In this document: positions 1 to 64,000 of the stretch, piece after piece | Layout: every line of letters starts with the position of its first letter | Numbering within the stretch: position 1 is the first letter of the stretch | Origin: Polyangiaceae bacterium | GTDB lineage: Bacteria > Myxococcota_A > Polyangia > Polyangiales > Polyangiaceae | Reading direction: 5' to 3' | Length of the DNA stretch: 64,000 nt | Assembly (NCBI GenBank): GCA_016933275.1 | Contig: JAFGBI010000246.1 | Span: forward strand, 1 to 64,000 | Notes under the pieces: model-generated | Databases searched by the model: none | What the model was told of the DNA's origin: nothing | The model's input: the letters and a program-made list of their open reading frames with translations, nothing else | Made by a program: the position numbers and the translations under genes

Positions 1-1476
1 CCAGACCAGGGTTCCGTCGCGACGGATCTTCCCGACGCCTTGGTGGCGACCCGAGACGATGATCGACTCGTCCGCCGTGGAGTAGGCTAGCCCGTTCTCG
101 TGGAGCCAGTCTCCCGCGCCCGGGGCCCAATCCTCTGGGTCGATGAACGTCGTCCGTGTGGGATCGAAGACCTGAGTGAGATCCCAGCCATTTTCTACCT
201 CGCCGGTGTCGGCGTCGATTTCGACGATGCGGTCCTGGATGGTGGACGCACCGTCTCTCGACGCGAGGACAAGGATGTTGCCGAAATGCTCGCTCCGGGT
301 CCCGGGGGGCACCCCTTCGCAGCTGTCCTCGCTGCCTATCTGCAAGATCTCGTGGTTCAACGTGTAGTCCGACAGCTGGAAGGCGCGCACGATGCGACCG
401 AGCTTCGAAACCTCGACGATCCTGTCGAAGGACCCGGTGAGGATGTTGCCGGTTGTCGAACGCCTCAGCGTGAACGTCTCACCCTTCGGCAGATCATCGA
501 GCCTCAGCGCCCAGCGGATGGCCCCACGCTCGTCGAAGGCGATCGATCGCGTCCAGTCGACGAACACGATAGGGGGATTGGGGTTCGGCTCTATGCTGAT
601 CTCGGCCACGGTCCACCCCGGTTCCATCAGCTCGGGAACAGCGGTCCTGACGTCGATGGTCGGGACCCAGGAGTCCTCTCCGGGCTTCACGAGGCGAGTC
701 TCGATCGTCAGCGTCAAATCGACGCCTTCTCGATCGACCAGGTCGACGTGGATGCGGACCTCGTTCTCACGGTCGGCATAGAGCCCGAGAACGGGCACAT
801 GGTAGCCGGGCTCGGCAAACGTCAGGTCCGAACTGTCCAGCTGGTTCGCGCGGTCGATGTCGGTTGGGGAATAGGCTCGCTCGAAGTCCTGTCCGCCATC
901 CTGCCCGACCACGACCACCTGGAAGCCCTGGACGGAGCGGGCCTCGATCCCACGAAGGTTTACGACCGCAACCAGGGGGCTGTTGCCGTAGGGATCGACC
1001 TGGACGTCGTACGCGCTCGCGGCCGCGCCCGCCGCGTTGGTGCCTCCGTCGGTACCGGCCGTACCGCCGTTTCCCGACGCGCCAGACGTATCCGCCGTGC
1101 CGCCGTTGCCCGCCGTGCCGCCGTTGCCCGCCGTGCCGCCGTTGCCCGCCGTGCCGCCGTTGCCCGCCGTGCCGCCGTTGCCCGCCGTGCTCGAGGTGTC
1201 ATTGGACTCGCTCGACCCCGAGTCGCACGCGAATGAACCCATTCCGACCGCCAGGAGGGCCAACCGTACCAGACGGACTACCTCGACCGTCTGCCGTCCA
1301 CTGCCTCTGCCCGACGGTGGCCGTACAAGAGCGCGATTGCGGGTGCCCAGCCATTGAGCCCAACCAGCGAAACCATTCTCCGTCCAATCATCCCTCCGCG
1401 CTCGCTCCATCCTCAGATGGTTCGTGCCGTCTCGATGCGCCAAATGAGCATTCCCAGCATCGCGCAACTTCGCCAT
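1..1476 (-). CDS. Arylsulfotransferase (ASST)-like lipoprotein, C-terminus cut by window edge
   Basis: Reading leftward, the protein has a hydrophobic segment ending in GSFAC (likely lipobox, Cys at about 1228), a linker of AGNGGT repeats (about 1080-1200), then a beta-rich domain. The motifs VDWTRSIAFDERGAIRW, DWLHENGLAY and SGRHQGVGKIRRDG resemble aryl-sulfate sulfotransferases, in which a conserved His in a six-bladed propeller receives the sulfuryl group; the His of SGRHQ sits where that family has one. Export and lipidation would place it at the cell envelope. The 3' end lies left of base 1. The start is uncertain: ATG at 1476 has GGAGG just upstream, ATG at 1410 is an alternative, and either gives an unusually long stretch before the hydrophobic core. 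It slightly overlaps a possible Cys-rich lipoprotein gene upstream, which would make them an operon. Confidence 0.72.
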   Translation of the reverse strand, partial: MAKLRDAGNAHLAHRDGTNHLRMERARRDDWTENGFAGWAQWLGTRNRALVRPPSGRGSGRQTVEVVRLVRLALLAVGMGSFACDSGSSESNDTSSTAGNGGTAGNGGTAGNGGTAGNGGTAGNGGTADTSGASGNGGTAGTDGGTNAAGAAASAYDVQVDPYGNSPLVAVVNLRGIEARSVQGFQVVVVGQDGGQDFERAYSPTDIDRANQLDSSDLTFAEPGYHVPVLGLYADRENEVRIHVDLVDREGVDLTLTIETRLVKPGEDSWVPTIDVRTAVPELMEPGWTVAEISIEPNPNPPIVFVDWTRSIAFDERGAIRWALRLDDLPKGETFTLRRSTTGNILTGSFDRIVEVSKLGRIVRAFQLSDYTLNHEILQIGSEDSCEGVPPGTRSEHFGNILVLASRDGASTIQDRIVEIDADTGEVENGWDLTQVFDPTRTTFIDPEDWAPGAGDWLHENGLAYSTADESIIVSGRHQGVGKIRRDGTLVW

Positions 1477-1816
1477 GACCCTCCGTCGGGATCCGTCTCG
1501 CCTCTTCTCTTCGCTTCATTATTTCATTTGGCCAGGAGCCAGGCTTTCGATCACTGCGCATCTGCGTTTGGTGCCATCGAACACCAGGACCCCGGCAGTG
1601 TTCGCCCCCTCGGTTCCCCCTCGGGTCAGGTCCCGCAGGGCAGTACGTGTTGCAGCCGGTGGCGCAGGGGTTCTCGCAAGTCTGCCCGCACCAGGGCATC
1701 GGCCAGGAGATGCAGCCTGAAATGGGCTCGGCCGAGTCCCGAGAGTTGAAGCACCCGGCGAGCGGCCCGACCACGACCGGGACGCCCCCGAGAAGGACCA
1801 GTCCCCTCGCCGCCAC
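1388..1816 (-). CDS. Possible small Cys-rich lipoprotein
   Basis: From GTG at 1816 the product begins MAARGLVLLGGVPVVVGPLAGC, a good signal peptide with lipobox LAGC. It is followed by a compact Cys-rich stretch (GCISWPMPWCGQTCENPC and ATGCNTYC) of the kind found in small disulfide-bonded secreted domains. After about residue 55 the sequence becomes compositionally plain and AT-richer, so the true gene may be shorter or frameshifted. It stops at 1388, inside the start region of the arylsulfotransferase-like gene, which would couple the two. No clear Shine-Dalgarno precedes the GTG. The signal peptide and Cys spacing are the support; no family is recognised. Confidence 0.38.
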   Translation of the reverse strand: MAARGLVLLGGVPVVVGPLAGCFNSRDSAEPISGCISWPMPWCGQTCENPCATGCNTYCPAGPDPRGNRGGEHCRGPGVRWHQTQMRSDRKPGSWPNEIMKRREEARRIPTEGHGEVARCWECSFGASRRHEPSEDGASAEG

Positions 1817-2051
1817 GGGGGCAACACCACGTGAGGTCGCGAGGGGCGCGGGGGGGTGGATCCCGAGCTCGCCCAGCGGCCGCGCGCTCGCGCGGATGGC
1901 GGGCACCAAATCCCTGACTTCAATCGTTTTTTGCCCAACGTCGCGAAGAAATCGCCCTTTCCTCCTCGGACAACGGTATGAGGGAAGAGAAGGTCTGGAT
2001 TCGACGTAGTGGCCAGAACACGGGTAGTAAGAGCCAGCAAGGGGTTGAGTG

Positions 2052-5000
2052 ATGCTAGACCGCGCGGTTGCGTCAGTTCTCTTTTTGAGCGCACTTGCTC
2101 TGACACAGGGTTGCACCATCACGTCTGGCGAGCCGGGCGAGCCGGACGAGACGGGCGGCACCGGCGCCGCCGCACCCGATGACACGGGAGGCCGGCCCTC
2201 GGGCGAGGCGGGCAGCCCCTCGGGTGAGGCGGGTAGCCCGTCGGGAGAAGCGGGCAACCCCGCCGGAGGAACGGCCGACCCCTCGGGTACGGCAGGCAAC
2301 CCCTCGGGTACGGCGGGCAACCCCGGTGGCGGTCCGTCGGGTGACGCCGGCAGTCCCACTGCCGGCGCGGGCGGGACGCGCGCGGGCGCGACGCTCCGTC
2401 CGCCACTCGGTCCGTTGGACGATGGCACGGGAGGCAGCGACGAGGTGGTTGCGCCCGAGGACGGGCCTGCCGTCGATGAGCTGTCCCGGGCCGCAGTGCG
2501 GATCATCCAGGAAGCGGACATCGTCCAGTTCAGTGGCAATCGACTGTACGCGATCTCCCGTGTCGGTGGCCTGTCGATCATCGACGTAGAAACCCGCGAT
2601 CGGTTGCGACTACTGGGCCTCTACCGCCTGCCCGAGGTCACGCCGTTCGAGATGTTCATTCGCGGCGAGAGGGTCATCGTCCTGTTCACCGGTGTCCCCG
2701 TCTACGACCCCGAAACCTATACCAACGAGACGACCAGCCGCGTGGTAGCACTCAACGTCGCGGATCCAGCCAACATCGTCGCGACCGACGAATTCGACGT
2801 TCCCGGCGAGATCTCCGACTCTCGGATCGTCGGCAACGCCCTCTACCTCGTCTCGTACAAGAATGAGCATTGCTACGACTGCGACCGGGTGGAAACCTCA
2901 GTCACGTCGCTCGACATCTCCAATCTCGGCGACATCGTCGAGGTCGAGCAATTGGCCTTTCCCGAAACCGAAGCGGGCTCCGGAAGCTACTCCCAGCGCA
3001 GCGTCACCGTGACTACGGACCGGATGTACGTCGGCGGGATTGGCGACACCGGCTACGATGGATCTGAAATCCAGGTGGTCGACATCTCGAGCCCAAGCGG
3101 CGACATGACCCTGGGCGACACTGTCGAAGTCGAGGGGAGTATCCTGAGCCGTTGGCAGATGGACGAGTACAATGGAGTGCTGCGCGTCGTCAGTCAGCCT
3201 CAATGGGACTCGTCGCAGCCACCGGTCATCCAGACCTTCCAGATCGACTCATCCACCAACCTGACACCACTGGGTCGAACGGAGATGGAGATCCCGGAAG
3301 GCGAGGACCTGCGCAGCGTGCGCTTCGACGACGATCGAGCCTACGCCATCACCTTCTTCGAGACCGATCCGCTCTTCACCATCGACCTCTCGGATCCAGC
3401 CAACCCACGTCAGGCGGGCGAACTGGAGATGCCTGGCTGGATCTACCATATGGAGCCCCGCGGCAACTTCATGCTGGGGCTGGGCTTCGACAACACGAAC
3501 GACGAAGGCTCGCTCAACGTGACGCTGATCGATGTGTCGGACATCGACCACCCTGCGTTGCTCGACCGGGCAAACTTCGGGGGGTCGTGGGCCAAGATCT
3601 CCGAGGATCAGAACCGCGTCCACAAGCTGTTCAACGTCGAGGACGAACTGGGGCTCGTCTTCGTGCCCTACAGCGGGTACACGAGCGGATGCGGGTCCTA
3701 CACGAGCGGCATCCAGATCATCGAGTACGACACGACGTCCTTGACCCTGCGCGGAGTCGCCCCTCAGGTCGGCACCGCGCGGCGCGCGAGGATCTACGAC
3801 GAGCGTCTGTTCGGCGTGTCCGAGGAACGGGTGCAGGTGTTCGACCTCGGTGATCTGGACCGCCCGGTAGAAACGGCGTCGCTTCCCCTGGTGCACCGCG
3901 TGCATCGCACCATCCCGGTCGGCGCGAAGGTGCTGCGGGTTCGCTCGGACTGGTGGACGCAGAGCGGCCAGGCGGATCTCACGACCCTTGAGGAGGTCGA
4001 GTCTCCTATGGTCGGCGAGCAGTTGAATCTGTCGGCCGCGCTCTACGACGAGGCCACCGAGGACAACGCCTGCGACTACTACGACTACGACTTCATCAGG
4101 AACGCGCCAGCGTTCGCCTTCGGGTCGCACGTCGCGATGGTCGTGTCACATCACGACGTCGAAGGCTCCGTCACCGACATCCTGGTCCTCGACACGAGCG
4201 GCGACGTGCCCGCGGTTTCTGCCAAGCTGCGGCTCGACTTCCCGCTGCGGGTCACGGATCTCGGTCCGAACGTGGTGCAGGTTCGAGACTCCCTGGTCCT
4301 GCTCCGCGCAGGCGCGGCGAGCGGTGAGTTGGTCGAGAACGTGGTCGAGGTCGTGGATCTGAGCGACCCGACGAGTCCGCACCGACTCTCCCCGATCGAA
4401 CGAGCCGCCGCCTGGGGGACGACCGGCTTCTACGTGGACGGCACCGATGTGCTGCTCGGGTACTATGACACCAGCGGACCGGACGACACCCTGATGTTCT
4501 TCGTCGATCGAATAGGCATCGAAGATCCCTCGGACCCCGACGTGAGCGAACCGTTGAGCATCCCTGGTCTCCTGTTGGGTCCGACGGGGGAGCACCTGTT
4601 GACGGTCGATTTCGCCGACGTGGTGGTGAACGGCGTCTCATGGACGACCTGCTACTACGAGTACGGCGGGCAGTGGGAAAGCGAGGACGAAACCTGCGCC
4701 TACAGCGAGCGGACCCTCAAGCTCGTGTCGCAAGCGGGAGCGGCGCTGTCAGAGCAGGTTCTCGATTCCAACCTGCAGCTTGCCGCGATCCATCGGGGTG
4801 AGGATCGCTCATTCCTGCCAGCGGTCGTCTACGCCGACTACTCGGAGAAGATGCTCATCGTGGGGGCGGATGGGGACGAACTCACGACCAACCTCATCGA
4901 TCTGGACGCGCGTCCCTTCTCCTCGCAGCCCGTCGGTTCGAGTCTCTACTTCTTGAAGGGGGGGGAGTTTACCCTCCTCGACGCGACGAACGTCGCGGAT

Positions 5001-5120
5001 CCGACGGAAACCGCAATTCAAGCCCTATACTCGACCAATCCCAATCACCTGGCGTTGACCAGCACGCATGCGGTCGTGGCCCTGGACGACTACGGCGTGC
5101 AGCTGATCGAGCTTCCATGA
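2052..5120 (+). CDS. Secreted beta-propeller lipoprotein
   Basis: About 1022 residues. A signal peptide ends in lipobox LTQGC (Cys21), followed by a low-complexity linker built of SGEAGS/SGTAGN units (about residues 25-120). The rest is beta-propeller: repeated blade-like segments such as GNRLYAISRVGGLSIIDV, NALYLVSYKN and GRTEMEIPEGEDLRSVRFDD, in the style of the secreted 'beta propeller domain' (PF09826/LVIVD-like) proteins. Several Cys pairs (HCYDCD, TSGCGSY, TTCYYEYG) suit an oxidising compartment. ATG at 2052 is preceded by AAGGGG about seven bases upstream; GTG at 2049 is the alternative. It is the first of six closely spaced genes for exported proteins, so it probably acts as a surface scaffold or binding protein with them. 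The ligand is unknown. Confidence 0.82.
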   Translation: MLDRAVASVLFLSALALTQGCTITSGEPGEPDETGGTGAAAPDDTGGRPSGEAGSPSGEAGSPSGEAGNPAGGTADPSGTAGNPSGTAGNPGGGPSGDAGSPTAGAGGTRAGATLRPPLGPLDDGTGGSDEVVAPEDGPAVDELSRAAVRIIQEADIVQFSGNRLYAISRVGGLSIIDVETRDRLRLLGLYRLPEVTPFEMFIRGERVIVLFTGVPVYDPETYTNETTSRVVALNVADPANIVATDEFDVPGEISDSRIVGNALYLVSYKNEHCYDCDRVETSVTSLDISNLGDIVEVEQLAFPETEAGSGSYSQRSVTVTTDRMYVGGIGDTGYDGSEIQVVDISSPSGDMTLGDTVEVEGSILSRWQMDEYNGVLRVVSQPQWDSSQPPVIQTFQIDSSTNLTPLGRTEMEIPEGEDLRSVRFDDDRAYAITFFETDPLFTIDLSDPANPRQAGELEMPGWIYHMEPRGNFMLGLGFDNTNDEGSLNVTLIDVSDIDHPALLDRANFGGSWAKISEDQNRVHKLFNVEDELGLVFVPYSGYTSGCGSYTSGIQIIEYDTTSLTLRGVAPQVGTARRARIYDERLFGVSEERVQVFDLGDLDRPVETASLPLVHRVHRTIPVGAKVLRVRSDWWTQSGQADLTTLEEVESPMVGEQLNLSAALYDEATEDNACDYYDYDFIRNAPAFAFGSHVAMVVSHHDVEGSVTDILVLDTSGDVPAVSAKLRLDFPLRVTDLGPNVVQVRDSLVLLRAGAASGELVENVVEVVDLSDPTSPHRLSPIERAAAWGTTGFYVDGTDVLLGYYDTSGPDDTLMFFVDRIGIEDPSDPDVSEPLSIPGLLLGPTGEHLLTVDFADVVVNGVSWTTCYYEYGGQWESEDETCAYSERTLKLVSQAGAALSEQVLDSNLQLAAIHRGEDRSFLPAVVYADYSEKMLIVGADGDELTTNLIDLDARPFSSQPVGSSLYFLKGGEFTLLDATNVADPTETAIQALYSTNPNHLALTSTHAVVALDDYGVQLIELP

Positions 5121-5136
5121 GGTAGGAACCGGTCCC

Positions 5137-5772
5137 ATGCGAAACGCCATCTCCGCGCTCCTCGTCCTCGTGGCAGCCCTCCTGGCGTGCAAGCAGCCCA
5201 GCTCCGATCGGAAGACCCACGACGACGCCGATCCACGCCCCGCCGCCAAGCCGGAGTCCGCCGTCGAGACGGCGTCCGCGGCCGTGGCAGCGGCGGACCA
5301 GACGACGGAGGGGTCGGGGTCGCAGGACGGCGGGGACGCGCCAGCCACACCCGCGAGCGCAGCGGTTGCCCCGCCGACAGGAGCGCCGGGGTCGACCGCC
5401 GCGCTCGTCCCAGCTACCGCGTCGCCCGGGTCAGGTCTCGCGAAGACCAGCGCCGGTACGACTGCCACCGCCACCGCCGCGGCAACCGCGCGTCCCCCCG
5501 CCACCGCCGCGGCAACCGCGCGTCCCACCGCCACGGCCACAGCGACCGCGCGTCCCACCGCCACCGCCGCGGCGACCGCGCGTCCCACCGCCACGGCCAC
5601 GGCGACCGCGCGTCCCACCGCCACGGCCACAGCGGCCGTTTCGACCACCAAGCCGCCCAAGACGCGACCGGGGTTCCTCAGTCCGGGACTGTCTGGCTCC
5701 GATCGATCCGGGGGGTCCGACTCGAGCCGTCGCCGGACGACGGATGCGCCCACACGCCCTGGAGCCGAATAG
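5137..5772 (+). CDS. Lipoprotein with Thr/Ala decapeptide repeats
   Basis: The product starts MRNAISALLVLVAALLAC, a classical lipoprotein signal (Cys18). Most of the mature chain is low complexity; residues about 108-165 are five copies of a ten-residue unit of the type ATARPTATAT, encoded by a 30-bp tandem repeat. The tail is Ser/Arg/Gly rich. No enzymatic domain is seen. A Thr/Ala/Pro-rich rod like this could serve as an extended, possibly glycosylated stalk, but that is inference. It sits 16 bases after the propeller gene and its TAG is directly followed by the ATG of the protease gene, so it belongs to the same transcript. Copy number of the 30-bp repeat may vary between strains. Confidence 0.72.
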   Translation: MRNAISALLVLVAALLACKQPSSDRKTHDDADPRPAAKPESAVETASAAVAAADQTTEGSGSQDGGDAPATPASAAVAPPTGAPGSTAALVPATASPGSGLAKTSAGTTATATAAATARPPATAAATARPTATATATARPTATAAATARPTATATATARPTATATAAVSTTKPPKTRPGFLSPGLSGSDRSGGSDSSRRRTTDAPTRPGAE

Positions 5773-8448
5773 ATGTGGTACCGCGCAGACCCTGCCCCCA
5801 ACCGGAAATGCCACTGGGTGAGGTTCGCCACCTCGGTCGCCGTGCTCTTGGGCCTAGTCGTGGACGGATGCGCGATCGTCGAAACCGACCCCGATGGGGA
5901 GGATGGGACGACCGGCACGGGCGGCAGGGAGACGCCGGCGACTGGTGGGATGGAAGCCGGTGGAGAGGCTAGCGTCGGTGGCGTCAGCGCTGGGGCCAAC
6001 GGGAACCAGGCCGGCTCGGTCGAAGATGGGGGCGGCCGCCACCAGGCAGGCTCGACCGGCACTGGGGGTAGCGGGAACGAGGCGGGTTCAGTCGGCGCTG
6101 GGGGCAGCAGCAACGAGGCGGGCTCCCTCGGGTGTGGGGGAGTCACCGAAGCGGGTACCTGCGACGGCACGGAGCTCGTCGTCTGCCAGGATGACACCCT
6201 GACCCGGATCGATTGCGCCCAGGTGGGGGCCTTGTGCAGGCTCGGGCCTGACGGTGCGGAGTGTGCCGACCTGAGTCGCGCGACGATGGCGTGTGGCACG
6301 CTCACCGAATTGGGCACCTGCGAGGAAGGTGAGCTCCTCCGCTATTGCGACACCACGGGCCTGGTCGAGAGCGCCCAAACGATCAACTGTGCGGCCTACG
6401 GTCGGCTCTGCGACCCCACGGCGGCGAGCGACGGAGGTGCGGCCTGTGTTTCTCATGGCCCCTGCGGCGAAGTCGACGAGAACGGGACGTGCGCGGGAAA
6501 CGAGCTGCGCTTCTGCGAGGAGGGTGAGCTCTTCGTCTTCGACTGTGGGGTGGACGAGTGCCGCGTCGTGGGAGGCTTCGCCGACTGTTTCCTCCCTGGC
6601 GTCACCGATGGCTGCGGAACCGAGACGGCCGGAGGGCGGTGCGACGGCAACGTCCACGTGAGCTGTCTGGGTGGCGTGGTCACCAGGGAGGAATGTGACA
6701 CCCTCGGCCTCGAGTGTCAGTCGGCAGCAGAGAGTGCCGGATGTGAGCGAGGGACTGCGTGCCCCGCCGCATGCCCAGGTGGAACAAGCTGCGACGGTGG
6801 ACTCTGTGTCCCCGAATCGGCCGCCAGTCGCGCCTGGACCGTGATGGTCTACATGGTCGGGGACAACAACCTGTCGGACGCGGCCTACCTGGATCTCGCA
6901 GAGATGGAGGCCGTAGGATCGACCGATGATGTGCAGATCGTCTCCCAGGTCGAGTTCTCCCAGGTCTTCTCGCTGCTGACGCCGAGCGAGTATCGAGCAG
7001 ATACCTACCGAGTCGCCATTGCCGCCGATGGCGACGACACGGCGGTGGGGAGCTTGGCAGATGCCGAGTCGTTGGGGGACGTCGACATGGCCGACCCCGC
7101 GACGCTGGAGGGCTTCCTCCGTTGGGCGGTGGAGACCTACCCGGCGCAGCGCACGGCGTTGGTCTTCTGGGACCACGGCGAGGGCTACAAGGGGGGATTT
7201 TTCGACAGCACCGCCGACCGCACCATGAGCATCCGGGACATGATCGATGGCGTGCGCGAGGCCGGGGTGCACCTCGATCTGTTGGCGTTCGATGCCTGTC
7301 TGATGGGGATGCACGAGATCGCCTATGGGTTCCGCGGCTTCGCGAACGTCATGGTGGCATCGGAGGAGACGGTGCCCGGGACGGGGTTCCCATACGAGTC
7401 CATCCTAACGAATCTGACGGCGAGCCCCGGGATGACCGCAATGGAGCTCGGGGCCCAGGTGGTGCAAGACTACACCGACCACTACTCGGTCGGGCTGCGG
7501 GCCCGGTCGGTGACGATGGCGACGTTGGATCTCGGCAAGGCGAAGGCTCTCAATGAGGAGCTGGCAAGCTTCGCTCGGACCGTGGGCGACGACCTCGCCT
7601 CCCATCGGGCCGCCGTCCAGTCGGCGCTCCGAGCCGATACCACACTCCGCTTCACCGACCCCGACTCCGCCGATGTCTTGGGAGCGCTGGCGTCGTTCGG
7701 AGTCATCGAGGGAGACATCGGGACCGCCGCAAACGATCTCGCGTCGTTCATCGGGACCGAGGGGATCATCATGACGAGCCAGGCGACGGGCATCGTCGAG
7801 GCCGCGACGGGACTGGCGCTCTACCTCCCCGAGAATGCCTTCAGTGCCTACACGACAGGGACGTTCGAGGACTACCGTAGCCGGACGAGCTTCCTCCCGC
7901 TCGAGCCCTGGCACGCGCTCGTGGCGCGGCTCACCAACGACACCGACACCGGCGGTGCCCCCGTCTCGGGCGATGCCGCTGACACCTTCAGTCTCGTTCT
8001 CTCGTGGGCAAGCGAGCCCGATGGTGTCGAGTCGGAGGCCGACCTGGATCTCTATGTCTACGAGCCCAACGGAGATTTCGCGACGCCGCCCAACGGCACG
8101 ACGAGCACGAACGGCATGCTCTCGGCCGACTCCTACGATTCGGGGGTCCCACGCGAGTCCTATGACCTCAAAGCGGATCACCAGAGTGGTCGCTACATCG
8201 TTCTGGTGCACTTCTATTCGGGTCCCGAGGGAGAGCAGGCCTACCCGCGGCTCCAGGTCATCCAGCCCGATCTGACGGGTGGCAGCCGCACGCTGCTGCG
8301 CGGCAAGGTCGAGGAACACGAACTCTTGGAGTACCCGATGGACAGCTCGGTGCCGCTCGTCACGACCATCGACGAAGGCAACGTGCAGCAGGTGTACGAC
8401 CTCGATTTCTCGGACATCTGGTGGGCGGTCAACATCGAGGTCCGATGA
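5773..8448 (+). CDS. Clostripain-family (C11) cysteine protease lipoprotein
   Basis: 891 residues. The N-terminus is a lipoprotein signal (lipobox VVDGC, Cys33) and a Gly/Ser/Ala linker, followed by several Cys-rich modules (about 115-345) of the pattern GTCxGxELxxCxxGxLxxxDC. Residues about 355-720 match peptidase family C11: WTVMVYMVGDNNLSD opens the domain, VFWDHGEGYKGGFF carries the candidate catalytic His and LLAFDACLMGMHEIA the catalytic Cys. A C-terminal beta domain (about 725-890, with SEADLDLYVYEPNGDF) resembles bacterial prepeptidase C-terminal or YfaP-like modules. Family members cleave after Arg/Lys and often self-activate. Being lipidated, it should act at the outer surface or periplasm, perhaps processing its operon partners. 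Both catalytic residues look intact. Confidence 0.9.
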   Translation: MWYRADPAPNRKCHWVRFATSVAVLLGLVVDGCAIVETDPDGEDGTTGTGGRETPATGGMEAGGEASVGGVSAGANGNQAGSVEDGGGRHQAGSTGTGGSGNEAGSVGAGGSSNEAGSLGCGGVTEAGTCDGTELVVCQDDTLTRIDCAQVGALCRLGPDGAECADLSRATMACGTLTELGTCEEGELLRYCDTTGLVESAQTINCAAYGRLCDPTAASDGGAACVSHGPCGEVDENGTCAGNELRFCEEGELFVFDCGVDECRVVGGFADCFLPGVTDGCGTETAGGRCDGNVHVSCLGGVVTREECDTLGLECQSAAESAGCERGTACPAACPGGTSCDGGLCVPESAASRAWTVMVYMVGDNNLSDAAYLDLAEMEAVGSTDDVQIVSQVEFSQVFSLLTPSEYRADTYRVAIAADGDDTAVGSLADAESLGDVDMADPATLEGFLRWAVETYPAQRTALVFWDHGEGYKGGFFDSTADRTMSIRDMIDGVREAGVHLDLLAFDACLMGMHEIAYGFRGFANVMVASEETVPGTGFPYESILTNLTASPGMTAMELGAQVVQDYTDHYSVGLRARSVTMATLDLGKAKALNEELASFARTVGDDLASHRAAVQSALRADTTLRFTDPDSADVLGALASFGVIEGDIGTAANDLASFIGTEGIIMTSQATGIVEAATGLALYLPENAFSAYTTGTFEDYRSRTSFLPLEPWHALVARLTNDTDTGGAPVSGDAADTFSLVLSWASEPDGVESEADLDLYVYEPNGDFATPPNGTTSTNGMLSADSYDSGVPRESYDLKADHQSGRYIVLVHFYSGPEGEQAYPRLQVIQPDLTGGSRTLLRGKVEEHELLEYPMDSSVPLVTTIDEGNVQQVYDLDFSDIWWAVNIEVR

Positions 8449-8939
8449 TCCAGCGGGGGAAATGGTCACCGTGCTGGGCGCTTCTGGCGGCTGGAGCCGC
8501 GTGCCAGTCGGGAGTGAAGAGCGGCAGCGGGGCTGTGTCGGCCCAGCCCGCCCCGGAGGGTGCCGTGGAACCGGTGGCGCTCGCATCGGCGACGATGCAG
8601 CCGCCATTGGCCGCGAGAGCCCCGGACGGGGCGGCGGCCACACCCCCTGCATCGGTAGCCGGGGCGCGGTCCGCCCAAGTAGGGACGGACGTCGTGGTGA
8701 CAGGGCTCTTCCTCGGCTGGAAAGGGCCGTGCAAAGGGGTTCCCCCATCACGCTCGGCCTGGCATCTGGCGGATGGCGCTGCCGCCGACGCTCCTTGTCT
8801 CTACGTGGACGGAAGGCTGCCAGACGGCGCCAGCGCGACCAACCCTCCCGCAGGTTTTCGGGTGACGGTGACCGGACGGGTCCGCGCGAGCGACTCGGGC
8901 CGATTCCTGGAGGCGTCTGCCGTGGAGCGAGCGCCGTGA
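8445..8939 (+). CDS. Small lipoprotein, possible OB-fold
   Basis: The ATG at 8445 overlaps the stop of the protease gene (ATGA), indicating translational coupling. The product starts MIQRGKWSPCWALLAAGAAC, a lipoprotein signal with Cys20. After an Ala/Pro-rich linker, residues about 80-164 form a compact beta domain (VGTDVVVTGLFLGWKGPC, FRVTVTGRVRASDSGRFLEA). This order of strands, including a VTVTGRV strand, is reminiscent of small OB-fold or BOF-like periplasmic domains, but the match is only by eye. Two Cys could form a disulfide. Function unknown; the coupling argues for a role with the protease. Confidence 0.68.
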   Translation: MIQRGKWSPCWALLAAGAACQSGVKSGSGAVSAQPAPEGAVEPVALASATMQPPLAARAPDGAAATPPASVAGARSAQVGTDVVVTGLFLGWKGPCKGVPPSRSAWHLADGAAADAPCLYVDGRLPDGASATNPPAGFRVTVTGRVRASDSGRFLEASAVERAP

Positions 8940-9496
8940 AGGCTCGCATCCTCGGTGGTGGCGGCGCCGGCGTGCTCCTACTGGCGGGGGGCATCTGGTG
9001 GCTGTCGCCTTCCTGGACAGACGGCGCCGCGAAGAAGGGGGCGACGGGCGCGGACGGATCGCGGTCTACTCCGACCGTCGGCTCGCGTCCGTCCGACCCT
9101 CCCGCGCCCGTGGCGCCTGCCGCCCGCGCCACGCGCGGACGAACGGCGGTGGATCGCGCGCCCGAGACCCGAGTCCGGGGGCCCCGAACGAGCCTCTTCA
9201 ACGAGCCCCCACGCGGCGGCCCGTTCGAACGCGCGCTGGTTTCGCCATCGATGGTGGCGATGAGCGGGGGAAACCTCGAGCGGCTCCGTGATGCCACCGC
9301 TCGTTCCGAGGATCGCGCGACGCGGGCGGGCCGCCTCGATGGGCGGCTCGCCGCTCGCCTCGCTGCCCTCCGCACCGATCCCGCCGCGGATCGCGAAGTC
9401 ATCGCAACGCTCGAGAGGAATCTCGCCCGGCGCCGCACGCTGGAGAAACGAACGGCGCCGTCGCCGTCCGCTCGCCGCACGCGGTGGGCGGACTAA
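8936..9496 (+). CDS. Membrane-anchored protein with helical C-terminus
   Basis: GTG at 8936 overlaps the preceding stop (GTGA). The 186-residue product begins with a short positively charged end and one hydrophobic segment (ILGGGGAGVLLLAGGIWWL), probably a non-cleaved anchor. It continues with a Pro/Ala/Arg-rich linker and an Arg/Glu/Ala-rich C-terminus (residues about 105-186, e.g. LARRRTLEKR) likely to be helical or coiled. No family recognised. Its position between two lipoprotein genes and the stop/start overlap make it part of the surface-protein operon; it could be a factor that docks the others to the membrane. Confidence 0.62.
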   Translation: MKARILGGGGAGVLLLAGGIWWLSPSWTDGAAKKGATGADGSRSTPTVGSRPSDPPAPVAPAARATRGRTAVDRAPETRVRGPRTSLFNEPPRGGPFERALVSPSMVAMSGGNLERLRDATARSEDRATRAGRLDGRLAARLAALRTDPAADREVIATLERNLARRRTLEKRTAPSPSARRTRWAD

Positions 9497-9529
9497 TTCC
9501 CTTGGCGACTCGTGAGAGGAGATGGATTG

Positions 9530-10582
9530 ATGTCAAATGGCAGGATCTCTGGGTGGATGGCGATGGCGCTGACCCTCGCTGCTGCTTCTGCATGCACCAT
9601 CGAGAGCAGCGACTGCAGCGACTGCGACTGCAGCAACTGCGACGGCGATGACGAAACCGGCGGGCGCGCGAGCGGGCAACCCTCGACCGGAGGCGCGCAA
9701 CCTTCGGACGGTGGGGAAGGCAACCCCGCCACCGGAGGCCGGACCCCGAGCCAGAACCGCGGAGGCCAAGGTGGCGTGGTCGAGCCCTCGCGGGGCGGCG
9801 AAGGTGGAGTCTCCGCATCACGGGCTGGCGCCGGCGGGGAAGGCAACGCCATCGAACCCTCGAGCGGGGGCGAGGGCGGGGTCCCCGCGGCGCACGCTGG
9901 CGCCGGCGGAGAAGGCAACGCCGGCCCCTGCTACCTCGACTACGAGCTCTGCGACAACGGCGTCGATGACGACTGCAATGGTGCCGAGGACGAAGTCCCC
10001 TGTCGTGAAGTGGACGCGTGCTCCTACGACGGCACCGAGCTGCCCACCGAGCAAGGGTGGGAGTATGCCGCGGTGGGGATGGAGACGGCGGACGTCGAAG
10101 TGGACATCACCGATGGGGTACTCCACGTAAGCGATGATTCGACTTCGTCCGGTTCGCACTTGGGATGGGGGCGAGACTGCTTTGGCTCGATCGATCCCGG
10201 CTACGTCTACGTGGCGGAGTTCCGCGTGCGGGCGGTGAGCGCCACCGCGCAGGGTGGCTTCCGCCTCGGACTCGGCGATGGCATGAACCTCCTCGATCTC
10301 TCCTTGTTCCCCGACGATCTCCTCGTTGGGGGCTCCCTGGGGTGCGACCAGACGACGGTCAGCGAAGACCTCGCCTCCGAGTTCGCGACCATTCGCCTGG
10401 AGCTACAGAGTGACGCCGGTACAGATGCCGTCTCCACCTTCGTCGATGGTGCGCTCGTGAATGAATCCACGACGACCTGCACGGCCTCCCAGTGGGAGGT
10501 TTCCTTTGGGATGTTCTCCACCGACGGCACCGGCGAAGGCTACGTGGACGACGTCCGGGCATGGCGCGAACGACGCCAGTAG
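9530..10582 (+). CDS. MopE-like metal-binding lipoprotein with C-terminal beta domain
   Basis: ATG at 9530 is preceded by AGAGGAG eight bases upstream. The signal ends in lipobox AASAC (Cys22), followed directly by a dense Cys cluster (SSDCSDCDCSNCDGDD) and a Gly/Glu-rich linker. Residues about 145-160 read CDNGVDDDCNGAEDE, the acidic Cys motif of MopE-type putative metal-binding repeats (here a single copy). The C-terminal 170 residues form a beta sandwich with a concanavalin/laminin-G flavour (FRVRAVSATAQGGFRLGLGD, VSFGMFSTDGTGEGYVDDV). It is the last gene of the block starting at 2052. Metal binding follows from the motif; the lectin-like role of the end domain is inference. Confidence 0.74.
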   Translation: MSNGRISGWMAMALTLAAASACTIESSDCSDCDCSNCDGDDETGGRASGQPSTGGAQPSDGGEGNPATGGRTPSQNRGGQGGVVEPSRGGEGGVSASRAGAGGEGNAIEPSSGGEGGVPAAHAGAGGEGNAGPCYLDYELCDNGVDDDCNGAEDEVPCREVDACSYDGTELPTEQGWEYAAVGMETADVEVDITDGVLHVSDDSTSSGSHLGWGRDCFGSIDPGYVYVAEFRVRAVSATAQGGFRLGLGDGMNLLDLSLFPDDLLVGGSLGCDQTTVSEDLASEFATIRLELQSDAGTDAVSTFVDGALVNESTTTCTASQWEVSFGMFSTDGTGEGYVDDVRAWRERRQ

Positions 10583-10639
10583 CGACGGCCGGTAGCCTGA
10601 CTTGGAATTGCCTCACCGGCGCGCGCCGCTTGGGCTGGG

Positions 10640-11165
10640 GTAAAAAACCCGGTTTGGCCCGACAGCCCACGTCGGTCGTGCGTCCGTTCACGTCGAGCGG
10701 TTTCTCGTCCAAGTCCGAGTCACCGAAACCGTTGCTTCCGAGAAAGTGGAGCCACTGGCCGAGGGCGGCACGCTCGGCGTCCGTCAACGCGGCGATCGGG
10801 TTCGTGGGCTCCAGGGTAGGCTGGGGCACGAATCGTTCGTCGCCGCCCTCGCCGCCGGCGGGGAGGTAGATCCAGGCGGGCTCGTCGGCGGCGCTGCGCT
10901 CGCCGTCCTGGCAGGACTCCCCGCGATGACCAGAGCCGGAGGCGCCCTCCTCGGGGGTGATCTCCTGGCACCAGCTCGTCGGCACCTCTTACGCCTTCGC
11001 ACGCCCAGAACGACCGCCCTGTCTTGTCCTGCAGCGTCCACACGCAAGGCACACTCCGATCCCTGTCGGCTGGCGGTGTCCGCGTCGTGGCGTCGGCCTC
11101 CGTGCGTGAGATCGCGGGGAGCCGCGGACGCGGGCACGGAGGACACCCGTGCGTGGTTCATCGCG
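10640..11165 (-). pseudogene. Frameshifted remnant of an unknown gene
   Basis: Reading leftward, one frame gives a plausible coding stretch CVWTLQDKTGRSFWACEG (about 10985-11050), after which the sense moves to a neighbouring frame with PTSWCQEITPEEGASGSG, DEPAWIYLPAGGEGGDERFV and ALTDAERAALGQWLHFLG (about 10690-10985). Neither frame makes sense across the whole interval, and a single-base slip near 10985 would join them. The composite looks like a secreted Cys-containing protein of perhaps 130 residues. I recognise no family. It is followed to the right by repeat A, as decayed genes in this window often are. Confidence 0.4.
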
Positions 11166-11201
11166 TTGCACGCCGATGCCGGAGCGCCTTCCGAGAAGCC
11201 G

Positions 11202-11519
11202 CCTAGAGCAGCAATCAGGTTGATTGCTGCGTCAAGTCAACAACCCAAGCCGGCGGGGCCGGAACCAAACAGGCCAGGCCATCAGCGGTCAGCGATCAGG
11301 TAGAACGTGGAGACCCGGATCGCTGACGCCTGATTGCTGATAGCCACGAGAACATTGAGAGATCTTCTGCCGGATCCGGTCAAGATCACACCGCCAAGGG
11401 CCTAGAGCACCGGACCGGCAGCAGACCTCTCCAGAGGCAGCGCTGGAAATGCGTCCTCGCCTCGCACAAACGCGTTTCCAGCGCTGCCGTTGCTGTCGGC
11501 AATCTGATCGGTGCTCTAG
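11202..11519. repeat. Repeat A, copy 1 (interrupted by repeat B)
   Basis: Starts with a 10-bp-arm hairpin, GCAGCAATCA/TGATTGCTGC around GGT (11208-11230), and ends with a 118-bp imperfect palindrome (11402-11519) bounded by CTAGAGCACCG and CGGTGCTCTAG. Inside the palindrome GGCAGCGCTGGAAA pairs with TTTCCAGCGCTGCC. The two halves, adjacent in other copies, are here separated by about 165 bp of repeat B. The last bases, CTCTAG, supply the stop codon of the SET-domain gene on the minus strand. The shape (short, palindromic, no ORF, several dispersed copies) is that of a MITE- or REP-like element. Confidence 0.9.
11233..11398 (+). repeat. Repeat B, copy 1 (nested in repeat A)
   Basis: About 165 bp running from CCAAGCCGGCGGGGCCGGA to GATCACACCGCCAAGGG. 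It contains short alternating words (CAGCGGTCAGCGATCAGG, GATCGCTGACGCCTGATTGC). The same sequence is present in opposite orientation at 26230-26396, in diverged form at 47697-47872, and in part at 40972-41032. Its position between the two halves of a repeat A copy shows that B arrived later. No ORF is seen. Confidence 0.88.
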
Positions 11520-12100
11520 AGCAGACGTGCCCGCATCTTGGCCAGCGTGTGCAGGACGTTGCCCTTCGCCTGCTCCTGCCCTATCTGGCGGAGGAATTCG
11601 AAGTAGTCGGCGAGCTTCTTGCGAAAGCGCTCACCTTCGAGCGTGTCCGCTTCCGCGTGGCGGGCCTCCTCGTCGCTCACGTCGAAATTGATGAAGCCGC
11701 GGCAGTTCGTGGCGCCACAGCGGCAGGGGTCGCGTTCCGGCTGGTTTCGGGTCACCCAGCCATAGAAGGTGGTGATCTCCTGTTGCGGGACGATCGTGCG
11801 CAGACACTCGATGCGGCCGTCGCCTCTCGAATAGACGGTCGCGTTCGGGCGGCAGCTGTGGTTACAGAGCCAGCCGCCCGGCACGCTGGTATCGGGGACG
11901 ATCACCGTCCCGTCGTCGGAGAGGAGGGTCACCTTGGTCTGCGCGGCGAGCCGAGACTCGAAGCTCCAGACGTCAACGCGGCGCTGCTTCGGTGCGTAGG
12001 GGACGATCACGTCGCCCGGCTCGAAGCGCCGAAGCGCGAACACTCCGCGTCCCTCGATGGCGCCATCGCGAAAGGCGACCTTGGCGACGGTGTACTTCAT
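11516..12100 (-). CDS. SET-domain protein methyltransferase
   Basis: 194 residues, about the size of a stand-alone SET domain. GRGVFALRRFEPGDVIVPY opens the domain; GGWLCNHSCRPNATVY contains the NHSCxPN signature that shapes the S-adenosylmethionine and active site; a post-SET-like Cys cluster follows (DPCRCGATNCRGFINFD). SET enzymes methylate lysine side chains of proteins; bacterial examples act on ribosomal or nucleoid proteins, but the target here cannot be read. ATG at 12100 is chosen over TTG at 12112 because GAAGAAG precedes it. The final Leu-Leu-stop is written by CTGCTCTAG, the last bases coming from repeat A, so the original C-terminus may have been a little different. Confidence 0.86.
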   Translation of the reverse strand: MKYTVAKVAFRDGAIEGRGVFALRRFEPGDVIVPYAPKQRRVDVWSFESRLAAQTKVTLLSDDGTVIVPDTSVPGGWLCNHSCRPNATVYSRGDGRIECLRTIVPQQEITTFYGWVTRNQPERDPCRCGATNCRGFINFDVSDEEARHAEADTLEGERFRKKLADYFEFLRQIGQEQAKGNVLHTLAKMRARLL

Positions 12101-12149
12101 GCGCTTCTTCAATGTCCGGATTTTAGCCCCGGTCGCGTCCTACCTCCAC

Positions 12150-12654
12150 TCCCAAGTGCTGTCGCGACAGGGACGGGCCTTGGCTCGTGGGGTCAGCCCG
12201 CCCCCCGCATAGAACCCGGCGTGCGCGACTACTGCACCGGGCTCCCACCTCGGGTCTTGGCGCGGAAACGCTGGTCAGGCCAGGGATGCTGCGTGCGGAC
12301 CGGTGGAAGCCGGCGAAGCGAGAGCCGATTGATCCGCCGCCAGTTCAGGCAGCACCGTTGACTGCGTTGCCGCAGCTGCCGATGCCAGAGACGACTGATC
12401 TCGGATCGGAAGCGGGCGAGGGCGCGGACGTTCGGCGCGACGGCATGAGAGGCGAGGTAGCCGCGGAGCATTTGCCCGAGCCACTTCCCCTGCGCTGACA
12501 CGGGATCGTGGCGGTGCCGCACCATCTGCCGTTTGACAGCGTGCAGCGTCGCTCGCATCCGCGCCGGCTCCGTGCATCGAAAGGCGTCCCATCGCCCGTT
12601 CCGCTTCCTGCTCCACCAATGCGTGAACCCGACGCGAGCGAAGCGGCGTGGCTC
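12150..12654 (-). pseudogene. Group II intron maturase, 3' fragment
   Basis: The minus strand encodes the C-terminal part of a group II intron reverse transcriptase/maturase: RRFARVGFTHWWSRKRNGRW (FLGFTH-type motif), MRATLHAVKRQMVRHRHDPV, GKWLGQMLRGYLASHAVA, FRSEISRLWHRQLRQRSQRC, and the terminal PPVRTQHPWPDQRFRAKTRG. The reading frame ends at 12229; bases 12150-12228 (GGTTCTATGCGGGGGGCGG on the minus strand) look like the intron 3' region. The reverse transcriptase domain is missing and mgtE begins 88 bp to the right. A 5'-truncated copy is what incomplete reverse transcription leaves, so this is probably a dead insertion. Confidence 0.8.
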
Positions 12655-12741
12655 GAGCGATCCGCTCGGCGAACGACGGTCCCACGCCGGGCCAACCGGA
12701 GACCTCTTCGCTCCGATGGCGATGGATGGTACCGCAGGCGA

Positions 12742-14136
12742 ATGCACCTGGCGCGCCTCATTGGCCCCGAGCTCGAAACGCTGCTCGCCGAGGAGCCCTC
12801 GGCGGTCCGTGCGTTGCTGGATGAGATCCACCCAGAGGACATCGCCGATTTGGTGGACGCCCTCGACGACCAGCGCGCTGGCCAGCTCCTGGCGGAGCTT
12901 CCGGTGCGCTATGCAGGGCAGGTCTTCGCGCGCCTCGACCAGGAGCGCCAGCTCGAACTCACGGCGCTCATGGGCGTGGCCCGCACCTCTCGCATCGCGG
13001 TCGAGATGGAGGGCGACGACCGCGCCGACTTCGTCCGCGCCCTGCCAGCCACCGTAGGGGCGGCACTCCTCCGCGAGCTCGAACGGTCCAATCCGGAGGT
13101 CGCCAGGGAGGTGGAGTCCCTGGCTCGGTGGCCCGAGAGCTCCGCCGGTGGCCTGATGACGCCGGAGTATTGGGCGGTCGGCCCCGAGGTTACGGTCGGC
13201 GACGCGCTGCTCGAGATCCGGCGCAACGCCGAGGCCCCCGAGGTGCTGGACGTCATCTACGTCGTGGACCAGGCCGACCACCTGAGCGGTCAACTCACCA
13301 TTCGCGACGCCGTGATCCGCGATCCGGACACACCGATCGCTCAGGTGATGCGCCACAACGTCATCTCCGTACCACCGGAGATGGACCAGGAAGAGGTCGC
13401 TCGCATCATCGGCAAGTACGACCTGAGCTGTCTGCCGGTAGTCGATGCGGAGGGTCGAATGCTCGGACTCGTCACCACCGATGACATCATCGACGTGTTG
13501 CGGGAGGAGGCGGACGAGGATGCGCAGCGGATGGGCGGGATTCGGCCCATCGAAGACACGTATTTCAACGTCTCCTTCGGCACCTTCATCCTCAAGCGCG
13601 CCCCGTGGGTCCTGGTCCTCTTTATCGGGGGCTTCCTCACGGCAATGGCGATGGAAGCCTTCGATCGGGTCCTGAGCGTGGTGACCCAGATTGCGTTTTA
13701 CATCCCCATGCTCATCTCGGCGGGCGGCAACACCGGCTCGCAGTCCTCAACGCTGATCATCCGCTCGCTCGCCGTGGGTGACGTGACGCTTCGGGACTGG
13801 TGGCGGGTGTTGCTCCGCGAACTCGCCATAGGCCTGACGCTGGGCGGGATCCTGGCCGCGGTCGGCGTCACCCGGGTGCTCGTGGGTGGTTCCGACCTGG
13901 GCATGGCCGCCTTGATCGGCATAACGGTCACGTCCATCGTCGTCATCGGATGCCTCATCGGATCGATGATGCCGCTGGTTCTCCACCGGTTGGGGGTAGA
14001 TCCCGCCACCAGCTCGACCCCCTTCATCGCCACCATCATCGACGTGCTCGGCGTCGTCATCTACCTCGGCCTCGCCCAGTGGATTCTGGCTGACGTGCTC
14101 GCTCGCGCCGCGCTCGGACTCGAACCGTCCCTTTGA
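12742..14136 (+). CDS. mgtE: Magnesium transporter MgtE
   Basis: 464 residues in the expected order: an N-terminal helical domain with FVRALPATVGAALLRELE and VAREVESLARWPESSAGGLMTPEY, a CBS pair (about 140-265, with PVVDAEGRMLGLVTTDDIID), then five membrane helices. SAGGNTGSQSSTLIIRSLA is the pore signature of the family. MgtE is a dimeric Mg2+ channel gated by Mg2+ binding to the N and CBS domains. ATG at 12742 is the natural start. The upstream 88 bp abut the group II intron remnant, so the original promoter may have been displaced. Downstream is repeat C. Confidence 0.95.
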   Translation: MHLARLIGPELETLLAEEPSAVRALLDEIHPEDIADLVDALDDQRAGQLLAELPVRYAGQVFARLDQERQLELTALMGVARTSRIAVEMEGDDRADFVRALPATVGAALLRELERSNPEVAREVESLARWPESSAGGLMTPEYWAVGPEVTVGDALLEIRRNAEAPEVLDVIYVVDQADHLSGQLTIRDAVIRDPDTPIAQVMRHNVISVPPEMDQEEVARIIGKYDLSCLPVVDAEGRMLGLVTTDDIIDVLREEADEDAQRMGGIRPIEDTYFNVSFGTFILKRAPWVLVLFIGGFLTAMAMEAFDRVLSVVTQIAFYIPMLISAGGNTGSQSSTLIIRSLAVGDVTLRDWWRVLLRELAIGLTLGGILAAVGVTRVLVGGSDLGMAALIGITVTSIVVIGCLIGSMMPLVLHRLGVDPATSSTPFIATIIDVLGVVIYLGLAQWILADVLARAALGLEPSL

Positions 14137-14139
14137 GGA

Positions 14140-14300
14140 CGTATGCGTTCACGCCCCAGCCGCCCCGGCCGAAGGCCGCTTCGCTGGCTAGGCGCGACGA
14201 GCACCCCACGCCCTCACCCACAATGCTCCGCAGTACGGGGCCCGGAGGACGCGGGTCCCGGGAGCGGAGCGCGTACTTGGGTACGTGAGCGCCTGGGGGT
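14140..14300. repeat. Repeat C, copy 1
   Basis: Begins three bases after the mgtE stop with GTATGCGTTCACG and runs through CCGAAGGCCGCTTCGCTGG, GCACCCCACGCCCTCACCCA and GCGGAGCGCGTACTTGG. A near-identical copy lies at 37346-37505, also just after a gene stop and in the same orientation relative to that gene. A shorter related piece is at about 33772-33840. Several internal GC-rich inverted words suggest it folds as RNA and may work as a 3'-end element, but no T-run terminator is present. Confidence 0.82.
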
Positions 14301-14379
14301 CCACCCGAGAGCTATCGCGCCCCGCAGGACGCAGCGCGACGAGAGGAGATGCACTGACCCCAACGGGACGCGTCGGCGG

Positions 14380-15786
14380 TCAGCCCCCAGAGACCGCCGT
14401 GATGGCCGACGGGCAGTTCACCTGCTGGTAGTTGAAGTTCGGGTTGTCCGCCAGGTTGCCCCAGTCTGTCCACCACAGGCAGCCATCAAGCAGATCCGGC
14501 TTGCCGTTGAATACCTGCTGGCACTTGCTGCGGGCACACTCGATGGCGGCAGAGCGGTTGCCAGAATTCTGGTTGCGGCACTGGAGGAAGAAGCCACCGT
14601 AGCGCTCACCGAGATCCGAGGCACCCCACGAGTTGGAGCAGGCATCGAAGTCGCCGACGCCTCCACCCGGAATCAGAAGATCGAACTGTCCGCCGCCGAT
14701 CCCGCCCGTGTTGATCTTCTGCACGATCATGACCTTGCCAAGCAAGGCAGCGGACCCGGGGTCGTCGTATCCAGAGCTGGTGCTGCCCGTGAACTCGATC
14801 TGGTAGCAGGCCCCGCAAGCCCCCTCGTTGAAGGCAGCGAACCCATAGGCGAGGGTACTACTCACCGCCCACGGTGCCATGGACCAGCATTGGTAGGCAC
14901 CACCGCCAAAGCAGGCGCTCTGCTCGTCACGGTTGCTCATGACGTTGCCGCTCGCGTCGCAGGATTTGGCCGAGCCCTGGTCGGGCCAGGCGCAGCTCGG
15001 CTTGCAGCAATCCCAGTAGTGGGTGGCGTGCCCTGGCGTGGGGCTGGTGATCGGTGGCGGCATGTCGACGCTGCCGCCGGTGTTCTGGTTGCCGCCGGTG
15101 TTGTGGTTGCCGCCGGTGTTCTGGATGCCCCCGGTACCGCCGGCCCCGCCCGTCGAACCGCCACCGCACTCGCCGCAGCTCTCCATGCAATAGCCGTTTT
15201 CGAGGAACCACTGGGAGCCGCAATTGCCCGCCCAGGTAGCCCAAGTCTCGCAAGGGGTATCGTTCGGAGACTTGTTCGTGCAGTTCACGGCAACGCCGCC
15301 GGTGTTCTGGATGCCGCCCGTGTCGTGCTGAACCCCACCCGTGTCCTGCTGGACCCCGCCCGTGTCGCCCGGGATCCCTCCCGTGTTGCCCGGGATCCCG
15401 CCCGTGTTGCCCGGGATCCCACCTGTGCTGCCCGGGATCCCACCTGTGCTGCCCGGGATCCCGCCCGTGTTGCCCGGGATCCCTCCCGTGCTGCCCGGGA
15501 TCCCACCTGTGCTGCCCGGGATCCCTCCCGTGGGCTGACCACCGGTCGGGGGCGCACCACCGAGCGGAGTACCACCGGTCCCCGTGGCACCGACGGGCCC
15601 CGTACCACCAGCGCCGAACTCGCCGCCGAGGGCCGAGCCCCCAAAACCCGAATCGACGCCACCAGTGAGAGTCGCGAAGGGAGAGAATCCCTCCTCCGAG
15701 CCAGCACACGAGACGCCGAGACCACCACTCGCGGCAACTACCGCCAACAGCGCACCACTCCGTAAGGATCGTCGACCAGCCACCAT
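14380..15786 (-). CDS. GH45-type endoglucanase lipoprotein with ShKT domain
   Basis: 468 residues. Lipoprotein signal (GLGVSC, Cys27), then a collagen-like linker of GGIPGSTGG/GGIPGNTGG units. Next comes a ShK-toxin-like domain (about 180-220): CETWATWAGNCGSQWFLENG followed by CMESCGEC has the C-x2-WA-x2-G-x-C and SC-x2-C spacing. After a second TGGNQN linker the GH45 domain begins with ATHYWDCCKPSCAW, the family signature with its nucleophile-side Asp; FDLLIPGGGVGDFDACSNSW is the second catalytic region (Asp acid in the IPGGGVGxFD context). Six or more Cys are expected disulfides. GH45 enzymes cut beta-1,4-glucan with inversion. As a lipoprotein it would keep cellulase activity on the cell surface. 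ATG at 15786 preferred over TTG at 15795. Confidence 0.9.
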   Translation of the reverse strand: MVAGRRSLRSGALLAVVAASGGLGVSCAGSEEGFSPFATLTGGVDSGFGGSALGGEFGAGGTGPVGATGTGGTPLGGAPPTGGQPTGGIPGSTGGIPGSTGGIPGNTGGIPGSTGGIPGSTGGIPGNTGGIPGNTGGIPGDTGGVQQDTGGVQHDTGGIQNTGGVAVNCTNKSPNDTPCETWATWAGNCGSQWFLENGYCMESCGECGGGSTGGAGGTGGIQNTGGNHNTGGNQNTGGSVDMPPPITSPTPGHATHYWDCCKPSCAWPDQGSAKSCDASGNVMSNRDEQSACFGGGAYQCWSMAPWAVSSTLAYGFAAFNEGACGACYQIEFTGSTSSGYDDPGSAALLGKVMIVQKINTGGIGGGQFDLLIPGGGVGDFDACSNSWGASDLGERYGGFFLQCRNQNSGNRSAAIECARSKCQQVFNGKPDLLDGCLWWTDWGNLADNPNFNYQQVNCPSAITAVSGG

Positions 15787-16054
15787 GAGATGCAAGGTAG
15801 CGTGATCCCACGTGGAAGCAATCGGCTCTCCGGCTCAATTGCGCCGGTTTCCGCCGAGGCCGCGCACCCGATCGATGGGTTCAGTGGCAGTCGAATTCTT
15901 CTCGGCTCTGGTGATCCGCTGCGCCATGCACGCTAGATTCCGCTGGCTCGGCAACATCGATTCGAATTCTAGCTCTCGGCAGACGCGGGATCGTCCCATC
16001 GATTACTAGACCGGAACGGTGTCGGGCCCGGCGCCCGCGGGCGCCGAGGAGACC
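15787..16054. other. Intergenic stretch without a recognised gene
   Basis: This is the upstream region of the cellulase gene plus unassigned sequence. It is slightly AT-richer than the surroundings around 15890-15970 (GTCGAATTCTTCTCGG and ATCGATTCGAATTCTAGC). No convincing ORF, RNA gene or terminator is seen. The start-proximal part must hold the cellulase promoter, but no consensus boxes stand out. Confidence 0.4.
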
Positions 16055-16255
16055 TGGCGCGGGGCCAGGCCCGCAACCCAAGCACGACACCGGATCGGGC
16101 CCGCGCTGGGTTTCGTCGTGGCGGGAGGGGTGAGGCCTCCCCCGCGTCGCCCGCGACACGCTGCCTCTCCCTCCTCACCGCTTGACGAGCGGCGGGCGCT
16201 TCCGGGGCCGATGGACCGCGCTGCCGAAGACCTGCGCGCGATGCGCGGATTCTCG
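16055..16255 (+). repeat. Repeat E, copy 1
   Basis: Starts TGGCGCGGGGCCAGGCCCGC and includes CCGCTTGACGAGCGGCGGGC and ATGCGCGGATTCTCGGAC. An inverted, diverged copy lies at about 37700-37890 (its reverse complement reads TGGCGCGGGCCAGGACTGCA and CCGCTTGATGAGCGGCGGGC). The match is made by eye and its borders are approximate. No ORF is shared between the copies. Confidence 0.65.
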
Positions 16256-16263
16256 GACCTGGA

Positions 16264-16418
16264 GCAGCAATCAGGTTGATTGCTGCGTCAAATCAATGAC
16301 CAAGAGCACCGAACCGGCAGCAGACCTCACCAGAGGCAGCGCTGGAAACGCGTCCTCGCCTCGCATGAACGCGTTTTCAGCGCTGCTGTTGCTGTTGGCA
16401 ACCTGATCGGTGCTCTAG
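16264..16418 (+). repeat. Repeat A, copy 2 (full length)
   Basis: The hairpin GCAGCAATCA/TGATTGCTGC (16264-16286) is followed by GTCAAATCAATGACC and the 118-bp palindrome (16301-16418) ending CGGTGCTCTAG. This copy is uninterrupted and serves as the reference form, about 155 bp. Its right CTAG runs directly into repeat D. Confidence 0.92.
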
Positions 16419-16486
16419 GGAGTGTCCGCAAACCGAGCCCGAGCCCGAGCCCGGCCTCGAACCAACCCCTTGAAGGCACTCCCCAA
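16418..16486. repeat. Repeat D, short copy
   Basis: GGGAGTGTCCGC at the left and GGCACTCCCC at the right form an inverted pair around CCGAGCCCGAGCCCGAGCCC and CCTCGAACC. The same left word (GGGAGTGTC), the GAGCCCGAGCCCG core and an inverted GACACTCC end occur at 22062-22287, where a repeat A copy is inserted between them. Confidence 0.62.
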
Positions 16487-17076
16487 TCGTCAGGAGGTCC
16501 GAAGCCTCCGGACTCCGGTATGGCAGCCTCGGCCAGGGCAGGACGGTGGGATGGCGGACCCAACGCCCCGCACCGCTGGCAACCGTCACGATAGATCTTT
16601 CCGCGAGGACCACCAGGACCAGCGCGGGACACGGCGACAAATGTCCGCACCAGCGACCACTCGCCCATGATCCTCAGCCATCGGCGCCGAACGCCGTTCG
16701 TGAAGCCGCTGGGCTTGTCGCAGCCCTACCGATGGGAGGGCCACCGTGCCCGCGCAGGGTCACGGCTCGCGCTTCGGGTCACTGCACCCCGTTCGTCGCC
16801 GCGCGCGGCAGAACACCCCGAGCTTGGGTTGGCAAGCGTGGATCCGCAGCTTGTAGGCCATTCACCCGATAATCGACGGCGAGTTGGGCTGGCAGGCGTG
16901 GATCCGCAGCTTGTAGGCCATTCACCCGATGCTCGACGGCGAGGCGGTCGCAACGGCGGCCCATGTCGACAGGAGATGGACGGGAGATGGATGGGAGTCG
17001 CCGCGAATACGGACCGACACACCACCGCGGCCACCCTGGCCGCCGGACCACCCTGCGGCCCCGTGGCCCGCCCTGG
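16487..17076. other. Degenerate region with a 60-bp direct tandem repeat (16823-16942)
   Basis: No intact gene is seen. Positions 16823-16882 and 16883-16942 are two head-to-tail copies of a 60-bp unit containing GTGGATCCGCAGCTTGTAGG and CCATTCACCCGAT, with about five differences. On the minus strand the unit keeps an open frame (GEWPTSCGST), contiguous with the transporter remnant to the right, but this is unlike any transporter tail and is probably later sequence. Confidence 0.55.
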
Positions 17077-17442
17077 ATCGCGACGGAGAGCGACCACGAG
17101 ACACGCGCACATCGCCACCATCAACAGAACGAGAGGGAGCGCCGTGGTGATCGCCCCGATCTGGAGAACCCGCAGCCCACCCACGACGAGCAAGATGGAG
17201 GCGGCGGCGCCTTCGACCAGGGACCAGAAGATTCGCTGCCCGATCGGGGAAGCAGGATCCCCGTCGGCGCTCAGGATGTCGATCACCAGCGACCCCGAAT
17301 CCGACGAGGTCACGAAGAAGCTTGTCACGACGGTAGTGGCGACCAGCGCGCAAATGCGGGATCCAGGCGGCGTATCCAGCAGGGAATAGGGCGCCGAAGG
17401 CACGCTGCGCTCCACAGCGTCGGCGATCGAGCCAAGCTGGTG
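17077..17442 (-). pseudogene. BCCT-family transporter, C-terminal fragment
   Basis: About 120 residues match the last three membrane helices of betaine/carnitine/choline transporters: SAPYSLLDTPPGSRICALVA, then VTSFFVTSSDSGSLVIDILS (the family's FFVTSxDSGxLV segment), SPIGQRIFWSLVEGAAASIL and GAITTALPLVLLMVAMCA, ending ALRRD. The preceding roughly 400 residues of such a transporter, including the substrate-binding Trp segment, are absent: sequence to the right of 17450 is not transporter-like in any frame. It is a 5'-truncated remnant, in keeping with the repeat-filled surroundings. Confidence 0.82.
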
Positions 17443-18222
17443 GTGGTCGCCCTGCGCGGCGCGCGCCGAACGAAGCACCGATCGCCGCCAAGCATCTCAC
17501 CGGTCCGAAGTCCTGTCGGACGGTCGCTCTCGACGGTTCCCCCGAACGCGCCCGAATGGGCACCGCCGCGCCGTTCGACTTCGCGACGTCTGCCTCAGAA
17601 ATGGGCAGCATCCCGCCAACCGGCAGGGTACGCCGCCGAACCTCTCGGGTCCCAAACTGACGGGGCTCGGCACACCGCCCGCTGGACCGAACACACCCGG
17701 GCTGGTGAAAACCTCTCTGCGTTTGCTCGTTCCTGGTTCGATCGGGAGATGGCCTCGAACTCGCGGGCGGAAACGTCGGGCCGCGCCTCGAGCCGAAGCC
17801 GACGACCGCTCCCAGCTCAAGGCCCGCCACCACCTCCGAATCACCGCGCGCGCGAACTCGTGCCCACCCCCATCCCACTCCCCAATCCCGCATTCTCCCC
17901 GCTCCCGAACCCACCAACTGAATCGCTACCGGCCCAACCGCCACCCAGCATTTCCCCGGCATTCCGCGAACCGTGGAGGCACAACCCGTCCGTGAGGGCA
18001 CCCCGCCCAGCCTCAGGCAGCACTTCTGGGTCCACGAGCTCGTTTCTCTCTGGGCTGCGGCGACGCTGGCAAACCATCCTCGAACGCCAATGACTCGCCG
18101 TCGCTACCAGGAGCCGGTCCTGCCACCCGCGACGGAGCGCAGAGCAACCTCGCGCCAGCACATCCGGCGCCCTGGTCCGATCGGGGTGATTCCTTGGATG
18201 AGCGCTCACCGCCACCCCCGGG
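17443..18222. other. Gene-free stretch of about 780 bp
   Basis: Open frames here on both strands are Arg/Pro-rich and show no family resemblance, signal peptide or consistent third-position pattern. The only notable texture is an AC/CCCA-rich patch at about 17860-17960. It separates the transporter remnant from the SGNH lipoprotein gene and is probably decayed sequence. Confidence 0.45.
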
Positions 18223-19368
18223 TCACTGGGCAATGCAGTACTGCTGCATGGCAGACCAGATCGCGCTCGCGGCGACCCGAGCGCCATCCGAGGAGGGGAT
18301 GGCATCGGCAAGCATCAATCTGTCGTAGTCCTCGGCGAACTCCGGCTGGAGGTCGACCCAATGGCAGGGTGCGAGGCTGTCTTCGCACACGCTCTGGAGG
18401 AGGGGTCGCAGTACGTTCATCTTGGCCAACACCGTGGCGTCGGTCGGGTCCGGATAGAAGAACCAGACGATGTCCTCGACCCCCTGCTCGCCCATCTGAC
18501 CCAAGAGCTCCTCCGCCGCCGCGACGACGTCGACGATGATCTGGCAGTCCGGTGTCGGGGGGGTATCACACCGCCCCACGAGCAAGTCAGCGCCTCCGCC
18601 ATCCATCACGACCACCCGGACAGGGCCTTCGGCCGCGCCCCTGGCGAACTGGTCGGCGAGGAGGGACTGGCCCACCACAAACCCATTGTCGGTGGTCAAC
18701 GAGTTGTCCCGATAGCGCTCCCCCCCCCCCAACGCCCCATCCTGCCTGGCCAGGTACTCGAGGTGCGCCGTGATCTCGTGGGTGTACGCGATGAAGACAT
18801 CGCCGATCACCAGCACCTCGTTGCCGGTCACTTCGCTGGGTGGACAGGCTCCGCCAGCACCGCCGGCTCCGCCAGCACCGCCGGCTCCCCCAGCACCGCC
18901 GACTCCCCCAGCACCGCCGGCTCCCCCAGCACCGCCGACTCCCCCAGCACCGCCGGCATCGCCGACGTCGGTGGGTGCCCGGCAGAAGCCGTTGGCGCAG
19001 GAGTTCAGGGGCGATCGACCAACGCAATCCTCGTCGGACGTGCAGGGGATATCGCAGATGGCAGTGGCGGAGGGCTCGGCGCAGGCAGCGATCCGGGGTC
19101 GGTCGACCTCTGCGATGCACTGCGCGGACGAGCTCAGCTCTTGGCACACACCGCTATCCACACAGGGCAGCGTGCACACTCCACACAGACAGACCAATCC
19201 CTCACCGCAGCTGTCGCAGGTTGGGTTGCAGACTCTGAGGAAGTGCGTTTCACCGTCGGTCGGCGCGTGAGCCACGCCCCGGCAGCCAAGCGCGAGGCCC
19301 AACGTGCAGAGCCAGAGGAGGCGTCGACGCGCCGGACGGCCGCTACCCGGCATGGTCGGTTGGCTCAT
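18223..19368 (-). CDS. SGNH-fold lipoprotein with degenerate catalytic blocks
   Basis: 381 residues. Lipoprotein signal (LGLALGC, Cys29); Cys-rich module (CNPTCDSCGEGLVCLCGVC and CDIPCTSDEDCVG); a (GGAGGVGGAG)n linker; then a C-terminal domain with SGNH/GDSL layout. Block I reads NEVLVIGDVFIAYTHEITAH, with Val where the nucleophile Ser (GDS) belongs. Block III reads VVMDGGGADLLVG, with GGAD in place of GxND. Block V reads LADAIPSSDGARVAA, without the DxxH His. It therefore looks non-catalytic, or binds rather than cleaves. A run of 11 G (11 C on the + strand, 18720-18730) lies in the coding sequence and could slip. It overlaps the upstream regulator gene by 26 bp, so the two are co-transcribed. 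Confidence 0.78.
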   Translation of the reverse strand: MSQPTMPGSGRPARRRLLWLCTLGLALGCRGVAHAPTDGETHFLRVCNPTCDSCGEGLVCLCGVCTLPCVDSGVCQELSSSAQCIAEVDRPRIAACAEPSATAICDIPCTSDEDCVGRSPLNSCANGFCRAPTDVGDAGGAGGVGGAGGAGGAGGVGGAGGAGGAGGAGGAGGACPPSEVTGNEVLVIGDVFIAYTHEITAHLEYLARQDGALGGGERYRDNSLTTDNGFVVGQSLLADQFARGAAEGPVRVVVMDGGGADLLVGRCDTPPTPDCQIIVDVVAAAEELLGQMGEQGVEDIVWFFYPDPTDATVLAKMNVLRPLLQSVCEDSLAPCHWVDLQPEFAEDYDRLMLADAIPSSDGARVAASAIWSAMQQYCIAQ

Positions 19369-20347
19369 TGCCCTCGTTGATGAGGCATTGCCCCAGGTAG
19401 ATGACGACCCGTGTGTGCGCGTCGGGGACGCCTCCCTCCCGGTTCACTTTCGTGACCCGCTCCCGCATGTCGCTGAGCTCGGCGCGGAGCCGGCCCAAGG
19501 TGCCGTACACCTCCTCCGCCAGGGGATGACCCGTCCAGACGCTGACCGTGTACGTGCTTCCCCCGATCCTATCAGCTAGGGTCGGCGAGACCGACTCCTC
19601 GCGAAGCCGACAGATGACGGTGTTCACCAGGGCCTTGAAGTGGTCGAACACGGCGGCTTCCCAGCCGTCGGTCGCACCGAGGGGGATCACGAGCCGCGTG
19701 GCCTGGTAGAAAGCGACGCCGTCGCGTTCGGTGCGTTCGATGCGGCCCTCATGGATCAGACGGGCCAGGATCGAATCGACCTTGTCCGAACCCAGCTTGG
19801 CCCGCCGAGCAATCTCCTCGACCGTGAGCGGGACCTCGCGAAAGATGAGCGCCAGCAGCATCTCGTCCAGACTGTCGGCACCTCGCCCCTGCTGTAGGCT
19901 GACGAGCTCGTCGCCGGTCACCACCCGGTAGGTCGCGTTCGCCCCCGCGCCAGACGAGACGACGAGCTGACTCTCGCAGAGATCGTGCAACACCGCTCTC
20001 ACCTGCGCTTCGTCATCGCCGGAGAACCGCTCCAGGATATCGGCGCGCGTCGCCGAGCCGCGAGCCCGAAGGTGCTCGAGCACCACTTCCCAAAGGGAGC
20101 GTCCCCGTTCTGTGGCGCTCTCGCTCAGCCGCTGGATCTTGCGCCGATAGGTGCGAAGCCCGAGCCCGAACATGTCCGCGCTGACCTTGCGGCTCACGCG
20201 CTGGCGCTCGAGTTCACCGACCAGATCCAGAAACACCTGGTTGGCGATCTGCGCGAGCGGAGCCCGGATCCCTCGCGACGTCGCGAGCTGGGCGATGAGG
20301 ATTGTTGTCTGCCTGACGATGGCGTGGATCAGGAAGTCGATAGTCAT
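19343..20347 (-). CDS. Winged-helix regulator-like protein, myxobacterial type
   Basis: 334 residues starting at ATG 20347 (MTIDFLIHAIVRQTTILIAQ). The N-terminal third is helical (ANQVFLDLVGELERQRVSRK, MFGLGLRTYRRKIQRLSESA), the latter resembling a helix-turn-helix. Two winged-helix-like segments follow: RGSATRADILERFSGDDEAQ and VPLTVEEIARRAKLGSDKVD with ILARLIHEGRIERTERDGVA. The C-terminal part (about 235-334) contains FDHFKALVNTVICRLREES and a heptad-like stretch. I recall similar proteins in myxobacteria without an assigned role. It overlaps and precedes the SGNH lipoprotein gene, so a regulator or adaptor for that lipoprotein is the simplest reading. Confidence 0.76.
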   Translation of the reverse strand: MTIDFLIHAIVRQTTILIAQLATSRGIRAPLAQIANQVFLDLVGELERQRVSRKVSADMFGLGLRTYRRKIQRLSESATERGRSLWEVVLEHLRARGSATRADILERFSGDDEAQVRAVLHDLCESQLVVSSGAGANATYRVVTGDELVSLQQGRGADSLDEMLLALIFREVPLTVEEIARRAKLGSDKVDSILARLIHEGRIERTERDGVAFYQATRLVIPLGATDGWEAAVFDHFKALVNTVICRLREESVSPTLADRIGGSTYTVSVWTGHPLAEEVYGTLGRLRAELSDMRERVTKVNREGGVPDAHTRVVIYLGQCLINEGNEPTDHAG

Positions 20348-20774
20348 TCCGTCCGGTGGGCCGGGCCTAGTGTTCTGATGATACAACGAATTCCAGGCCA
20401 CGGCGGGGGACAAACACGTCCCCCCAATCACCTCATCGCCTCCCTCGAGCACCAATCGGGTTACCGCCAGCAACGGCAGCGCCTGGAACGCTACCCCCAA
20501 ATCAGCCCCAGGCTTGCTCACTCGGCCCCGCCGAGCGGGACCCGACGCCCTTGTGCATCCGGCAAGTACTGGGTGGGCCAAGGCGGACGCGGATGGCCTG
20601 CCCTCCCCCGCGCCCGGTGGTACCGCCGGTGGCGCCAGCTCCTCCGGACAGCGAGGCATCGAAGCGTGGAGTTGATCCGGGGTGGGATGTCCTTCTCAAA
20701 GCTGCCTCGCGACCCAAGCTTCGCCGTCCGCTCCGAGATGTTTCCCTTTTACACGCCAAACGGCGCGTGGTTGG
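20348..20774. other. Intergenic region with a partial inverted repeat A (20444-20490)
   Basis: TCGAGCACCAATCGGGTTAC and GCAACGGCAGCGCCTGGAAC (20444-20489) are the reverse complement of the right third of repeat A. The rest of the element is missing. No gene or terminator is seen in the remaining sequence, which must contain the promoters of the divergent regulator and glycosyltransferase genes. Confidence 0.55.
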
Positions 20775-22061
20775 ATGGCCTTCGTGCGCAATGTTCGGGA
20801 ACATCGGGTACTGATCGTCGCCGAGAACGTCTCGTCCAGATTCGGCGGCGAGGCCTTCCTACCCCTCCACTATTTCCGGGTGTTGCGCGCGCGCGGGATC
20901 ACCGCGTTCCTCTTGACCCACGCGCGGGTCCGCGAGGAGCTCGGCGCCGCTTTCCCCGACGCCGCGGCCGAGATCGAGTACATACCGGATACGATCGTGC
21001 ACCGGGCCACGTGGCAGGTCGGGCGGCGGCTGCCCAAGACGGTGGACGATCTGACGTTTGGCGCCACAAGGACCCTTTTCTCGCAAGAACTGCAGCGGCG
21101 ACGCGCCAAGGAGATCGTGCATCGGCATCGGATCACGATCGTCCACCAGCCCATTCCCGTGTCACCCCGCTGGGTTTCGAGCCTCGTCGATGTGGGGGCG
21201 CCCGTGGTGATCGGCCCCATGAACGGGAACATGAGTTTCCCCCCAGGCTTCCGGGATTTCGAGGGGCCGGCAGAGCGGGCGTTGGTGGTGGCCGTGCGGG
21301 CGTTCAGCTCGATCGCCAACCGGCTCGTCCCTGGAAAGAGTCGCGCCGCCACGTTGCTCGTCGCGAACGAGCGGACGCGGGCAGGGCTGCCAGCGAGCGT
21401 ACGCGCCGTGCGAACCATCGAGCTGGTCGAGAACGGGGTGGATCTCGCACGCTTCGTCGTGCCGGGGCGAACGGTGGTCGAACCGGGAGTCACCCGCTTC
21501 GCCTTCGTGGGCAGGCTCGTGGGTTGGAAGGCGGTAAACCTCCTTCTGGCAGCGTTCTCGCGAGTCCGAAATGGCGCGGGGCTGGAGCTCCACCTGTTTG
21601 GCGATGGACCGGAGCGTCGTTCGCTCGAGGGGCTCGCCGAGCGGCTGTCTCTACGGGAACGGGTGAAGTTTCATGGATTCTTGCCGCAGGAGGAGGTCGC
21701 GCGCCGTCTCGATGCGGTGGACTGCCTCGTGCTGCCGAGCCTGTACGAGTGTGGCGGCGCCGTCGTCCTCGAAGCGATGGCGAAGGGGCTCCCGGTGATC
21801 GCTACGAAATGGGGCGGGCCGGCGGACTACCTCGATGACGATTGTGGCATATTGGTCGAGCCGCGCGACCGCGAGCAGTTCGTGGCGGAGCTATCCGCGG
21901 CGATCGATCGGATCGCCGCCGACCCGGAGCTCCGTCTCCGCATGGGACGAGCTGGACGTGCCAAGGTGGAGCGCGAGTACGACTGGGAGCGGAAGGTCGA
22001 CCGAATGCTGGAGATCTACGCGGAAGCGGCGTCAGAGTACGAGTCTCGCGGCCGGTTCTAG
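20775..22061 (+). CDS. Glycosyltransferase family 4
   Basis: 428 residues with the two-Rossmann layout of GT-B enzymes. The N-terminal half has HRVLIVAENVSSRFGGEAFL (acceptor-side loop). The C-terminal half carries the GT4 donor-site signature: FVGRLVGWKAVNLLLAAFSR, LHLFGDGPERRSLE, VKFHGFLPQEEVARRLDAVD and the EX7E-like VLPSLYECGGAVVLEAMAKG, then WGGPADYL. It transfers a sugar from a nucleotide donor to a lipid or polysaccharide; donor and acceptor cannot be read. ATG at 20775 is preferred. The gene stands alone, ends directly in repeat D (stop TAG within TTCTAGGGAGTG), and converges on murI. Confidence 0.88.
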   Translation: MAFVRNVREHRVLIVAENVSSRFGGEAFLPLHYFRVLRARGITAFLLTHARVREELGAAFPDAAAEIEYIPDTIVHRATWQVGRRLPKTVDDLTFGATRTLFSQELQRRRAKEIVHRHRITIVHQPIPVSPRWVSSLVDVGAPVVIGPMNGNMSFPPGFRDFEGPAERALVVAVRAFSSIANRLVPGKSRAATLLVANERTRAGLPASVRAVRTIELVENGVDLARFVVPGRTVVEPGVTRFAFVGRLVGWKAVNLLLAAFSRVRNGAGLELHLFGDGPERRSLEGLAERLSLRERVKFHGFLPQEEVARRLDAVDCLVLPSLYECGGAVVLEAMAKGLPVIATKWGGPADYLDDDCGILVEPRDREQFVAELSAAIDRIAADPELRLRMGRAGRAKVEREYDWERKVDRMLEIYAEAASEYESRGRF

Positions 22062-22287
22062 GGAGTGTCTCCCAGAGCAGCAATCGGGTTGATTGCTGCG
22101 TCAAATCAATGACCTAGCGCACCCAACCGACAGCAGACCTCACCAGAGGCAGCGCTGGCAATGCGTCCTCGCCTCGCATGGACGCACCTTCAGCGCTGCC
22201 GTTGCTGTTGGCAACCTGATCGGTGCTCGAGAGGCCGCTTCGAGCCCGAGCCCGCCGATGAGTCGTGCTCGTTTCGAGGACACTCCG
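22062..22287. repeat. Repeat D, copy split by repeat A
   Basis: GGGAGTGTCTCCCAG at the left and TTTCGAGGACACTCC at the right form the ends, with GAGCCCGAGCCCGCC near 22240. Repeat A (22076-22231) occupies the middle. The whole 229-bp gap between the convergent glycosyltransferase and murI genes is thus repeat sequence, showing D was present before A landed in it. Confidence 0.6.
22076..22231 (+). repeat. Repeat A, copy 3 (full length)
   Basis: Hairpin GCAGCAATCG/TGATTGCTGC, then GTCAAATCAATGACC, then the 118-bp palindrome (22114-22231) from CTAGCGCACCC to CGGTGCTCGAG. Slightly diverged from copy 2 in both terminal words. Same orientation as the other full copies. Confidence 0.92.
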
Positions 22288-22290
22288 TGA

Positions 22291-23238
22291 TCAAGCATGG
22301 AGAGAGAGCCCCGCCGCGGGCGTCGTGATATCGATCTGCTCGACGTCGAAGTTCGGCACTGAACGGTCTAGGAAGCGGGACGCCAGCGCTGAAAACCCCG
22401 CGGGCATGTCGGTGACCAACAGCCGAACGGATCCCGGGATGGATGAGCCAGAACACCTCAGTCCCTGTTCGGTGAGCAGCCGTTTCAGATCGGCCGCGGT
22501 CGCCATCGCGCTGTCCACGACGGTCACCGGCTGCGGGCACGAAGTGCGCAGGACTTCGTCTACGACGGGCCGAAGGAGGGGGTAGTGCGTGCAGCCGAGG
22601 ACGATCGCGTCTACCTCGGCCTCGATGAGGGGGGCGAGGTACCGTTCTACCGCCATGCGCGGGACGTCTCCTTCGGTCCAGCCCTCCTCGACCAACGGAA
22701 CGAGCAAGGGAGCGGCGTTGCCACAAACCGTAATGGTGGAGTCGATGGCGTGGATCGCGCGCTCGTAGGCGCCGGACGCGATGGTGCCCTTGGTGGCGAT
22801 GACGCCTACACGACCGGTGAGGCTCGCCTGCACTCCGCTTCGTGCGCCGGGCTCGATCACGCCGAGCACCGGCAACGGCAGGACGTTCCGAAGCGCGGGG
22901 AGGGCGACGGCACTCACCGTGTTGCACGCAACCACCACTAGCTTCACACCGTACTCGAGCAACTGGCTCGAACACGCCAGCGCATAGCGGACAACCGTGC
23001 TCGGACTGCGCGTGCCGTACGGGACTCGGGCGGTGTCTCCCAGAAAGACCAGGCTCTCGTCCGGCATTTCGCGCCTGATCGCTCGGAGAACGGTCAGCCC
23101 CCCCAAACCAGAGTCGAAGATGCCTATCGGTCGCCCGCCGTCTGGCGAGCCTGTCGCCACGTCCATTGGGGCACCATACCGCGATTGGTTCAACATCGGA
23201 GCCGCTCTTTTTTCGGGGGTGTCGCCCGACGGCGACAT
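22291..23238 (-). CDS. murI: Glutamate racemase
   Basis: Converts L-glutamate to D-glutamate for peptidoglycan. Hallmarks are all present: GRPIGIFDSGLGGLTVLRAI with the first Asp/Ser, FLGDTARVPYGTRS, VVACNTVSAVALPALR with the first catalytic Cys, and IVLGCTHYPLLRP with the second Cys followed by His. Length 315 from ATG 23238, which leaves a 36-residue lead. ATG at 23166 (MDVATGSPDGG) would match usual family length better; neither has a strong ribosome site. The gene is monocistronic and converges on the GT4 gene across repeats. Confidence 0.95.
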   Translation of the reverse strand: MSPSGDTPEKRAAPMLNQSRYGAPMDVATGSPDGGRPIGIFDSGLGGLTVLRAIRREMPDESLVFLGDTARVPYGTRSPSTVVRYALACSSQLLEYGVKLVVVACNTVSAVALPALRNVLPLPVLGVIEPGARSGVQASLTGRVGVIATKGTIASGAYERAIHAIDSTITVCGNAAPLLVPLVEEGWTEGDVPRMAVERYLAPLIEAEVDAIVLGCTHYPLLRPVVDEVLRTSCPQPVTVVDSAMATAADLKRLLTEQGLRCSGSSIPGSVRLLVTDMPAGFSALASRFLDRSVPNFDVEQIDITTPAAGLSLHA

Positions 23239-23350
23239 GGAGCCGCCAGCTAACGTTCTTTGGGCGAAGAGCTGATCGAGCTTGAGTCAGTTCCGCCGGA
23301 TAGAGGCAAGGGGGGTGTCGAGGGGCACCAGGAACCGCGGGGACCTGGGC

Positions 23351-23458
23351 GGCCTGGTAGCAGACCTCGCCAGAGGCGCCGCTGGAGACCGACCCTCGCC
23401 TGGCACGGGTAGGTCTCCAACGGCGCCATCGCTGTCGGCGACCCGATCGGTGCCCTAG
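23351..23458. repeat. Repeat A, diverged partial copy
   Basis: Retains GCAGACCTCGCCAGAGGCG, the central palindrome arms (GCCGCTGGAGACC against GGTCTCCAACGGC) and the right end ACCCGATCGGTGCCCTAG. The left hairpin and left terminus are gone or unrecognisable. The terminal CTAG provides the TAG stop codon of the MFS gene on the minus strand. Confidence 0.78.
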
Positions 23459-24744
23459 CCCATGCCGAGCTTCGCGGGCGCCAGGCGCGGCACCAAGCCA
23501 TGAACGATGATGAGGGCCAGGAGGTATGCCGAGCCGGCGAGCGCGAACATGACCGCGAAACCGCCGGTGTGTTCCTTGAGCCACCCGGCGGTGAGGTTCA
23601 TGAAGAAGCCGCCCATCGCGCCGGCGAACCCTCCGATGCCAACCACCGATCCCACGGCCTTGCGCGGGAAGAGGTCCGAGGTGAGCGTGAACAGGTTGGC
23701 GGAGAAACCCTGGTGAGCAGCAGCCGCCACTCCAACCAGCACGACCGCGACCCATTTCGCATCGACGTGCGGTGCCATGGTCACCGGGAGGATGAGGAGG
23801 GCACAGGTCAACATGGCGATCTTGCGCCCCGCGTTCGCCGTGGCCCCGCGTCCGATCAAGAACGAGCTGAGCCAACCGCCGCCCACGGAACCCACGTCGG
23901 CCAGGAGGTAGACGGTGATCAGTGGCGGTCCGATGGACCTGAGATCGACGTCGAACTGGTCCTTCATGAACAGGGGGAACCAGAAGAGGTAGAACCACCA
24001 GATCGAATCAGTCAGGAGCTTGCCGACGGCGAAGGCCAGAGTCTGGCGATGCGGCAGGAGTGAGAGCCAGGCGATCCTCGCGACCGGATCGGGGGGGTCG
24101 CTGGTGATGTAGGCGAGCTCGCGTGGTGACAGACGCGGGTGCTCCGTTGGGGGGCGATACACGGGCCACCAGCACAGCACCCAGACCAGGCCAACGAGGC
24201 CGGTAACGACGAACGCTGACTGCCAACCCCACGTCAGGGCAAGCCACGGGACCAAGAGGGGCGCCAGGACCGCGCCGACGTTGGACCCCGCATTGAAGAC
24301 CCCCGTGGCGAAGGCCCGCTCTCGTTTCGGGAACCATTCCGCGACGGTCTTGATCGCGGCTGGGAAGTTGCCCGACTCGCCGAGACCCAGCGCGAACCTC
24401 GCGAAACCGAACCCCACCACACCGCGGGCCAAGGCGTGCCCGGCCGCCGCCAACGACCAGAAGGAAAGGTAGATGGTGTAGCCGAACCGGGTCCCTAGCC
24501 GATCGATCAGCCAACCCGCGAAGAGGAACCCGAGGGCATAGGCCAGCGTGAAGGCCGCGCTGATGTACCCGTATTCCTGGTCGGTCCAGCCGAGTTCGGC
24601 CCGCAACGTGGGGGCCAACACGCCCAGTACGGACCGGTCCAGGTAGTTTATCGTGGTCGCGAAGAAGAGGAGCGCGCAGACCACCCAGCGGTAATAGCCG
24701 AAGGGCCGAACACCGGATGAGTCAGTAGTCGGACGACGATCCAT
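23455..24744 (-). CDS. MFS transporter, hexuronate/ACS type
   Basis: 429 residues, 12 predicted membrane helices. INYLDRSVLGVLAPTLRAEL in the first helix, WLIDRLGTRFGY as the loop 2-3 motif, and FALGLGESGNFPAAIKTVAE with FATGVFNAGSNVGAVLAPLL are typical of the anion:cation symporter branch that includes hexuronate carrier ExuT. It probably imports uronic acids or related sugar acids with H+. The ATG at 24744 is chosen over TTG at 24792. It is divergent from an AraC-type gene (24939), the usual pairing for a sugar-responsive regulator and transporter. Its stop codon TAG is the outer CTAG of repeat A. Confidence 0.86.
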   Translation of the reverse strand: MDRRPTTDSSGVRPFGYYRWVVCALLFFATTINYLDRSVLGVLAPTLRAELGWTDQEYGYISAAFTLAYALGFLFAGWLIDRLGTRFGYTIYLSFWSLAAAGHALARGVVGFGFARFALGLGESGNFPAAIKTVAEWFPKRERAFATGVFNAGSNVGAVLAPLLVPWLALTWGWQSAFVVTGLVGLVWVLCWWPVYRPPTEHPRLSPRELAYITSDPPDPVARIAWLSLLPHRQTLAFAVGKLLTDSIWWFYLFWFPLFMKDQFDVDLRSIGPPLITVYLLADVGSVGGGWLSSFLIGRGATANAGRKIAMLTCALLILPVTMAPHVDAKWVAVVLVGVAAAAHQGFSANLFTLTSDLFPRKAVGSVVGIGGFAGAMGGFFMNLTAGWLKEHTGGFAVMFALAGSAYLLALIIVHGLVPRLAPAKLGMG

Positions 24745-24938
24745 GCTCCACCGCGCGACGCGACCGGTAACTCGGCCAGGGTCGGGCCTCAAGCTGGAAG
24801 CACCGGCCGAGGGCGAGAGATCCTCGCTCGCCGGCGGCGCCCGGCCCAGAATCCGAAGGGGCGATTCCCCTGCCGCAAGCAGAGCCGAGCTGGGGGAGCG
24901 AGCCGAATTCCTGGTGAGGCGAGACTGCTTGTACGGAG

Positions 24939-25868
24939 ATGACCGAGCTCGACTGCTCTACCCCGGATCCCCTGCCCCACGTTGGGTCGATGGGGAGTCC
25001 GCTACCAACGCCCCGCCGGGAGGACGTTCCCGCCGACGCGACAACGAGCATCACGGTGCGGAAGGTGACCCAAACGCGCTTCGACTACCCATGGCATTTC
25101 CACCCGGAGATCGAGCTCAATCTGACCGTGAGCGGGAGGGGCATGCGCTACGTCGGCGATTCCATCGAGCCGTTCGAGCCTGGTGAGGTCACGCTCATCG
25201 CGGGTGGCACTCCGCACGCCTGGCTCTCTTATCCTGGGCCGGAGGGCACGGACGCGGGGATCATCGTTCAGTTCTCGCTCGGCGCTTTCGGCCGCGATTT
25301 CCTGGAGTTGCCAGCGACGCGACCCATCGGGCGGCTGCTGGAACGGGCGGCTCACGGGCTGCTGTTCCTCGGCGAAGCGCGAGCCATGGCTGCCCGGGAT
25401 CTCATTCGCCTCGCGGAGTCGGATCTCTCGAGCCTGAAGAGACTCACCCTTCTCCTCACGATCCTCGCCACCCTTGCCGACCGACCCGAGCATCGCACGC
25501 TCTCGGTCGGCGCTGGCCAGGGAGGAGCGATCGCGAGGGATGCGACCCGGGCCGGCAGGGTGATGAGCTACCTCAACGACCATTCGGCGGCTCGCCTCTC
25601 GCAGCGCGAGATCGCACGGCTCGTGGGCATGGCCCCGGGCACGTTCAGTCGGTTCTTCACCCGCCAGTTCGGCAGGCCCTTCGTCAACTACCTTGCGGAG
25701 GTGAGGGTTGGCAACGCCTGCCGGCTGCTGCTCGACGACGATCTCGGGGTCGCCGAAGTCGCCTACCGAGTGGGATTCAACAACCTGGCCAACTTCAACC
25801 GCCACTTCCGCAAAATGAAGGGCATCACCCCGACCGGATACCGCAAGCTTGTACGCGCCGCGCGATGA
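24939..25868 (+). CDS. AraC-family transcriptional regulator
   Basis: 309 residues. N-terminal cupin-like sensor: FDYPWHFHPEIELNLTVSGR with GEVTLIAGGTPHAWLSYPG. The C-terminal hundred residues hold two helix-turn-helix motifs: LSQREIARLVGMAPGTFSRF followed by GRPFVNYLAEVRVGNACRLL, and LGVAEVAYRVGFNNLANFNR ending in the family signature HFRKMKGITPTGYRK. It should bind a sugar-like effector and act on the 195-bp divergent region shared with the MFS transporter. ATG at 24939 has GGAG too close to use; ATG at 24990 is an alternative start. Confidence 0.93.
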   Translation: MTELDCSTPDPLPHVGSMGSPLPTPRREDVPADATTSITVRKVTQTRFDYPWHFHPEIELNLTVSGRGMRYVGDSIEPFEPGEVTLIAGGTPHAWLSYPGPEGTDAGIIVQFSLGAFGRDFLELPATRPIGRLLERAAHGLLFLGEARAMAARDLIRLAESDLSSLKRLTLLLTILATLADRPEHRTLSVGAGQGGAIARDATRAGRVMSYLNDHSAARLSQREIARLVGMAPGTFSRFFTRQFGRPFVNYLAEVRVGNACRLLLDDDLGVAEVAYRVGFNNLANFNRHFRKMKGITPTGYRKLVRAAR

Positions 25869-26229
25869 CACGCCGCCGCCCGAACGCTTCACCCGATGCG
25901 CCGCATCCGGCAACACGGCACTCCTCCGCGCCAGGTGGGCCCATCCGCGGGTTTCTGCGCTGGACAGACGGGGGGGGGGTCGGAGGCGGGCTGCTTGACG
26001 CGACCGCCCAGGCAATATGCGAGGCCGTTGGGAGAAAACCATTCGGAGCGAGCGGGATGCCGGGGATGAATGGTCGGTGTCCGTCGTAGGACTGCTCAGG
26101 GTTTGTTGCCGAAATGGTTGGGCAGGATCCCCGCAGAACGGATCGGCCATATTCGTGAGCGAATCGGGCCTCGGCCGAAAGGGATCTCGACGGAAGGCAG
26201 AAGTCCGAGCTAGGTAGGTGAGCTTTGGT
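25869..26229. other. Gene-free stretch downstream of the AraC gene
   Basis: No coding signal, RNA gene or terminator is recognised. A run of ten G at about 25970-25979 is the only notable feature. The stretch leads into repeat B. Confidence 0.45.
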
Positions 26230-26396
26230 CCCTTGGCGGTGTGATCTTGACCGGATCCGACAGAAAACCTCTCAATGTTCTCGTGGCTATCAGCAATCAG
26301 GCGTCAGCGATCAGGGTCTCCACGTTCCACCTGACCGGTGACCGCTGACCGCTGTTAGCCTGGCCTGTTTGGTTCCGGCTCCGCCGGCTTGGGAAG
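26230..26396 (-). repeat. Repeat B, copy 2 (inverted)
   Basis: The reverse complement matches the unit nested in repeat A at 11233-11398: CCTTGGCGGTGTGATCTTGA at the left, CTCAATGTTCTCGTGGCTAT in the middle, and TTTGGTTCCGGCTCCGCCGG at the right. Divergence is small, including in the CAGCGATCAGG/GACCGCTGACC words. This copy stands alone, so B is a separate element from A. Confidence 0.88.
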
Positions 26397-26559
26397 AGGC
26401 TAGAGAGGCGAGCCCGCCGATCAGGAAGCGGCCCGGTGTCCGCGGGCAGGGCTCGACGACAACCCCGGCCGCCCGTCGCCTCTCGAATCGTTCGAAATGG
26501 ACAGCACCCCGACCGCAGGTTTGAAAAAGGGGTGCCAATCAACATCGTAGGAGCGCACT

Positions 26560-26985
26560 ATGGGATTGGTAAACGGTCTATGGTTGGTGGTTTTGGGGAT
26601 CCTCGGCGCGGCAAGTCTCATCATCGCGAGAAAGCCCGACGCCAGGGAGCTCATCGGCAAGCTGGCGCCCTATCAGGGTTGGATCGGCGTCGTGTCGGCG
26701 TTCTGGGGCGTCTGGGGCGTCATCAGCTGCGTGCTGAGCCTCGCGTTGCTCGCGAGCTGGCCCATCCTCTGGGTAACCTGCCTGGGCAATGCGTTGCTGC
26801 TGTTCGCCCTGGGCTTGCTCCTCGGCGTAGGAACGCTCAAGACGTTCATCAAGAACGCGGAGGCGCAAGCCAAGATGGACCAGACCGTCGCCAAGCTGGC
26901 CCCCTATCAGGGCACGCTCGGGCTGGTGTCGATCGGCTTCGGGATCTGGATGGTCATCTCCGGGTTCCTCTTCGTGGTGGCCTGA
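26560..26985 (+). CDS. Small membrane protein with internal duplication
   Basis: 141 residues, about four membrane helices. The protein is two similar halves: IGKLAPYQGWIGVVSAFWGV and VAKLAPYQGTLGLVSIGFGI, each beginning with the KLAPYQG motif before a helix and each preceded by a hydrophobic stretch. A charged loop (IKNAEAQAKMDQT) joins them. The duplicated charged-then-helix design suggests a dimer-like membrane unit. No family or function is recognised. It is monocistronic. Confidence 0.74.
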   Translation: MGLVNGLWLVVLGILGAASLIIARKPDARELIGKLAPYQGWIGVVSAFWGVWGVISCVLSLALLASWPILWVTCLGNALLLFALGLLLGVGTLKTFIKNAEAQAKMDQTVAKLAPYQGTLGLVSIGFGIWMVISGFLFVVA

Positions 26986-27104
26986 TCGACGGCATCGCCA
27001 GCCGAGGTGAGACTGTCGTCGACCAGCAGTATCCGCCGAGCCTGGGCGGGAGGCTTCACTGTTGGTGGTTCTCATGGCGGAATGGACCCGAACCTTTCGG
27101 CGGC

Positions 27105-27209
27105 GTCAAGGGCACGCTCGCTTCGCTCGTCGCCGCCGGCGACCCTTGACTCCGCCTGCAGCTTCGGGTGGTTGCGCCTCTATGTCCGGGAAGGGGTACC
27201 TTCCCGGAC
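27105..27209. repeat. Two strong inverted repeats (27105-27150 and 27184-27209)
   Basis: GTCAAGGG at 27105 pairs with CCCTTGAC at 27143-27150, and the interior (GGCGACGAGCG-type words) also folds. At 27184-27209 GTCCGGGAAGG and CCTTCCCGGAC form a perfect 11-bp stem with a GGTA loop. Neither is followed by a T-run on either strand. They lie between the membrane-protein gene and the decayed receiver and could work as RNA 3' ends. Confidence 0.6.
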
Positions 27210-27284
27210 AAGGCCGAGGTCCAGGCAAGGGACCACCGACAGAAGCCCGCCGGGGACCACCGACAATGAAGGGAGGAGTCACCG

Positions 27285-27667
27285 AGGGGAGGTGGTCTCG
27301 ACGATGGAGTGGAGCGCGGACGTGATAGACCAGGCGCCCAGGATCGCAAGGGTAGCCGAGACTGTCGTCGGCCCCCGTACCCAAGGCCACGATTCGCCCG
27401 TTTGGCGGTGCGCTGCGAGCAGAGAACCAGGATCGGCATGACACGAGCCGGGGCGCAGTCTCGAAGCCGCCCCACAAGGTCGAGGTCGACGGGAGACATG
27501 TCACAGCACGAGACCACCGCCAGCTCCGGGCTCGACCGCGAGGGGGCTTCGAGGGCGTCCCGCGCGGTCTCGACGACCTGGACTCGCATCCCAGCACGTT
27601 CAAGGGTCTGACCAATGACGGCCCGCTCCCGTGCGTTTTGGTCCATGAGCAAGATGGTGGCGATCAT
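27285..27667 (-). pseudogene. Frameshifted receiver-domain (response regulator-like) gene
   Basis: From ATG 27667 the product reads MIATILLMDQNARERAVIGQ, LERAGMRVQVVETARDALEA, ELAVVSCCDMSPVDLDLVGR, which has the spacing of a CheY-like receiver. After QRTAKR near 27395 the sense continues one frame over as RIVALGTGADDSLGYPCDPG and RLVYHVRA, the GADDYLxKPFDPxEL region. One indel would restore a domain of about 120 residues. The chemistry also looks lost: the acidic pair is DQ, the phospho-acceptor position falls in VVSCCDMSP rather than LLDxxMP, and Lys of KPF is replaced by Cys. Confidence 0.66.
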
Positions 27668-27753
27668 TCCGTTGCCCTCGCTGTGGCATCGCGTGACAGG
27701 CTGACGATTGACGCAGCGATTCGGCCGATGGGGAGCACCTGGATCGCTGCCCC

Positions 27754-27912
27754 TAGAGCAGCAATCAGGTTGATTGCTGCGCCAAACCAAGGACCTAGCG
27801 CACCGAACCGGCAGCAGACCTCACCAGAGGCCGCGCTGGAAACGCGTCCTCGCCTCGCATGGACGCGTCTTCAGCGCGGCCGTTGCTGTTGGCAACCTGA
27901 TCGGTGCTCTAG
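27754..27912 (+). repeat. Repeat A, copy 4 (full length)
   Basis: CTAGAGCAGCAATCAGG opens the hairpin (27758-27780). The linker reads GCCAAACCAAGGACC, then the 118-bp palindrome (27795-27912) from CTAGCGCACCG to CGGTGCTCTAG. The central arms carry a paired change (GGCCGCGCTG against CAGCGCGGCC), so the palindrome is maintained by compensating substitutions relative to the other copies. Confidence 0.92.
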
Positions 27913-28474
27913 CGCGACTGCCTCGCGTGGCATTCCGAAGACGACGCTCGTTGCCTCGTCCTGAGAGCAAGAGGACATCCGTCGAGCTTGGCCGTCACGA
28001 AGCGACGGCTCGAACGGACAGGACCTCCCGCCAGGAGCACCAGTCAAGGGGTCGTTGCCGAAGAGACCGAGGGTTCACCGACGACAACGCCCTTGTTCGG
28101 CTGGCTGCCGAGGCTTCGTCCCAACCGGCAATCCGGCGCCGATCCGGCGCTGCGCCGCGCTCGAAGCCCTGGCCAGCGACGCGGACGGGAAGAGCGCGCT
28201 CGACGACTGATGAGCGCAGCCGCCCTGACCCGCGGGCCGAGGTCGCCCATCGGTGTGGGCGCGGCTCCGCCGGAGTGGGCGCGCGCTCCCGCCAAGCGGG
28301 AGGTGAACCGCACCGCGCTGGCGCGGCGCTGCCCCACCAGAAACCAAGGTGATCCGGGAATGGCGTCGGGGATGATCTCGAGCCCGCTCGCTCACCTATC
28401 GCCTTGACGAGAGCCCGCGTCTTTCTCATGGTGCCGCTTCGGCAGCTTTGGGCGACTCGTTTCGGGAGATCACG
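27913..28474. other. Gene-free stretch before the fucose-synthase-like gene
   Basis: About 560 bp with no convincing gene on either strand. Frames are Arg/Pro-rich without domain resemblance. The promoter for the two-gene sugar block beginning at 28475 should lie near its right end, but no consensus boxes stand out. Confidence 0.42.
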
Positions 28475-29419
28475 ATGCAGAAGGACGAATGCATCTATGT
28501 GGCTGGTCATGACGGGATGGTGGGCTCTGCCGTGGTGCGGGCGCTCGTGGCCCGAGGATACGAACGTGTGATCGGGCGTCCTATCGACCAGCTGGATCTC
28601 AGGAACACCACCCGAGTCCGTGACTTCTTCGATGCCGAGCGCCCGAAGTACGTGATCTTCGCCGCGGCCCGGGTGGGCGGCATCCAGGCGAACATGAACC
28701 ACCCCGCGGAGTTCCTCCACGACAACCTGATGATGCAGTGCAACGTCATCCATCAGGCGCTTCTGCACGAGGTGCGCAAGCTCTGCTTCCTCGGCAGCTC
28801 CTGCATCTACCCCCGAGATTGCCCCCAGCCCATGCGGGAGGAGTACCTTCTCACGGGACCCCTGGAGCCCACCAACGAGGGCTACGCCATCGCCAAAATC
28901 GCAGGCCTGAAGATGGTGGAGTACTATCGTCGGCAGTATGGGTTGAGCGGGGTGAGCCTCATGCCCTGTAACCTCTACGGGACGAACGACCACTTCGACC
29001 TCGAGAACGCGCACGTGCTGTCCGCCCTGGTGAGGCGCTTCGTCGATGCCGTCGACGACCGGGCGAACGCGGTGACCGTCTGGGGAACGGGCTCGGCGAG
29101 GCGGGAATTCATGCACGTGGACGACGCAGCGCGCGCGGTGCTCTTCGCGATGGAAGGCTACGACGCGCCCGAGATGCTGAACGTCGGCTGGGGCGAGGAC
29201 GTCTCGATCAAGGAACTCGCCGAGACCGTGGCAGGAATCGCAGGGTTCACGGGGAACCTGGAGTGGGATCGGACCAAACCGGACGGCATGCCGCGCAAAT
29301 GCATGGACGTGTCGAGGATGCGCGCGCTGGGCTTCGCCCCGCGCATCACCCTTCGTGAAGGGATCGAGCGGACGATCCGAGAGTACCGGGCGTTGAAGGT
29401 CGCTCGCGCGGAGATCTGA
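28475..29419 (+). CDS. GDP-L-fucose/GDP-colitose synthase-like SDR
   Basis: 314 residues, an extended short-chain dehydrogenase. YVAGHDGMVGSAVVRALVAR is the Rossmann NADP site, FAAARVGGIQANMNHPAEFL and LCFLGSSCIYPRDCPQPM are typical of GDP-fucose synthase, and NEGYAIAKIAGLKMVEYY holds the catalytic Tyr-x3-Lys. PCNLYGTNDHFDLENAHVLS also fits. These enzymes epimerise C3/C5 and reduce C4 of GDP-4-keto-6-deoxymannose. The homologue ColC performs the equivalent C5-epimerase/C4-reductase step in GDP-colitose synthesis. The next gene is ColD-like, which favours ColC over plain fucose synthase. ATG 28475 has GGGAG upstream; TTG 28448 rejected. Two bases separate the genes. Confidence 0.9.
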   Translation: MQKDECIYVAGHDGMVGSAVVRALVARGYERVIGRPIDQLDLRNTTRVRDFFDAERPKYVIFAAARVGGIQANMNHPAEFLHDNLMMQCNVIHQALLHEVRKLCFLGSSCIYPRDCPQPMREEYLLTGPLEPTNEGYAIAKIAGLKMVEYYRRQYGLSGVSLMPCNLYGTNDHFDLENAHVLSALVRRFVDAVDDRANAVTVWGTGSARREFMHVDDAARAVLFAMEGYDAPEMLNVGWGEDVSIKELAETVAGIAGFTGNLEWDRTKPDGMPRKCMDVSRMRALGFAPRITLREGIERTIREYRALKVARAEI

Positions 29420-29421
29420 AG

Positions 29422-30600
29422 ATGATACCTCTGATGAAGAATCCGTTCATGTACGTGAGTCAGACCAAGGAGGAGCTCGCCAGCTTCATCTTGAGGACGA
29501 ACCGGTTCAGCATGGGACCGGAGTGCCGGAAGTTCGAGGAGCGGTTCGCGCTGGTCCAGGGGGCCAAGGAGGCGGCACTGTTCAACAGCGGCGGCAGCGC
29601 CAACCTGGCGATGCTCCAGACGCTCGTGAATCTAGGCCGACTCAAGCGGGGAGACCGCGTCGGTTTCTCGGCGCTCACCTGGTCTACGAACGTGATGCCC
29701 ATCTTCCAACTGGGCCTGGTCCCCGTCCCCATCGACTGCACGCCGACCACGCTGAACGTGATGAAGAAGGACATCCTGACGCGGCTCGCGGAGGTGGACC
29801 TCGCGGCGATGTTCATCACCAACGCGATGGGGTTCACCGGCGATCTGGTCGAGATCCGCGATCTCTGCCAGGAGCGCGGGATCATCTTGCTCGAGGACAA
29901 CTGCGAGGCCCTGGGGACCGTCCTGCCCGGCGGGCTGAGGTCGGGCACGTTTGGCCTGATGGCGAGCTTCTCCTTCTTCATCGCGCACCACATGTCCACG
30001 GTGGAGGGTGGCATGATCTGCACCGACGACGACGAACTGGTCGAGATGCTCCGGATCGTGCGAGCGAACGGGTGGGACAGGAACCTGACGGCGGCGCAGC
30101 AGAGGAAGTGGCGCAAAAAGTTCGGCATCCACTCGGAATTCATCGCCAAGTACACGTTCTACGACCTCGGCTACAACATGCGCCCCACGGAGATCACGGG
30201 CTTCCTTGGGTGCTGCCAGCTCGCCTACCTCGAGGAGACCGTCGCGGCCAGGGAGCGCATCTACAACCACCTGGCGGAGGTCTCAGCCAGGAATCCCGAC
30301 CTCGTCGCGCTGGACCGGAGCCACATCGACGTGCTCTCGTGCTTCTCGTTTCCCGTGCTGTGCAAGACCCCCGAGCTCAGGGACACCTACCTCGCGCAGT
30401 TCTCGGGCGCCGGCGTCGAGATCCGGCCGATGATCGCCGGCAACATCCAGAACCAGCCGTTCTACTCGAAGTATGCCGAGCGCAGGTACGACCTTCCCGG
30501 CACGGACTTCATCGATGCGTGTGGCTTCTATTGCGGCAACTACCCAGAGCTCACCGAGGCCGACCTAGAGGTCCTCGCCAGCTGCCTGGAGAAGTACTGA
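29422..30600 (+). CDS. ColD-type PLP-dependent sugar 3-dehydratase
   Basis: 392 residues, DegT/DnrJ/EryC1 fold. FNSGGSANLAMLQTLVNLGR is the PLP phosphate loop and LLEDNCEALGTVLPGGLRSG holds the PLP-ring Asp. The position of the Schiff-base Lys of aminotransferases reads ASFSFFIAHHMSTVEGGMIC: His replaces Lys, exactly as in ColD and E1 dehydratases, which remove the C3 hydroxyl of an NDP-4-keto-6-deoxysugar. IVRANGWDRNLT, GYNMRPTEITGFLGC and GVEIRPMIAGNIQNQPFY also follow ColD. With the upstream SDR this predicts a GDP-4-keto-3,6-dideoxymannose to GDP-colitose route; GDP-mannose dehydratase and ColA/ManC would have to be elsewhere. GGAG lies eight bases before ATG 29422. Confidence 0.9.
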   Translation: MIPLMKNPFMYVSQTKEELASFILRTNRFSMGPECRKFEERFALVQGAKEAALFNSGGSANLAMLQTLVNLGRLKRGDRVGFSALTWSTNVMPIFQLGLVPVPIDCTPTTLNVMKKDILTRLAEVDLAAMFITNAMGFTGDLVEIRDLCQERGIILLEDNCEALGTVLPGGLRSGTFGLMASFSFFIAHHMSTVEGGMICTDDDELVEMLRIVRANGWDRNLTAAQQRKWRKKFGIHSEFIAKYTFYDLGYNMRPTEITGFLGCCQLAYLEETVAARERIYNHLAEVSARNPDLVALDRSHIDVLSCFSFPVLCKTPELRDTYLAQFSGAGVEIRPMIAGNIQNQPFYSKYAERRYDLPGTDFIDACGFYCGNYPELTEADLEVLASCLEKY

Positions 30601-30751
30601 CTCCTCCACGGCGCGGGTGAAACCCGCGCCCCAAGGAGCAGGGAGAAAGGTCGGAGCCGCCAGTCGACCCGCCACGAGGGCCACGGACCAGCCAGGACAG
30701 AGAGCGCCCACCCGTCCCCTTCCGCGCGCGGCGATCCCTCGCCTTGGTCGG

Positions 30752-31462
30752 TCAGAATCGCCGACCGATGACGATCTCGCGCGCCAAACCCCGAACGAAG
30801 CGGAGCCCCGTGGGCAGGGAGGAGGCGGTGCTCTGTCCGCCGATGCGATCGTGCTCGATGGTGGGGATCTCCACGACCTTCATCCCGAGCTTCAGCGCCC
30901 TCATCGTCATCTGGTACTCGATGAGGAATCCTTCGGCGTCCACCGCCAACCTCCGGAACGCCTCACGCGTGATCGCCCGGTAGCCGTTGATGGTGTCCTG
31001 GACGTAGGCGTGCCGATCCCGAAGGATGTTCGGCAGGTTGAAGGCGACGTTGGCCAGGAGCGTGAAACCTTGGTTCGCCCAGGCGCGCCAACGCAGCGTC
31101 AGGTCGTCCTCCTCGTTTCTGGCCCCTCTGCCGAAGCGCCGGGCGATCGCCAGGTCAGCGCCCGCGACGATCTGCTCGAACAACCTCGGAATGTCAGCGG
31201 GATCCTCGTTCCCATCGGGGGAGAAGAAGCACAGGATGTCGCCCGCGGCGCTGTCGAAGGCGACGCGAAAGGCCTCGCCGCGCCCCTTCTTCTCTTGGCC
31301 GACGACCTTGACGCCGCGACTCGTGAAAAACTCCACGGTACCGTCGGTCGACCCGCCGTCCACCACGAGGGACTCGTCAGCGGCATCGAACGGGATCCGG
31401 TCGAACAACGCGGTGACCCCTTCGATCTCGTTGAGCGTCAATAGAACGAGAGTCCGCTTCAT
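30752..31462 (-). CDS. Glycosyltransferase family 2 (dolichol-phosphate-mannose-synthase-like)
   Basis: 236 residues. RTLVLLTLNEIEGVTALFDR is the GT2 opening, ESLVVDGGSTDGTVEFF the nucleotide site, KKGRGEAFRVAFDSAAGDIL then CFFSPDGNEDPADIPRLFEQ the DxD-like metal region, and NGYRAITREAFRRL the polyprenyl-phosphate type motif. No C-terminal membrane helix is present. It probably charges undecaprenyl phosphate with a sugar for the GT39 enzyme encoded just upstream. GAGGAGG lies five bases before ATG 31462, a strong ribosome site. Third gene of a minus-strand operon. Confidence 0.9.
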   Translation of the reverse strand: MKRTLVLLTLNEIEGVTALFDRIPFDAADESLVVDGGSTDGTVEFFTSRGVKVVGQEKKGRGEAFRVAFDSAAGDILCFFSPDGNEDPADIPRLFEQIVAGADLAIARRFGRGARNEEDDLTLRWRAWANQGFTLLANVAFNLPNILRDRHAYVQDTINGYRAITREAFRRLAVDAEGFLIEYQMTMRALKLGMKVVEIPTIEHDRIGGQSTASSLPTGLRFVRGLAREIVIGRRF

Positions 31463-31475
31463 GACATCCTCCTCT

Positions 31476-32792
31476 CTAGCGCCACAACGGGAAGATCAGT
31501 CGACGATGGATGGACGAAGTCGAGATCGGCAGCTCCGCCCACACCGGCGCATAGTAGACGAAGATCGCCAGCATCATGGCCACGAAGACCAGCATCCCCT
31601 TCGGTGACCGCCGATCGAGACGCGCGAACACGCCGGCAGTCAGGGGTATCGCTAGTCCCCACGGGGTAAGGTAGTGGTACCAGTAGGAGACGATGCGCCC
31701 CGAGATCCAGAGCAGCATCATGGACAGCCAGGCAACCCAGAGGATGATCAGTGCCTTGTTGGTGTGCCTGTCGAACAAGGTGCTCCACCGCTCGCGCCAG
31801 TGGCGGACGCGAAGGAGCCACGCCGCCCCCGCGACGGGTAGCAGCAGCAGGACGGCATCGGTCGCGACCAGGAGCAGCGGGTGGGCAACGCTGGATGCGA
31901 ATCGCGCAGTCGCTCCCGAGTGCGCGCTCTTGAGCACGATCGGATGGTAGGCGATAAACCAAGTATACCAGGCCGATTCCGCAGGATTGGTGTGATGCGG
32001 GAAGGCCAAGTGGAGGCTCTTCCGTCTGTTGATCTCCTCCCAGACGGACAACGGATCGTTCGGATGCCCGATCAACGCGAGTCCGATCATCCAGATCCCC
32101 AGATGCACCAACGGCACCACCGCGAAGGACGCAACCGAGTACCACGGGGCGCGCCGAAGCATCAGGATCGCCAGACAGGCAGGCAGTCCGACCACGAAGC
32201 CGCTCCACTTGATCGACCCCGCAAGCCCCACCAGGACCGCACACGTGAGCGCACCGGCCCAGCCGCGCGCGGTGATCGCGGCGAGCATGCTCCACAGGAC
32301 GAGACAGCACATCATCCCCTCGGGGAACGCGTCCCGGGAGAAAGCCAGGCAGAATCCGTCGGCCGCCATGAATGCCGCAGCCAACCACCCCGCCCTCGAA
32401 TCCTTGAACAGCGAGCTGGCGACGTAGAACACGAGCACGATGCTCTGAATCCCCAGGCAGAGCGCGGCATACCGCCACCCCATCGGGTTGTCCCCGAACA
32501 GCAGGATGCCCACCGCGACCAGGAGCTTGCTGAGCGGTGGGTGGCAACACTCGCCAGTGTCCGGGAGGCAGATGAGAAACTGGCGGGCCGCGCTGACAAA
32601 CTGCTGCTCGTCGAATCCGTAGTGGAAGGGATACCCGACGTTCTGGATGCGCAGGACGACCCCCCCGATGATCATGAGGACCAGAAGATACCCGGTCACC
32701 GGATGCGACATGCGGGGGCCCCCAGCGATCACGGCTTTCCAGGCCGAACGCGCGAGGCTGCTAACGCGGCCAGGCACAGCGTCGAGGGTCAT
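31476..32792 (-). CDS. GT39/PMT-type membrane glycosyltransferase
   Basis: 438 residues with about ten membrane helices. The first periplasmic loop carries RIQNVGYPFHYGFDEQQFVS, where the acidic pair DE is the family's catalytic motif, followed by TGECCHPPLSKLLVAVGILL (HPPLxK). FKDSRAGWLAAAFMAADGFC and FSRDAFPEGMMCCLVLWSML also fit protein-mannosyl or Arn-type transferases (GT-C fold) that take a sugar from a polyprenyl phosphate and add it to a protein or lipid on the outer face. Start ATG 32792 overlaps the preceding stop (ATGA). The neighbouring GT2 would make its donor. Confidence 0.88.
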   Translation of the reverse strand: MTLDAVPGRVSSLARSAWKAVIAGGPRMSHPVTGYLLVLMIIGGVVLRIQNVGYPFHYGFDEQQFVSAARQFLICLPDTGECCHPPLSKLLVAVGILLFGDNPMGWRYAALCLGIQSIVLVFYVASSLFKDSRAGWLAAAFMAADGFCLAFSRDAFPEGMMCCLVLWSMLAAITARGWAGALTCAVLVGLAGSIKWSGFVVGLPACLAILMLRRAPWYSVASFAVVPLVHLGIWMIGLALIGHPNDPLSVWEEINRRKSLHLAFPHHTNPAESAWYTWFIAYHPIVLKSAHSGATARFASSVAHPLLLVATDAVLLLLPVAGAAWLLRVRHWRERWSTLFDRHTNKALIILWVAWLSMMLLWISGRIVSYWYHYLTPWGLAIPLTAGVFARLDRRSPKGMLVFVAMMLAIFVYYAPVWAELPISTSSIHRRLIFPLWR

Positions 32793-33406
32793 CGTGGGAT
32801 CATGCACTCGGTGAGGGTTCCGACCGTGACGGTCTTTCGGAGCGGAGAGAAGGCGCCTCTCTGGCCGAAGCGGATCGCGGGCGATCTCGCGACGCCCTTG
32901 ATTTGGTAGTTGCAGACCACCGTGAACCGCCCCCTCGGCAGGGGTTCCTTCAGGTCGGGCGAGCTCCACAAACCTGCACCCAGGAAGAGCTGACTCGACG
33001 TGGTGTTGTAGGGCTGAAGGATGTGGGGCTCGGGTCCGGTTCCGCGCAGGTCGCGATTGCCGGCACATTGCAGCCCCCAGAACACCTGGTCGGACGCACA
33101 AGCGAGGCCGTACTTGTCATCCTCTACCAGCGTGATCTCGATCATGCGAGAGGTACCCACCCGCCAGCCTTCCGTGACCTGCGCGTACTCCTCGCGGTAG
33201 CGCTTGGTCGCGGAGACGACCCACACGGCGAAACAGATCAAGAAGAACACCACGAACGAGAGCATCAGCGTGTTGCACCGTTCGGGAACCGACATCTCGG
33301 GCGGCACGTCGGATGGCGCGCCAAGAGGCGGATTGCTGCCCGGCACCTCCGCTCCAACCCCCTCGGTAGGGGTGGCGACATCGTGCGGAGCCGAGTCGGA
33401 TCGCAT
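32789..33406 (-). CDS. Single-pass membrane protein upstream of GT39
   Basis: About 205 residues from ATG 33406. A Pro-rich cytoplasmic N-terminus, one helix (TLMLSFVVFFLICFAVWVVS), then a periplasmic domain with several Cys (YGLACASDQVFWGLQCAGNR, FTVVCNYQIKGVA, TLTECMIPR) and a beta-rich pattern (SSQLFLGAGLWSSPDL). No family recognised. Its stop overlaps the start of the GT39 gene, so it is probably a partner or substrate of that glycosyltransferase. TTG at 33442 would add 12 residues. Confidence 0.72.
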   Translation of the reverse strand: MRSDSAPHDVATPTEGVGAEVPGSNPPLGAPSDVPPEMSVPERCNTLMLSFVVFFLICFAVWVVSATKRYREEYAQVTEGWRVGTSRMIEITLVEDDKYGLACASDQVFWGLQCAGNRDLRGTGPEPHILQPYNTTSSQLFLGAGLWSSPDLKEPLPRGRFTVVCNYQIKGVARSPAIRFGQRGAFSPLRKTVTVGTLTECMIPR

Positions 33407-34473
33407 GGGCGTGCGAATAGCCGGTCTGCGGGCGGACGTCAATCCAGCGGCCCGAAGGCCGCCCCAGTGATACCTCCGGAAAGACCGGGGAATTTCCCCG
33501 AAGCGCCGGTTGGTACGTGGCCCGCAGGCGCAGCCGAGCGAGGACCAAGGCAGCCGTCAGGCTGATCGCTGCGCAGAATCAATGATCCAAATCACCGTTC
33601 CATCATCGGCGACAGCGGATCGCGCGGACAGGGGTTTCGCCGATCCGATGGCGTGCCGCGATGGCCGGACGGAGGACGGGAAGCGGCCATGGCTGGGGCT
33701 TCGGCTGCGGCAAGGGGTTTCGGCGGTGGTGGTCGGCCGGGCCGCGTTGCAGCAGCGGCTCTGCCTTGGGCGCGCGCCCCACGCCACCACCCACACCGCT
33801 TCGCGCCGTGGGACCCGGGTGACGCGGGTCCCTTCCTGCTAGCTCCGACGCGACCCGGCGATCCTCGGCAGTTCGCTGTCCTGAGACCTGCGCGGAGAGG
33901 GGCAAAGCCGCCGCTGCAACGCGGCGCACGGAGGTCACCATGGATCCAGCCAACACCACCCGAGGAGACGTCCCCCGAAGCCCAGTGCCACCGAGTCCGT
34001 CCCGAAGGTCCCGGCCGAATCCCCGGTGGTCGCCGGAACCGCAGCCGGCAGCCGAGAACCCGCCGCCACCGGCCAGGCGCCAACCGGTCGAGCACCAGCC
34101 GGGCGCGGAGGAGCCGCCGAACCCGCAAAGAGGAAGGTCGTTGGGCTCGGGAGTAATGGTAGTCGTTGGTCACCCACGGCCCCAATCGGGGGCGCTGAGC
34201 CGCATCGACCGACATTCATGACTGGAGTATCTGTGGTGTCAGAACGTCCAGCGCAGTCCACCGCAACCGGTTCGCGGCGGGAGAACCGAGCCGGTGCACC
34301 AGCGCGCTGGGCCGTCGAAGGGTACGGCGATCCCACCGCAACCCGCCGCTTGGGGTGCAATCCGAGAAACCTCGATCGATCTCGCACGAGCTCACCATTG
34401 AGGTGGCGTGAGCCTCGCGGTTCCCCTCCCCTGCTGCTGGCCAGACCCGGCCACCTCCGCCTCGGAGTGCGAA
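33407..34473. other. Gene-free 1-kb stretch with repeat fragments
   Basis: A piece of repeat A lies at 33550-33590 (hairpin GCAGCCGTCA/GATCGCTGC, then CAGAATCAATGATCC), and a piece related to repeat C at about 33772-33840 (CCACGCCACCACCCACACCG, GGGTGACGCGGGTCCC). The rest is Pro/Arg/Gly-biased in all frames without family resemblance. The promoter of the sigma-factor operon should be near 34250-34450. Confidence 0.5.
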
Positions 34474-34995
34474 GTGGCGAGTGAGGAGGACCGGATCCTG
34501 CGCGCCGTGCGCCAGCACCTCAGCCTCGTCTTCAGGGTGTTGCGGCGCGTCGGGCTCTCCGTGGAGGACGCCGATGAAGCCGCGCAGGACGTGTTCATGG
34601 TGCTCGCGCGGCGAACCGCAGAAGTCCCCGGGCCGGCAGAGAGGGCGTTCCTCGTGTCGACCGCGCTGCGGGTGGCTTCGGATCGCCGACGCCAGCAGGC
34701 CAGCCGTCCCACCTCCGCGCTCACCGTGGAGCTCCCGAGCCCGGACCCCGCCCCCGACGAACTCGTCGAGCTCCGTCGTGCGCGGGCGCAGCTCGACGAG
34801 GTGCTGGACGCGATCACCCCTGAACAACGCACGGTGTTCGTGTTGGTCGAGATGGAGGGTTTCTCCGCACCTGAGGTGGCGAGCACGTTGGGGATCCCGC
34901 TCGGCACCGTGGCCTCTCGACTCCGGAAGGCGCGGGAGAACTTCGACTCGATGGTCCGCCGCCTGCACTCGCTGGGACAGCAGAGGGTCGGATGA
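34474..34995 (+). CDS. ECF-type RNA polymerase sigma factor
   Basis: 173 residues from GTG 34474, which has GGAG seven bases upstream; GTG 34408 is a longer alternative with an implausible N-terminus. Region 2: RQHLSLVFRVLRRVGLSVED, ADEAAQDVFMVLARR and AFLVSTALRVASDRRR. Region 4: LDAITPEQRTVFVLVEMEGF with FSAPEVASTLGIPLGTVASR, the -35-recognising helix-turn-helix. The stop overlaps the ATG of the next gene, which encodes its probable anti-sigma factor. Regulon unknown, but the next two genes are obvious candidates. Confidence 0.92.
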   Translation: MASEEDRILRAVRQHLSLVFRVLRRVGLSVEDADEAAQDVFMVLARRTAEVPGPAERAFLVSTALRVASDRRRQQASRPTSALTVELPSPDPAPDELVELRRARAQLDEVLDAITPEQRTVFVLVEMEGFSAPEVASTLGIPLGTVASRLRKARENFDSMVRRLHSLGQQRVG

Positions 34996-35957
34996 CGAAC
35001 GACTCGAACCAGCCGCGCTCCCTACCCGTCGAGCTCACGACCGAGGAGCACGCCTTCAAGACCGAGCTGCTCGGGGCAGCGGAGCGTCTCGACCGTCCCC
35101 CCAATGATCTCGCGGCGCGGATCGCCGCGCGGTTGCCCCCGCCGAAGCAGGTCCACCGCGCGTGGGGGAATAAGGTGCCCATACTGGCGCTCGCCGCCGT
35201 GGGCATGGTCGTCTGCCTGGGGGTTGGCGTCTGGCTCGGAGACTCGAACGCAAAACGAGCCGCCGGGTCGGGAACGGGATCGATGTCGGTCCAACCAGAG
35301 CCCGTGTTTCGCGTAGCCTTCGCCGGGGCAGCGGCGAGCGCGACGGCGCTTGCGCTCGGACCCTGCGCGCAGAGGTACCGTGCCGCCGGGCTGGCCCCGC
35401 TCATCGACGATTTCGAAGACGGCGACAGCACGCCGCTCCCCAGCGAGGGCCGATTTCGCGACTGGTTCCTCTTCTTCGACTACGACCGAGAGGGGCAGGT
35501 CGCCCGCACGCTCGTCCCCGAAACAGCGCCCGGACGAGAAGGCGGCCAGGCCCTGCACCTCGCCGGCAAGAAGCTCCAGGACTGGGGGGCCGTGCTGGAG
35601 CTGTCGTTCGCGCCGTATTTCTGCTACGACGCATCGGCATACGGGGGGGTGACGTTCCGGGCGCGGGGGCCCGCCCGCCTATCCGTGGGGGTACGGGAGA
35701 ACCGAGTGGTCCCGACGAAGTGGGGCGGCACCTGTGAAAAGGATTGCTACAACGCGCACGTAGAGGTGGTCGAGCTCACGGACCGGTGGCAGCGGTACAA
35801 GCTCCCTTGGAGTGTCCTGCGACAGCGTGGCTACGACATGCCCCCGCTCGACCCCGCAACCCTCCACAGTATCCAATTCCTCGTCCACGCCGAGGACACC
35901 CCCTTCGACTTCTGGCTCGACGACGTGGCGTTCCTGCCCCGGCCAGGGGGAAAGTAA
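34992..35957 (+). CDS. Anti-sigma factor with extracellular carbohydrate-binding-like domain
   Basis: 321 residues. A cytoplasmic N-terminus of about 60 residues with helical stretches (TEEHAFKTELLGAAERLDRP) is followed by one helix (KVPILALAAVGMVVCLGVGV, about 62-82) and a large outer domain. From about 135 it reads APLIDDFEDGDSTPLPSEGR, LELSFAPYFCYDASAYGGVT, VELTDRWQRYKLPWSVLRQR and FDFWLDDVAFLP, the jelly-roll pattern of CBM11/CIA30-like domains. No zinc motif HxxxCxxC is present. Overlap with the sigma gene (ATGA) and topology argue for anti-sigma function, with release on ligand binding outside. That mechanism is inferred. Confidence 0.8.
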   Translation: MTNDSNQPRSLPVELTTEEHAFKTELLGAAERLDRPPNDLAARIAARLPPPKQVHRAWGNKVPILALAAVGMVVCLGVGVWLGDSNAKRAAGSGTGSMSVQPEPVFRVAFAGAAASATALALGPCAQRYRAAGLAPLIDDFEDGDSTPLPSEGRFRDWFLFFDYDREGQVARTLVPETAPGREGGQALHLAGKKLQDWGAVLELSFAPYFCYDASAYGGVTFRARGPARLSVGVRENRVVPTKWGGTCEKDCYNAHVEVVELTDRWQRYKLPWSVLRQRGYDMPPLDPATLHSIQFLVHAEDTPFDFWLDDVAFLPRPGGK

Positions 35958-36040
35958 TGCCTTTCGGAAGAACTGGTCGCTGGATCCTCGACCAAATCCC
36001 CATGGGTGCCAGCGATTCATCCCCGGCGCCGAAAGCTCTC

Positions 36041-36047
36041 GAGGAGG
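36041..36047 (+). promoter_or_regulatory. Strong ribosome-binding site fixing the start of the tandem-repeat lipoprotein
   Basis: GAGGAGG, five bases before ATG 36053. It decides the start among several in-frame upstream options and gives a product with an immediate signal peptide. Confidence 0.85.
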
Positions 36048-36052
36048 TCCTC

Positions 36053-37327
36053 ATGACGGTCCTACACCGCACCGAACAAGAACGAACAAAGGTCGCGCAG
36101 AGGGTTACGATCGGGTGGTGGTTCTTCGGCGCCACGTTCCTCACGATAGCGTGTTCCATCGATGATCCCGTGACAGCCGACGCCCACTCGCCCCTTGGCG
36201 GGCCCGGCGCGACCCGGGTGCTCTTCTCCGACTACGGCAAGCTGAGCGGCGGCATGGCAGGCCACGCCTGGATCGCGTCCGGCCGCGCGGCAGTCATCGA
36301 CGCCCCGGATCCGTGCGGCGACCAGGGCTGCTTCCAGGATGTGCAGCGGGGACTCTGTACCCGCGGCAGCCTGCCAGCGCTCACCTGCCAGAGCCCGGAG
36401 TCGTGGGACTGCAACTACGGGGAGAACTGGGGCGTCATGGTCGGCCTCAATCCCCAAGCCAACGGCGGCGCCTGGGGTCCCGCCGCCCCCCAGACCGTCG
36501 CGGTCGCCTACTCGGGTGGCCCAGGGAATTATCGCCTCACCGCCCACGTGGCCGGGGATCCGCCCGGGAGAGCCTACTGCTTGGAGGGGTACGCATCGGG
36601 TATGCCGGTCGAGGCGGGTCAGCTCAAGACCGAATGCTGGTCGAGCGACGGCCAGCCCCTGGCAAGCTTCGCCGTCATCGACAACCTGGGCCTGCTGCTC
36701 ACCTCCACCAAGTCCCCGACCTCGTTCGACTACTGTGTCTCGGGCGTGGCGCTCGATCTGCGCGCCAACCCCGGTCGCGTCGTCATCAGCGACCAAGGGA
36801 AGCTGAGCGGCCCCCTGGCAGGCTACGCCTGGGTGGCGGGAGGCGAGACGACGACCTTCGCGAGCCCGAGTCCCTGCAACTCGGGTGGCTGCTTTCGGAA
36901 CACGGGCGGGAAGCTCTGCGCTCGCGGCACAATCGAGGCGCGAACATGCACCGTCGAAGGAACCGGCGGCGAGACGTGTGACGACGCCAGCAGCTGGGGC
37001 GCCATGATCGGCATGAATCCCACCGCAGACCGTCAGCCCTGGGGTGCCTGGGCGACCAGGAGCGTGTCGTTCGTCTACACGGGTAGCCCCGGGAGCTATC
37101 GACTCACCGCGCATGTCGCCGGAGACCCAGACGGCCGAAGCTACTGCATTCCATCCTACGCCCCCGGGCGGGTGGTCACCGCGGAGATGTTCCGTTCGGA
37201 GTGCTGGCGTGAAGGCGGCGCGCAGCTCGCGAGCTTCGTCGAGGTCGACTCCTTCGGCCTGTTGCTTACTCCGGCCAACACGAAGATCGACTTCGACTAC
37301 TGCGTCTCCGCCATCGCCGCACGCTGA
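36053..37327 (+). CDS. Lipoprotein with two tandem beta-sandwich repeats
   Basis: 424 residues. Long n-region, then a signal core ending in lipobox LTIAC (Cys34). The mature chain is two homologous repeats of about 175 residues: SDYGKLSGGMAGHAWIASGR against SDQGKLSGPLAGYAWVAGGE; GNYRLTAHVAGDPPGRAYCL against GSYRLTAHVAGDPDGRSYCI; NLGLLLTSTKSPTSFDYCVS against SFGLLLTPANTKIDFDYCVS. Each has conserved Cys pairs and resembles jelly-roll carbohydrate-binding modules common in myxobacterial secreted proteins. It lies 95 bp after the anti-sigma gene and may belong to its regulon. No catalytic motif is seen. Confidence 0.8.
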   Translation: MTVLHRTEQERTKVAQRVTIGWWFFGATFLTIACSIDDPVTADAHSPLGGPGATRVLFSDYGKLSGGMAGHAWIASGRAAVIDAPDPCGDQGCFQDVQRGLCTRGSLPALTCQSPESWDCNYGENWGVMVGLNPQANGGAWGPAAPQTVAVAYSGGPGNYRLTAHVAGDPPGRAYCLEGYASGMPVEAGQLKTECWSSDGQPLASFAVIDNLGLLLTSTKSPTSFDYCVSGVALDLRANPGRVVISDQGKLSGPLAGYAWVAGGETTTFASPSPCNSGGCFRNTGGKLCARGTIEARTCTVEGTGGETCDDASSWGAMIGMNPTADRQPWGAWATRSVSFVYTGSPGSYRLTAHVAGDPDGRSYCIPSYAPGRVVTAEMFRSECWREGGAQLASFVEVDSFGLLLTPANTKIDFDYCVSAIAAR

Positions 37328-37345
37328 TCTCGTGGATCTGAGGGT

Positions 37346-37505
37346 GTATGCGTTCACGGCCCCGGTCACCCCAGCCGAAGGCCGCTTCGCTGGCTTCGGC
37401 GCGACGAGCACCCCACGCCCTCACCCACGCTGCTCCGCAGTGCGGGGCCCGGAGGACGCGGGTCCCGGGAGCGGAGCGCGTACTTGGATACGTGAACACC
37501 CCACG
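37346..37505. repeat. Repeat C, copy 2
   Basis: Starts 19 bases after the preceding stop. GTATGCGTTCACGGCCCCGG, CCGAAGGCCGCTTCGCTGGC, GCACCCCACGCCCTCACCCA and GCGGAGCGCGTACTTGGATA match copy 1 at 14140-14300 at about nine of ten positions by eye. The stretch continues with related GGGACCCGTGGCGACGCGG words to about 37630. Confidence 0.82.
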
Positions 37506-37699
37506 CCGCCACCCACATTGCCATGGCAACGTGGGACCCGTGGCGACGCGGATCCCGGGAGCGCAGGAGCAACCCCCACGCTCTCCCCAACGCGCCCAGG
37601 CCCGCGTTGGGTCCCGGAGCGCGGGGTCCCGCCGGCAGAGTGGATCTCGACCGGTCGTTTTGGGTCAGGACGCCGTGCACGGATCCCCGAGGATCCCGA

Positions 37700-37890
37700 C
37701 GCCACGCGCGGATTCTCGGACGTGCGGAGGATCGGCGCCAGAGGCGCCCGCCGCTCATCAAGCGGCGCGGAGGGGGAGGCCGCGCGTCGCGACCGATGCG
37801 GGGGGAGGGTCGCGTCCCCCGCCCAGAAAGGGATCTGACGCGGGCAGGATCCGCCACCATCCGTGGGTTGCAGTCCTGGCCCGCGCCAGG
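37700..37890 (-). repeat. Repeat E, copy 2 (inverted)
   Basis: Its reverse complement follows 16055-16255: GCGCGGGCCAGGACTGCAAC at one end, CCGCTTGATGAGCGGCGGGC in the middle and TCCGAGAATCCGCGCGTGGC beyond. Divergence is substantial and edges are approximate. Confidence 0.58.
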
Positions 37891-37919
37891 AGCCGATCAT
37901 CGGCCGGCAGAGACCGGGG

Positions 37920-38591
37920 TCATCGAAGACTGGTGTGCCTGGAGAACCATGCTTTGAGGGAACGCCGAGCGAGCGTCAGCGTCACCTCGCGCGCTTCTCG
38001 CGCGCCGATCGCCTCGATGACCTCCTCGAAGACGAGCACACCGGTCAGTCGAGTGACGCCGAGCGCGCCGGCGAGGTCGGTCACGCCCTGCCAGCCGAGC
38101 CAGGTGGCGTGACCGATGACGAGAAGCCATCCAGGCAGCACCGGCCTACCCTCCACGAGGAGCACGGCTCCGTCCTCCTCCGGAGGAAACGGACGATCCG
38201 ATTCGAGGAGAGCAACGTCGGGCGCCGCTCCGAGATACCGCCCATGAAAGTCCGCGGGGGGCAGGGGGTGGTGCCGAAGCTTCACCTCCACGGCAAGCGC
38301 GCAGTCTTCGAACAGCAACGCCACGTCAACCTCGCCGGAGACGATGGGGAGAATTCCGCTCGCTCGCACAAGCGGCGCGTCCACGAAGGAGCTGTCGGCA
38401 TAGCCGCAGACGCCGCAGAGGTCGGTCAGCATCACGCGGGTGGCGGGAGCGGAGAGCGGGTGGAGCGGAACGCGCCTCAGATCCGTGTCGCCGAGGAGAC
38501 CGGCCACCAGCGGCACCCCGAACGCATAGGGAGTCAGGCCGCGGGGAGTCGAAGACTCGTTCTGCATATCCAATCCGGCGGGTTCGACCAT
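37920..38591 (-). CDS. Unknown protein with possible PD-(D/E)XK nuclease fold
   Basis: 223 residues from ATG 38591. The stretch SGEVDVALLFEDCALAVEVK resembles the core of PD-(D/E)XK proteins, in which an Asp on one strand and E-x-K on the next bind metal. The rest includes TRVMLTDLCGVCGYADSSFV and a hydrophobic segment (LPGWLLVIGHATWLGWQG). No closer family is recognised and the nuclease reading rests on this one motif. The open frame continues to about 39092 with a membrane-helix-like stretch (GLVAAVVALHVGAWLGLGTS), so a longer protein is possible. No restriction partner is nearby. Confidence 0.55.
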   Translation of the reverse strand: MVEPAGLDMQNESSTPRGLTPYAFGVPLVAGLLGDTDLRRVPLHPLSAPATRVMLTDLCGVCGYADSSFVDAPLVRASGILPIVSGEVDVALLFEDCALAVEVKLRHHPLPPADFHGRYLGAAPDVALLESDRPFPPEEDGAVLLVEGRPVLPGWLLVIGHATWLGWQGVTDLAGALGVTRLTGVLVFEEVIEAIGAREAREVTLTLARRSLKAWFSRHTSLR

Positions 38592-39145
38592 TGGCTCCCC
38601 CGTGCTCGGTGCGCTGGCAGCGGTCGTACCACCCTGGCGTCGATCGGAGCACGGCCGTGAGCTCAGCACCCGTCCTCTCACTGATCGCGGGGGTCGGGCG
38701 GTGGCGCAGCCCCCAGACCCAAAGGATTGGCACACATCGCCAAGGTGGACGCCAGAGCGCGGGTCCGAGGAGCCGCCCAAGGAGGTGCCGAGTCCGAGCC
38801 ACGCCCCGACGTGAAGCGCCACGACGGCGGCGACCAAGCCCCTGGCGAGCCTGGACGCACATCGCCCGGCGAACTCGTCGCGGGGAAACACCGCGCCAAC
38901 CCGGTGGGGGGTGACACGCCTCCGAGCAGCGTCCGGGACGAGGCGCGCGCACGCCGTGCGGGCAGGAGCGCCTACCTCCGGTTCACAGCCGGTGTGGAGT
39001 GGTTCATCCCCTCTCCGGTGCGTGAACCCTGGGGTCAGCGAAGATTCACCTTCCGAGTCGCGTCCGCCGCGCCGGGTGCCGGCTCCCGGCAAGCGCTTGG
39101 CTGTGGCCGAAGGCGGGCTCGGCGCAGCGGTCGCTGCGACGACGG
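38592..39145. other. Stretch without a firm gene
   Basis: The minus-strand frame of the preceding ORF stays open here and could encode an N-terminal extension with one hydrophobic segment around 38790-38850. Otherwise there is no support for a gene, RNA or terminator. Confidence 0.4.
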
Positions 39146-40237
39146 CTAGTCGCCGAGGACGATCTCGATCCGGGGTGCCCCGGCGTCAGCGTCGCTGCTG
39201 TAAAAATCGGCGCCGTTGTCGCCTCCTTCCACCATCCGCACCAAGATGCCATACGCTGCCCCATCCTCGACCCAGGACCGAACTAGCTCGGTGACGTCAA
39301 TCCGGAACCCGTCGCCGTCCTCTACCGTGTTGTCTTCCGTGCCTGGCAGGGTGGCGATCGGGTTCTCACCAACGAGGGCGGCGAGCTCACCGAATTCCAC
39401 CTCCGCCGAGGCCCACTCGTTGGTGATCGCGTAAAGCTCGAGGGTGTCGAAATCGTCTGTCCCATCCTCCGCGTCCACGAACGCCGTGAGCACCAGCTCC
39501 GCCAACTCGATCGTCGCGTCGGCGAGCGCGGCAACGTCAGCGGCGGCGGGACGAACCAGGAACAGGGTCTCGCCGGGCGGCTGAAGGTCGGTGTCGTCGC
39601 GGTCGGCCACCAGCGTCTGAGCATCCTCGAGCGAGGCATTGCCGTTTTCATGAACCGAGGTGTCCTCGCTGATCTCGATGGTGGCCGAATCCGGGCCGAC
39701 GACCGCACCTCCGGCCCCGCCCGCCCCGCCCGTTACCGTCGGGGGCGAGCCCGCGCTCCCGGCCGTGCCTCCGGTCTCGGCGACACTGCCGGCCGCCCCG
39801 CCAACGTTCTGGCCACCCGTGCCGGCTGTTCCGCCGCTCGTGGCTTCGCCGGCACTGCCGCCAGCAGGGGGGCTGCCGCCGGTTGCCGCGCCGGCGCTGC
39901 CGCCGGTGGGAGGACTGCCGCCCGTCACCGCGCCGCCAACGTCCCCGCTGCCGCCGGTTGCCGCGCCGGCGCTGCCGCCGGTGGGAGGACTGCCGCCCGT
40001 CGCCGCCGGAGCCCCCGCCGTGCCACCCGTTTCTTCCGCGGCTCCAGCCTCGCCGCCCGTCGCGCTGCCACCGGTGCCGGCCGTGCCACCTGTGCGGGCT
40101 CCGGTCCCACCCATCGCCGCGCCGCCGGCTCCCCCAGTGTTGGTCGAATCGTCGTCGTCGTCGTGTCCGCACGCAGCAATCAGCGCGCTCATCAGACCTG
40201 CAATGACGAAACTGGAAAGAATGCGTTGATGCGACAT
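39146..40237 (-). CDS. DNRLRE-domain lipoprotein
   Basis: 363 residues. AAGGA sits five bases before ATG 40237. Signal ends in lipobox LIAAC (Cys23), then a poly-Asp patch (GHDDDDDS) and a 150-residue linker of TGGSPPTGGSAGAATGG type. The C-terminal 170 residues are a DNRLRE-like beta sandwich: DTSVHENGNASLEDAQTLVA, IELAELVLTAFVDAEDGTDD, LELYAITNEWASAEVEFGEL, GFRIDVTELVRSWVEDGAAY and DFYSSDADAGAPRIEIVL. Such domains are found at the surface, often beside carbohydrate-active modules; no catalytic role is known to me. Monocistronic. Confidence 0.84.
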   Translation of the reverse strand: MSHQRILSSFVIAGLMSALIAACGHDDDDDSTNTGGAGGAAMGGTGARTGGTAGTGGSATGGEAGAAEETGGTAGAPAATGGSPPTGGSAGAATGGSGDVGGAVTGGSPPTGGSAGAATGGSPPAGGSAGEATSGGTAGTGGQNVGGAAGSVAETGGTAGSAGSPPTVTGGAGGAGGAVVGPDSATIEISEDTSVHENGNASLEDAQTLVADRDDTDLQPPGETLFLVRPAAADVAALADATIELAELVLTAFVDAEDGTDDFDTLELYAITNEWASAEVEFGELAALVGENPIATLPGTEDNTVEDGDGFRIDVTELVRSWVEDGAAYGILVRMVEGGDNGADFYSSDADAGAPRIEIVLGD

Positions 40238-40971
40238 GTTCGTCCTTCTTTTGCCCTTGGGATGGTCCGAAGACGCCTCCGGCCCGCCACTTTACCGCTA
40301 CCCTTCGCTCAGTCAAAGGGGGGTGCGGGGGAACGGCGCGCTGCGCAGTCAAGCTGAAGCGATCCGTTCTCACTTGCCACTGGCCAGGACCCGACCGGTT
40401 CGAGGTTCCGCCATTCGAAGGCACGCGCCCCGACCCTCTGAGCCGAGGCCGCGAGGCTCAACGGGAAGCATCCAGGGAGAAAGCCCCGTTCCGGCGGTCT
40501 CCGCGCCCTCGGTGAGCCGTTCTGGTCGCCTCGCGGCACCGTACTCTCGAACGGTGCGACTGGCACCCGAGGTGCGCGCCTCGGGAAACCAAGCATCGGG
40601 GTCGTTTGCCCATTCTTATCCGCGGCCACTTCGACCAACCCCGAGCGGCTGTCCGCTCGGAGGCGTCCGAGCTCAACCCTCGCCTTCGTTCTCCTCCATC
40701 CAAGCCGAAACGTCCAAGCGAGCTCGGACGTAATTGGAGAGACGTGGCCGCAGTCCTTTGCTTGCCGACAGCCCTAGAGCGCCGATCGGTCGTCGTCGCC
40801 GCCCCCAAAAACCCCAGCCGAGGGGCGAGCACACCGAACGACGTCTGGACCCTCCCAAGCTCACCGGTCGACGCTCTAGCTGCTGTCCATTCGAACGCAG
40901 CCAACCCTCCGAGCCGTTGCTCACCCTGGCAGCGATCGCCCCCGAGCCGACCGCAGAGTCCACTGCGCCCC
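40238..40971. other. Gene-free stretch with a diverged repeat A (40774-40882)
   Basis: CTAGAGCGCCGATCGGTCG at 40774 matches the outer end of repeat A read in reverse, and CGACGCTCTAG closes it near 40882; the interior is poorly conserved. The remainder has no convincing gene; long frames on both strands here are compositional. Confidence 0.45.
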
Positions 40972-41032
40972 CCCGTAACCCGGCGGAGCCGGAACCATAG
41001 AGGGCCCTCGGCGGTCAGCCGTCGGCCGGTCG
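40972..41032 (+). repeat. Repeat B, partial copy at the 3' end of the four-helix-bundle gene
   Basis: CCGGCGGAGCCGGAACCATA and CGGCGGTCAGCCGTCGGCCG correspond to the first third of repeat B. It begins where recognisable four-helix-bundle coding sequence ends (after LYRLMQSL on the minus strand), so the gene's C-terminus is read into the repeat. Confidence 0.7.
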
Positions 41033-41381
41033 GGCCAAGCGACTGCATGAGGCGGTACAGCATGCGCTTGACCTCGGCGAATTGTTCGCCGAGGCCCGCG
41101 TGGACACCGCGTGGAAGGTACTCGAGGTCGTGCGCCGAGAGCAGCTGGTACTCGAGCTCGCAGGCGGAGCGGGCGGCGATGCTGAGGAATCTGGCGAGCT
41201 TCTTCTCGGTGTCGCGACCACGACCTTCGGCAACGTTGGAGGGGACCGAGGTCGCGGACCTACGCCGGTGAGCGGTGAGCCCGAAACGCTCGTCGGCCGG
41301 AAAGGCCCGCGATGACCGGTAGACCTCGAGCGCGACCTGGTAGGCCCTGTGCCAAGCCTTCAGCTCGCGAAGATTTCTCGT
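41033..41381 (-). pseudogene. Four-helix-bundle protein (S23/IVP type) lacking a normal start codon
   Basis: The minus strand reads NLRELKAWHRAYQVALEVYR, ATSVPSNVAEGRGRDTEKKL, ARFLSIAARSACELEYQLLS and GLGEQFAEVKRMLYRLMQSL, a full match to the roughly 115-residue four-helix-bundle family first described from 23S rRNA intervening sequences. No ATG, GTG or TTG lies in frame upstream of residue 100. GAGGAGG (41387-41393) is followed five bases later by ACG (41381-41379) just where Met is expected. Either the start mutated from ATG or ACG is used weakly. At the other end the frame runs into repeat B. I call it a probable pseudogene with good coding conservation. Confidence 0.82.
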
Positions 41382-41386
41382 CGCTT

Positions 41387-41393
41387 CCTCCTC
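41387..41393 (-). promoter_or_regulatory. Shine-Dalgarno in front of an ACG codon
   Basis: GAGGAGG on the minus strand, five bases before ACG at 41381. The ideal site and spacing mark the position of the original start codon of the four-helix-bundle gene. Confidence 0.75.
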
Positions 41394-41454
41394 TGGGCGC
41401 CGAAGCCGCCGAGGTGGTCGCCAACGGTCAGGTTTGCCACCTTGGCCTCTTCAC

Positions 41455-41712
41455 TCAATCGGCACCAAGACGGAATCGTGGGCGTACTTTCCTGTTGGGA
41501 TCGCATCATCGTGCACGGCACGCTGCCGGGCTTCGGGCACAGCGCCGGGATGACCTCATACCTGACGGCGCACGGCGTCCGGATCTTCGACTACACCAAG
41601 TTCGCCGAGCCATTGCGCGATCAGATCCGCCGCAACGCCGAACGGCTCGCGACAGAGAACGGCATTGAGATCGAGTTTCTGCGCCAACGCAAGGCGCGCA
41701 AGGAAGCTGCGG
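41455..41712 (+). pseudogene. N-terminal fragment of a conserved unknown protein
   Basis: SLNRHQDGIVGVLSCWDRII, VHGTLPGFGHSAGMTSYLTA, HGVRIFDYTKFAEPLRDQIR and NGIEIEFLRQRKARKE resemble the start of a roughly 450-residue protein family that I recall from many environmental genomes, often in several copies and without known function. After KARKE the frame (open to 41927) turns into unrelated sequence. Only about a fifth of the protein is left. Association with a mobile unit is possible but unproven. Confidence 0.55.
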
Positions 41713-41959
41713 CGCCTCCACTCATCATCGCGCGCTCAGTCCTTCCCATCGTCCGACAGTTCGCCCGCGCGACCAAGGTGCGCCACGTGGGTGGCTCGGA
41801 GCCGGGGGTCGCTGCGAAGCGCGGTTGGGCCATCGCTGTCTCGGCCTGGGTTGCCCGCTGCCCCGTCTCCACCGCGAGCCGATCGCCTCCCCACGCCTTG
41901 TCTCGCCACGAGCCAGGCTCCATGTAACGATGGTGCCCGCCATCGCTCCAGGTCCTCCG

Positions 41960-42508
41960 ATGTCGAAACCGGTCTTGTGGTACGGGGCGTTGCTGCTCGG
42001 TGAGATCTCGGCCTCGATCCTGGCTCGCCTGGAAGCCCTGCCGGTGGGCCTGGATCTGCTGGAGGACGTGCACGCCAGCGCCGCGCCGGGCCCCGCGTCC
42101 GCCCGAGCCGCCAACGAGATCCTCGACGCGATGGCGCTCCTCCTCGGCGAAGCGGAGACCATCGATCTCGTCCGACGCTTCGCCGCGGACGGGACCTTCT
42201 CGAACCCCTTCGTGCTCAAGGACGACCGGGAAATCATCGATTTTCGCGTCGACACCGCCGCCGGTCTCGCCCTGATCGAGCGCGATGTGCGGGAACGCAC
42301 ACCGCCGGAGTCACAGACCGTGATCGAACGGGTCATCCGTCGCGCACTCGACCGCCATGGCATCGCCGCTCCCTCCCGGCGACCGCGCTCGGATCGTGCG
42401 GCCGGCTACCACCAAGTCTTCGATTCGGAGCGACGCGCCTCACCCCTACCCCACAGCGGGAACGGGGCTCCCGCCGAGGCACCACCGCCCAAACGTCCAC
42501 CTCGGTGA
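41960..42508 (+). CDS. Hypothetical protein
   Basis: 182 residues from ATG 41960 (MSKPVLWYGALLLGEISASI); ATG 41930 is an alternative. The first 130 residues look helical and globular (NEILDAMALLLGEAETIDLV, SNPFVLKDDREIIDFRVDTA, VIERVIRRALDRHGI). The tail is Pro/Arg rich. No family or motif recognised. It is convergent with the sulfatase-family gene. Confidence 0.52.
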   Translation: MSKPVLWYGALLLGEISASILARLEALPVGLDLLEDVHASAAPGPASARAANEILDAMALLLGEAETIDLVRRFAADGTFSNPFVLKDDREIIDFRVDTAAGLALIERDVRERTPPESQTVIERVIRRALDRHGIAAPSRRPRSDRAAGYHQVFDSERRASPLPHSGNGAPAEAPPPKRPPR

Positions 42509-42629
42509 GCGGCATGCCCTGACGCGCGCCCCCGGTCCGCTCGCGGGTGGCGCGACCGGGCTCCCGCGACGCGCCGCTGGGATCCTCGAACAACACGCCC
42601 CCGGCGCCGCCCGTCGACCCGGGTCTTGC

Positions 42630-44663
42630 TCAGAACTTCTGCCAAGGGGGCTCGTAGCCAAGGTCCTTGCGTCGGTGCACCTCGAAGAAGAGCTTGGTGG
42701 TCTCGATGGCGGCTTCGACGTCCGGCGCACGGTGCTCCACCAGGTTCACGACCTCGCCAGGATCTGCCCCGAGGTCGTAGACCTCGACCGTGTGCTTCCG
42801 TAGATCGATGATCACCTTCTTGCCGTCGTCGAGGTAGAGCGCCTGGATGCGTCGGCCGGTGTCCACGGCGATGGGTCGAGTAAGCTTCGCGGGCTTTCCT
42901 GCCACGAGCGGCACCAGGCTCTGGCCCATGTAGATCCCCGGAGTGGCCGCCCCGAACAGGTCGAGGACGGTTGGCCCCACGTCGATCAGGCTCACTGGTA
43001 CCGACGACTTCCGGGGCTTCATGCCGGGAACGTGCACGATGAGCGGCACCCGCATCGCCTCCTCGTAGACGTTCTTGGAGTGGTAGCGGGCGCCGTGTTC
43101 GCCGAACGCTTCGCCGTGGTCACCACTGATGATGAAGATGGTGTTCCCGGCCAGCCCCTTCTCGTCGAGGTGCTGCCGCAGGCGCCCTAGCTCCCGATCG
43201 ACGATCCCGATCTCGCGCACGTAGCGGTCGTACTCGCTGCCCTTGGTGCCCGCGAGGTCGTACGGCGCGTGCGACTCGATGAAGTGAGTGTACGCGAAGT
43301 AGGGAACCTGCGGGTTCTTGTCGAGATCCTCGATGAGCTTGTCGAGCGCCTGGGCGCCGCGCGTCTTGCTGATCGGAATCCAGTACTGGTGCTGGAAACC
43401 CGTGCCCACGCCGGTATCGGCGCGCAAGCGCCCCTGGGTGGCGACGTGCACCGTCCGTACCCCCGCCTTCGAGAGCACCTCCGCGAAACGCGGCGAATCA
43501 TCCAGCAGCCGCACCTTGCTGTCCCCTTCAGCGTCCCAGCGCAGTTGAGAGTAGTACTTGCACGCGAACACCGACGCCAGGGAGGTCGTCGTCGCGGACG
43601 TCACCGCTCGCGCCATGGTGAAGTGAGTCGAGGTCTTTCGTAGCTTGTGTAGCTCCGGGAGATAGCGCTCGTACTTGCGCTTCTCCAGGACGTCCGCGCG
43701 CATGGCCTCGATCGTGAAGAAGAGCACGATCGGCGGCTGCTTGGGCCGAAACACCCGGGAGGGGGGCACGGTGGGTTGGCGGCTGCGGTCCCGAAACCAA
43801 GGCGAGTGCCGATAGCGGGCAGGGACCTTGTCGAGCTCGATCCCAGTCCGATCCGGGTAGTAGCGACCGGCGATCGGCGCCACTACCGAGCTTGACAGGC
43901 AGTACATCCGGCGCAGCACGTCATTGCGCGGTGGCACCAGGACGGCGGCCGCGCCTGCCGCGGCCAGTAGGCCGACACCCACCATCCGCGAGGGACGACC
44001 CAGCCCGCACCACCGGCCCAACCCGCCCACCCAACTACCTTCCAGGGCGTATCCGATGAGCAGCGCGCCGAGCCAGGCGGCCATCAGGTGCAAGGTGAAG
44101 TAGTCACCATCGAGCAGGAAGGCATTCCCCACCGCGACGGCGACGCCGACGATGAACAGGACAGGCCGGACCGGACCGGATGCGACCCGACGCAGCAGCA
44201 GCGTCGCCGAAAGAGCGACGCCGAACGCCAGGGAAGCGGCCACCCGCACGAACGCAAGGCGCACGTCTAGACGGCTGGCCAGATTCGATACGTCCTCGTC
44301 GACGGTTGCCATTGAGACGACGAACACGGCCGCGCCGACCAGCGCGGCGCGAGCCCAGCGCCCGGCGATGGCTCGCGGCAGCCGGGGCAGGCCGAGCTGA
44401 GCCAGCCGAACGAAGACCAGCGACAGCACTCCGAGCGCGAGCAACTGGCCCGCATCGTACGCGTGGTGCAGCAGCCGCGTGTCCGTGGACGCTGCGGGCA
44501 AACGCACGATGATCAGGATCTGGTTCAACAGCCCGAGCAGGCACCAGGCCGCGAGCTGGGCGGCACCCGCGTCCAGCACAGCGTGGTGTCCCCGCCCCTG
44601 GCGCCGCAAACGCCGTTTCGCGCCGCCCTCGTCAGCGGACGCGTTGCCTTCGACCTGGTTCAT
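42630..44663 (-). CDS. Membrane-bound sulfatase/phosphoethanolamine-transferase-superfamily protein
   Basis: 677 residues. Five or six membrane helices in the first 230, then an alkaline-phosphatase-superfamily domain (about 305-660). PPIVLFFTIEAMRADVLEKR is the first metal strand, FIISGDHGEAFGEHGARYHS holds the metal Asp-His and later His, YFAYTHFIESHAPYDLAG and ALYLDDGKKVIIDLRKHTVE follow sulfatase order. The nucleophile region reads AVTSATTTSLASVFACKYYS: no C/S-x-P-x-R sulfatase motif, so a Thr nucleophile as in LTA-synthase or phosphoethanolamine transferases is more likely. Active site should face the periplasm. ATG 44663 preferred over GTG 44681. Confidence 0.82.
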   Translation of the reverse strand: MNQVEGNASADEGGAKRRLRRQGRGHHAVLDAGAAQLAAWCLLGLLNQILIIVRLPAASTDTRLLHHAYDAGQLLALGVLSLVFVRLAQLGLPRLPRAIAGRWARAALVGAAVFVVSMATVDEDVSNLASRLDVRLAFVRVAASLAFGVALSATLLLRRVASGPVRPVLFIVGVAVAVGNAFLLDGDYFTLHLMAAWLGALLIGYALEGSWVGGLGRWCGLGRPSRMVGVGLLAAAGAAAVLVPPRNDVLRRMYCLSSSVVAPIAGRYYPDRTGIELDKVPARYRHSPWFRDRSRQPTVPPSRVFRPKQPPIVLFFTIEAMRADVLEKRKYERYLPELHKLRKTSTHFTMARAVTSATTTSLASVFACKYYSQLRWDAEGDSKVRLLDDSPRFAEVLSKAGVRTVHVATQGRLRADTGVGTGFQHQYWIPISKTRGAQALDKLIEDLDKNPQVPYFAYTHFIESHAPYDLAGTKGSEYDRYVREIGIVDRELGRLRQHLDEKGLAGNTIFIISGDHGEAFGEHGARYHSKNVYEEAMRVPLIVHVPGMKPRKSSVPVSLIDVGPTVLDLFGAATPGIYMGQSLVPLVAGKPAKLTRPIAVDTGRRIQALYLDDGKKVIIDLRKHTVEVYDLGADPGEVVNLVEHRAPDVEAAIETTKLFFEVHRRKDLGYEPPWQKF

Positions 44664-44753
44664 CAGTGCCCCATCTATCACAGAACCGGGCCCTCGACCG
44701 CTCCGGCATCGCCCCCCCTCCGCCGAGGGTCTCGGGACGTCAGTGCCGCGGGT

Positions 44754-46133
44754 TCAGCCCTTGGCGCGAGGGAGCCCATGCTCGACGAGCTTGTTGTAGA
44801 GCGTGCGGCGGCTGACACCGAGCAACCGGGCGGCAAGCGCGCGGTTGTTGCCGGCGCGGGCCAGGGTGTCGACGAGATCATCCCGTGAAATCTGCCGCGA
44901 CGTTGCCGGACCGTGACCTTCGCCGAGCATCGTCGCCGCCTCTGGCAGGGCAGCGACCCGACCTCGGTCGAGCTCGCGCAACACATCGGCGTGCGTGACC
45001 CAGTCGCTGGGCGAGAGGACCACGAGGCGTTCAACGAAGTTCATCAGCTCGCGCACGTTACCAAGCCACGGCTCCCGCGCGAGCGCCTGCCGCGCGGCGA
45101 CGTCGAGGTCGAGCTTGGGGCGTTGATGCTCCACCGCGAAGCGCCGCAGGAAGTGGTGAACCAGCGGAGGAATGTCCTCCGGACGTTCGCGCAGCGGCGG
45201 CACGAAGATGGGAACCACCGCGATACGGTAGAAGAGATCCTCGCGAAACGTCCCCTCCCGGATCATGCGTTCGAGCGGACGGTGCGTAGCCGTGACCACC
45301 CGCACGTCAACCCGAATCGAGTGGATCGAGCCCAGCCTCTCGATCTCCCGATCCTGCAGGAGGCGCAAGAGCTTGACCTGCACCGCCGGCGTGACCTCGC
45401 CGATCTCGTCGAGGAACAGGGTCCCGCCCTGCGCGAGCTCGACGCGACCGGGCTTGCGGTGCGCGGCGCCGGTAAACGCCCCCTTCTCGTAGCCGAAGAG
45501 CTCGCTCTCGAGCAGTGCCTCCGGGAAAGCCGCGCAGTGGAGCTTGACGAACGGCTGCTCGCGCCGCGGACCGAGCTCGTGGATGGCTCGGGCGATACCT
45601 TCCTTGCCGACACCGGTTTCCCCGCGCAGCAGCACCGAAGCGATCGTGCTGGCCGCGCGCCGCGCGAGATCCCAGACGCCCCGCATCGCATCCGACGCGA
45701 CCACGTGGCCCTGGGCATTCGGCGCCAGCGATGGGGATAGCAACGCCTCCTCGGACAGGTGCTTCGTCGCGGCGAGGACCTTGCGCAACACGAACAAGAG
45801 CTCGTCGCGGTCGAATGGCTTCAGCAGAAAGTCAGCGGCTCCCGCGCGCATCGCCGCAACCGCGAGGGGCACCGTCCCGTGCGCCGTCAGCACCACGACG
45901 GGCAGGTCGGGGGTGGTCCGGGCGAGGCGGCCGAGCAGGGTCATGCCGTCCATACCGGGCATCCGGAGGTCGGTGACGACGAGGTCGAACGGCTGCTCCT
46001 CGATCGCGCTGAGTGCCACCTCGCCGCTCGGTACGTGCACCGCCCGCATCCCCGCTTGCCGCACCAGGGCCTGCAGCACCGTGCCAACCGACGGATCGTC
46101 GTCCACGACCAGGATCAAGGGGGGCTCCGCCAC
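44754..46133 (-). CDS. NtrC-family sigma-54-dependent response regulator
   Basis: 459 residues in canonical order. Receiver (1-120): LILVVDDDPSVGTVLQALVR, LVVTDLRMPGMDGMTLLGRL with the phospho-acceptor Asp, VVVLTAHG, DFLLKPFDRDEL. AAA+ domain: RGETGVGKEGIARAIHELGP (Walker A), ESELFGYEKGAFTGAAHRKP (GAFTGA, contacts sigma-54), GGTLFLDEIGEVTPAVQVKL (Walker B), FREDLFYRIAVVPIFVPPLR and WLGNVRELMNFVERL. C-terminal Fis-type HTH: LARAGNNRALAARLLGVSRR. GTG 46133 is used as start; ATG 46169 is an alternative. It is divergent from a histidine kinase 55 bp away, its probable partner. Confidence 0.95.
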   Translation of the reverse strand: MAEPPLILVVDDDPSVGTVLQALVRQAGMRAVHVPSGEVALSAIEEQPFDLVVTDLRMPGMDGMTLLGRLARTTPDLPVVVLTAHGTVPLAVAAMRAGAADFLLKPFDRDELLFVLRKVLAATKHLSEEALLSPSLAPNAQGHVVASDAMRGVWDLARRAASTIASVLLRGETGVGKEGIARAIHELGPRREQPFVKLHCAAFPEALLESELFGYEKGAFTGAAHRKPGRVELAQGGTLFLDEIGEVTPAVQVKLLRLLQDREIERLGSIHSIRVDVRVVTATHRPLERMIREGTFREDLFYRIAVVPIFVPPLRERPEDIPPLVHHFLRRFAVEHQRPKLDLDVAARQALAREPWLGNVRELMNFVERLVVLSPSDWVTHADVLRELDRGRVAALPEAATMLGEGHGPATSRQISRDDLVDTLARAGNNRALAARLLGVSRRTLYNKLVEHGLPRAKG

Positions 46134-46176
46134 GGCCCCATTCTGCCCAATCCTCCCCCGCGGTACCATCGTCACC

Positions 46177-46181
46177 GGAGG
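46177..46181 (+). promoter_or_regulatory. Ribosome-binding site choosing the GTG start of the histidine kinase
   Basis: GGAGG, seven bases before GTG 46189. The open frame extends far upstream over the divergent regulator gene, so this site is what fixes the start. Confidence 0.75.
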
Positions 46182-46188
46182 CCCCCTG

Positions 46189-47694
46189 GTGTTCTGGCTG
46201 AACCTGCTCGCCTGCTTCACGTCGCTCGCCGTGGCCCTGGCCTTCCTGCTGTCGGGAGCGCGGGGACGGCTGGCAATCCGGACCGGCCTGGTTGCGGTGT
46301 CGATGTTCGCCTGGAACTTCGCCTCGCTGGCGCATGACCTTACCCAGAAACCGACCTGGGAGGTGCTCGATCTCGCCAGTTCCCCGCTCACGGTAGTCCT
46401 GGGGCTCGACCTGACGCTGACCTTCGCGGGACGGGCGCGGGAACACCGAGGGGCGCTCCTCGTCGCCTATGCGTGGCTCGGTGCCATCTCGCTGTCCAAC
46501 CTGCTGAGCTACTTCGTGCCGGGGCTCGCCTGGTGGTGCGATTCGACCGCGATGAACGCCCTCTTCCTGATCGGCATCGGGGGCGCCTTTGGTCTGGCGC
46601 TGGCGGTGCTGGTCGGCCACATCCGGCGGCGCCCGGGTCGCGAGCGACGCCGCGCGTTGCTCCTCCTCGGTGGCGTCCTCGTGGGAGGGCTCTTTGGCGC
46701 CACCGTGCTGGTGAACAGCCTCTGGATCCAGTTCTCCGCGTCGGCGGCGCCCGGCGCCATCGTCGGAGCCATCGCTCTCGCGTTCGGCCTCGCCCACGAG
46801 GATCTCGCCGGCGCGCGCATCGGGCCACAGATCTGGACCGCGGCGTTGGGACTCTCGGCCCTGGCCTGCGGCTCCTTTCTCCTGGCGCTCCTCGCGGTGG
46901 ATCCTCGATCCTCGGCGCCGTTCTTCGGAACCGCAACGATTGCCCTCGTCCTGGGGCTGATGGCCCGTGAGGTGGCGGCCCAGCGAGCGCGACGGCGCGA
47001 GCAAGAGCTCGGGGCGATGGTGCGGGGGCGCATCTCGGAACAACTCGTCCATGACCTCCGAAACCCCCTGGCGGCGCTCCATGGCGCCGCCCAGTACCTC
47101 GAGGCCGAACCCGGTTCGCTCACGTCCGAACAGGCGCACATGGTGGGACTGATGTTGGACGAGGTTCGGCGCGTCGAACGCCTCGTCGACGAGCACCACC
47201 GCATGGCCCGCGCCGAACCCGAGCGGGCGCCGGCGAACCTGCGCGACATGTTCGAGCGCCTCGCCGCCAACGGGCGGGCAGCGTTCCCGCAGCATCCGGT
47301 CACCTTCGAGGTCGCGCCCGAGGCGGAACGAACCGAGATCGACGGCGACCTGGTGATGCTCGCCCTCGAGAACCTGGTCCGGAACGCCCGCGACGCCCTG
47401 CCCGAAGGCGGGGAGATCCGGGTCAACGCACACCGTGACGGCCGCTACCTCGTGCTGGCCGTTCGCGACGGCGGCTCGGGCTTCGAGCCGCGCGCTCGGG
47501 AACGAGCCTTCGACGAGCTCTTCACCACCAAGCGCGGCGGCAGCGGGCTCGGCCTCGCCTTCGTGCGTCGCGTGGCGCGCGCTCACGGGGGCGATGCCAC
47601 CATCACCAGCACGCGCGAGCACGGCACGATGGTGACCATGCGCCTTCTGGCGAGCCGATCCGTGCGAGCCCAACCCGAGACTCGATCCCGTTGA
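46189..47694 (+). CDS. Membrane sensor histidine kinase
   Basis: 501 residues from GTG 46189. Seven hydrophobic segments in the first 260 residues (VFWLNLLACFTSLAVALAFL, VGGLFGATVLVNSLWIQFSA and others) form a 7TM-type sensor (7TMR-like or N-terminal membrane histidine kinase domain). Kinase core: ISEQLVHDLRNPLAALHGAA (H-box), MLALENLVRNARDALPEGGE (N-box), LAVRDGGSGFEPRARERAFD (G1), FTTKRGGSGLGLAFVRRVAR (G2). It should phosphorylate the divergently encoded NtrC-type regulator. No extracytoplasmic domain is large enough to bind a protein, so a membrane-borne or small signal is likely. Confidence 0.92.
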   Translation: MFWLNLLACFTSLAVALAFLLSGARGRLAIRTGLVAVSMFAWNFASLAHDLTQKPTWEVLDLASSPLTVVLGLDLTLTFAGRAREHRGALLVAYAWLGAISLSNLLSYFVPGLAWWCDSTAMNALFLIGIGGAFGLALAVLVGHIRRRPGRERRRALLLLGGVLVGGLFGATVLVNSLWIQFSASAAPGAIVGAIALAFGLAHEDLAGARIGPQIWTAALGLSALACGSFLLALLAVDPRSSAPFFGTATIALVLGLMAREVAAQRARRREQELGAMVRGRISEQLVHDLRNPLAALHGAAQYLEAEPGSLTSEQAHMVGLMLDEVRRVERLVDEHHRMARAEPERAPANLRDMFERLAANGRAAFPQHPVTFEVAPEAERTEIDGDLVMLALENLVRNARDALPEGGEIRVNAHRDGRYLVLAVRDGGSGFEPRARERAFDELFTTKRGGSGLGLAFVRRVARAHGGDATITSTREHGTMVTMRLLASRSVRAQPETRSR

Positions 47695-47696
47695 CG

Positions 47697-47872
47697 GCGG
47701 CTCCGCCGGGTTGGTCTCTCGGCGGAGCGATCTCGACCGAATCTGGCAGGAGATTTCTCCGGGCCTTCACCGCAGTCAGTCATCGGCCGTCAGAGGCCGG
47801 GTCTTCCGCGTCCTGCCTGACAGCTGACGGCTGGCGGCCGGTTTGGTTCCGGCTCCGCCGGGTGGGGTCGTC
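47697..47872 (-). repeat. Repeat B, diverged copy
   Basis: Same orientation as 26230-26396. GCGATCTCGACCGAATCTGG, CAGGAGATTTCTCCGGG, CGTCCTGCCTGACAGCTGAC and TTTGGTTCCGGCTCCGCCGG are recognisable. It is followed at 47881-47902 by a degraded repeat A hairpin (GCAGCAACCAGCC, GACTGCTGC), so A and B again occur side by side. Confidence 0.72.
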
Positions 47873-47952
47873 GATCGGGCGCAGCAACCAGCCGACTGCT
47901 GCTCCAGAGCGGCCGTCGCCTCAAGACAGCTACCCGACGGCGCCGATTCTAG

Positions 47953-48093
47953 CGCCTCGCGCGACAGCGGAAGACCGACACGGAGAGTCGTGCCAATACC
48001 GAGCGTGGATACGGCCTCGATGAATCCGCGATGGCTGCGGGCGATCCCCTCGCAAGCGGCGAGCCCCATTCCGCCGGCGGCGAACCGATGACC
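47953..48093 (-). pseudogene. Histidine kinase C-terminal fragment
   Basis: Minus strand reads GHRFAAGGMGLAACEGIARS, HRGFIEAVSTLGIGTTLRVG, LPLSREA, which follows the G2-box and final strands of a HATPase domain (GxGLGLAACxGIVRSHGGxI..ESxxGxGTTFxVxLP). Everything upstream of the G2 box is missing, and the fragment overlaps the promoter side of the LacI-type sensor gene. It is a remnant, unrelated in sequence to the intact kinase at 46189. Confidence 0.68.
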
Positions 48094-48207
48094 CAGGACG
48101 CCCACCCCGCACCGAGCGACGACAGGGCGCCACCTCCGGTGCCTCTGGCACTCGTTCGGTGCGGACCACCATACCTCGGCGACCAGGATCTGTGCTTCAA
48201 TGCCGGA

Positions 48208-49977
48208 ATGAGCGAGAGCGTGTCATCAGCCCCCGACCCCACCCGGGATCGGAGCCGGGGGCGGCTGCGTGTCGCCGTGATCGTCGATGCGATCGAGAAT
48301 GAGTACCAGTGGGGGCTCGTGACCGGAGCCTTGACGGCGATCCAGGACACGGGCGCGTTGCTCTTCGTGGTCGCCGGCGGGCTCGTCGAACCACCGGACT
48401 CCCCGGACCGCGGTGACAACGCGATCTACGATTTGGTGACCGCCGATTCGGTCGATGGGGTGATCCTCTTCTCGGGTGCGATCGGGCACGCGGTCGGACC
48501 GACCGGCCTTGCCGAGTGGGCTCGGCGCTTCAGCCCCCTGCCGGTCGCCAGCATCGGCGTCGGATTGCCGGAGCTACCGAGCTTCGTGGTGGAGAACGAG
48601 TCGGGGACGTTCCGCGCCACCACCCACCTCGCCTGCGACCACGGGCACCGACAGATCGCCTTCGTCGAGGGAGCACCGGGCAGCAGCGAGGCGGAGGCGC
48701 GCCGCCGCGGCTACGAACGCGGGCTCGCCGAGGCGGGCCTCGCGCTCGATCCCCGCCTGATCGCTCCCGGCGATTTCACCGTGCTGGGGGGACACGCCGC
48801 GGTGGCCCACCTGCTCGATCGCGAGCGGATCAACGTGAGCCTCCTCGACGCGATCGTCGCTGCCAACGACGCAATGGCATTCGGCGTCATCGAGGAGCTA
48901 GCGCGCCGAAACATCGAGGTCCCGAAGCGGGTCGCGGTGATCGGGTTCGACGACGTGATGCTCGCGCGCGTTGGCCCGCCGCCCCTCACCACCGTGCGCC
49001 AGCCCGTCGACCGGCTCGCAACCGCGGCGCTCAGGAACGTAATCGGCGCCATCCGGGGGACCAAGACACCCGGTGCGGTGCTGGAGACGCAGCTCGTAGT
49101 GCGGCGTTCCTGCGGCTGCCTGACCAAGGCCACGCGTTCCGCCGAGAGCGGAGGCGGACTCCGATCCACGTCCGAAGTGGCGTTGCTCGCGCGCCGCGAC
49201 CAGATCACAGCGAGCCTCGCGCGCGCCGCGCGCGGGACCCTGGTCGGCGCCGGAGCAGGTTGGGAGCAGCGCATGCTCTTGGCCCTGGTCGACGACGCGC
49301 GGAGCGGCGGCGGCCACCTGGTCGAGGTGATGGATGGGATCCTGGTGCGCCTGGCTCGCGCCGGCACCGATCCGGCCATCCTCGACGAGATCCTGACGGA
49401 CCTGCGCGCCGAAACGAGCGCCGCCCTCGAATGCAGCGCTGCCTCCCGAAATGCGGAGGATGCGTTCCATGATGCGCGGCGTTTCCTCCACGACCAACTC
49501 CTCCGTCTGCGCATGCGCGAACGCGCCGAGCTGACGTTCGGCATGCAGACCTTGACCCACCTCGCTCGGCAGCTGCGCGCGCCCCGTGACCCCGCGACCG
49601 CCACGACGGGTTTCATTGAGCACACCCGCGCGCTCGGTTGCGACGCGGGGCTCGTCGCCTGGTTGAACGACGACGGCACCTCGGCCCGCCCGGTCCTTCA
49701 CTATGACCGCGCGGGGCTCCGGCAACCGCTACGCTTCCCCGCGAAGACCCTGTGGCCAGGTGCCGACCCGGACTCCCGGACCAACGCGCTCGTCATCCAC
49801 CCGATCCTGGACCGCCACCACCTCCTTGGCTTCACGGCCTTCTCCCTCGGCGCGGTGGACGGAAGCCTGCATGAGTTGCTCCGTGAGCTGGTGTCGGACC
49901 GACTGCGCCACCGCCCGTCGTTGCTGTCCATCCCGGCGGCCACCGAACCGGAACCGGGCGTCGAAGACGCGCGGTGA
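48208..49977 (+). CDS. LacI-type periplasmic-binding-like sensor without HTH
   Basis: 589 residues from ATG 48208. Residues about 20-305 have the LacI/RbsB fold: RLRVAVIVDAIENEYQWGLV, VDGVILFSGAIG, HLACDHGHRQIAFVEGAPGS, AIVAANDAMAFGVIEELARR, EVPKRVAVIGFDDVMLARVG, PPPLTTVRQPVDRLATAALR and LVVRRSCGC. There is no N-terminal helix-turn-helix. The remaining roughly 280 residues are helical (LEVMDGILVRLARAG type stretches) and end in a GAF-like part (ALGCDAGLVAWLNDDGTSAR, ALVIHPILDRHHLLGFTAFS). No kinase, cyclase or DNA-binding motif is visible. It probably binds a small molecule in the cytoplasm and signals through protein contacts. Longer starts (48031) overlap a kinase remnant and are rejected. 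Confidence 0.78.
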   Translation: MSESVSSAPDPTRDRSRGRLRVAVIVDAIENEYQWGLVTGALTAIQDTGALLFVVAGGLVEPPDSPDRGDNAIYDLVTADSVDGVILFSGAIGHAVGPTGLAEWARRFSPLPVASIGVGLPELPSFVVENESGTFRATTHLACDHGHRQIAFVEGAPGSSEAEARRRGYERGLAEAGLALDPRLIAPGDFTVLGGHAAVAHLLDRERINVSLLDAIVAANDAMAFGVIEELARRNIEVPKRVAVIGFDDVMLARVGPPPLTTVRQPVDRLATAALRNVIGAIRGTKTPGAVLETQLVVRRSCGCLTKATRSAESGGGLRSTSEVALLARRDQITASLARAARGTLVGAGAGWEQRMLLALVDDARSGGGHLVEVMDGILVRLARAGTDPAILDEILTDLRAETSAALECSAASRNAEDAFHDARRFLHDQLLRLRMRERAELTFGMQTLTHLARQLRAPRDPATATTGFIEHTRALGCDAGLVAWLNDDGTSARPVLHYDRAGLRQPLRFPAKTLWPGADPDSRTNALVIHPILDRHHLLGFTAFSLGAVDGSLHELLRELVSDRLRHRPSLLSIPAATEPEPGVEDAR

Positions 49978-50138
49978 GCGCCCCGGGCTGAAGAGGCCTG
50001 GGCGGGCGCTGCCCCGCAGACCCCCTGGGTTTCAGGCGATCTCGGGCCAGAAACCAAGGACCGCCGGACGCGGATCTGGGCGACGGCGCAGCCCCGCCGG
50101 CCCTTGTCCGGCTGGGGGCCGGCGGGGCGACGCCGCCA

Positions 50139-51854
50139 TCAGCGCGATCGGGCCGCGGGGTAGTCACCCCCAGGGGAAACCTCGTCGCGGGTGGACTGGT
50201 CCGCCTCGTGGGGTTCCCCAGTCGGATGATGGGTGCGCCACCAAAGCGCCGCTCGCTCCCGGCCCCATGGGGGCTGGAATTCGAGCCCATCGAGAGCATC
50301 GGCCAACTCCACTGCGGATTGGGGGCGCCGGTTGGGGTTCTTCTCGAGACACTGCATGACCAGGGCTTCGAGCCCCGTGTGGATTGGACGCTCGACGCGG
50401 CGGGACGGCAGCAGCGGCCGCTGGTGCGCGTGCATGACCATCATATCGTGGCGCGTGGCAGCGTCGAACACCCGCATCCCCGTCAGCAGCCAGTACGCCA
50501 CGCACCCCAGGGCATACACGTCAGTGCGAGCGTCGACGGGCGCTCTGAACCGAACCATTTCGGGCGCCATCACCGCCGGAGTACCCACGAACCTCCGCTC
50601 GTCCTCGAGCTCCTCCGGCGTGGGTACCCGATCGAGCACGAGCCCGAAATCCAGCACCTTCACGAAATCGTGATCGTTCCCGTAGTGGCAGGTGAACACG
50701 TTCGCCGGTTTCAGGTCCCGATGGACGAAATTGCGGGAATGGGCTTCGTCGAGCGAGTGGCACGCTTGGCGAAGGAGCGCGGCGACGCGCTCGGGTGGCA
50801 GGGGACCGAAGCGCTCGACCAGGGACTGGAAGTCGAGACCGTCGAGGAGCTCCATCACGTAATAGAACGCCCCGTCGGGGGTGACGCCAAAATCGTAGAT
50901 CTGGATGGTGTGGGGCGAGCGCAGCGAGGCCGTGGTGCGTGCCTCGCGGGCGAAGAGCCGCACGAGGCGGCCCGCGTCGTGGGGTCCGTGATCGACCAGG
51001 ACCGATCGTCGGATGAGTTTCACCGCCGCCGGCCGCGCCAACAGGTGATGGGAGGCACGCCAGACCTCGGCCATGCCGCCCACCCCAAGGCGCTCGACGA
51101 GCCGATAGGAGCCGACCTTCCGAGCCACCGCTACACGCTCACTCAGCTGGAAGACCACGGCCGAGACCGCCGCCGCCATCAACGCCCCCAGGATCGGGCT
51201 GGCGAGGAGGAAGACGAAATCGGGCGCCGGTGGGAACGTGCCCTGGCGAAGCAGAATCAGTGCCAACGGATCCATGGCGGCGGCGCCGAGCAGCGTCGGC
51301 AGCGCCCTCCGCGGTGTGGCGGGCACGAGGGCGCCGAAGGCAAGGATGGGGACGGAGACGAGGGACCAGCTACGAACTGCCTCGAAGGCGGGCCAGGGTT
51401 CGAGGTGGCGAAGAACCCCGAGCAAGAAGCAGAGGCCAAAAAGGAACGTGTACCCGAGGTCGGTGGCGTGCTCCGGCCGCAAGCGTCCGAGCCGCCCCAC
51501 GACCGCCATGCCCACAGAAAGCGCAGCGCCGCTCGCGAGCAGGAGTCCCACGGTACCGGGGGTGGCAGTGACCCGCCCCGGACCGAGACCGATCCATGCG
51601 ACGAGGTAGGCGAAAAAGACCCCGGCACTCACCTCGGCGATGGCTCGGATCCGAGCCGCGGCGAGCCGGAGCACCTCGGGAGCGAGCTCGCGGTGCGCCG
51701 CGCAGCGCACTGCCTCGTCTGGGTTCCATCGCGTGACGTCGAAGACGGAAGGCGCGGGTGCGGACTCGGCCCCCGCGTCCCCTGCCGGCGGACGCCCGCC
51801 CGGTGGGAGAGGCGCTGCTGGCGGGACGGGATCCGAGATCACGGGCTCGAGCAT
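50139..51854 (-). CDS. Ser/Thr protein kinase with N-terminal membrane domain
   Basis: 571 residues. About five or six hydrophobic segments at residues 70-240 (ISAGVFFAYLVAWIGLGPG-like, LGYTFLFGLCFLLGVLRHLE, FVFLLASPILGALMAAAVSA) precede a C-terminal Hanks-type kinase (about 245-535): VERLGVGGMAEVWRASHHLL (Gly loop), PAAVKLIRRS (Lys), NFVHRDLKPANVFTCHYGND (catalytic loop), VKVLDFGLVLDRV (DFG), GTPAVMAPEMVRFRAPVDAR (APE), DVYALGCVAYWLLTGMRVFD. The usual bacterial layout puts the kinase first and a membrane helix last; here the order is reversed, leaving the kinase as a C-terminal cytoplasmic domain. All catalytic residues are present. Confidence 0.92.
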   Translation of the reverse strand: MLEPVISDPVPPAAPLPPGGRPPAGDAGAESAPAPSVFDVTRWNPDEAVRCAAHRELAPEVLRLAAARIRAIAEVSAGVFFAYLVAWIGLGPGRVTATPGTVGLLLASGAALSVGMAVVGRLGRLRPEHATDLGYTFLFGLCFLLGVLRHLEPWPAFEAVRSWSLVSVPILAFGALVPATPRRALPTLLGAAAMDPLALILLRQGTFPPAPDFVFLLASPILGALMAAAVSAVVFQLSERVAVARKVGSYRLVERLGVGGMAEVWRASHHLLARPAAVKLIRRSVLVDHGPHDAGRLVRLFAREARTTASLRSPHTIQIYDFGVTPDGAFYYVMELLDGLDFQSLVERFGPLPPERVAALLRQACHSLDEAHSRNFVHRDLKPANVFTCHYGNDHDFVKVLDFGLVLDRVPTPEELEDERRFVGTPAVMAPEMVRFRAPVDARTDVYALGCVAYWLLTGMRVFDAATRHDMMVMHAHQRPLLPSRRVERPIHTGLEALVMQCLEKNPNRRPQSAVELADALDGLEFQPPWGRERAALWWRTHHPTGEPHEADQSTRDEVSPGGDYPAARSR

Positions 51855-52139
51855 AGGACAGTCGTCGGCGGGACGCCGCAGGTTCGCCGACGGGAACCGA
51901 GCGGGTACGCGGCGGTCAACGCACGGAAACGGGGAGGAAACCTGAGCCCATGCCCCGCCTCACGCACGACAATGTGCAGGGTTCGGTCATCGGAAAGAAA
52001 CCGGAATCCTCCGGGAAACACAGGACAGGGCAGTAGGGAGTCGTAGTCCACAACTGATGCCGGCGCCCCCTCTTCGCCGTCGGGACTGGTAGGTTCCGGC
52101 CGGCAGAGGTGGGGCCCTCTCGCTCTGGAGTGAAGATCC
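51855..52139. promoter_or_regulatory. Upstream region of the ammonium transporter gene
   Basis: 285 bp between divergent genes. GGAGTGAAG before ATG 52140 is the ribosome site. I looked for a sigma-54 box (TGGCAC-N5-TTGC) as expected for nitrogen control and found no good match. Inverted CCGGAATCCTCCGG near 52000 is the only notable symmetry. Confidence 0.4.
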
Positions 52140-53618
52140 ATGAACAAGCTGCTGCCACTGATGTTGGGTTTCGCGGTCACCGCCGCGGCGCTCGTCCATC
52201 CGAGCACCTCGATGGCCGAGCCTGCGATGCCTGCGGCCGACGCCGCGGCCGTCGCCCCCGCTACCCCGACGCCGGTTGACCTCGCCCAGCGCGTCGCGGA
52301 CCTCGAGGCCTACCTGAACAACGGTGCCCGCGCCGACGATGGGGCCAGCAAGGTTTCGGGACCAGGCCCCGGGCACAATGCATTCTTGATGATCTGCGCA
52401 GCGCTCGTCCTCTTCATGACCCTGCCGGGGCTCGCGCTCTTCTACGGGGGGCTCGTGCGGAGCAAGAACGTCCTTTCGATCATGGCCCAATGCATGGGCA
52501 TCGCGGGGCTCGTGACCCTGATGTGGTGGGCGTTCGGCTACTCTCTGACCTTCGCCCCCGGAGGTCCCTTCGTGGGCGGGCTGGACTACGCATTCTTGAG
52601 CGGAGTGGGCGCCACGCCGAACCCCGCGTACGGGGCATGGGTGTCACACAGCACCTTCGCCATGTATCAGCTGATGTTCGCGATCATCACCCCCGCGCTC
52701 ATCGTCGGCGCGATCGCCGAGCGGGTCAAGTTCAGCGCGTTGATGGCCTTCGTCGCGGCATGGATGCTGGTCGTGTACTTCCCGCTCGCCCACATGGTCT
52801 GGGGCGCGGATGGCTTCATGAACGGCGTCTGGAACGCAGACGCGGGGATCAGAGCGATCGATTTCGCCGGCGGGACGGTCGTGCACATGTCCTCGGGCTG
52901 GTCAGCGCTCGTCCTCGCCCTCATCGTGGGCAAGCGTCACGGATTCGGTTCCGACAACTTCGCGCCCCACAGCCTCGTCCTCACGATGGTCGGCACCGGC
53001 ATGTTGTGGGTCGGTTGGTACGGCTTCAACGCCGGCAGTGCCGTGGCCGCCGATGGCATCGCGGCGAGCGCGTTCATGACCACGACCCTCGCCGCCGCGA
53101 TCGCGGGCCTCGCTTGGGCGGCTGTCGAATGGGTCGTGCGCGGCAAGCCAACCGTCCTCGGCTTCTGTTCGGGCATCGTCGGCGGCCTGGTGGTGATCAC
53201 GCCCGCGGCCGGGTTCGTGACTGCGTCGGGCGCCGTCGTCATCGGCGTCCTCGCCGGGGTAGTCCCCTTCTTCGCCTGCACCAAGCTGAAGAGTGCCCTC
53301 GGATATGACGACGCCCTCGACACCTTCGGCGTACACGCCGTCGGTGGAACGCTAGGTGCACTGATGACGGGACTACTCGCCACCGCCAGCGTAAACTCCA
53401 ACCTCGACCTCAACCTCGCGGGGATCGTCGGCAACACGCTCTGGATCGAGCAGCTCAAGGCAATGGGCATCACCCTGTTCCTCGCCATCACCGGCACGAC
53501 CATCATCGGCTATGCGCTCAAGTACACGCTGGGCCTCCGCCCGTCCTCCGAAGACGAGGAGAGTGGGCTCGACATCACTGACCATGGCGAACGCGGCTAC
53601 CACCTGACCGAAATCTGA
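52140..53618 (+). CDS. amt: Ammonium transporter Amt
   Basis: 492 residues. Signal-like N-terminus and an Ala/Pro-rich leader, then eleven helices. LPGLALFYGGLVRSKNVLSI is the Amt signature; WWAFGYSLTFAPGG, FDFAGGTVVHMSSGWSALVL with the first pore His, and TFGVHAVGGTLGALMTGLLA with the second pore His are intact. Conducts ammonium/ammonia into the cell. The leader of about 75 residues before the first core helix is long. The glnK (PII) gene that usually accompanies amt is absent on both sides. Confidence 0.95.
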   Translation: MNKLLPLMLGFAVTAAALVHPSTSMAEPAMPAADAAAVAPATPTPVDLAQRVADLEAYLNNGARADDGASKVSGPGPGHNAFLMICAALVLFMTLPGLALFYGGLVRSKNVLSIMAQCMGIAGLVTLMWWAFGYSLTFAPGGPFVGGLDYAFLSGVGATPNPAYGAWVSHSTFAMYQLMFAIITPALIVGAIAERVKFSALMAFVAAWMLVVYFPLAHMVWGADGFMNGVWNADAGIRAIDFAGGTVVHMSSGWSALVLALIVGKRHGFGSDNFAPHSLVLTMVGTGMLWVGWYGFNAGSAVAADGIAASAFMTTTLAAAIAGLAWAAVEWVVRGKPTVLGFCSGIVGGLVVITPAAGFVTASGAVVIGVLAGVVPFFACTKLKSALGYDDALDTFGVHAVGGTLGALMTGLLATASVNSNLDLNLAGIVGNTLWIEQLKAMGITLFLAITGTTIIGYALKYTLGLRPSSEDEESGLDITDHGERGYHLTEI

Positions 53619-53714
53619 CCATCCCATCGAGGTCCCTGATCAGGTAGCGGCGTCGCGAGGACCGCCGGAGCCCCCCGGTTGTGTTCGCGACGCCCTTCCT
53701 CGTATCCTCGCCCC

Positions 53715-54515
53715 GTGCCGCCTCCTCCTGCCCCGCCAGCCCCCCGCCGAGCGCCCCCGCGGCGAGCCGATGCGGAGGCGACGTCTCGGCCCCGAACGCC
53801 TCATCCTGCTCGTCCCCAGGTCCCGAAGCCGCCCCTCGTCCCGCAAGTGACCACCCTCTGGGAGTATCCGTCGCAGCACTACGGCGACGAGGAGCAGGGT
53901 AGCCAGGGCTATCGCGGAGCGACTCCGTCGTACGTCGTGTGGAACGTGGTCCATCGGTTCACCAAGCCCGGCGATCTCGTGATCGACCCCTTCGTCGGCA
54001 GCGGAACCACGCTCGATGTGTGCCGCGACCTCGATCGCCGCGCCCTCGGCTTCGATCTCCTCGCCACTCGCCCCGACGTCGTCGTCGCCGACGCCCGCAG
54101 CCTCCCCGTGAAGCAGCGGTCGGCGTCCCTCGTGTTCATGGACCCGCCATATGCGGACAACCTGGACTACTCGGACGACCCGCGGTGCATCGGCAAGCTA
54201 CCAGCGGACGGACGCTGGCAGCGGGCGCTCCGGCTGGTAGTGGCAGAGGCCCACCGCGTCCTCGCCGAGAGCGGGGTGCTCGCGGCCTACGTCTGTGACG
54301 TGTTCCAGAGACAGCGCGGGTTCTTTCCCCTCGGGTTCGAGCTGTTCGAAATGGGCCTGGCCCAGGGGTTCGTGCCCATCGACGTCGTAGCGGTGGTCCG
54401 CAAAAACCGCACGCTCGGCCTGGGCAATTACCGCCGCGCAGCCGATGAGGGAGGCTTCTTCCTGCGCGGGTTCAACTACCTCCTGCTCTTGAAGAAGCCG
54501 CCGCGGCGGGGTTGA
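53715..54515 (+). CDS. DNA methyltransferase (N4/N6 type), apparently orphan
   Basis: 266 residues from GTG 53715; TTG 53679 and GTG 53847 are alternatives, the last removing a Pro/Arg-rich lead that may not be translated. TTLWEYPSQHYGDEEQG, then GDLVIDPFVGSGTTLDVCRD is the AdoMet motif I (FxGxG) and SLVFMDPPYADNLDYSDDPR the catalytic motif IV (DPPY), in the order of the beta class (motif IV after motif I here). HRVLAESGVLAAYVCDVFQR and DEGGFFLRGFNYLLLLKK follow. No restriction endonuclease lies next to it, so it may act in regulation or DNA marking, or methylate RNA. Confidence 0.84.
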   Translation: MPPPPAPPAPRRAPPRRADAEATSRPRTPHPARPQVPKPPLVPQVTTLWEYPSQHYGDEEQGSQGYRGATPSYVVWNVVHRFTKPGDLVIDPFVGSGTTLDVCRDLDRRALGFDLLATRPDVVVADARSLPVKQRSASLVFMDPPYADNLDYSDDPRCIGKLPADGRWQRALRLVVAEAHRVLAESGVLAAYVCDVFQRQRGFFPLGFELFEMGLAQGFVPIDVVAVVRKNRTLGLGNYRRAADEGGFFLRGFNYLLLLKKPPRRG

Positions 54516-54637
54516 GGGGACGCCCGATCCAGCGCCGCCACCTGTGGCGGCAACTCGCCGCTTCCTTCCGGACCGGATGTCGGGTAGTACGATGGGCCAT
54601 GCTGTGCCCGTCTTCGATGGTCTTGCCGGGGTCGATC

Positions 54638-55627
54638 ATGAGAACCGCGCTGTTCCTCCTCGCCGCTGGGCTCCCCCTGGGCGTGGCGTGCGGGAACGAC
54701 ACTGACGATGCCGACGCGGACTCTGGCGACGGCTCGGGGGGAGACCAAGCGAGCTCCGGAGGACGCGGCGAGGCGGGAGACGCGACCAACTCGGGCGGCA
54801 GCGACGCGGCCGGCGGCGCGGCTGGAGAGGGCAGTGCGGGTACGGACGGTGGCGCCGGCAACACCGGTGCGAGCGGCGGTCCGGATGCCGGCTCCCACAT
54901 CTGCAGAAGCGACGGACCCGCCGTCCCGATCGAGGATATCTCGGGGACCTGGGCCTACGTCGAGGTGCAGGCGCAGATCGTCCGGACGCCGGCGATCGCC
55001 GATCCATTCATGAACCTCGTGGTGACGGGGATGCTCATGGAGCAGACGCAGGAGGGCGAGCAGGTCACGGGGAGGGCAATCATTTGCCACCGTCACACCG
55101 ACAGCGACCTGGTAGGCGCCGCCGTCCCCCGTCGCTTGATCGATGCGATCGAGCCCTTCGACTACACGGCGACCTACGACGCAGAGGGGACCTTCACCAT
55201 GGAGCGGGTGTACTTGCACCTCGGGTACCACCCGGACGATCCCTCGGACGAATCCGAGCTCCCCACCGAAGCCGACGATCCCCTGGTGTATGATCAGGAC
55301 GAGGACGGCGAGCCGGGGGCTACAATCGTCTTGAGCGGTCTGGTCGATGGCATGGTGTTCACCGTTCAGTGGGCTACTATCGCCCCCGATGGCCGTTCCG
55401 TCGCCGAGGATCGCATCGAGGGGCTGCTCGACTTCAATGCGAACGAGAACGTCCTCGGCTCCGAGCCAGCGGTGATCGCCTCGTTCGCGCCGGAGTCCAC
55501 GCCGGCACCGGAGCCCTGCTGGAGCACCTTCCAGATGGCTCGCGCCCCCGAGGACGCGGACTGCGATTGGCTCGAGGGCGCGCTCACGAGCCTGTTCCCC
55601 GACGTTGCGTACACCTTCCCCGAATAG
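54638..55627 (+). CDS. Lipoprotein of unknown function
   Basis: 329 residues from ATG 54638. Signal ends in lipobox GVAC (Cys18), followed by an acidic then Gly/Ala/Ser-rich linker to about residue 85. The mature domain begins ICRSDGPAVPIEDISGTWAY and contains QTQEGEQVTGRAIICHRHTD, DYTATYDAEGTFTMERVYLH and FTVQWATIAPDGRSVAEDRI, a lipocalin-like alternation of strands (the opening ISGTWAY resembles lipocalin starts). Four Cys. No firm family. Not evidently co-transcribed with the preceding methylase. Confidence 0.7.
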   Translation: MRTALFLLAAGLPLGVACGNDTDDADADSGDGSGGDQASSGGRGEAGDATNSGGSDAAGGAAGEGSAGTDGGAGNTGASGGPDAGSHICRSDGPAVPIEDISGTWAYVEVQAQIVRTPAIADPFMNLVVTGMLMEQTQEGEQVTGRAIICHRHTDSDLVGAAVPRRLIDAIEPFDYTATYDAEGTFTMERVYLHLGYHPDDPSDESELPTEADDPLVYDQDEDGEPGATIVLSGLVDGMVFTVQWATIAPDGRSVAEDRIEGLLDFNANENVLGSEPAVIASFAPESTPAPEPCWSTFQMARAPEDADCDWLEGALTSLFPDVAYTFPE

Positions 55628-55654
55628 GCGCCCGACCCGGCCACGAGCGGGAGT

Positions 55655-56677
55655 ATGCGGGTCGCCGTCACCGGAGGTACGGGCCACATAGGTGGGAACC
55701 TGATCCGTTCCCTGCTCGAGGGAGGGCACAAGGTGCGCGTGCTCGTCCGCGAGCGTGCGGACGCCCTCGACGGCCTCGCCGTAGAGCGGATCCGGGGCGA
55801 TGTGTGCGTACCGGAGTCCCTCCGCGAGCTCTTCGCGGGAGTCGACCTCGCCTACCACCTGGCCGCGCGGGTCTCGGTGGACGGTGACCAGGGGGGCCTC
55901 GTGCAGCGCGTGAACGTCGATGGAACCCGCAACGTGGTCGCCGCCGCGCTCGCCGCCAGGGTGCGGCGGCTGGTCCACGCGAGCTCGATCCATGCCTACG
56001 CGACGGCGCCTGGGACGCCCATCGTCGAAGGGGGACCGAAGGCGCGGGGGCGGCGCCACCCCGCCTACGATCGCTCGAAGGCCTTGGCCGAGGAGCAGGT
56101 GCAGCGGGGGATCGAGCGGGGCCTCGACGCGGTGATCGTCAACCCTACCGGGGTGATCGGCCGCCACGATCTCCAACCCTCACGGATGGGCGAGTTCTTC
56201 CGGTTGCTCTGCGAACGACACCTCCCCATGCTGGTCGAAGGTGGTTTCGACTGGGTCGATGTGCGAGACGTCGTGTCCAGCATGCTGACCGCCGCCGACC
56301 GCGGTCGCCGCGGCGAGAGCTATATCCTCTCCGGTACCTACGCGACGGTGCGGGAGCTCGCGACGATCGCCACGGCGGTGACGGGCGTGCCTGCTCCGCG
56401 TTGGCAGGCGCCACAGTGGCTGGCGCGCCTCGGTGCTCCGTTCGCCCTCATGGCCGCGCACACCCTCCGTCGCGAGCCACTCTTCACCCCCGAGTCCCTC
56501 CGCGCGCTTCGCGCGGAACCCCGCGTGACCCACGACAGGGCAGCGGCCGAGCTCGGCCACTGCCCCCGTCCCCTGCGGGCGACGATCGAGGATGTCTACC
56601 GGTCGTTCCGGCGCCGCGGCGTGATCCCGACGGACGCGCCGCTGACCTTCACCCTGGAACCGACGGACGAGCCGTGA
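55655..56677 (+). CDS. NAD(P)-dependent extended SDR (3-beta-HSD/DFR-like)
   Basis: 340 residues. MRVAVTGGTGHIGGNLIRSL is the nucleotide site (TGxxGxxG), LAYHLAARVSVDG and RRLVHASSIHAYAT supply the Ser region, HPAYDRSKALAEEQVQ the Tyr-x3-Lys, and VIVNPTGVIGRHDLQPSRMG the product side. FDWVDVRDVVSSMLTAA fits the 3-beta-hydroxysteroid dehydrogenase/dihydroflavonol reductase branch. Its stop overlaps the GTG start of a steroid 5-alpha-reductase-like gene, so a sterol or isoprenoid ring ketone/alcohol is a plausible substrate. Confidence 0.88.
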   Translation: MRVAVTGGTGHIGGNLIRSLLEGGHKVRVLVRERADALDGLAVERIRGDVCVPESLRELFAGVDLAYHLAARVSVDGDQGGLVQRVNVDGTRNVVAAALAARVRRLVHASSIHAYATAPGTPIVEGGPKARGRRHPAYDRSKALAEEQVQRGIERGLDAVIVNPTGVIGRHDLQPSRMGEFFRLLCERHLPMLVEGGFDWVDVRDVVSSMLTAADRGRRGESYILSGTYATVRELATIATAVTGVPAPRWQAPQWLARLGAPFALMAAHTLRREPLFTPESLRALRAEPRVTHDRAAAELGHCPRPLRATIEDVYRSFRRRGVIPTDAPLTFTLEPTDEP

Positions 56678-57429
56678 GCGAGGCGACCCTTCATGGCTGG
56701 CTCACCGCAGCGCTCCTCGCGATGGCGGTGCTCACGTTCGTGGTGCTCGGGTGGGTGAGCGCGCCGTACGGGCGTCACCTGCGTGCCGGATGGGGGCCGG
56801 TCGTCCCGCACCGCGTCGCGTGGGTCGTGATGGAGAGCCCGGCGGTCGTGGCGTTCGTCGGGATCTTCGGTCTCGGACAGCACAGCGCCGACTCGACGCC
56901 GCTGGTCCTGCTCGCGCTCTGGCAGCTCCACTACCTCCACCGTACGCTGGTCTACCCGTTTCGCACGAAGAGCAGCCACCCCTGGCCAGTGCTACTCGTG
57001 ACGATGGCCCTCACGTTCCAGCTCTGGAACTCGTACCTCAACGCGCGCTGGCTCTCCGAGTTCGGTGAGTACCCAGCGTCGTGGCTGCTCGACCCGCGCT
57101 TCATCGTGGGCACGGCGCTCTTCGGAGCCGGACTCGCCCTGAACCTGCATTCCGACGGGATCCTCCGCCGCCTCCGAGGAAGCGGAGAGTCCGGATACCT
57201 CGTCCCCCACGGGGGTGGCTTCGAGCTAGTGAGCTGCCCCAACTACTCCGGCGAGATCCTGGAGTGGTGTGGTTGGGCCCTCGCCACCTGGTCCCCGGCA
57301 GGGCTCGCCTTCGCTCTATACACCATCGCCAACCTCGGCCCACGAGCAGTGAGCCACCATCGCTGGTATCGGCGCGAATTCCCAGACTACCCGCCACACC
57401 GACGAGCGCTGATCCCGTTTCTACTCTGA
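56674..57429 (+). CDS. Steroid 5-alpha-reductase-like membrane enzyme
   Basis: 251 residues, the usual length for this family, with about six hydrophobic segments. The C-terminal half carries the signatures: GLALNLHSDGILRRLRGSGE, YLVPHGGGFELVSCPNYSGE (NxxGE-type), ILEWCGWALATWSPAGLAFA, and the final HHRWYRREFPDYPPHRRALI, closing in IPFLL as in eukaryotic SRD5A enzymes. These NADPH-dependent enzymes reduce a delta-4 double bond of 3-keto steroids or polyprenol-type substrates. GTG 56674 overlaps the SDR stop (GTGA). A few myxobacteria make sterols, which gives a context. Confidence 0.9.
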   Translation: MSEATLHGWLTAALLAMAVLTFVVLGWVSAPYGRHLRAGWGPVVPHRVAWVVMESPAVVAFVGIFGLGQHSADSTPLVLLALWQLHYLHRTLVYPFRTKSSHPWPVLLVTMALTFQLWNSYLNARWLSEFGEYPASWLLDPRFIVGTALFGAGLALNLHSDGILRRLRGSGESGYLVPHGGGFELVSCPNYSGEILEWCGWALATWSPAGLAFALYTIANLGPRAVSHHRWYRREFPDYPPHRRALIPFLL

Positions 57430-57450
57430 CTGGCCAGACGGACCCGTCAT

Positions 57451-59577
57451 TCAGAACCGGACGGACGCGACCGCGGGCCTCCCCGGGGCCGCGACCACCC
57501 CGACGCTCCGCCTCCCCTTCTGGGGGTGGATGAACATCACGGTGTGAGAGCCGCAGGGAACGTTCAACGAGGTTGGCGTCTTGCCCACGGGTCGTCCATC
57601 CACGACCGCCACCGTGATCGGGATCGAGTTTACCGTCAGCTTGCACCCGGTGGCGGCCTTCCCACCACCACTGCCCCCGCCAACCGCTCCCCCACCCTGC
57701 GCGGGACCAGCCTGCTCGAGCTCGACCTTGAAGCTCTTCTCCGCCTTCCCGTCGTCGAAGCTCACCCGCGTCTGGAAGATGGCATAGCCTTCCTTGGACG
57801 CGCGCAGGGTGCAAGCGCTCTTCGGGTTGACGTCCACCGAGGTCGGCGGATCGAGCAGCGACTCGCCCTCGTTCGGGCAGTCCAGGGTCACGCGTGCTCC
57901 CGCAGCGTTCTTGCCGCTCTCCACCCGAGCTAGCCCGCGAGTCACGGTCAGCTTGGGCTTGTACTCGAGCATGCGCCCGTCCTCGATCGTAACCTTCTCC
58001 TTGAACGGAGCGTACCGGTCACTCCCCGTGATCTCGATCTCGTGGTCGCCCGCTGAGAGGTCGCTGATCCGAAGCGGAGCCTCGCCGCGGTCCACCCCGT
58101 CGACCCTCACGCGAAGGAACTTGCCGAGCTCCGCGATGACGAGCCCGGTACCACCACCCGCCGCCTCGCCGGAACCGCGAACGAGGCTGTAGCTCTCGTT
58201 GGTGTCGGCACCGCTCCGAATGGTCACCATTCGCTTCACGGGCTGTTGATACCCGGGCGCCGACACCTCGAGGATGTGAGTGTCCGCGGCGAGCCGCGGG
58301 ACCCTGCACGGCGACGAACCGCAGACCTTCTCGTTGTTGACCTTGACCGTGAGGTTCGGGACCTCGACCCCACCCGGTCCGGTCACGTTGACGACGAGGC
58401 AGCCGGTTCGAGGCCAGAGCAGGAAGGCCGCCGCACCCACGACCGCCACGACCGCCGCGAGCGCGATCCAAACGCGTGACATCGGGCGACGGTCGGCCTC
58501 AGCGCCCAACCCACTCGACGACGAGCGCGTCCCGATCGGACCGGTACCGGACCGGCGATCCCCATCGTCGCTGAAGACACCGGTCGAGATCTCTTCGTCG
58601 CCCCAGTCCATATCGGAGCGGGGAACGCGACCGAGCTTCGGGGCAAGGCTGCCGAAGTCGGGGGGCTTCGGCGGTGGCGGCAACGGACCGCTCGCTCGGC
58701 CCGTGCCAGCCGTGTCGTCTCCGCGCCAACTCCCGTTCGGCGCTCCGAGCCCACCCTCGGAGTCCAGGGCGGGAAGGGGAGCGAAACCGGGCGACGCCCC
58801 ACCCGCCGGCAACGCGGCCGGCAGGGGCGGGAGTGCCCCGACCGGTGGGGGGGGGAGCGCACCAATGGCTGGCCCCGAGGGCGGAGGGGGAGCGCTCGGC
58901 GGTGAGGGCAGCGGTGGGAGCGGCGTGGGCAGCGACCCCGACGGAGCGGGCGGCAGCGGCGGTGGCGGGAGCGGCGCGGGCGGCCCCCCCGACGGAAGGG
59001 GCAGCGGCGTCGCCCCAGGTCGCATGGATGGCGAAGGGCCGACGGGCGGTGGTGGCAACGCCCCAGGCGTCGGCGGCAATGGCGACGTCGGTGGCGCTGG
59101 GGGGAGCACCGACGGCACCGACCCTCGCGATGACGAACCTGGCGGCGGCGGTGGCGGTGGCGCAGAGGCAAAGGCGCCTGGCGGCGGCGGCGGCGGCGCC
59201 ACGGAGGTCCCCGGTGGAGGTGGTGGCGGAGTCGGCCGGATCGACGTCGGCGGTGGCGGCGGCGGTCGCGAATATGCCGGTCGCTCGACGGGAGGTCCTG
59301 GCGGCGGCCCCGACTTCTTCGGAACGAGACTGTCGAAGATGCTAAGGTCGCCGGAAGGCTCCTCGTCTTCGACAGCGTCGTCATCGTCCTCGTCATCGTA
59401 TGAATCACCCGACCCCCCTGCCCTGGAGTCGGATGCAGTCACGAACGACTCGGGGTGTTCGCCATGGCCGAGTTCGCCACGAGCCGTTTCCGGATCGCCG
59501 TCGCCCCAGGCCTCGTCGGAGAATGGATCGTTTTCGGCGCGCCGGTCGATGGCGCGCTGGTCGAGGTCATATGACAT
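57451..59577 (-). CDS. PEGA-domain protein with long proline-rich N-terminus
   Basis: 708 residues. An acidic N-terminus (SYDDEDDDDAVEDEEPS), then about 250 residues dominated by Pro runs with PPPPPP and LPPPPVG units, one membrane helix (VWIALAAVVAVVGAAAFLLW, about 372-391) and an outer region with at least three PEGA-like beta modules: KVCGSSPCRVPRLAADTHIL, RVRVDGVDRGEAPLRISDLS and AVVDGRPVGKTPTSLNVPCG. PEGA domains bind surface layers or other envelope proteins. The Pro-rich part is cytoplasmic in this topology. No kinase domain is attached, though related myxobacterial proteins often have one. Confidence 0.84.
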   Translation of the reverse strand: MSYDLDQRAIDRRAENDPFSDEAWGDGDPETARGELGHGEHPESFVTASDSRAGGSGDSYDDEDDDDAVEDEEPSGDLSIFDSLVPKKSGPPPGPPVERPAYSRPPPPPPTSIRPTPPPPPPGTSVAPPPPPPGAFASAPPPPPPPGSSSRGSVPSVLPPAPPTSPLPPTPGALPPPPVGPSPSMRPGATPLPLPSGGPPAPLPPPPLPPAPSGSLPTPLPPLPSPPSAPPPPSGPAIGALPPPPVGALPPLPAALPAGGASPGFAPLPALDSEGGLGAPNGSWRGDDTAGTGRASGPLPPPPKPPDFGSLAPKLGRVPRSDMDWGDEEISTGVFSDDGDRRSGTGPIGTRSSSSGLGAEADRRPMSRVWIALAAVVAVVGAAAFLLWPRTGCLVVNVTGPGGVEVPNLTVKVNNEKVCGSSPCRVPRLAADTHILEVSAPGYQQPVKRMVTIRSGADTNESYSLVRGSGEAAGGGTGLVIAELGKFLRVRVDGVDRGEAPLRISDLSAGDHEIEITGSDRYAPFKEKVTIEDGRMLEYKPKLTVTRGLARVESGKNAAGARVTLDCPNEGESLLDPPTSVDVNPKSACTLRASKEGYAIFQTRVSFDDGKAEKSFKVELEQAGPAQGGGAVGGGSGGGKAATGCKLTVNSIPITVAVVDGRPVGKTPTSLNVPCGSHTVMFIHPQKGRRSVGVVAAPGRPAVASVRF

Positions 59578-59848
59578 GGAGACTCGAATCGTTGCCTGAC
59601 AGGGGTAGCCTGGACCTGAGACTCTAGGGAGGGCGTCCGTCCGTCAAGCGAGTTTGCGCGCATCCTAGCCCCGATCTCGAGCTCGTTCGCGCCACGAGCG
59701 TGCCGGAAAGGCGGGTCCTGGTCCTACCCATTCCCGCTCGAGGGTTCGGGGATCGATTTTGTGCATCCAGCGCGGCGAAGGAGGGCAGCCGAGAGGGGAC
59801 ACTCCCCCCTCGGCCCCCGGAAGCATACCGTGGCACTGACAAATTCCA
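59578..59848. other. Short intergenic region with a GC hairpin
   Basis: CCGAGAGGGG and CCCCCCTCGG (about 59791-59815) can pair and may end the minus-strand RlmK-like transcript; no T-run follows. The rest shows nothing recognisable and must include the PEGA-gene promoter. Confidence 0.4.
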
Positions 59849-60868
59849 CTATGTTTCGATCCGAAACGCCCGGTGGACGTGCCGGTTCCGATACTCCCTG
59901 GGAACGGTAAGATGGGTGATCTCGGCCACCTCGCGGAGCGGCAACCCAGAACACCGTGGGGTGAAGTGTTGGTGGTTCGTCGAGAAGAAGAGGATACCGC
60001 CCGGCTCGATCACACCGAGCACCTGTTCGAGGAGCCACGGGTGATCGCGGTTGACGTCGAATCCGCCACGCGGACCGCCCACGGTCGAGAACGATGGGGG
60101 ATCGCAGACAGCAATGTCCCACCGCCGCCCTGCGCGCCGGACCGACTCGAGAAAGCTTGGGACATCGGCAGCGACCCGCTCATGCGCCGTCGGGGCGTAC
60201 CCGCAGAGTGCGAGGTTCTCTCCGGCCCAGGCGAGATACGCCGCGGACAGGTCGACGGTGGTCGTGGTGCGGGCGCCGCCAAGGGCGGCGGCGCAGGTGA
60301 AGCTCCCCGTGTAGCCGAAGAGATTGAGGAAACGCAGACCCGCCACCGCATCCGCGACCAACGCGCGGGTCCGCCGTTGATCGGCGAAGAGGCCGGTATC
60401 GATGTGTTCATCGAGGCGCACCAGGAACCGAAGCGCGCCCTCGCGCACGACGAGCTCGGTGCCCTGGGCGCAGAGACGCTGATAACGGGGACCCTGCACG
60501 GGCCGAGTCCGCCGTCGTTTCAGGTGCAGGTGGCCGGCGGGGAGCGAGAGCGCCTGCGTCACTGCGTCACCCATGCGCTCGAGCCAGCGTGGGTCGCCCG
60601 CGGTCTGCCAGCGCTCGAGCTCCGCGACCACGACGTGGCCCTCGTACCAGTCCACGAGGAGGCGGATCTCGGGAATGTCTTGGTCGTAGAGGCGGAACGC
60701 ACCCACCTCCTGGCGCTCGAACACGCGGCGCAGGCGCCGGTAGGTCGCTCGGAGCCGGTTGCCGAGCATCTCGGCCTGACGCTCGGAGACCTCGGGGGTC
60801 ACGAGCCCCCGCAGGGTGGGGCCCGGAGAGCGTCCGCCTGCGTGTTCGCTGGTTCTGCGCCGCGCCAT
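59849..60868 (-). CDS. RlmK/RlmI-like 23S rRNA methyltransferase
   Basis: 339 residues from ATG 60868. GNRLRATYRRLRRVFERQEV and FRLYDQDIPEIRLLVDWYEG open the domain as in the C-terminal half (RlmK) of E. coli RlmKL. LDEHIDTGLFADQRRTRALV is the substrate-side motif, FLNLFGYTGSFTCAAALGGA the AdoMet loop, and WDIAVCDPPSFSTVGGPRGG the DPPxF motif. RlmK makes m7G in 23S rRNA; RlmI-type enzymes make m5C and carry a PUA domain, which is absent here. A stand-alone RlmK is the best reading. It is divergent from an unknown gene 75 bp away. Confidence 0.88.
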   Translation of the reverse strand: MARRRTSEHAGGRSPGPTLRGLVTPEVSERQAEMLGNRLRATYRRLRRVFERQEVGAFRLYDQDIPEIRLLVDWYEGHVVVAELERWQTAGDPRWLERMGDAVTQALSLPAGHLHLKRRRTRPVQGPRYQRLCAQGTELVVREGALRFLVRLDEHIDTGLFADQRRTRALVADAVAGLRFLNLFGYTGSFTCAAALGGARTTTTVDLSAAYLAWAGENLALCGYAPTAHERVAADVPSFLESVRRAGRRWDIAVCDPPSFSTVGGPRGGFDVNRDHPWLLEQVLGVIEPGGILFFSTNHQHFTPRCSGLPLREVAEITHLTVPREYRNRHVHRAFRIET

Positions 60869-60943
60869 GTCGCTCGGCCGCAGACATTCTGGCTTCTGGC
60901 GTTCGTCGTCAACGCCGATCGCGAGTTGTGGTCTAATGCCGAC

Positions 60944-62512
60944 ATGCGCACTTCGCTCAAGGACGTGAACATCGGGGGATTCGACGTCACCCTTCCGATC
61001 GCCGGGCTGGAGCTCACCTTCACCCTCGGCCCGACCCGAGACCTCAACGGGATCGCCGAGCTCACCGGTGGTGGCGTCATCGCGCGGGATCTGCGGCTCT
61101 CCGCCCAGACGGTGCGCGCCGGTGAGTGGGTCATCCCGTCGATAGGGACCCTCGGGATCACCCAGCATGTGTTTTTGAAGGGTGTTCAGGCCAATGTCGA
61201 GCTTGGCTTGGACGACCCGCTCGGCCTTGCGGGCAAGGTTGCGGTGGATGGACTCCTCGCCGAGAGGGTGAAGTTCTCGGGGTTCGGGTGCGAGTTCGAG
61301 CTCCGACTCGCCCTCCAACACCTCGAGTTCACCGCCGCGAACGACCGCACCCGCCACGTCGCGATCGATCGCACGGAGCTTCACGAAGTGATGGCGTCGA
61401 CGCCCTTCGGCAACGCCCTCGTCGGCGAGATCACCCTGAAAGGGTTGGTGATCACGCTCACCGCCGAAGGCGGCGTGGACCTCGCCTGTGAGGAAGTCCT
61501 GGCCGATTCGATCGAGCTCAAGGCGAAGGCGCTCACCGCGCAGCTCGAACGGGTCTCGGTGACCGGACTGCGGCACGCCAACGGGCGGACGACGCTGGAC
61601 CGAATCACCGTCGGGGGAGTCACGGTCGAGGCGAGCGAGCTGCCGATCGCGGGCCTGCTGCACAAGACGGCCGCCGCTCCGACCAAGCCCGGCCCCTTCG
61701 TCCCGCCGAGGCTCCCCGATCTCCCGTTCCTCGACCAGCTCCAGGGTCACGCCAACATCGACGCGTTCCTCGACGTCGGGATCCCAATCATCAAGTCCCG
61801 CGCGGCGACCCACGCGATCCGACAGGAGCTCATCGACGGGACCATCGACTTCAAGAAGCTCGAGGCCGGACTGTCCGGGCTCGAAGACGCGGTCCTCGAC
61901 TTCGAGGTCAAGCCGGGCAAGCTCATCCTCGAGAAGGACATCCCGCTGATCCCCTTCGACAACACCACCCTCGTTTGGTGGCCACTCGAGGGGCCGGAGC
62001 AGGACCTGGCGAAGCAGAAGCAGCGGGTGCGTCTGCGCCGTCTGCTCGACTACACGCTGACCGATTTCGTCACCTCCAAGCTTCAGCCGACGGCCACCGT
62101 GGGAGCACCACTCGTGACGTTGCGCCGAGTCGAACTCAACAGCATGGACATCGACGTCTCGCTGCTGGGAGCGAGCCAGCTCGAGCTGCCCTTCGCCACT
62201 CTGCGCCTCGGCGCCGCCGACCTGCCCACGCTGAAGCGCGCGCGACTAGCCGGCTCCGTGAAGCTCGCGCCCGGCACCACCACGGCTCCCACCAAGGTCA
62301 CGGTCGTGGCCGAGGGTGCGTGCTGCGGACTCGACCGCCTCGCGTTCCTCGGCCTCTCGCTGGCCCTCGGACGACTCTCGGTGGCCGCGGTGGACCGGCT
62401 CCACCTCACCTTCTCCGGCATAGTGCCGAGCGAGGTGCAAGCCAGCGTCTCTGGAGTGGCGCTCGAGCGGGTCTCGCTCGATGGCCTGTCCCTACCGCCA
62501 GTCAGGTTCTGA
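60944..62512 (+). CDS. Unknown 522-residue beta-rich protein
   Basis: Starts MRTSLKDVNIGGFDVTLPIA at ATG 60944. It has no signal peptide or membrane helix. Much of it is alternating short strands with repeated phrases: VFLKGVQANVELGLDDPLGL, RVKFSGFGCEFELRLALQHL, DRITVGGVTVEASELPIAGL, LNSMDIDVSLLGASQLELPF, GVALERVSLDGLSLPPVRF. The style resembles AsmA/DUF748 or contractile-injection tube-side beta proteins but I cannot place it. One central region (IPIIKSRAATHAIRQELIDG) is helical. Coding quality is excellent. The divergent rRNA methylase gives no functional hint. Confidence 0.8.
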   Translation: MRTSLKDVNIGGFDVTLPIAGLELTFTLGPTRDLNGIAELTGGGVIARDLRLSAQTVRAGEWVIPSIGTLGITQHVFLKGVQANVELGLDDPLGLAGKVAVDGLLAERVKFSGFGCEFELRLALQHLEFTAANDRTRHVAIDRTELHEVMASTPFGNALVGEITLKGLVITLTAEGGVDLACEEVLADSIELKAKALTAQLERVSVTGLRHANGRTTLDRITVGGVTVEASELPIAGLLHKTAAAPTKPGPFVPPRLPDLPFLDQLQGHANIDAFLDVGIPIIKSRAATHAIRQELIDGTIDFKKLEAGLSGLEDAVLDFEVKPGKLILEKDIPLIPFDNTTLVWWPLEGPEQDLAKQKQRVRLRRLLDYTLTDFVTSKLQPTATVGAPLVTLRRVELNSMDIDVSLLGASQLELPFATLRLGAADLPTLKRARLAGSVKLAPGTTTAPTKVTVVAEGACCGLDRLAFLGLSLALGRLSVAAVDRLHLTFSGIVPSEVQASVSGVALERVSLDGLSLPPVRF

Positions 62513-62529
62513 ATGAACGATGCCGTGCG

Positions 62530-63366
62530 CTACTCCGTTCGGCAGATTTCGCGGGGAAGGGACCGGAGCCCTCGATGCCAGATGTGGGTGACTCGGCCGA
62601 CCACGTTCCCGAGCGGGACCGGGCCGTAGTCGCGGCTGTCCACCGCGTGCTCCCGTGCGTCACCCAAGACGAAGCAATGGCCGTGCGGGACATCGATGGG
62701 GGGGGACTCGGACCGCGCTGACGTCGCCTCACCGGCGTGGGTGACCGGTCTCCCGGCGGGCCGTGGCTGGTGCGCTCCGCCGACGAAGAGCTCGGTCGCG
62801 CGGAGCTCAACGTGGTCGCCGGGAAGGGCCACGACGCGCTTGACGTGGAACTGGTACGGCTGGTCGGGGTTCCGAATCACTACGACGTCACCGCGACAGA
62901 GGGGGCCGCGCGCATACGCGCCCCGATCCACCAGCAGGCGTGAGCCCGGCTCGATCGTCGGGAGCATCGATGCGGTGGGGACGTAGTAGAGCGCGACCAG
63001 CTCACCGTTCACGGTGGCGGCCCAACCCAGGGCGCTGGGAACGGCGATCATCGCCAGCACTGCGTACACGTACCAGCGGTCAACCTCACGCGGGGGTGCC
63101 GCCGTAGGATCGCGAACCGCCGCGCAGAACGCCCCCATCGCGCTGCCGACGAGCAGGACCACCCAACCGAATGCGCCGGCGATGACCCAAACCATCCCGT
63201 GGCTCGGCGCCACGCGAACGGCAAGCGCCGCCAGCGGTCCGAGCGCGGCTGCGGCACCAATCACGGCGAGCCCCGGGACGAGTCGCCCCGTGTAGACTTG
63301 CCCGAGGCCGGGGACCACGAGGGAGAGGAGTGCGGCGCGGACGGGCGTTCGATTCTGGGGGGTCAT
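62530..63366 (-). CDS. lepB: Signal peptidase I with extra N-terminal membrane helices
   Basis: 278 residues. ALYYVPTASMLPTIEPGSRL contains the catalytic Ser (SM motif), FHVKRVVALPGDHVEL the catalytic Lys (KRxxxxPGD), and HGHCFVLGDAREHAVDSRDY the box E (GDNxxxSxDS-like, here GDAREHAVDSRDYG). The first 120 residues form three or four hydrophobic segments (LLSLVVPGLGQVYTGRLVPG is a TM2/DUF5683-like start), more than the usual one or two. Cleaves signal peptides outside the membrane. It lies just downstream of the small anti-sigma-like gene on the same strand, with 15 bp between. Confidence 0.9.
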   Translation of the reverse strand: MTPQNRTPVRAALLSLVVPGLGQVYTGRLVPGLAVIGAAAALGPLAALAVRVAPSHGMVWVIAGAFGWVVLLVGSAMGAFCAAVRDPTAAPPREVDRWYVYAVLAMIAVPSALGWAATVNGELVALYYVPTASMLPTIEPGSRLLVDRGAYARGPLCRGDVVVIRNPDQPYQFHVKRVVALPGDHVELRATELFVGGAHQPRPAGRPVTHAGEATSARSESPPIDVPHGHCFVLGDAREHAVDSRDYGPVPLGNVVGRVTHIWHRGLRSLPREICRTE

Positions 63367-63381
63367 GGGGAGTATTCCTGG

Positions 63382-63624
63382 TCAGAGCGCAGTACCCGGA
63401 ACGAGGAGCGCGAGAGCAACGACGAGTAGAACGTGCAGAACGAGCGCGGCTGCGCTGAGGACGATGGGAACGGACAGCCGCCGCACGCGCCGCGGTGTCG
63501 AGACCGACCTCGGCTCGGTCGAATCGCGCTCGATCGCCGACATGACACGGTCCACGAAGCCGAACGACGGCCGTTCACTTCGCCGTTCGGAGAGCCACCG
63601 ATCGAAGGGATCTCTCTCGTTCAT
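63382..63624 (-). CDS. Small single-pass membrane protein, probable anti-sigma factor
   Basis: 80 residues. A charged cytoplasmic N-terminus of about 50 residues (NERDPFDRWLSERRSERPSF, GFVDRVMSAIERD) and one C-terminal helix (VPIVLSAAALVLHVLLVVAL). The ATG at 63624 overlaps the stop of the sigma gene (ATGA). Size, topology and coupling fit a minimal anti-sigma factor; no zinc motif is seen. It would hold the sigma factor at the membrane. Confidence 0.72.
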   Translation of the reverse strand: MNERDPFDRWLSERRSERPSFGFVDRVMSAIERDSTEPRSVSTPRRVRRLSVPIVLSAAALVLHVLLVVALALLVPGTAL

Positions 63625-64000
63625 CTCTCCTCCTCGAGCGCAGCACGCAGCCGTTCGCGGGCACGCGACAAGCGAGAGCGCACCGTACCGGCGTCGACCG
63701 AGTCGATCGCGGCGATCTCCTCGGTCGAGAGACCAACGACTTCCTTCAGCACGAAGGCGGCTCGTTGATCCTCGGCAAGATCAGCGAGGGCGCGATCGAT
63801 GCGCCGGCCGAACTCGCGGCCGATCAGCGCGTCGAGAGGGGTTTCCGTCGCGACCCGAGGCGGCACCTCGCCCACCGGAATCGGCACCGCCTTCTTGGCC
63901 GCGTTCAGCGCTCGGTTCCGGGCAATCGCGCAGAGCCAGGTCACGAACCGCCCACGCGAGGCGTCGAAGGAACCCAGGGCGGCGTAGGCCGCCACGAAGA
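63621..64000 (-). CDS. ECF-type sigma factor, N-terminus cut by window edge
   Basis: About 125 residues are visible. Region 2 end: FDASRGRFVTWLCAIARNRA. Region 4: LADLAEDQRAAFVLKEVVGL and LSTEEIAAIDSVDAGTVRSR (helix-turn-helix with Asp-rich turn), ending RARERLRAALEE. The first part of region 2 lies right of 64000. Overlaps the small anti-sigma-like gene by four bases. With signal peptidase I following, the unit may tune secretion stress, but no target promoter was identified. Confidence 0.88.
   Translation of the reverse strand, partial: FVAAYAALGSFDASRGRFVTWLCAIARNRALNAAKKAVPIPVGEVPPRVATETPLDALIGREFGRRIDRALADLAEDQRAAFVLKEVVGLSTEEIAAIDSVDAGTVRSRLSRARERLRAALEEER

Follow-up and report, generated by a model that had tools for sequence, protein, structure and literature searches.

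Four consecutive plus-strand genes (genes 2–5; positions 5137–9496) in DNA from Polyangiaceae bacterium (assembly GCA_016933275.1, contig JAFGBI010000246.1) are, judged from their sequences, a real, rare and partly conserved operon, narrower than the unit proposed by a first-pass annotation of the same 64,000-nt stretch (hereafter the window). With moderate confidence, we assign them to one operon for an envelope C11 protease and its dedicated partners, with the propeller lipoprotein encoded by gene 1 as a putative facultative partner at the surface and gene 6 as a bystander. Gene order, coupling signals, the conserved active site, the OB-fold prediction and co-inheritance form the basis of this assignment, and from them we infer the surface location, partner binding, regulation and substrates of the unit, as well as a joint function. 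Three protein families without a Pfam match accompany one C11 protease and are on that account direct candidate regulators or anchors. To our knowledge, few native inhibitors of the C11 family have been described. The comparison also shows which neighbour can be dropped, namely the MopE-like gene.

Layout of the block

ORF calling in the window confirmed six plus-strand reading frames at 2052–10582, joined by the three tight junctions that had been described. The gaps from gene 1 to gene 6 are +16, 0, −4, −4 and then +15, which becomes +33 with the ATG at 9530 as the start of gene 6. Genes 2 and 3 abut (TAG/ATG at 5770–5775), genes 3 and 4 overlap in an ATGA at 8445, and genes 4 and 5 overlap in a GTGA at 8936. 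The claim that all products are exported also held, as each of the six carries a predicted export signal or membrane anchor; in genes 1, 2, 3, 4 and 6 this is a signal peptide with a Cys behind the hydrophobic stretch (all read by eye). A Pfam search of the block matched PF09826 in gene 1 (E 8e-64) and PF03415 in gene 3 (E 2e-42), and returned no family for genes 2, 4, 5 and 6. Spurious ORFs are possible at 67% GC, but genes 2, 4 and 5 are more than chance ORFs because they align with syntenic homologues at z-scores of 12.5, 23.9 and 9.9, respectively, against shuffled sequences.

The upstream border of the block is a divergent minus-strand lipoprotein gene (1–1460), which runs off the window start, has one minus frame open and contains a (TAGNGG)n linker. 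By eye, its product resembles arylsulfotransferase-like proteins. Downstream, the block is bordered by a minus-strand ORF (11516–12112) that appears SET-domain-like, again by eye.

The protease and its candidate partners

Gene 3 (5773–8448, plus strand) encodes an 891-aa C11 (clostripain-type) protease lipoprotein, which scores 146.6 bits against PF03415, above the cut-off of 25.8. The protein comprises a Gly-rich linker, Cys-rich repeats (about residues 120–345), the C11 domain (359–613) and a beta-rich C-terminal region (about 735–891), for which the single-sequence structure model was poor (pLDDT 50). Aligned with the structures of clostripain and related C11 enzymes (9cip, 6n9j), His468 and Cys509 fall on the catalytic His/Cys dyad. 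The dyad and the active-site residues are invariant in three full copies, one in the window and two in G027, a genome from another genus of the Polyangiaceae, confirming the annotation of a protease with intact His and Cys. Asp507 lies two residues ahead of the catalytic Cys509 (FDAC); in PmC11, Asp177, two residues ahead of Cys179, is the S1 residue (PMC4850288). Because His468, Asp507 and Cys509 align with clostripain/PmC11-type enzymes, basic P1 specificity is expected for gene 3, so that the protease would cut after Arg or Lys with Asp507 in the S1 position. R483 lies near the position of the PmC11 autocleavage site, where two homologues have no Lys or Arg. Since the three homologues do not share this residue, activation of gene 3 may differ from that of PmC11. 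Once exported and lipid-anchored, the protease would be exposed on the surface, displaying its Cys-rich repeats along with the caspase-like C11 domain that holds the His468/Cys509 dyad.

Gene 2 (5137–5772, plus strand) encodes a 211-aa Ala/Thr-rich repeat lipoprotein, the rod, with a conserved C-terminus (KxRPGFLSPGL...DAPTRPGAE). Its homologue in G027 is a 234-aa lipoprotein with Lys/Thr/Asp repeats, encoded directly upstream of a C11 gene. The repeats of the two rods differ (TSTKKDDK in G027 versus TATARP in the window), whereas their tails are near-identical (SRPTDAPTRPGAK in G027 versus RRTTDAPTRPGAE in the window; z 15.9 over the last 45 aa) and share the end motif DAPTRPGA[EK] in both genera. 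The rod could act as a lipidated low-complexity stalk, with its invariant tail DAPTRPGA docking the protease or another partner.

The 164-aa small lipoprotein of gene 4 (8445–8939, plus strand) contains a predicted OB domain at about residues 72–164 (GWKGPC...RSAW...CLYVDG). Its AF2 single-sequence model has five strands (pLDDT 67, pTM 0.61), and among the Foldseek matches shown for it almost all were OB-fold proteins, with a best E of 1.2e-3 and none below 1e-3. The predicted model matched the bacterial OB-fold protein YgiW with a TM-score of 0.65, and a sequence search of the PDB returned nothing significant for gene 4. An OB fold is therefore likely on the strength of the model. Gene 5 (8936–9496, plus strand) encodes a 186-aa transmembrane (TM) helical protein, with an N-terminal TM segment, a Pro-rich linker, a C-terminal helical segment and no lipobox. 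Apart from weak partial matches, homologues of gene 4 (2 of 108 genomes) and gene 5 (2 of 318) occur only beside a C11 of the window type.

Coupled translation would tie production of the OB-fold lipoprotein and of the TM helical protein to that of the protease. The most likely role of these two is to bind the protease and either regulate its activity or retain it in the envelope, comparable to that of the small beta-barrel inhibitors that share a transcript with secreted cysteine proteases of other kinds in bacteria. Both dedicated partners are probably regulatory. A bolder version, which we regard as unlikely, would place the C11 protease on the stalk via the conserved C-terminal peptide, held in check by the OB-fold lipoprotein as an inhibitor; this would be the first inhibitor-coupled C11 system.

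Conservation in relatives and alternative readings

The C11 protein was searched for in 59 relatives, 108 genomes of the family, 184 of the order and a phylum sample of 379. At full length it occurs in 2 of the 184 genomes of the order. G027 has two copies, which share 48–50% identity with the window protein and 63% with one another. A further homologue in G399 lacks its N-terminal part at a contig end and has an intact dyad. Other C11 proteins of the order have mainly the catalytic domain in common with gene 3, and a scan of the genome contigs found C11 domains only in other architectures. With composition correction switched off, tblastn searches for genes 2 and 6 produced numerous low-complexity matches, which were disregarded.

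At G027 locus A, rod, C11 protease, small lipoprotein and TM helical protein are adjacent and in the same order as in the window, with gaps of +2, −11 and −4 compared with 0, −4 and −4. Identity with the window counterparts is 46–48% for the C11 protease and the small lipoprotein (46% between the latter and gene 4), and 39% between the TM helical protein and gene 5. The locus spans two contigs: C292 starts inside the repeat protein upstream of the C11 gene, and C30 ends in the same rod repeat. The contigs overlap by 76 exact bases, and joining them completes the rod. As the join rests on a repeat, it is likely, not certain, that they form one locus. At locus B (C397), a propeller gene is followed directly by the paralogous C11 gene and then by one for a Cys-rich MYXO-CTERM-type protein; the rod, OB and TM helical genes are all missing there. 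The Cys-rich protein (about 10270–11625), which contains (D)5 repeats and ends in a MYXO-CTERM-like tail, occupies the place after C11 where locus A has the OB and TM helical genes. Neither of these genes adjoins the C11 homologue in G399. The C11 proteins of C397 and G399, with intact dyads and no such neighbours, indicate that some proteases of this kind do without the partners in cis.

The neighbourhood proposed for the block thus recurs in relatives in part. Genes 2–5 form a core of conserved order and a propeller adjoins C11 at the second G027 locus, but a unit of six genes had to be rejected, as gene 6 has no orthologue among the 59 relatives and the propeller is solitary in most of them. 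In favour of the four-gene operon, order and overlapping or abutting junctions are kept across genera and the rod tail is near-identical. Against it, the unit was found in two genomes only, and synteny rests on one comparison at about 50% divergence. A consensus search for promoter-like sites found none, so that co-transcription of genes 2–5 stays putative.

Gene 1 (2052–5120, plus strand) encodes a 1022-aa propeller lipoprotein. Two stretches, together spanning about residues 150–601, match PF09826 (216.7 bits, above the cut-off of 22.4) and precede a long C-terminal part. In a tree of 27 propellers, gene 1 and the C397 propeller are sisters with support of 100/100. About 23 other loci with a long propeller have no C11 of the window kind nearby, a count to be read with the caveat that several contigs end close to the propeller gene. 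On these grounds we rejected the propeller as an obligatory partner of C11; where linked to it, the propeller might serve in substrate capture or as a scaffold on the same surface. The window's genome also encodes a second C11-domain lipoprotein (G000:C400, 7303–8952); at its N-terminus (MLDRTVAANRMR) it is similar to the propeller of gene 1 (MLDRAVASVLF).

Gene 6 (9530–10582, plus strand; ORF 9512–10582) encodes a lipoprotein with a Gly-rich linker and a C-terminal beta-rich domain; the ATG at 9530, preceded by GGAG, is its more likely start. It holds one MopE-like motif, CDNGVDDDCNGAEDE, and gave no match to PF11617 even at E 10; 26 PF11617 matches lie elsewhere in the window's genome. Among the 59 relatives, only two weak partial matches to gene 6 were found, and its sequence search of the PDB returned nothing significant. 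Because it has no orthologue there and its motif falls below PF11617 reporting, gene 6 is probably a neighbour outside the unit.

Some of these results would also be expected if the block were a chance cluster of the lineage's abundant exported lipoproteins around an ordinary digestive surface protease, with neighbours of unrelated roles. These genomes are rich in propeller and MopE-like proteins, the propeller usually stands alone and gene 6 lacks an orthologue. We nevertheless consider such a cluster unlikely, since genes 2–5 are found only together, keep their order and junction type across genera, and the propellers linked to C11 make up a clade of their own. The window protease could instead activate an effector or toxin encoded elsewhere, as fragipain and DpnB do with toxins from other loci, with the small downstream proteins protecting the producer. 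This is rather less probable, as no candidate substrate emerged and the Pfam search found no toxin domain in the block. Least probable is the original proposal that the protease matures the other five products after export while the propeller and the MopE-like protein build a metal-linked surface structure: all products are predicted to be exported or anchored, and maturation of neighbours is plausible by analogy because C11 lipoproteins, as in Bacteroides, process secreted proteins (PMC11169675, PMC8406203), but the metal-linked structure was rejected as gene 6 has no MopE family match, is absent from G027 loci A and B, and has no His or Trp in its motif, unlike the MopE copper site of His132, His203 and a kynurenine from oxidised Trp130 (PMC3423442), and the propeller lacks a C11 in most relatives.

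Further genes adjoin the G027 core. A gene resembling those for formylglycine-generating enzymes (C30, reverse-complement 12173–13135) lies about 356 bases upstream of the locus A rod, where no propeller is present; near the locus on its other side, C292 encodes a radical SAM protein like anaerobic sulfatase-maturating enzymes (11429–12541, plus strand). If the arylsulfotransferase-like gene that borders the block in the window is taken into account, these neighbours may hint at a sulfation theme, or may be there by chance.

Comparison with known systems

The window protease is a new form of fragipain-type C11 lipoprotein. With fragipain and DpnB, surface lipoproteins of Bacteroidales, it shares the C11 His/Cys dyad, a lipoprotein signal and the expected basic P1 preference. 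It differs from them in its Cys-rich repeats, its extra C-terminal beta-rich region, its phylum and its operon with rod, OB-fold and TM helical proteins. Clostripain of Clostridium histolyticum and PmC11 have the same C11 catalytic core and Asp-Ala-Cys with the S1 Asp, but gene 3 scores far below the cut-off of the clostripain equivalog TIGR02806 (47 bits versus 550) and the basic residue of the activation loop is not conserved in the three homologues.

The gene 1 propeller belongs to the same family as the PF09826 propellers of the order, in a long form (~1000 aa) with two matched stretches; those of the order mostly stand alone, whereas gene 1 and the C397 propeller are linked to a C11 gene. 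With MopE from Methylococcus capsulatus, gene 6 shares a single motif of the DDDCNG type; it differs from MopE in falling below PF11617 reporting and in lacking recognisable copper-site residues.

In Bacteroides, small lipoprotein inhibitors are co-transcribed with C10 proteases (PMC3462683). As in the C10-Bti and staphopain-staphostatin pairs, gene 4 would supply a small beta-barrel (predicted here) whose gene directly follows, and is coupled to, that of a secreted cysteine protease, and some of these inhibitors are, like gene 4, lipoproteins. The C10 and C47 proteases are papain-like, unlike C11, and staphostatins are lipocalin-like, whereas the prediction for gene 4 is an OB fold. With the C11 genes of G027 locus B and G399 lacking an adjoining small partner, the parallel is one of analogy only, and it is as such that it would cast gene 4 as a candidate inhibitor.
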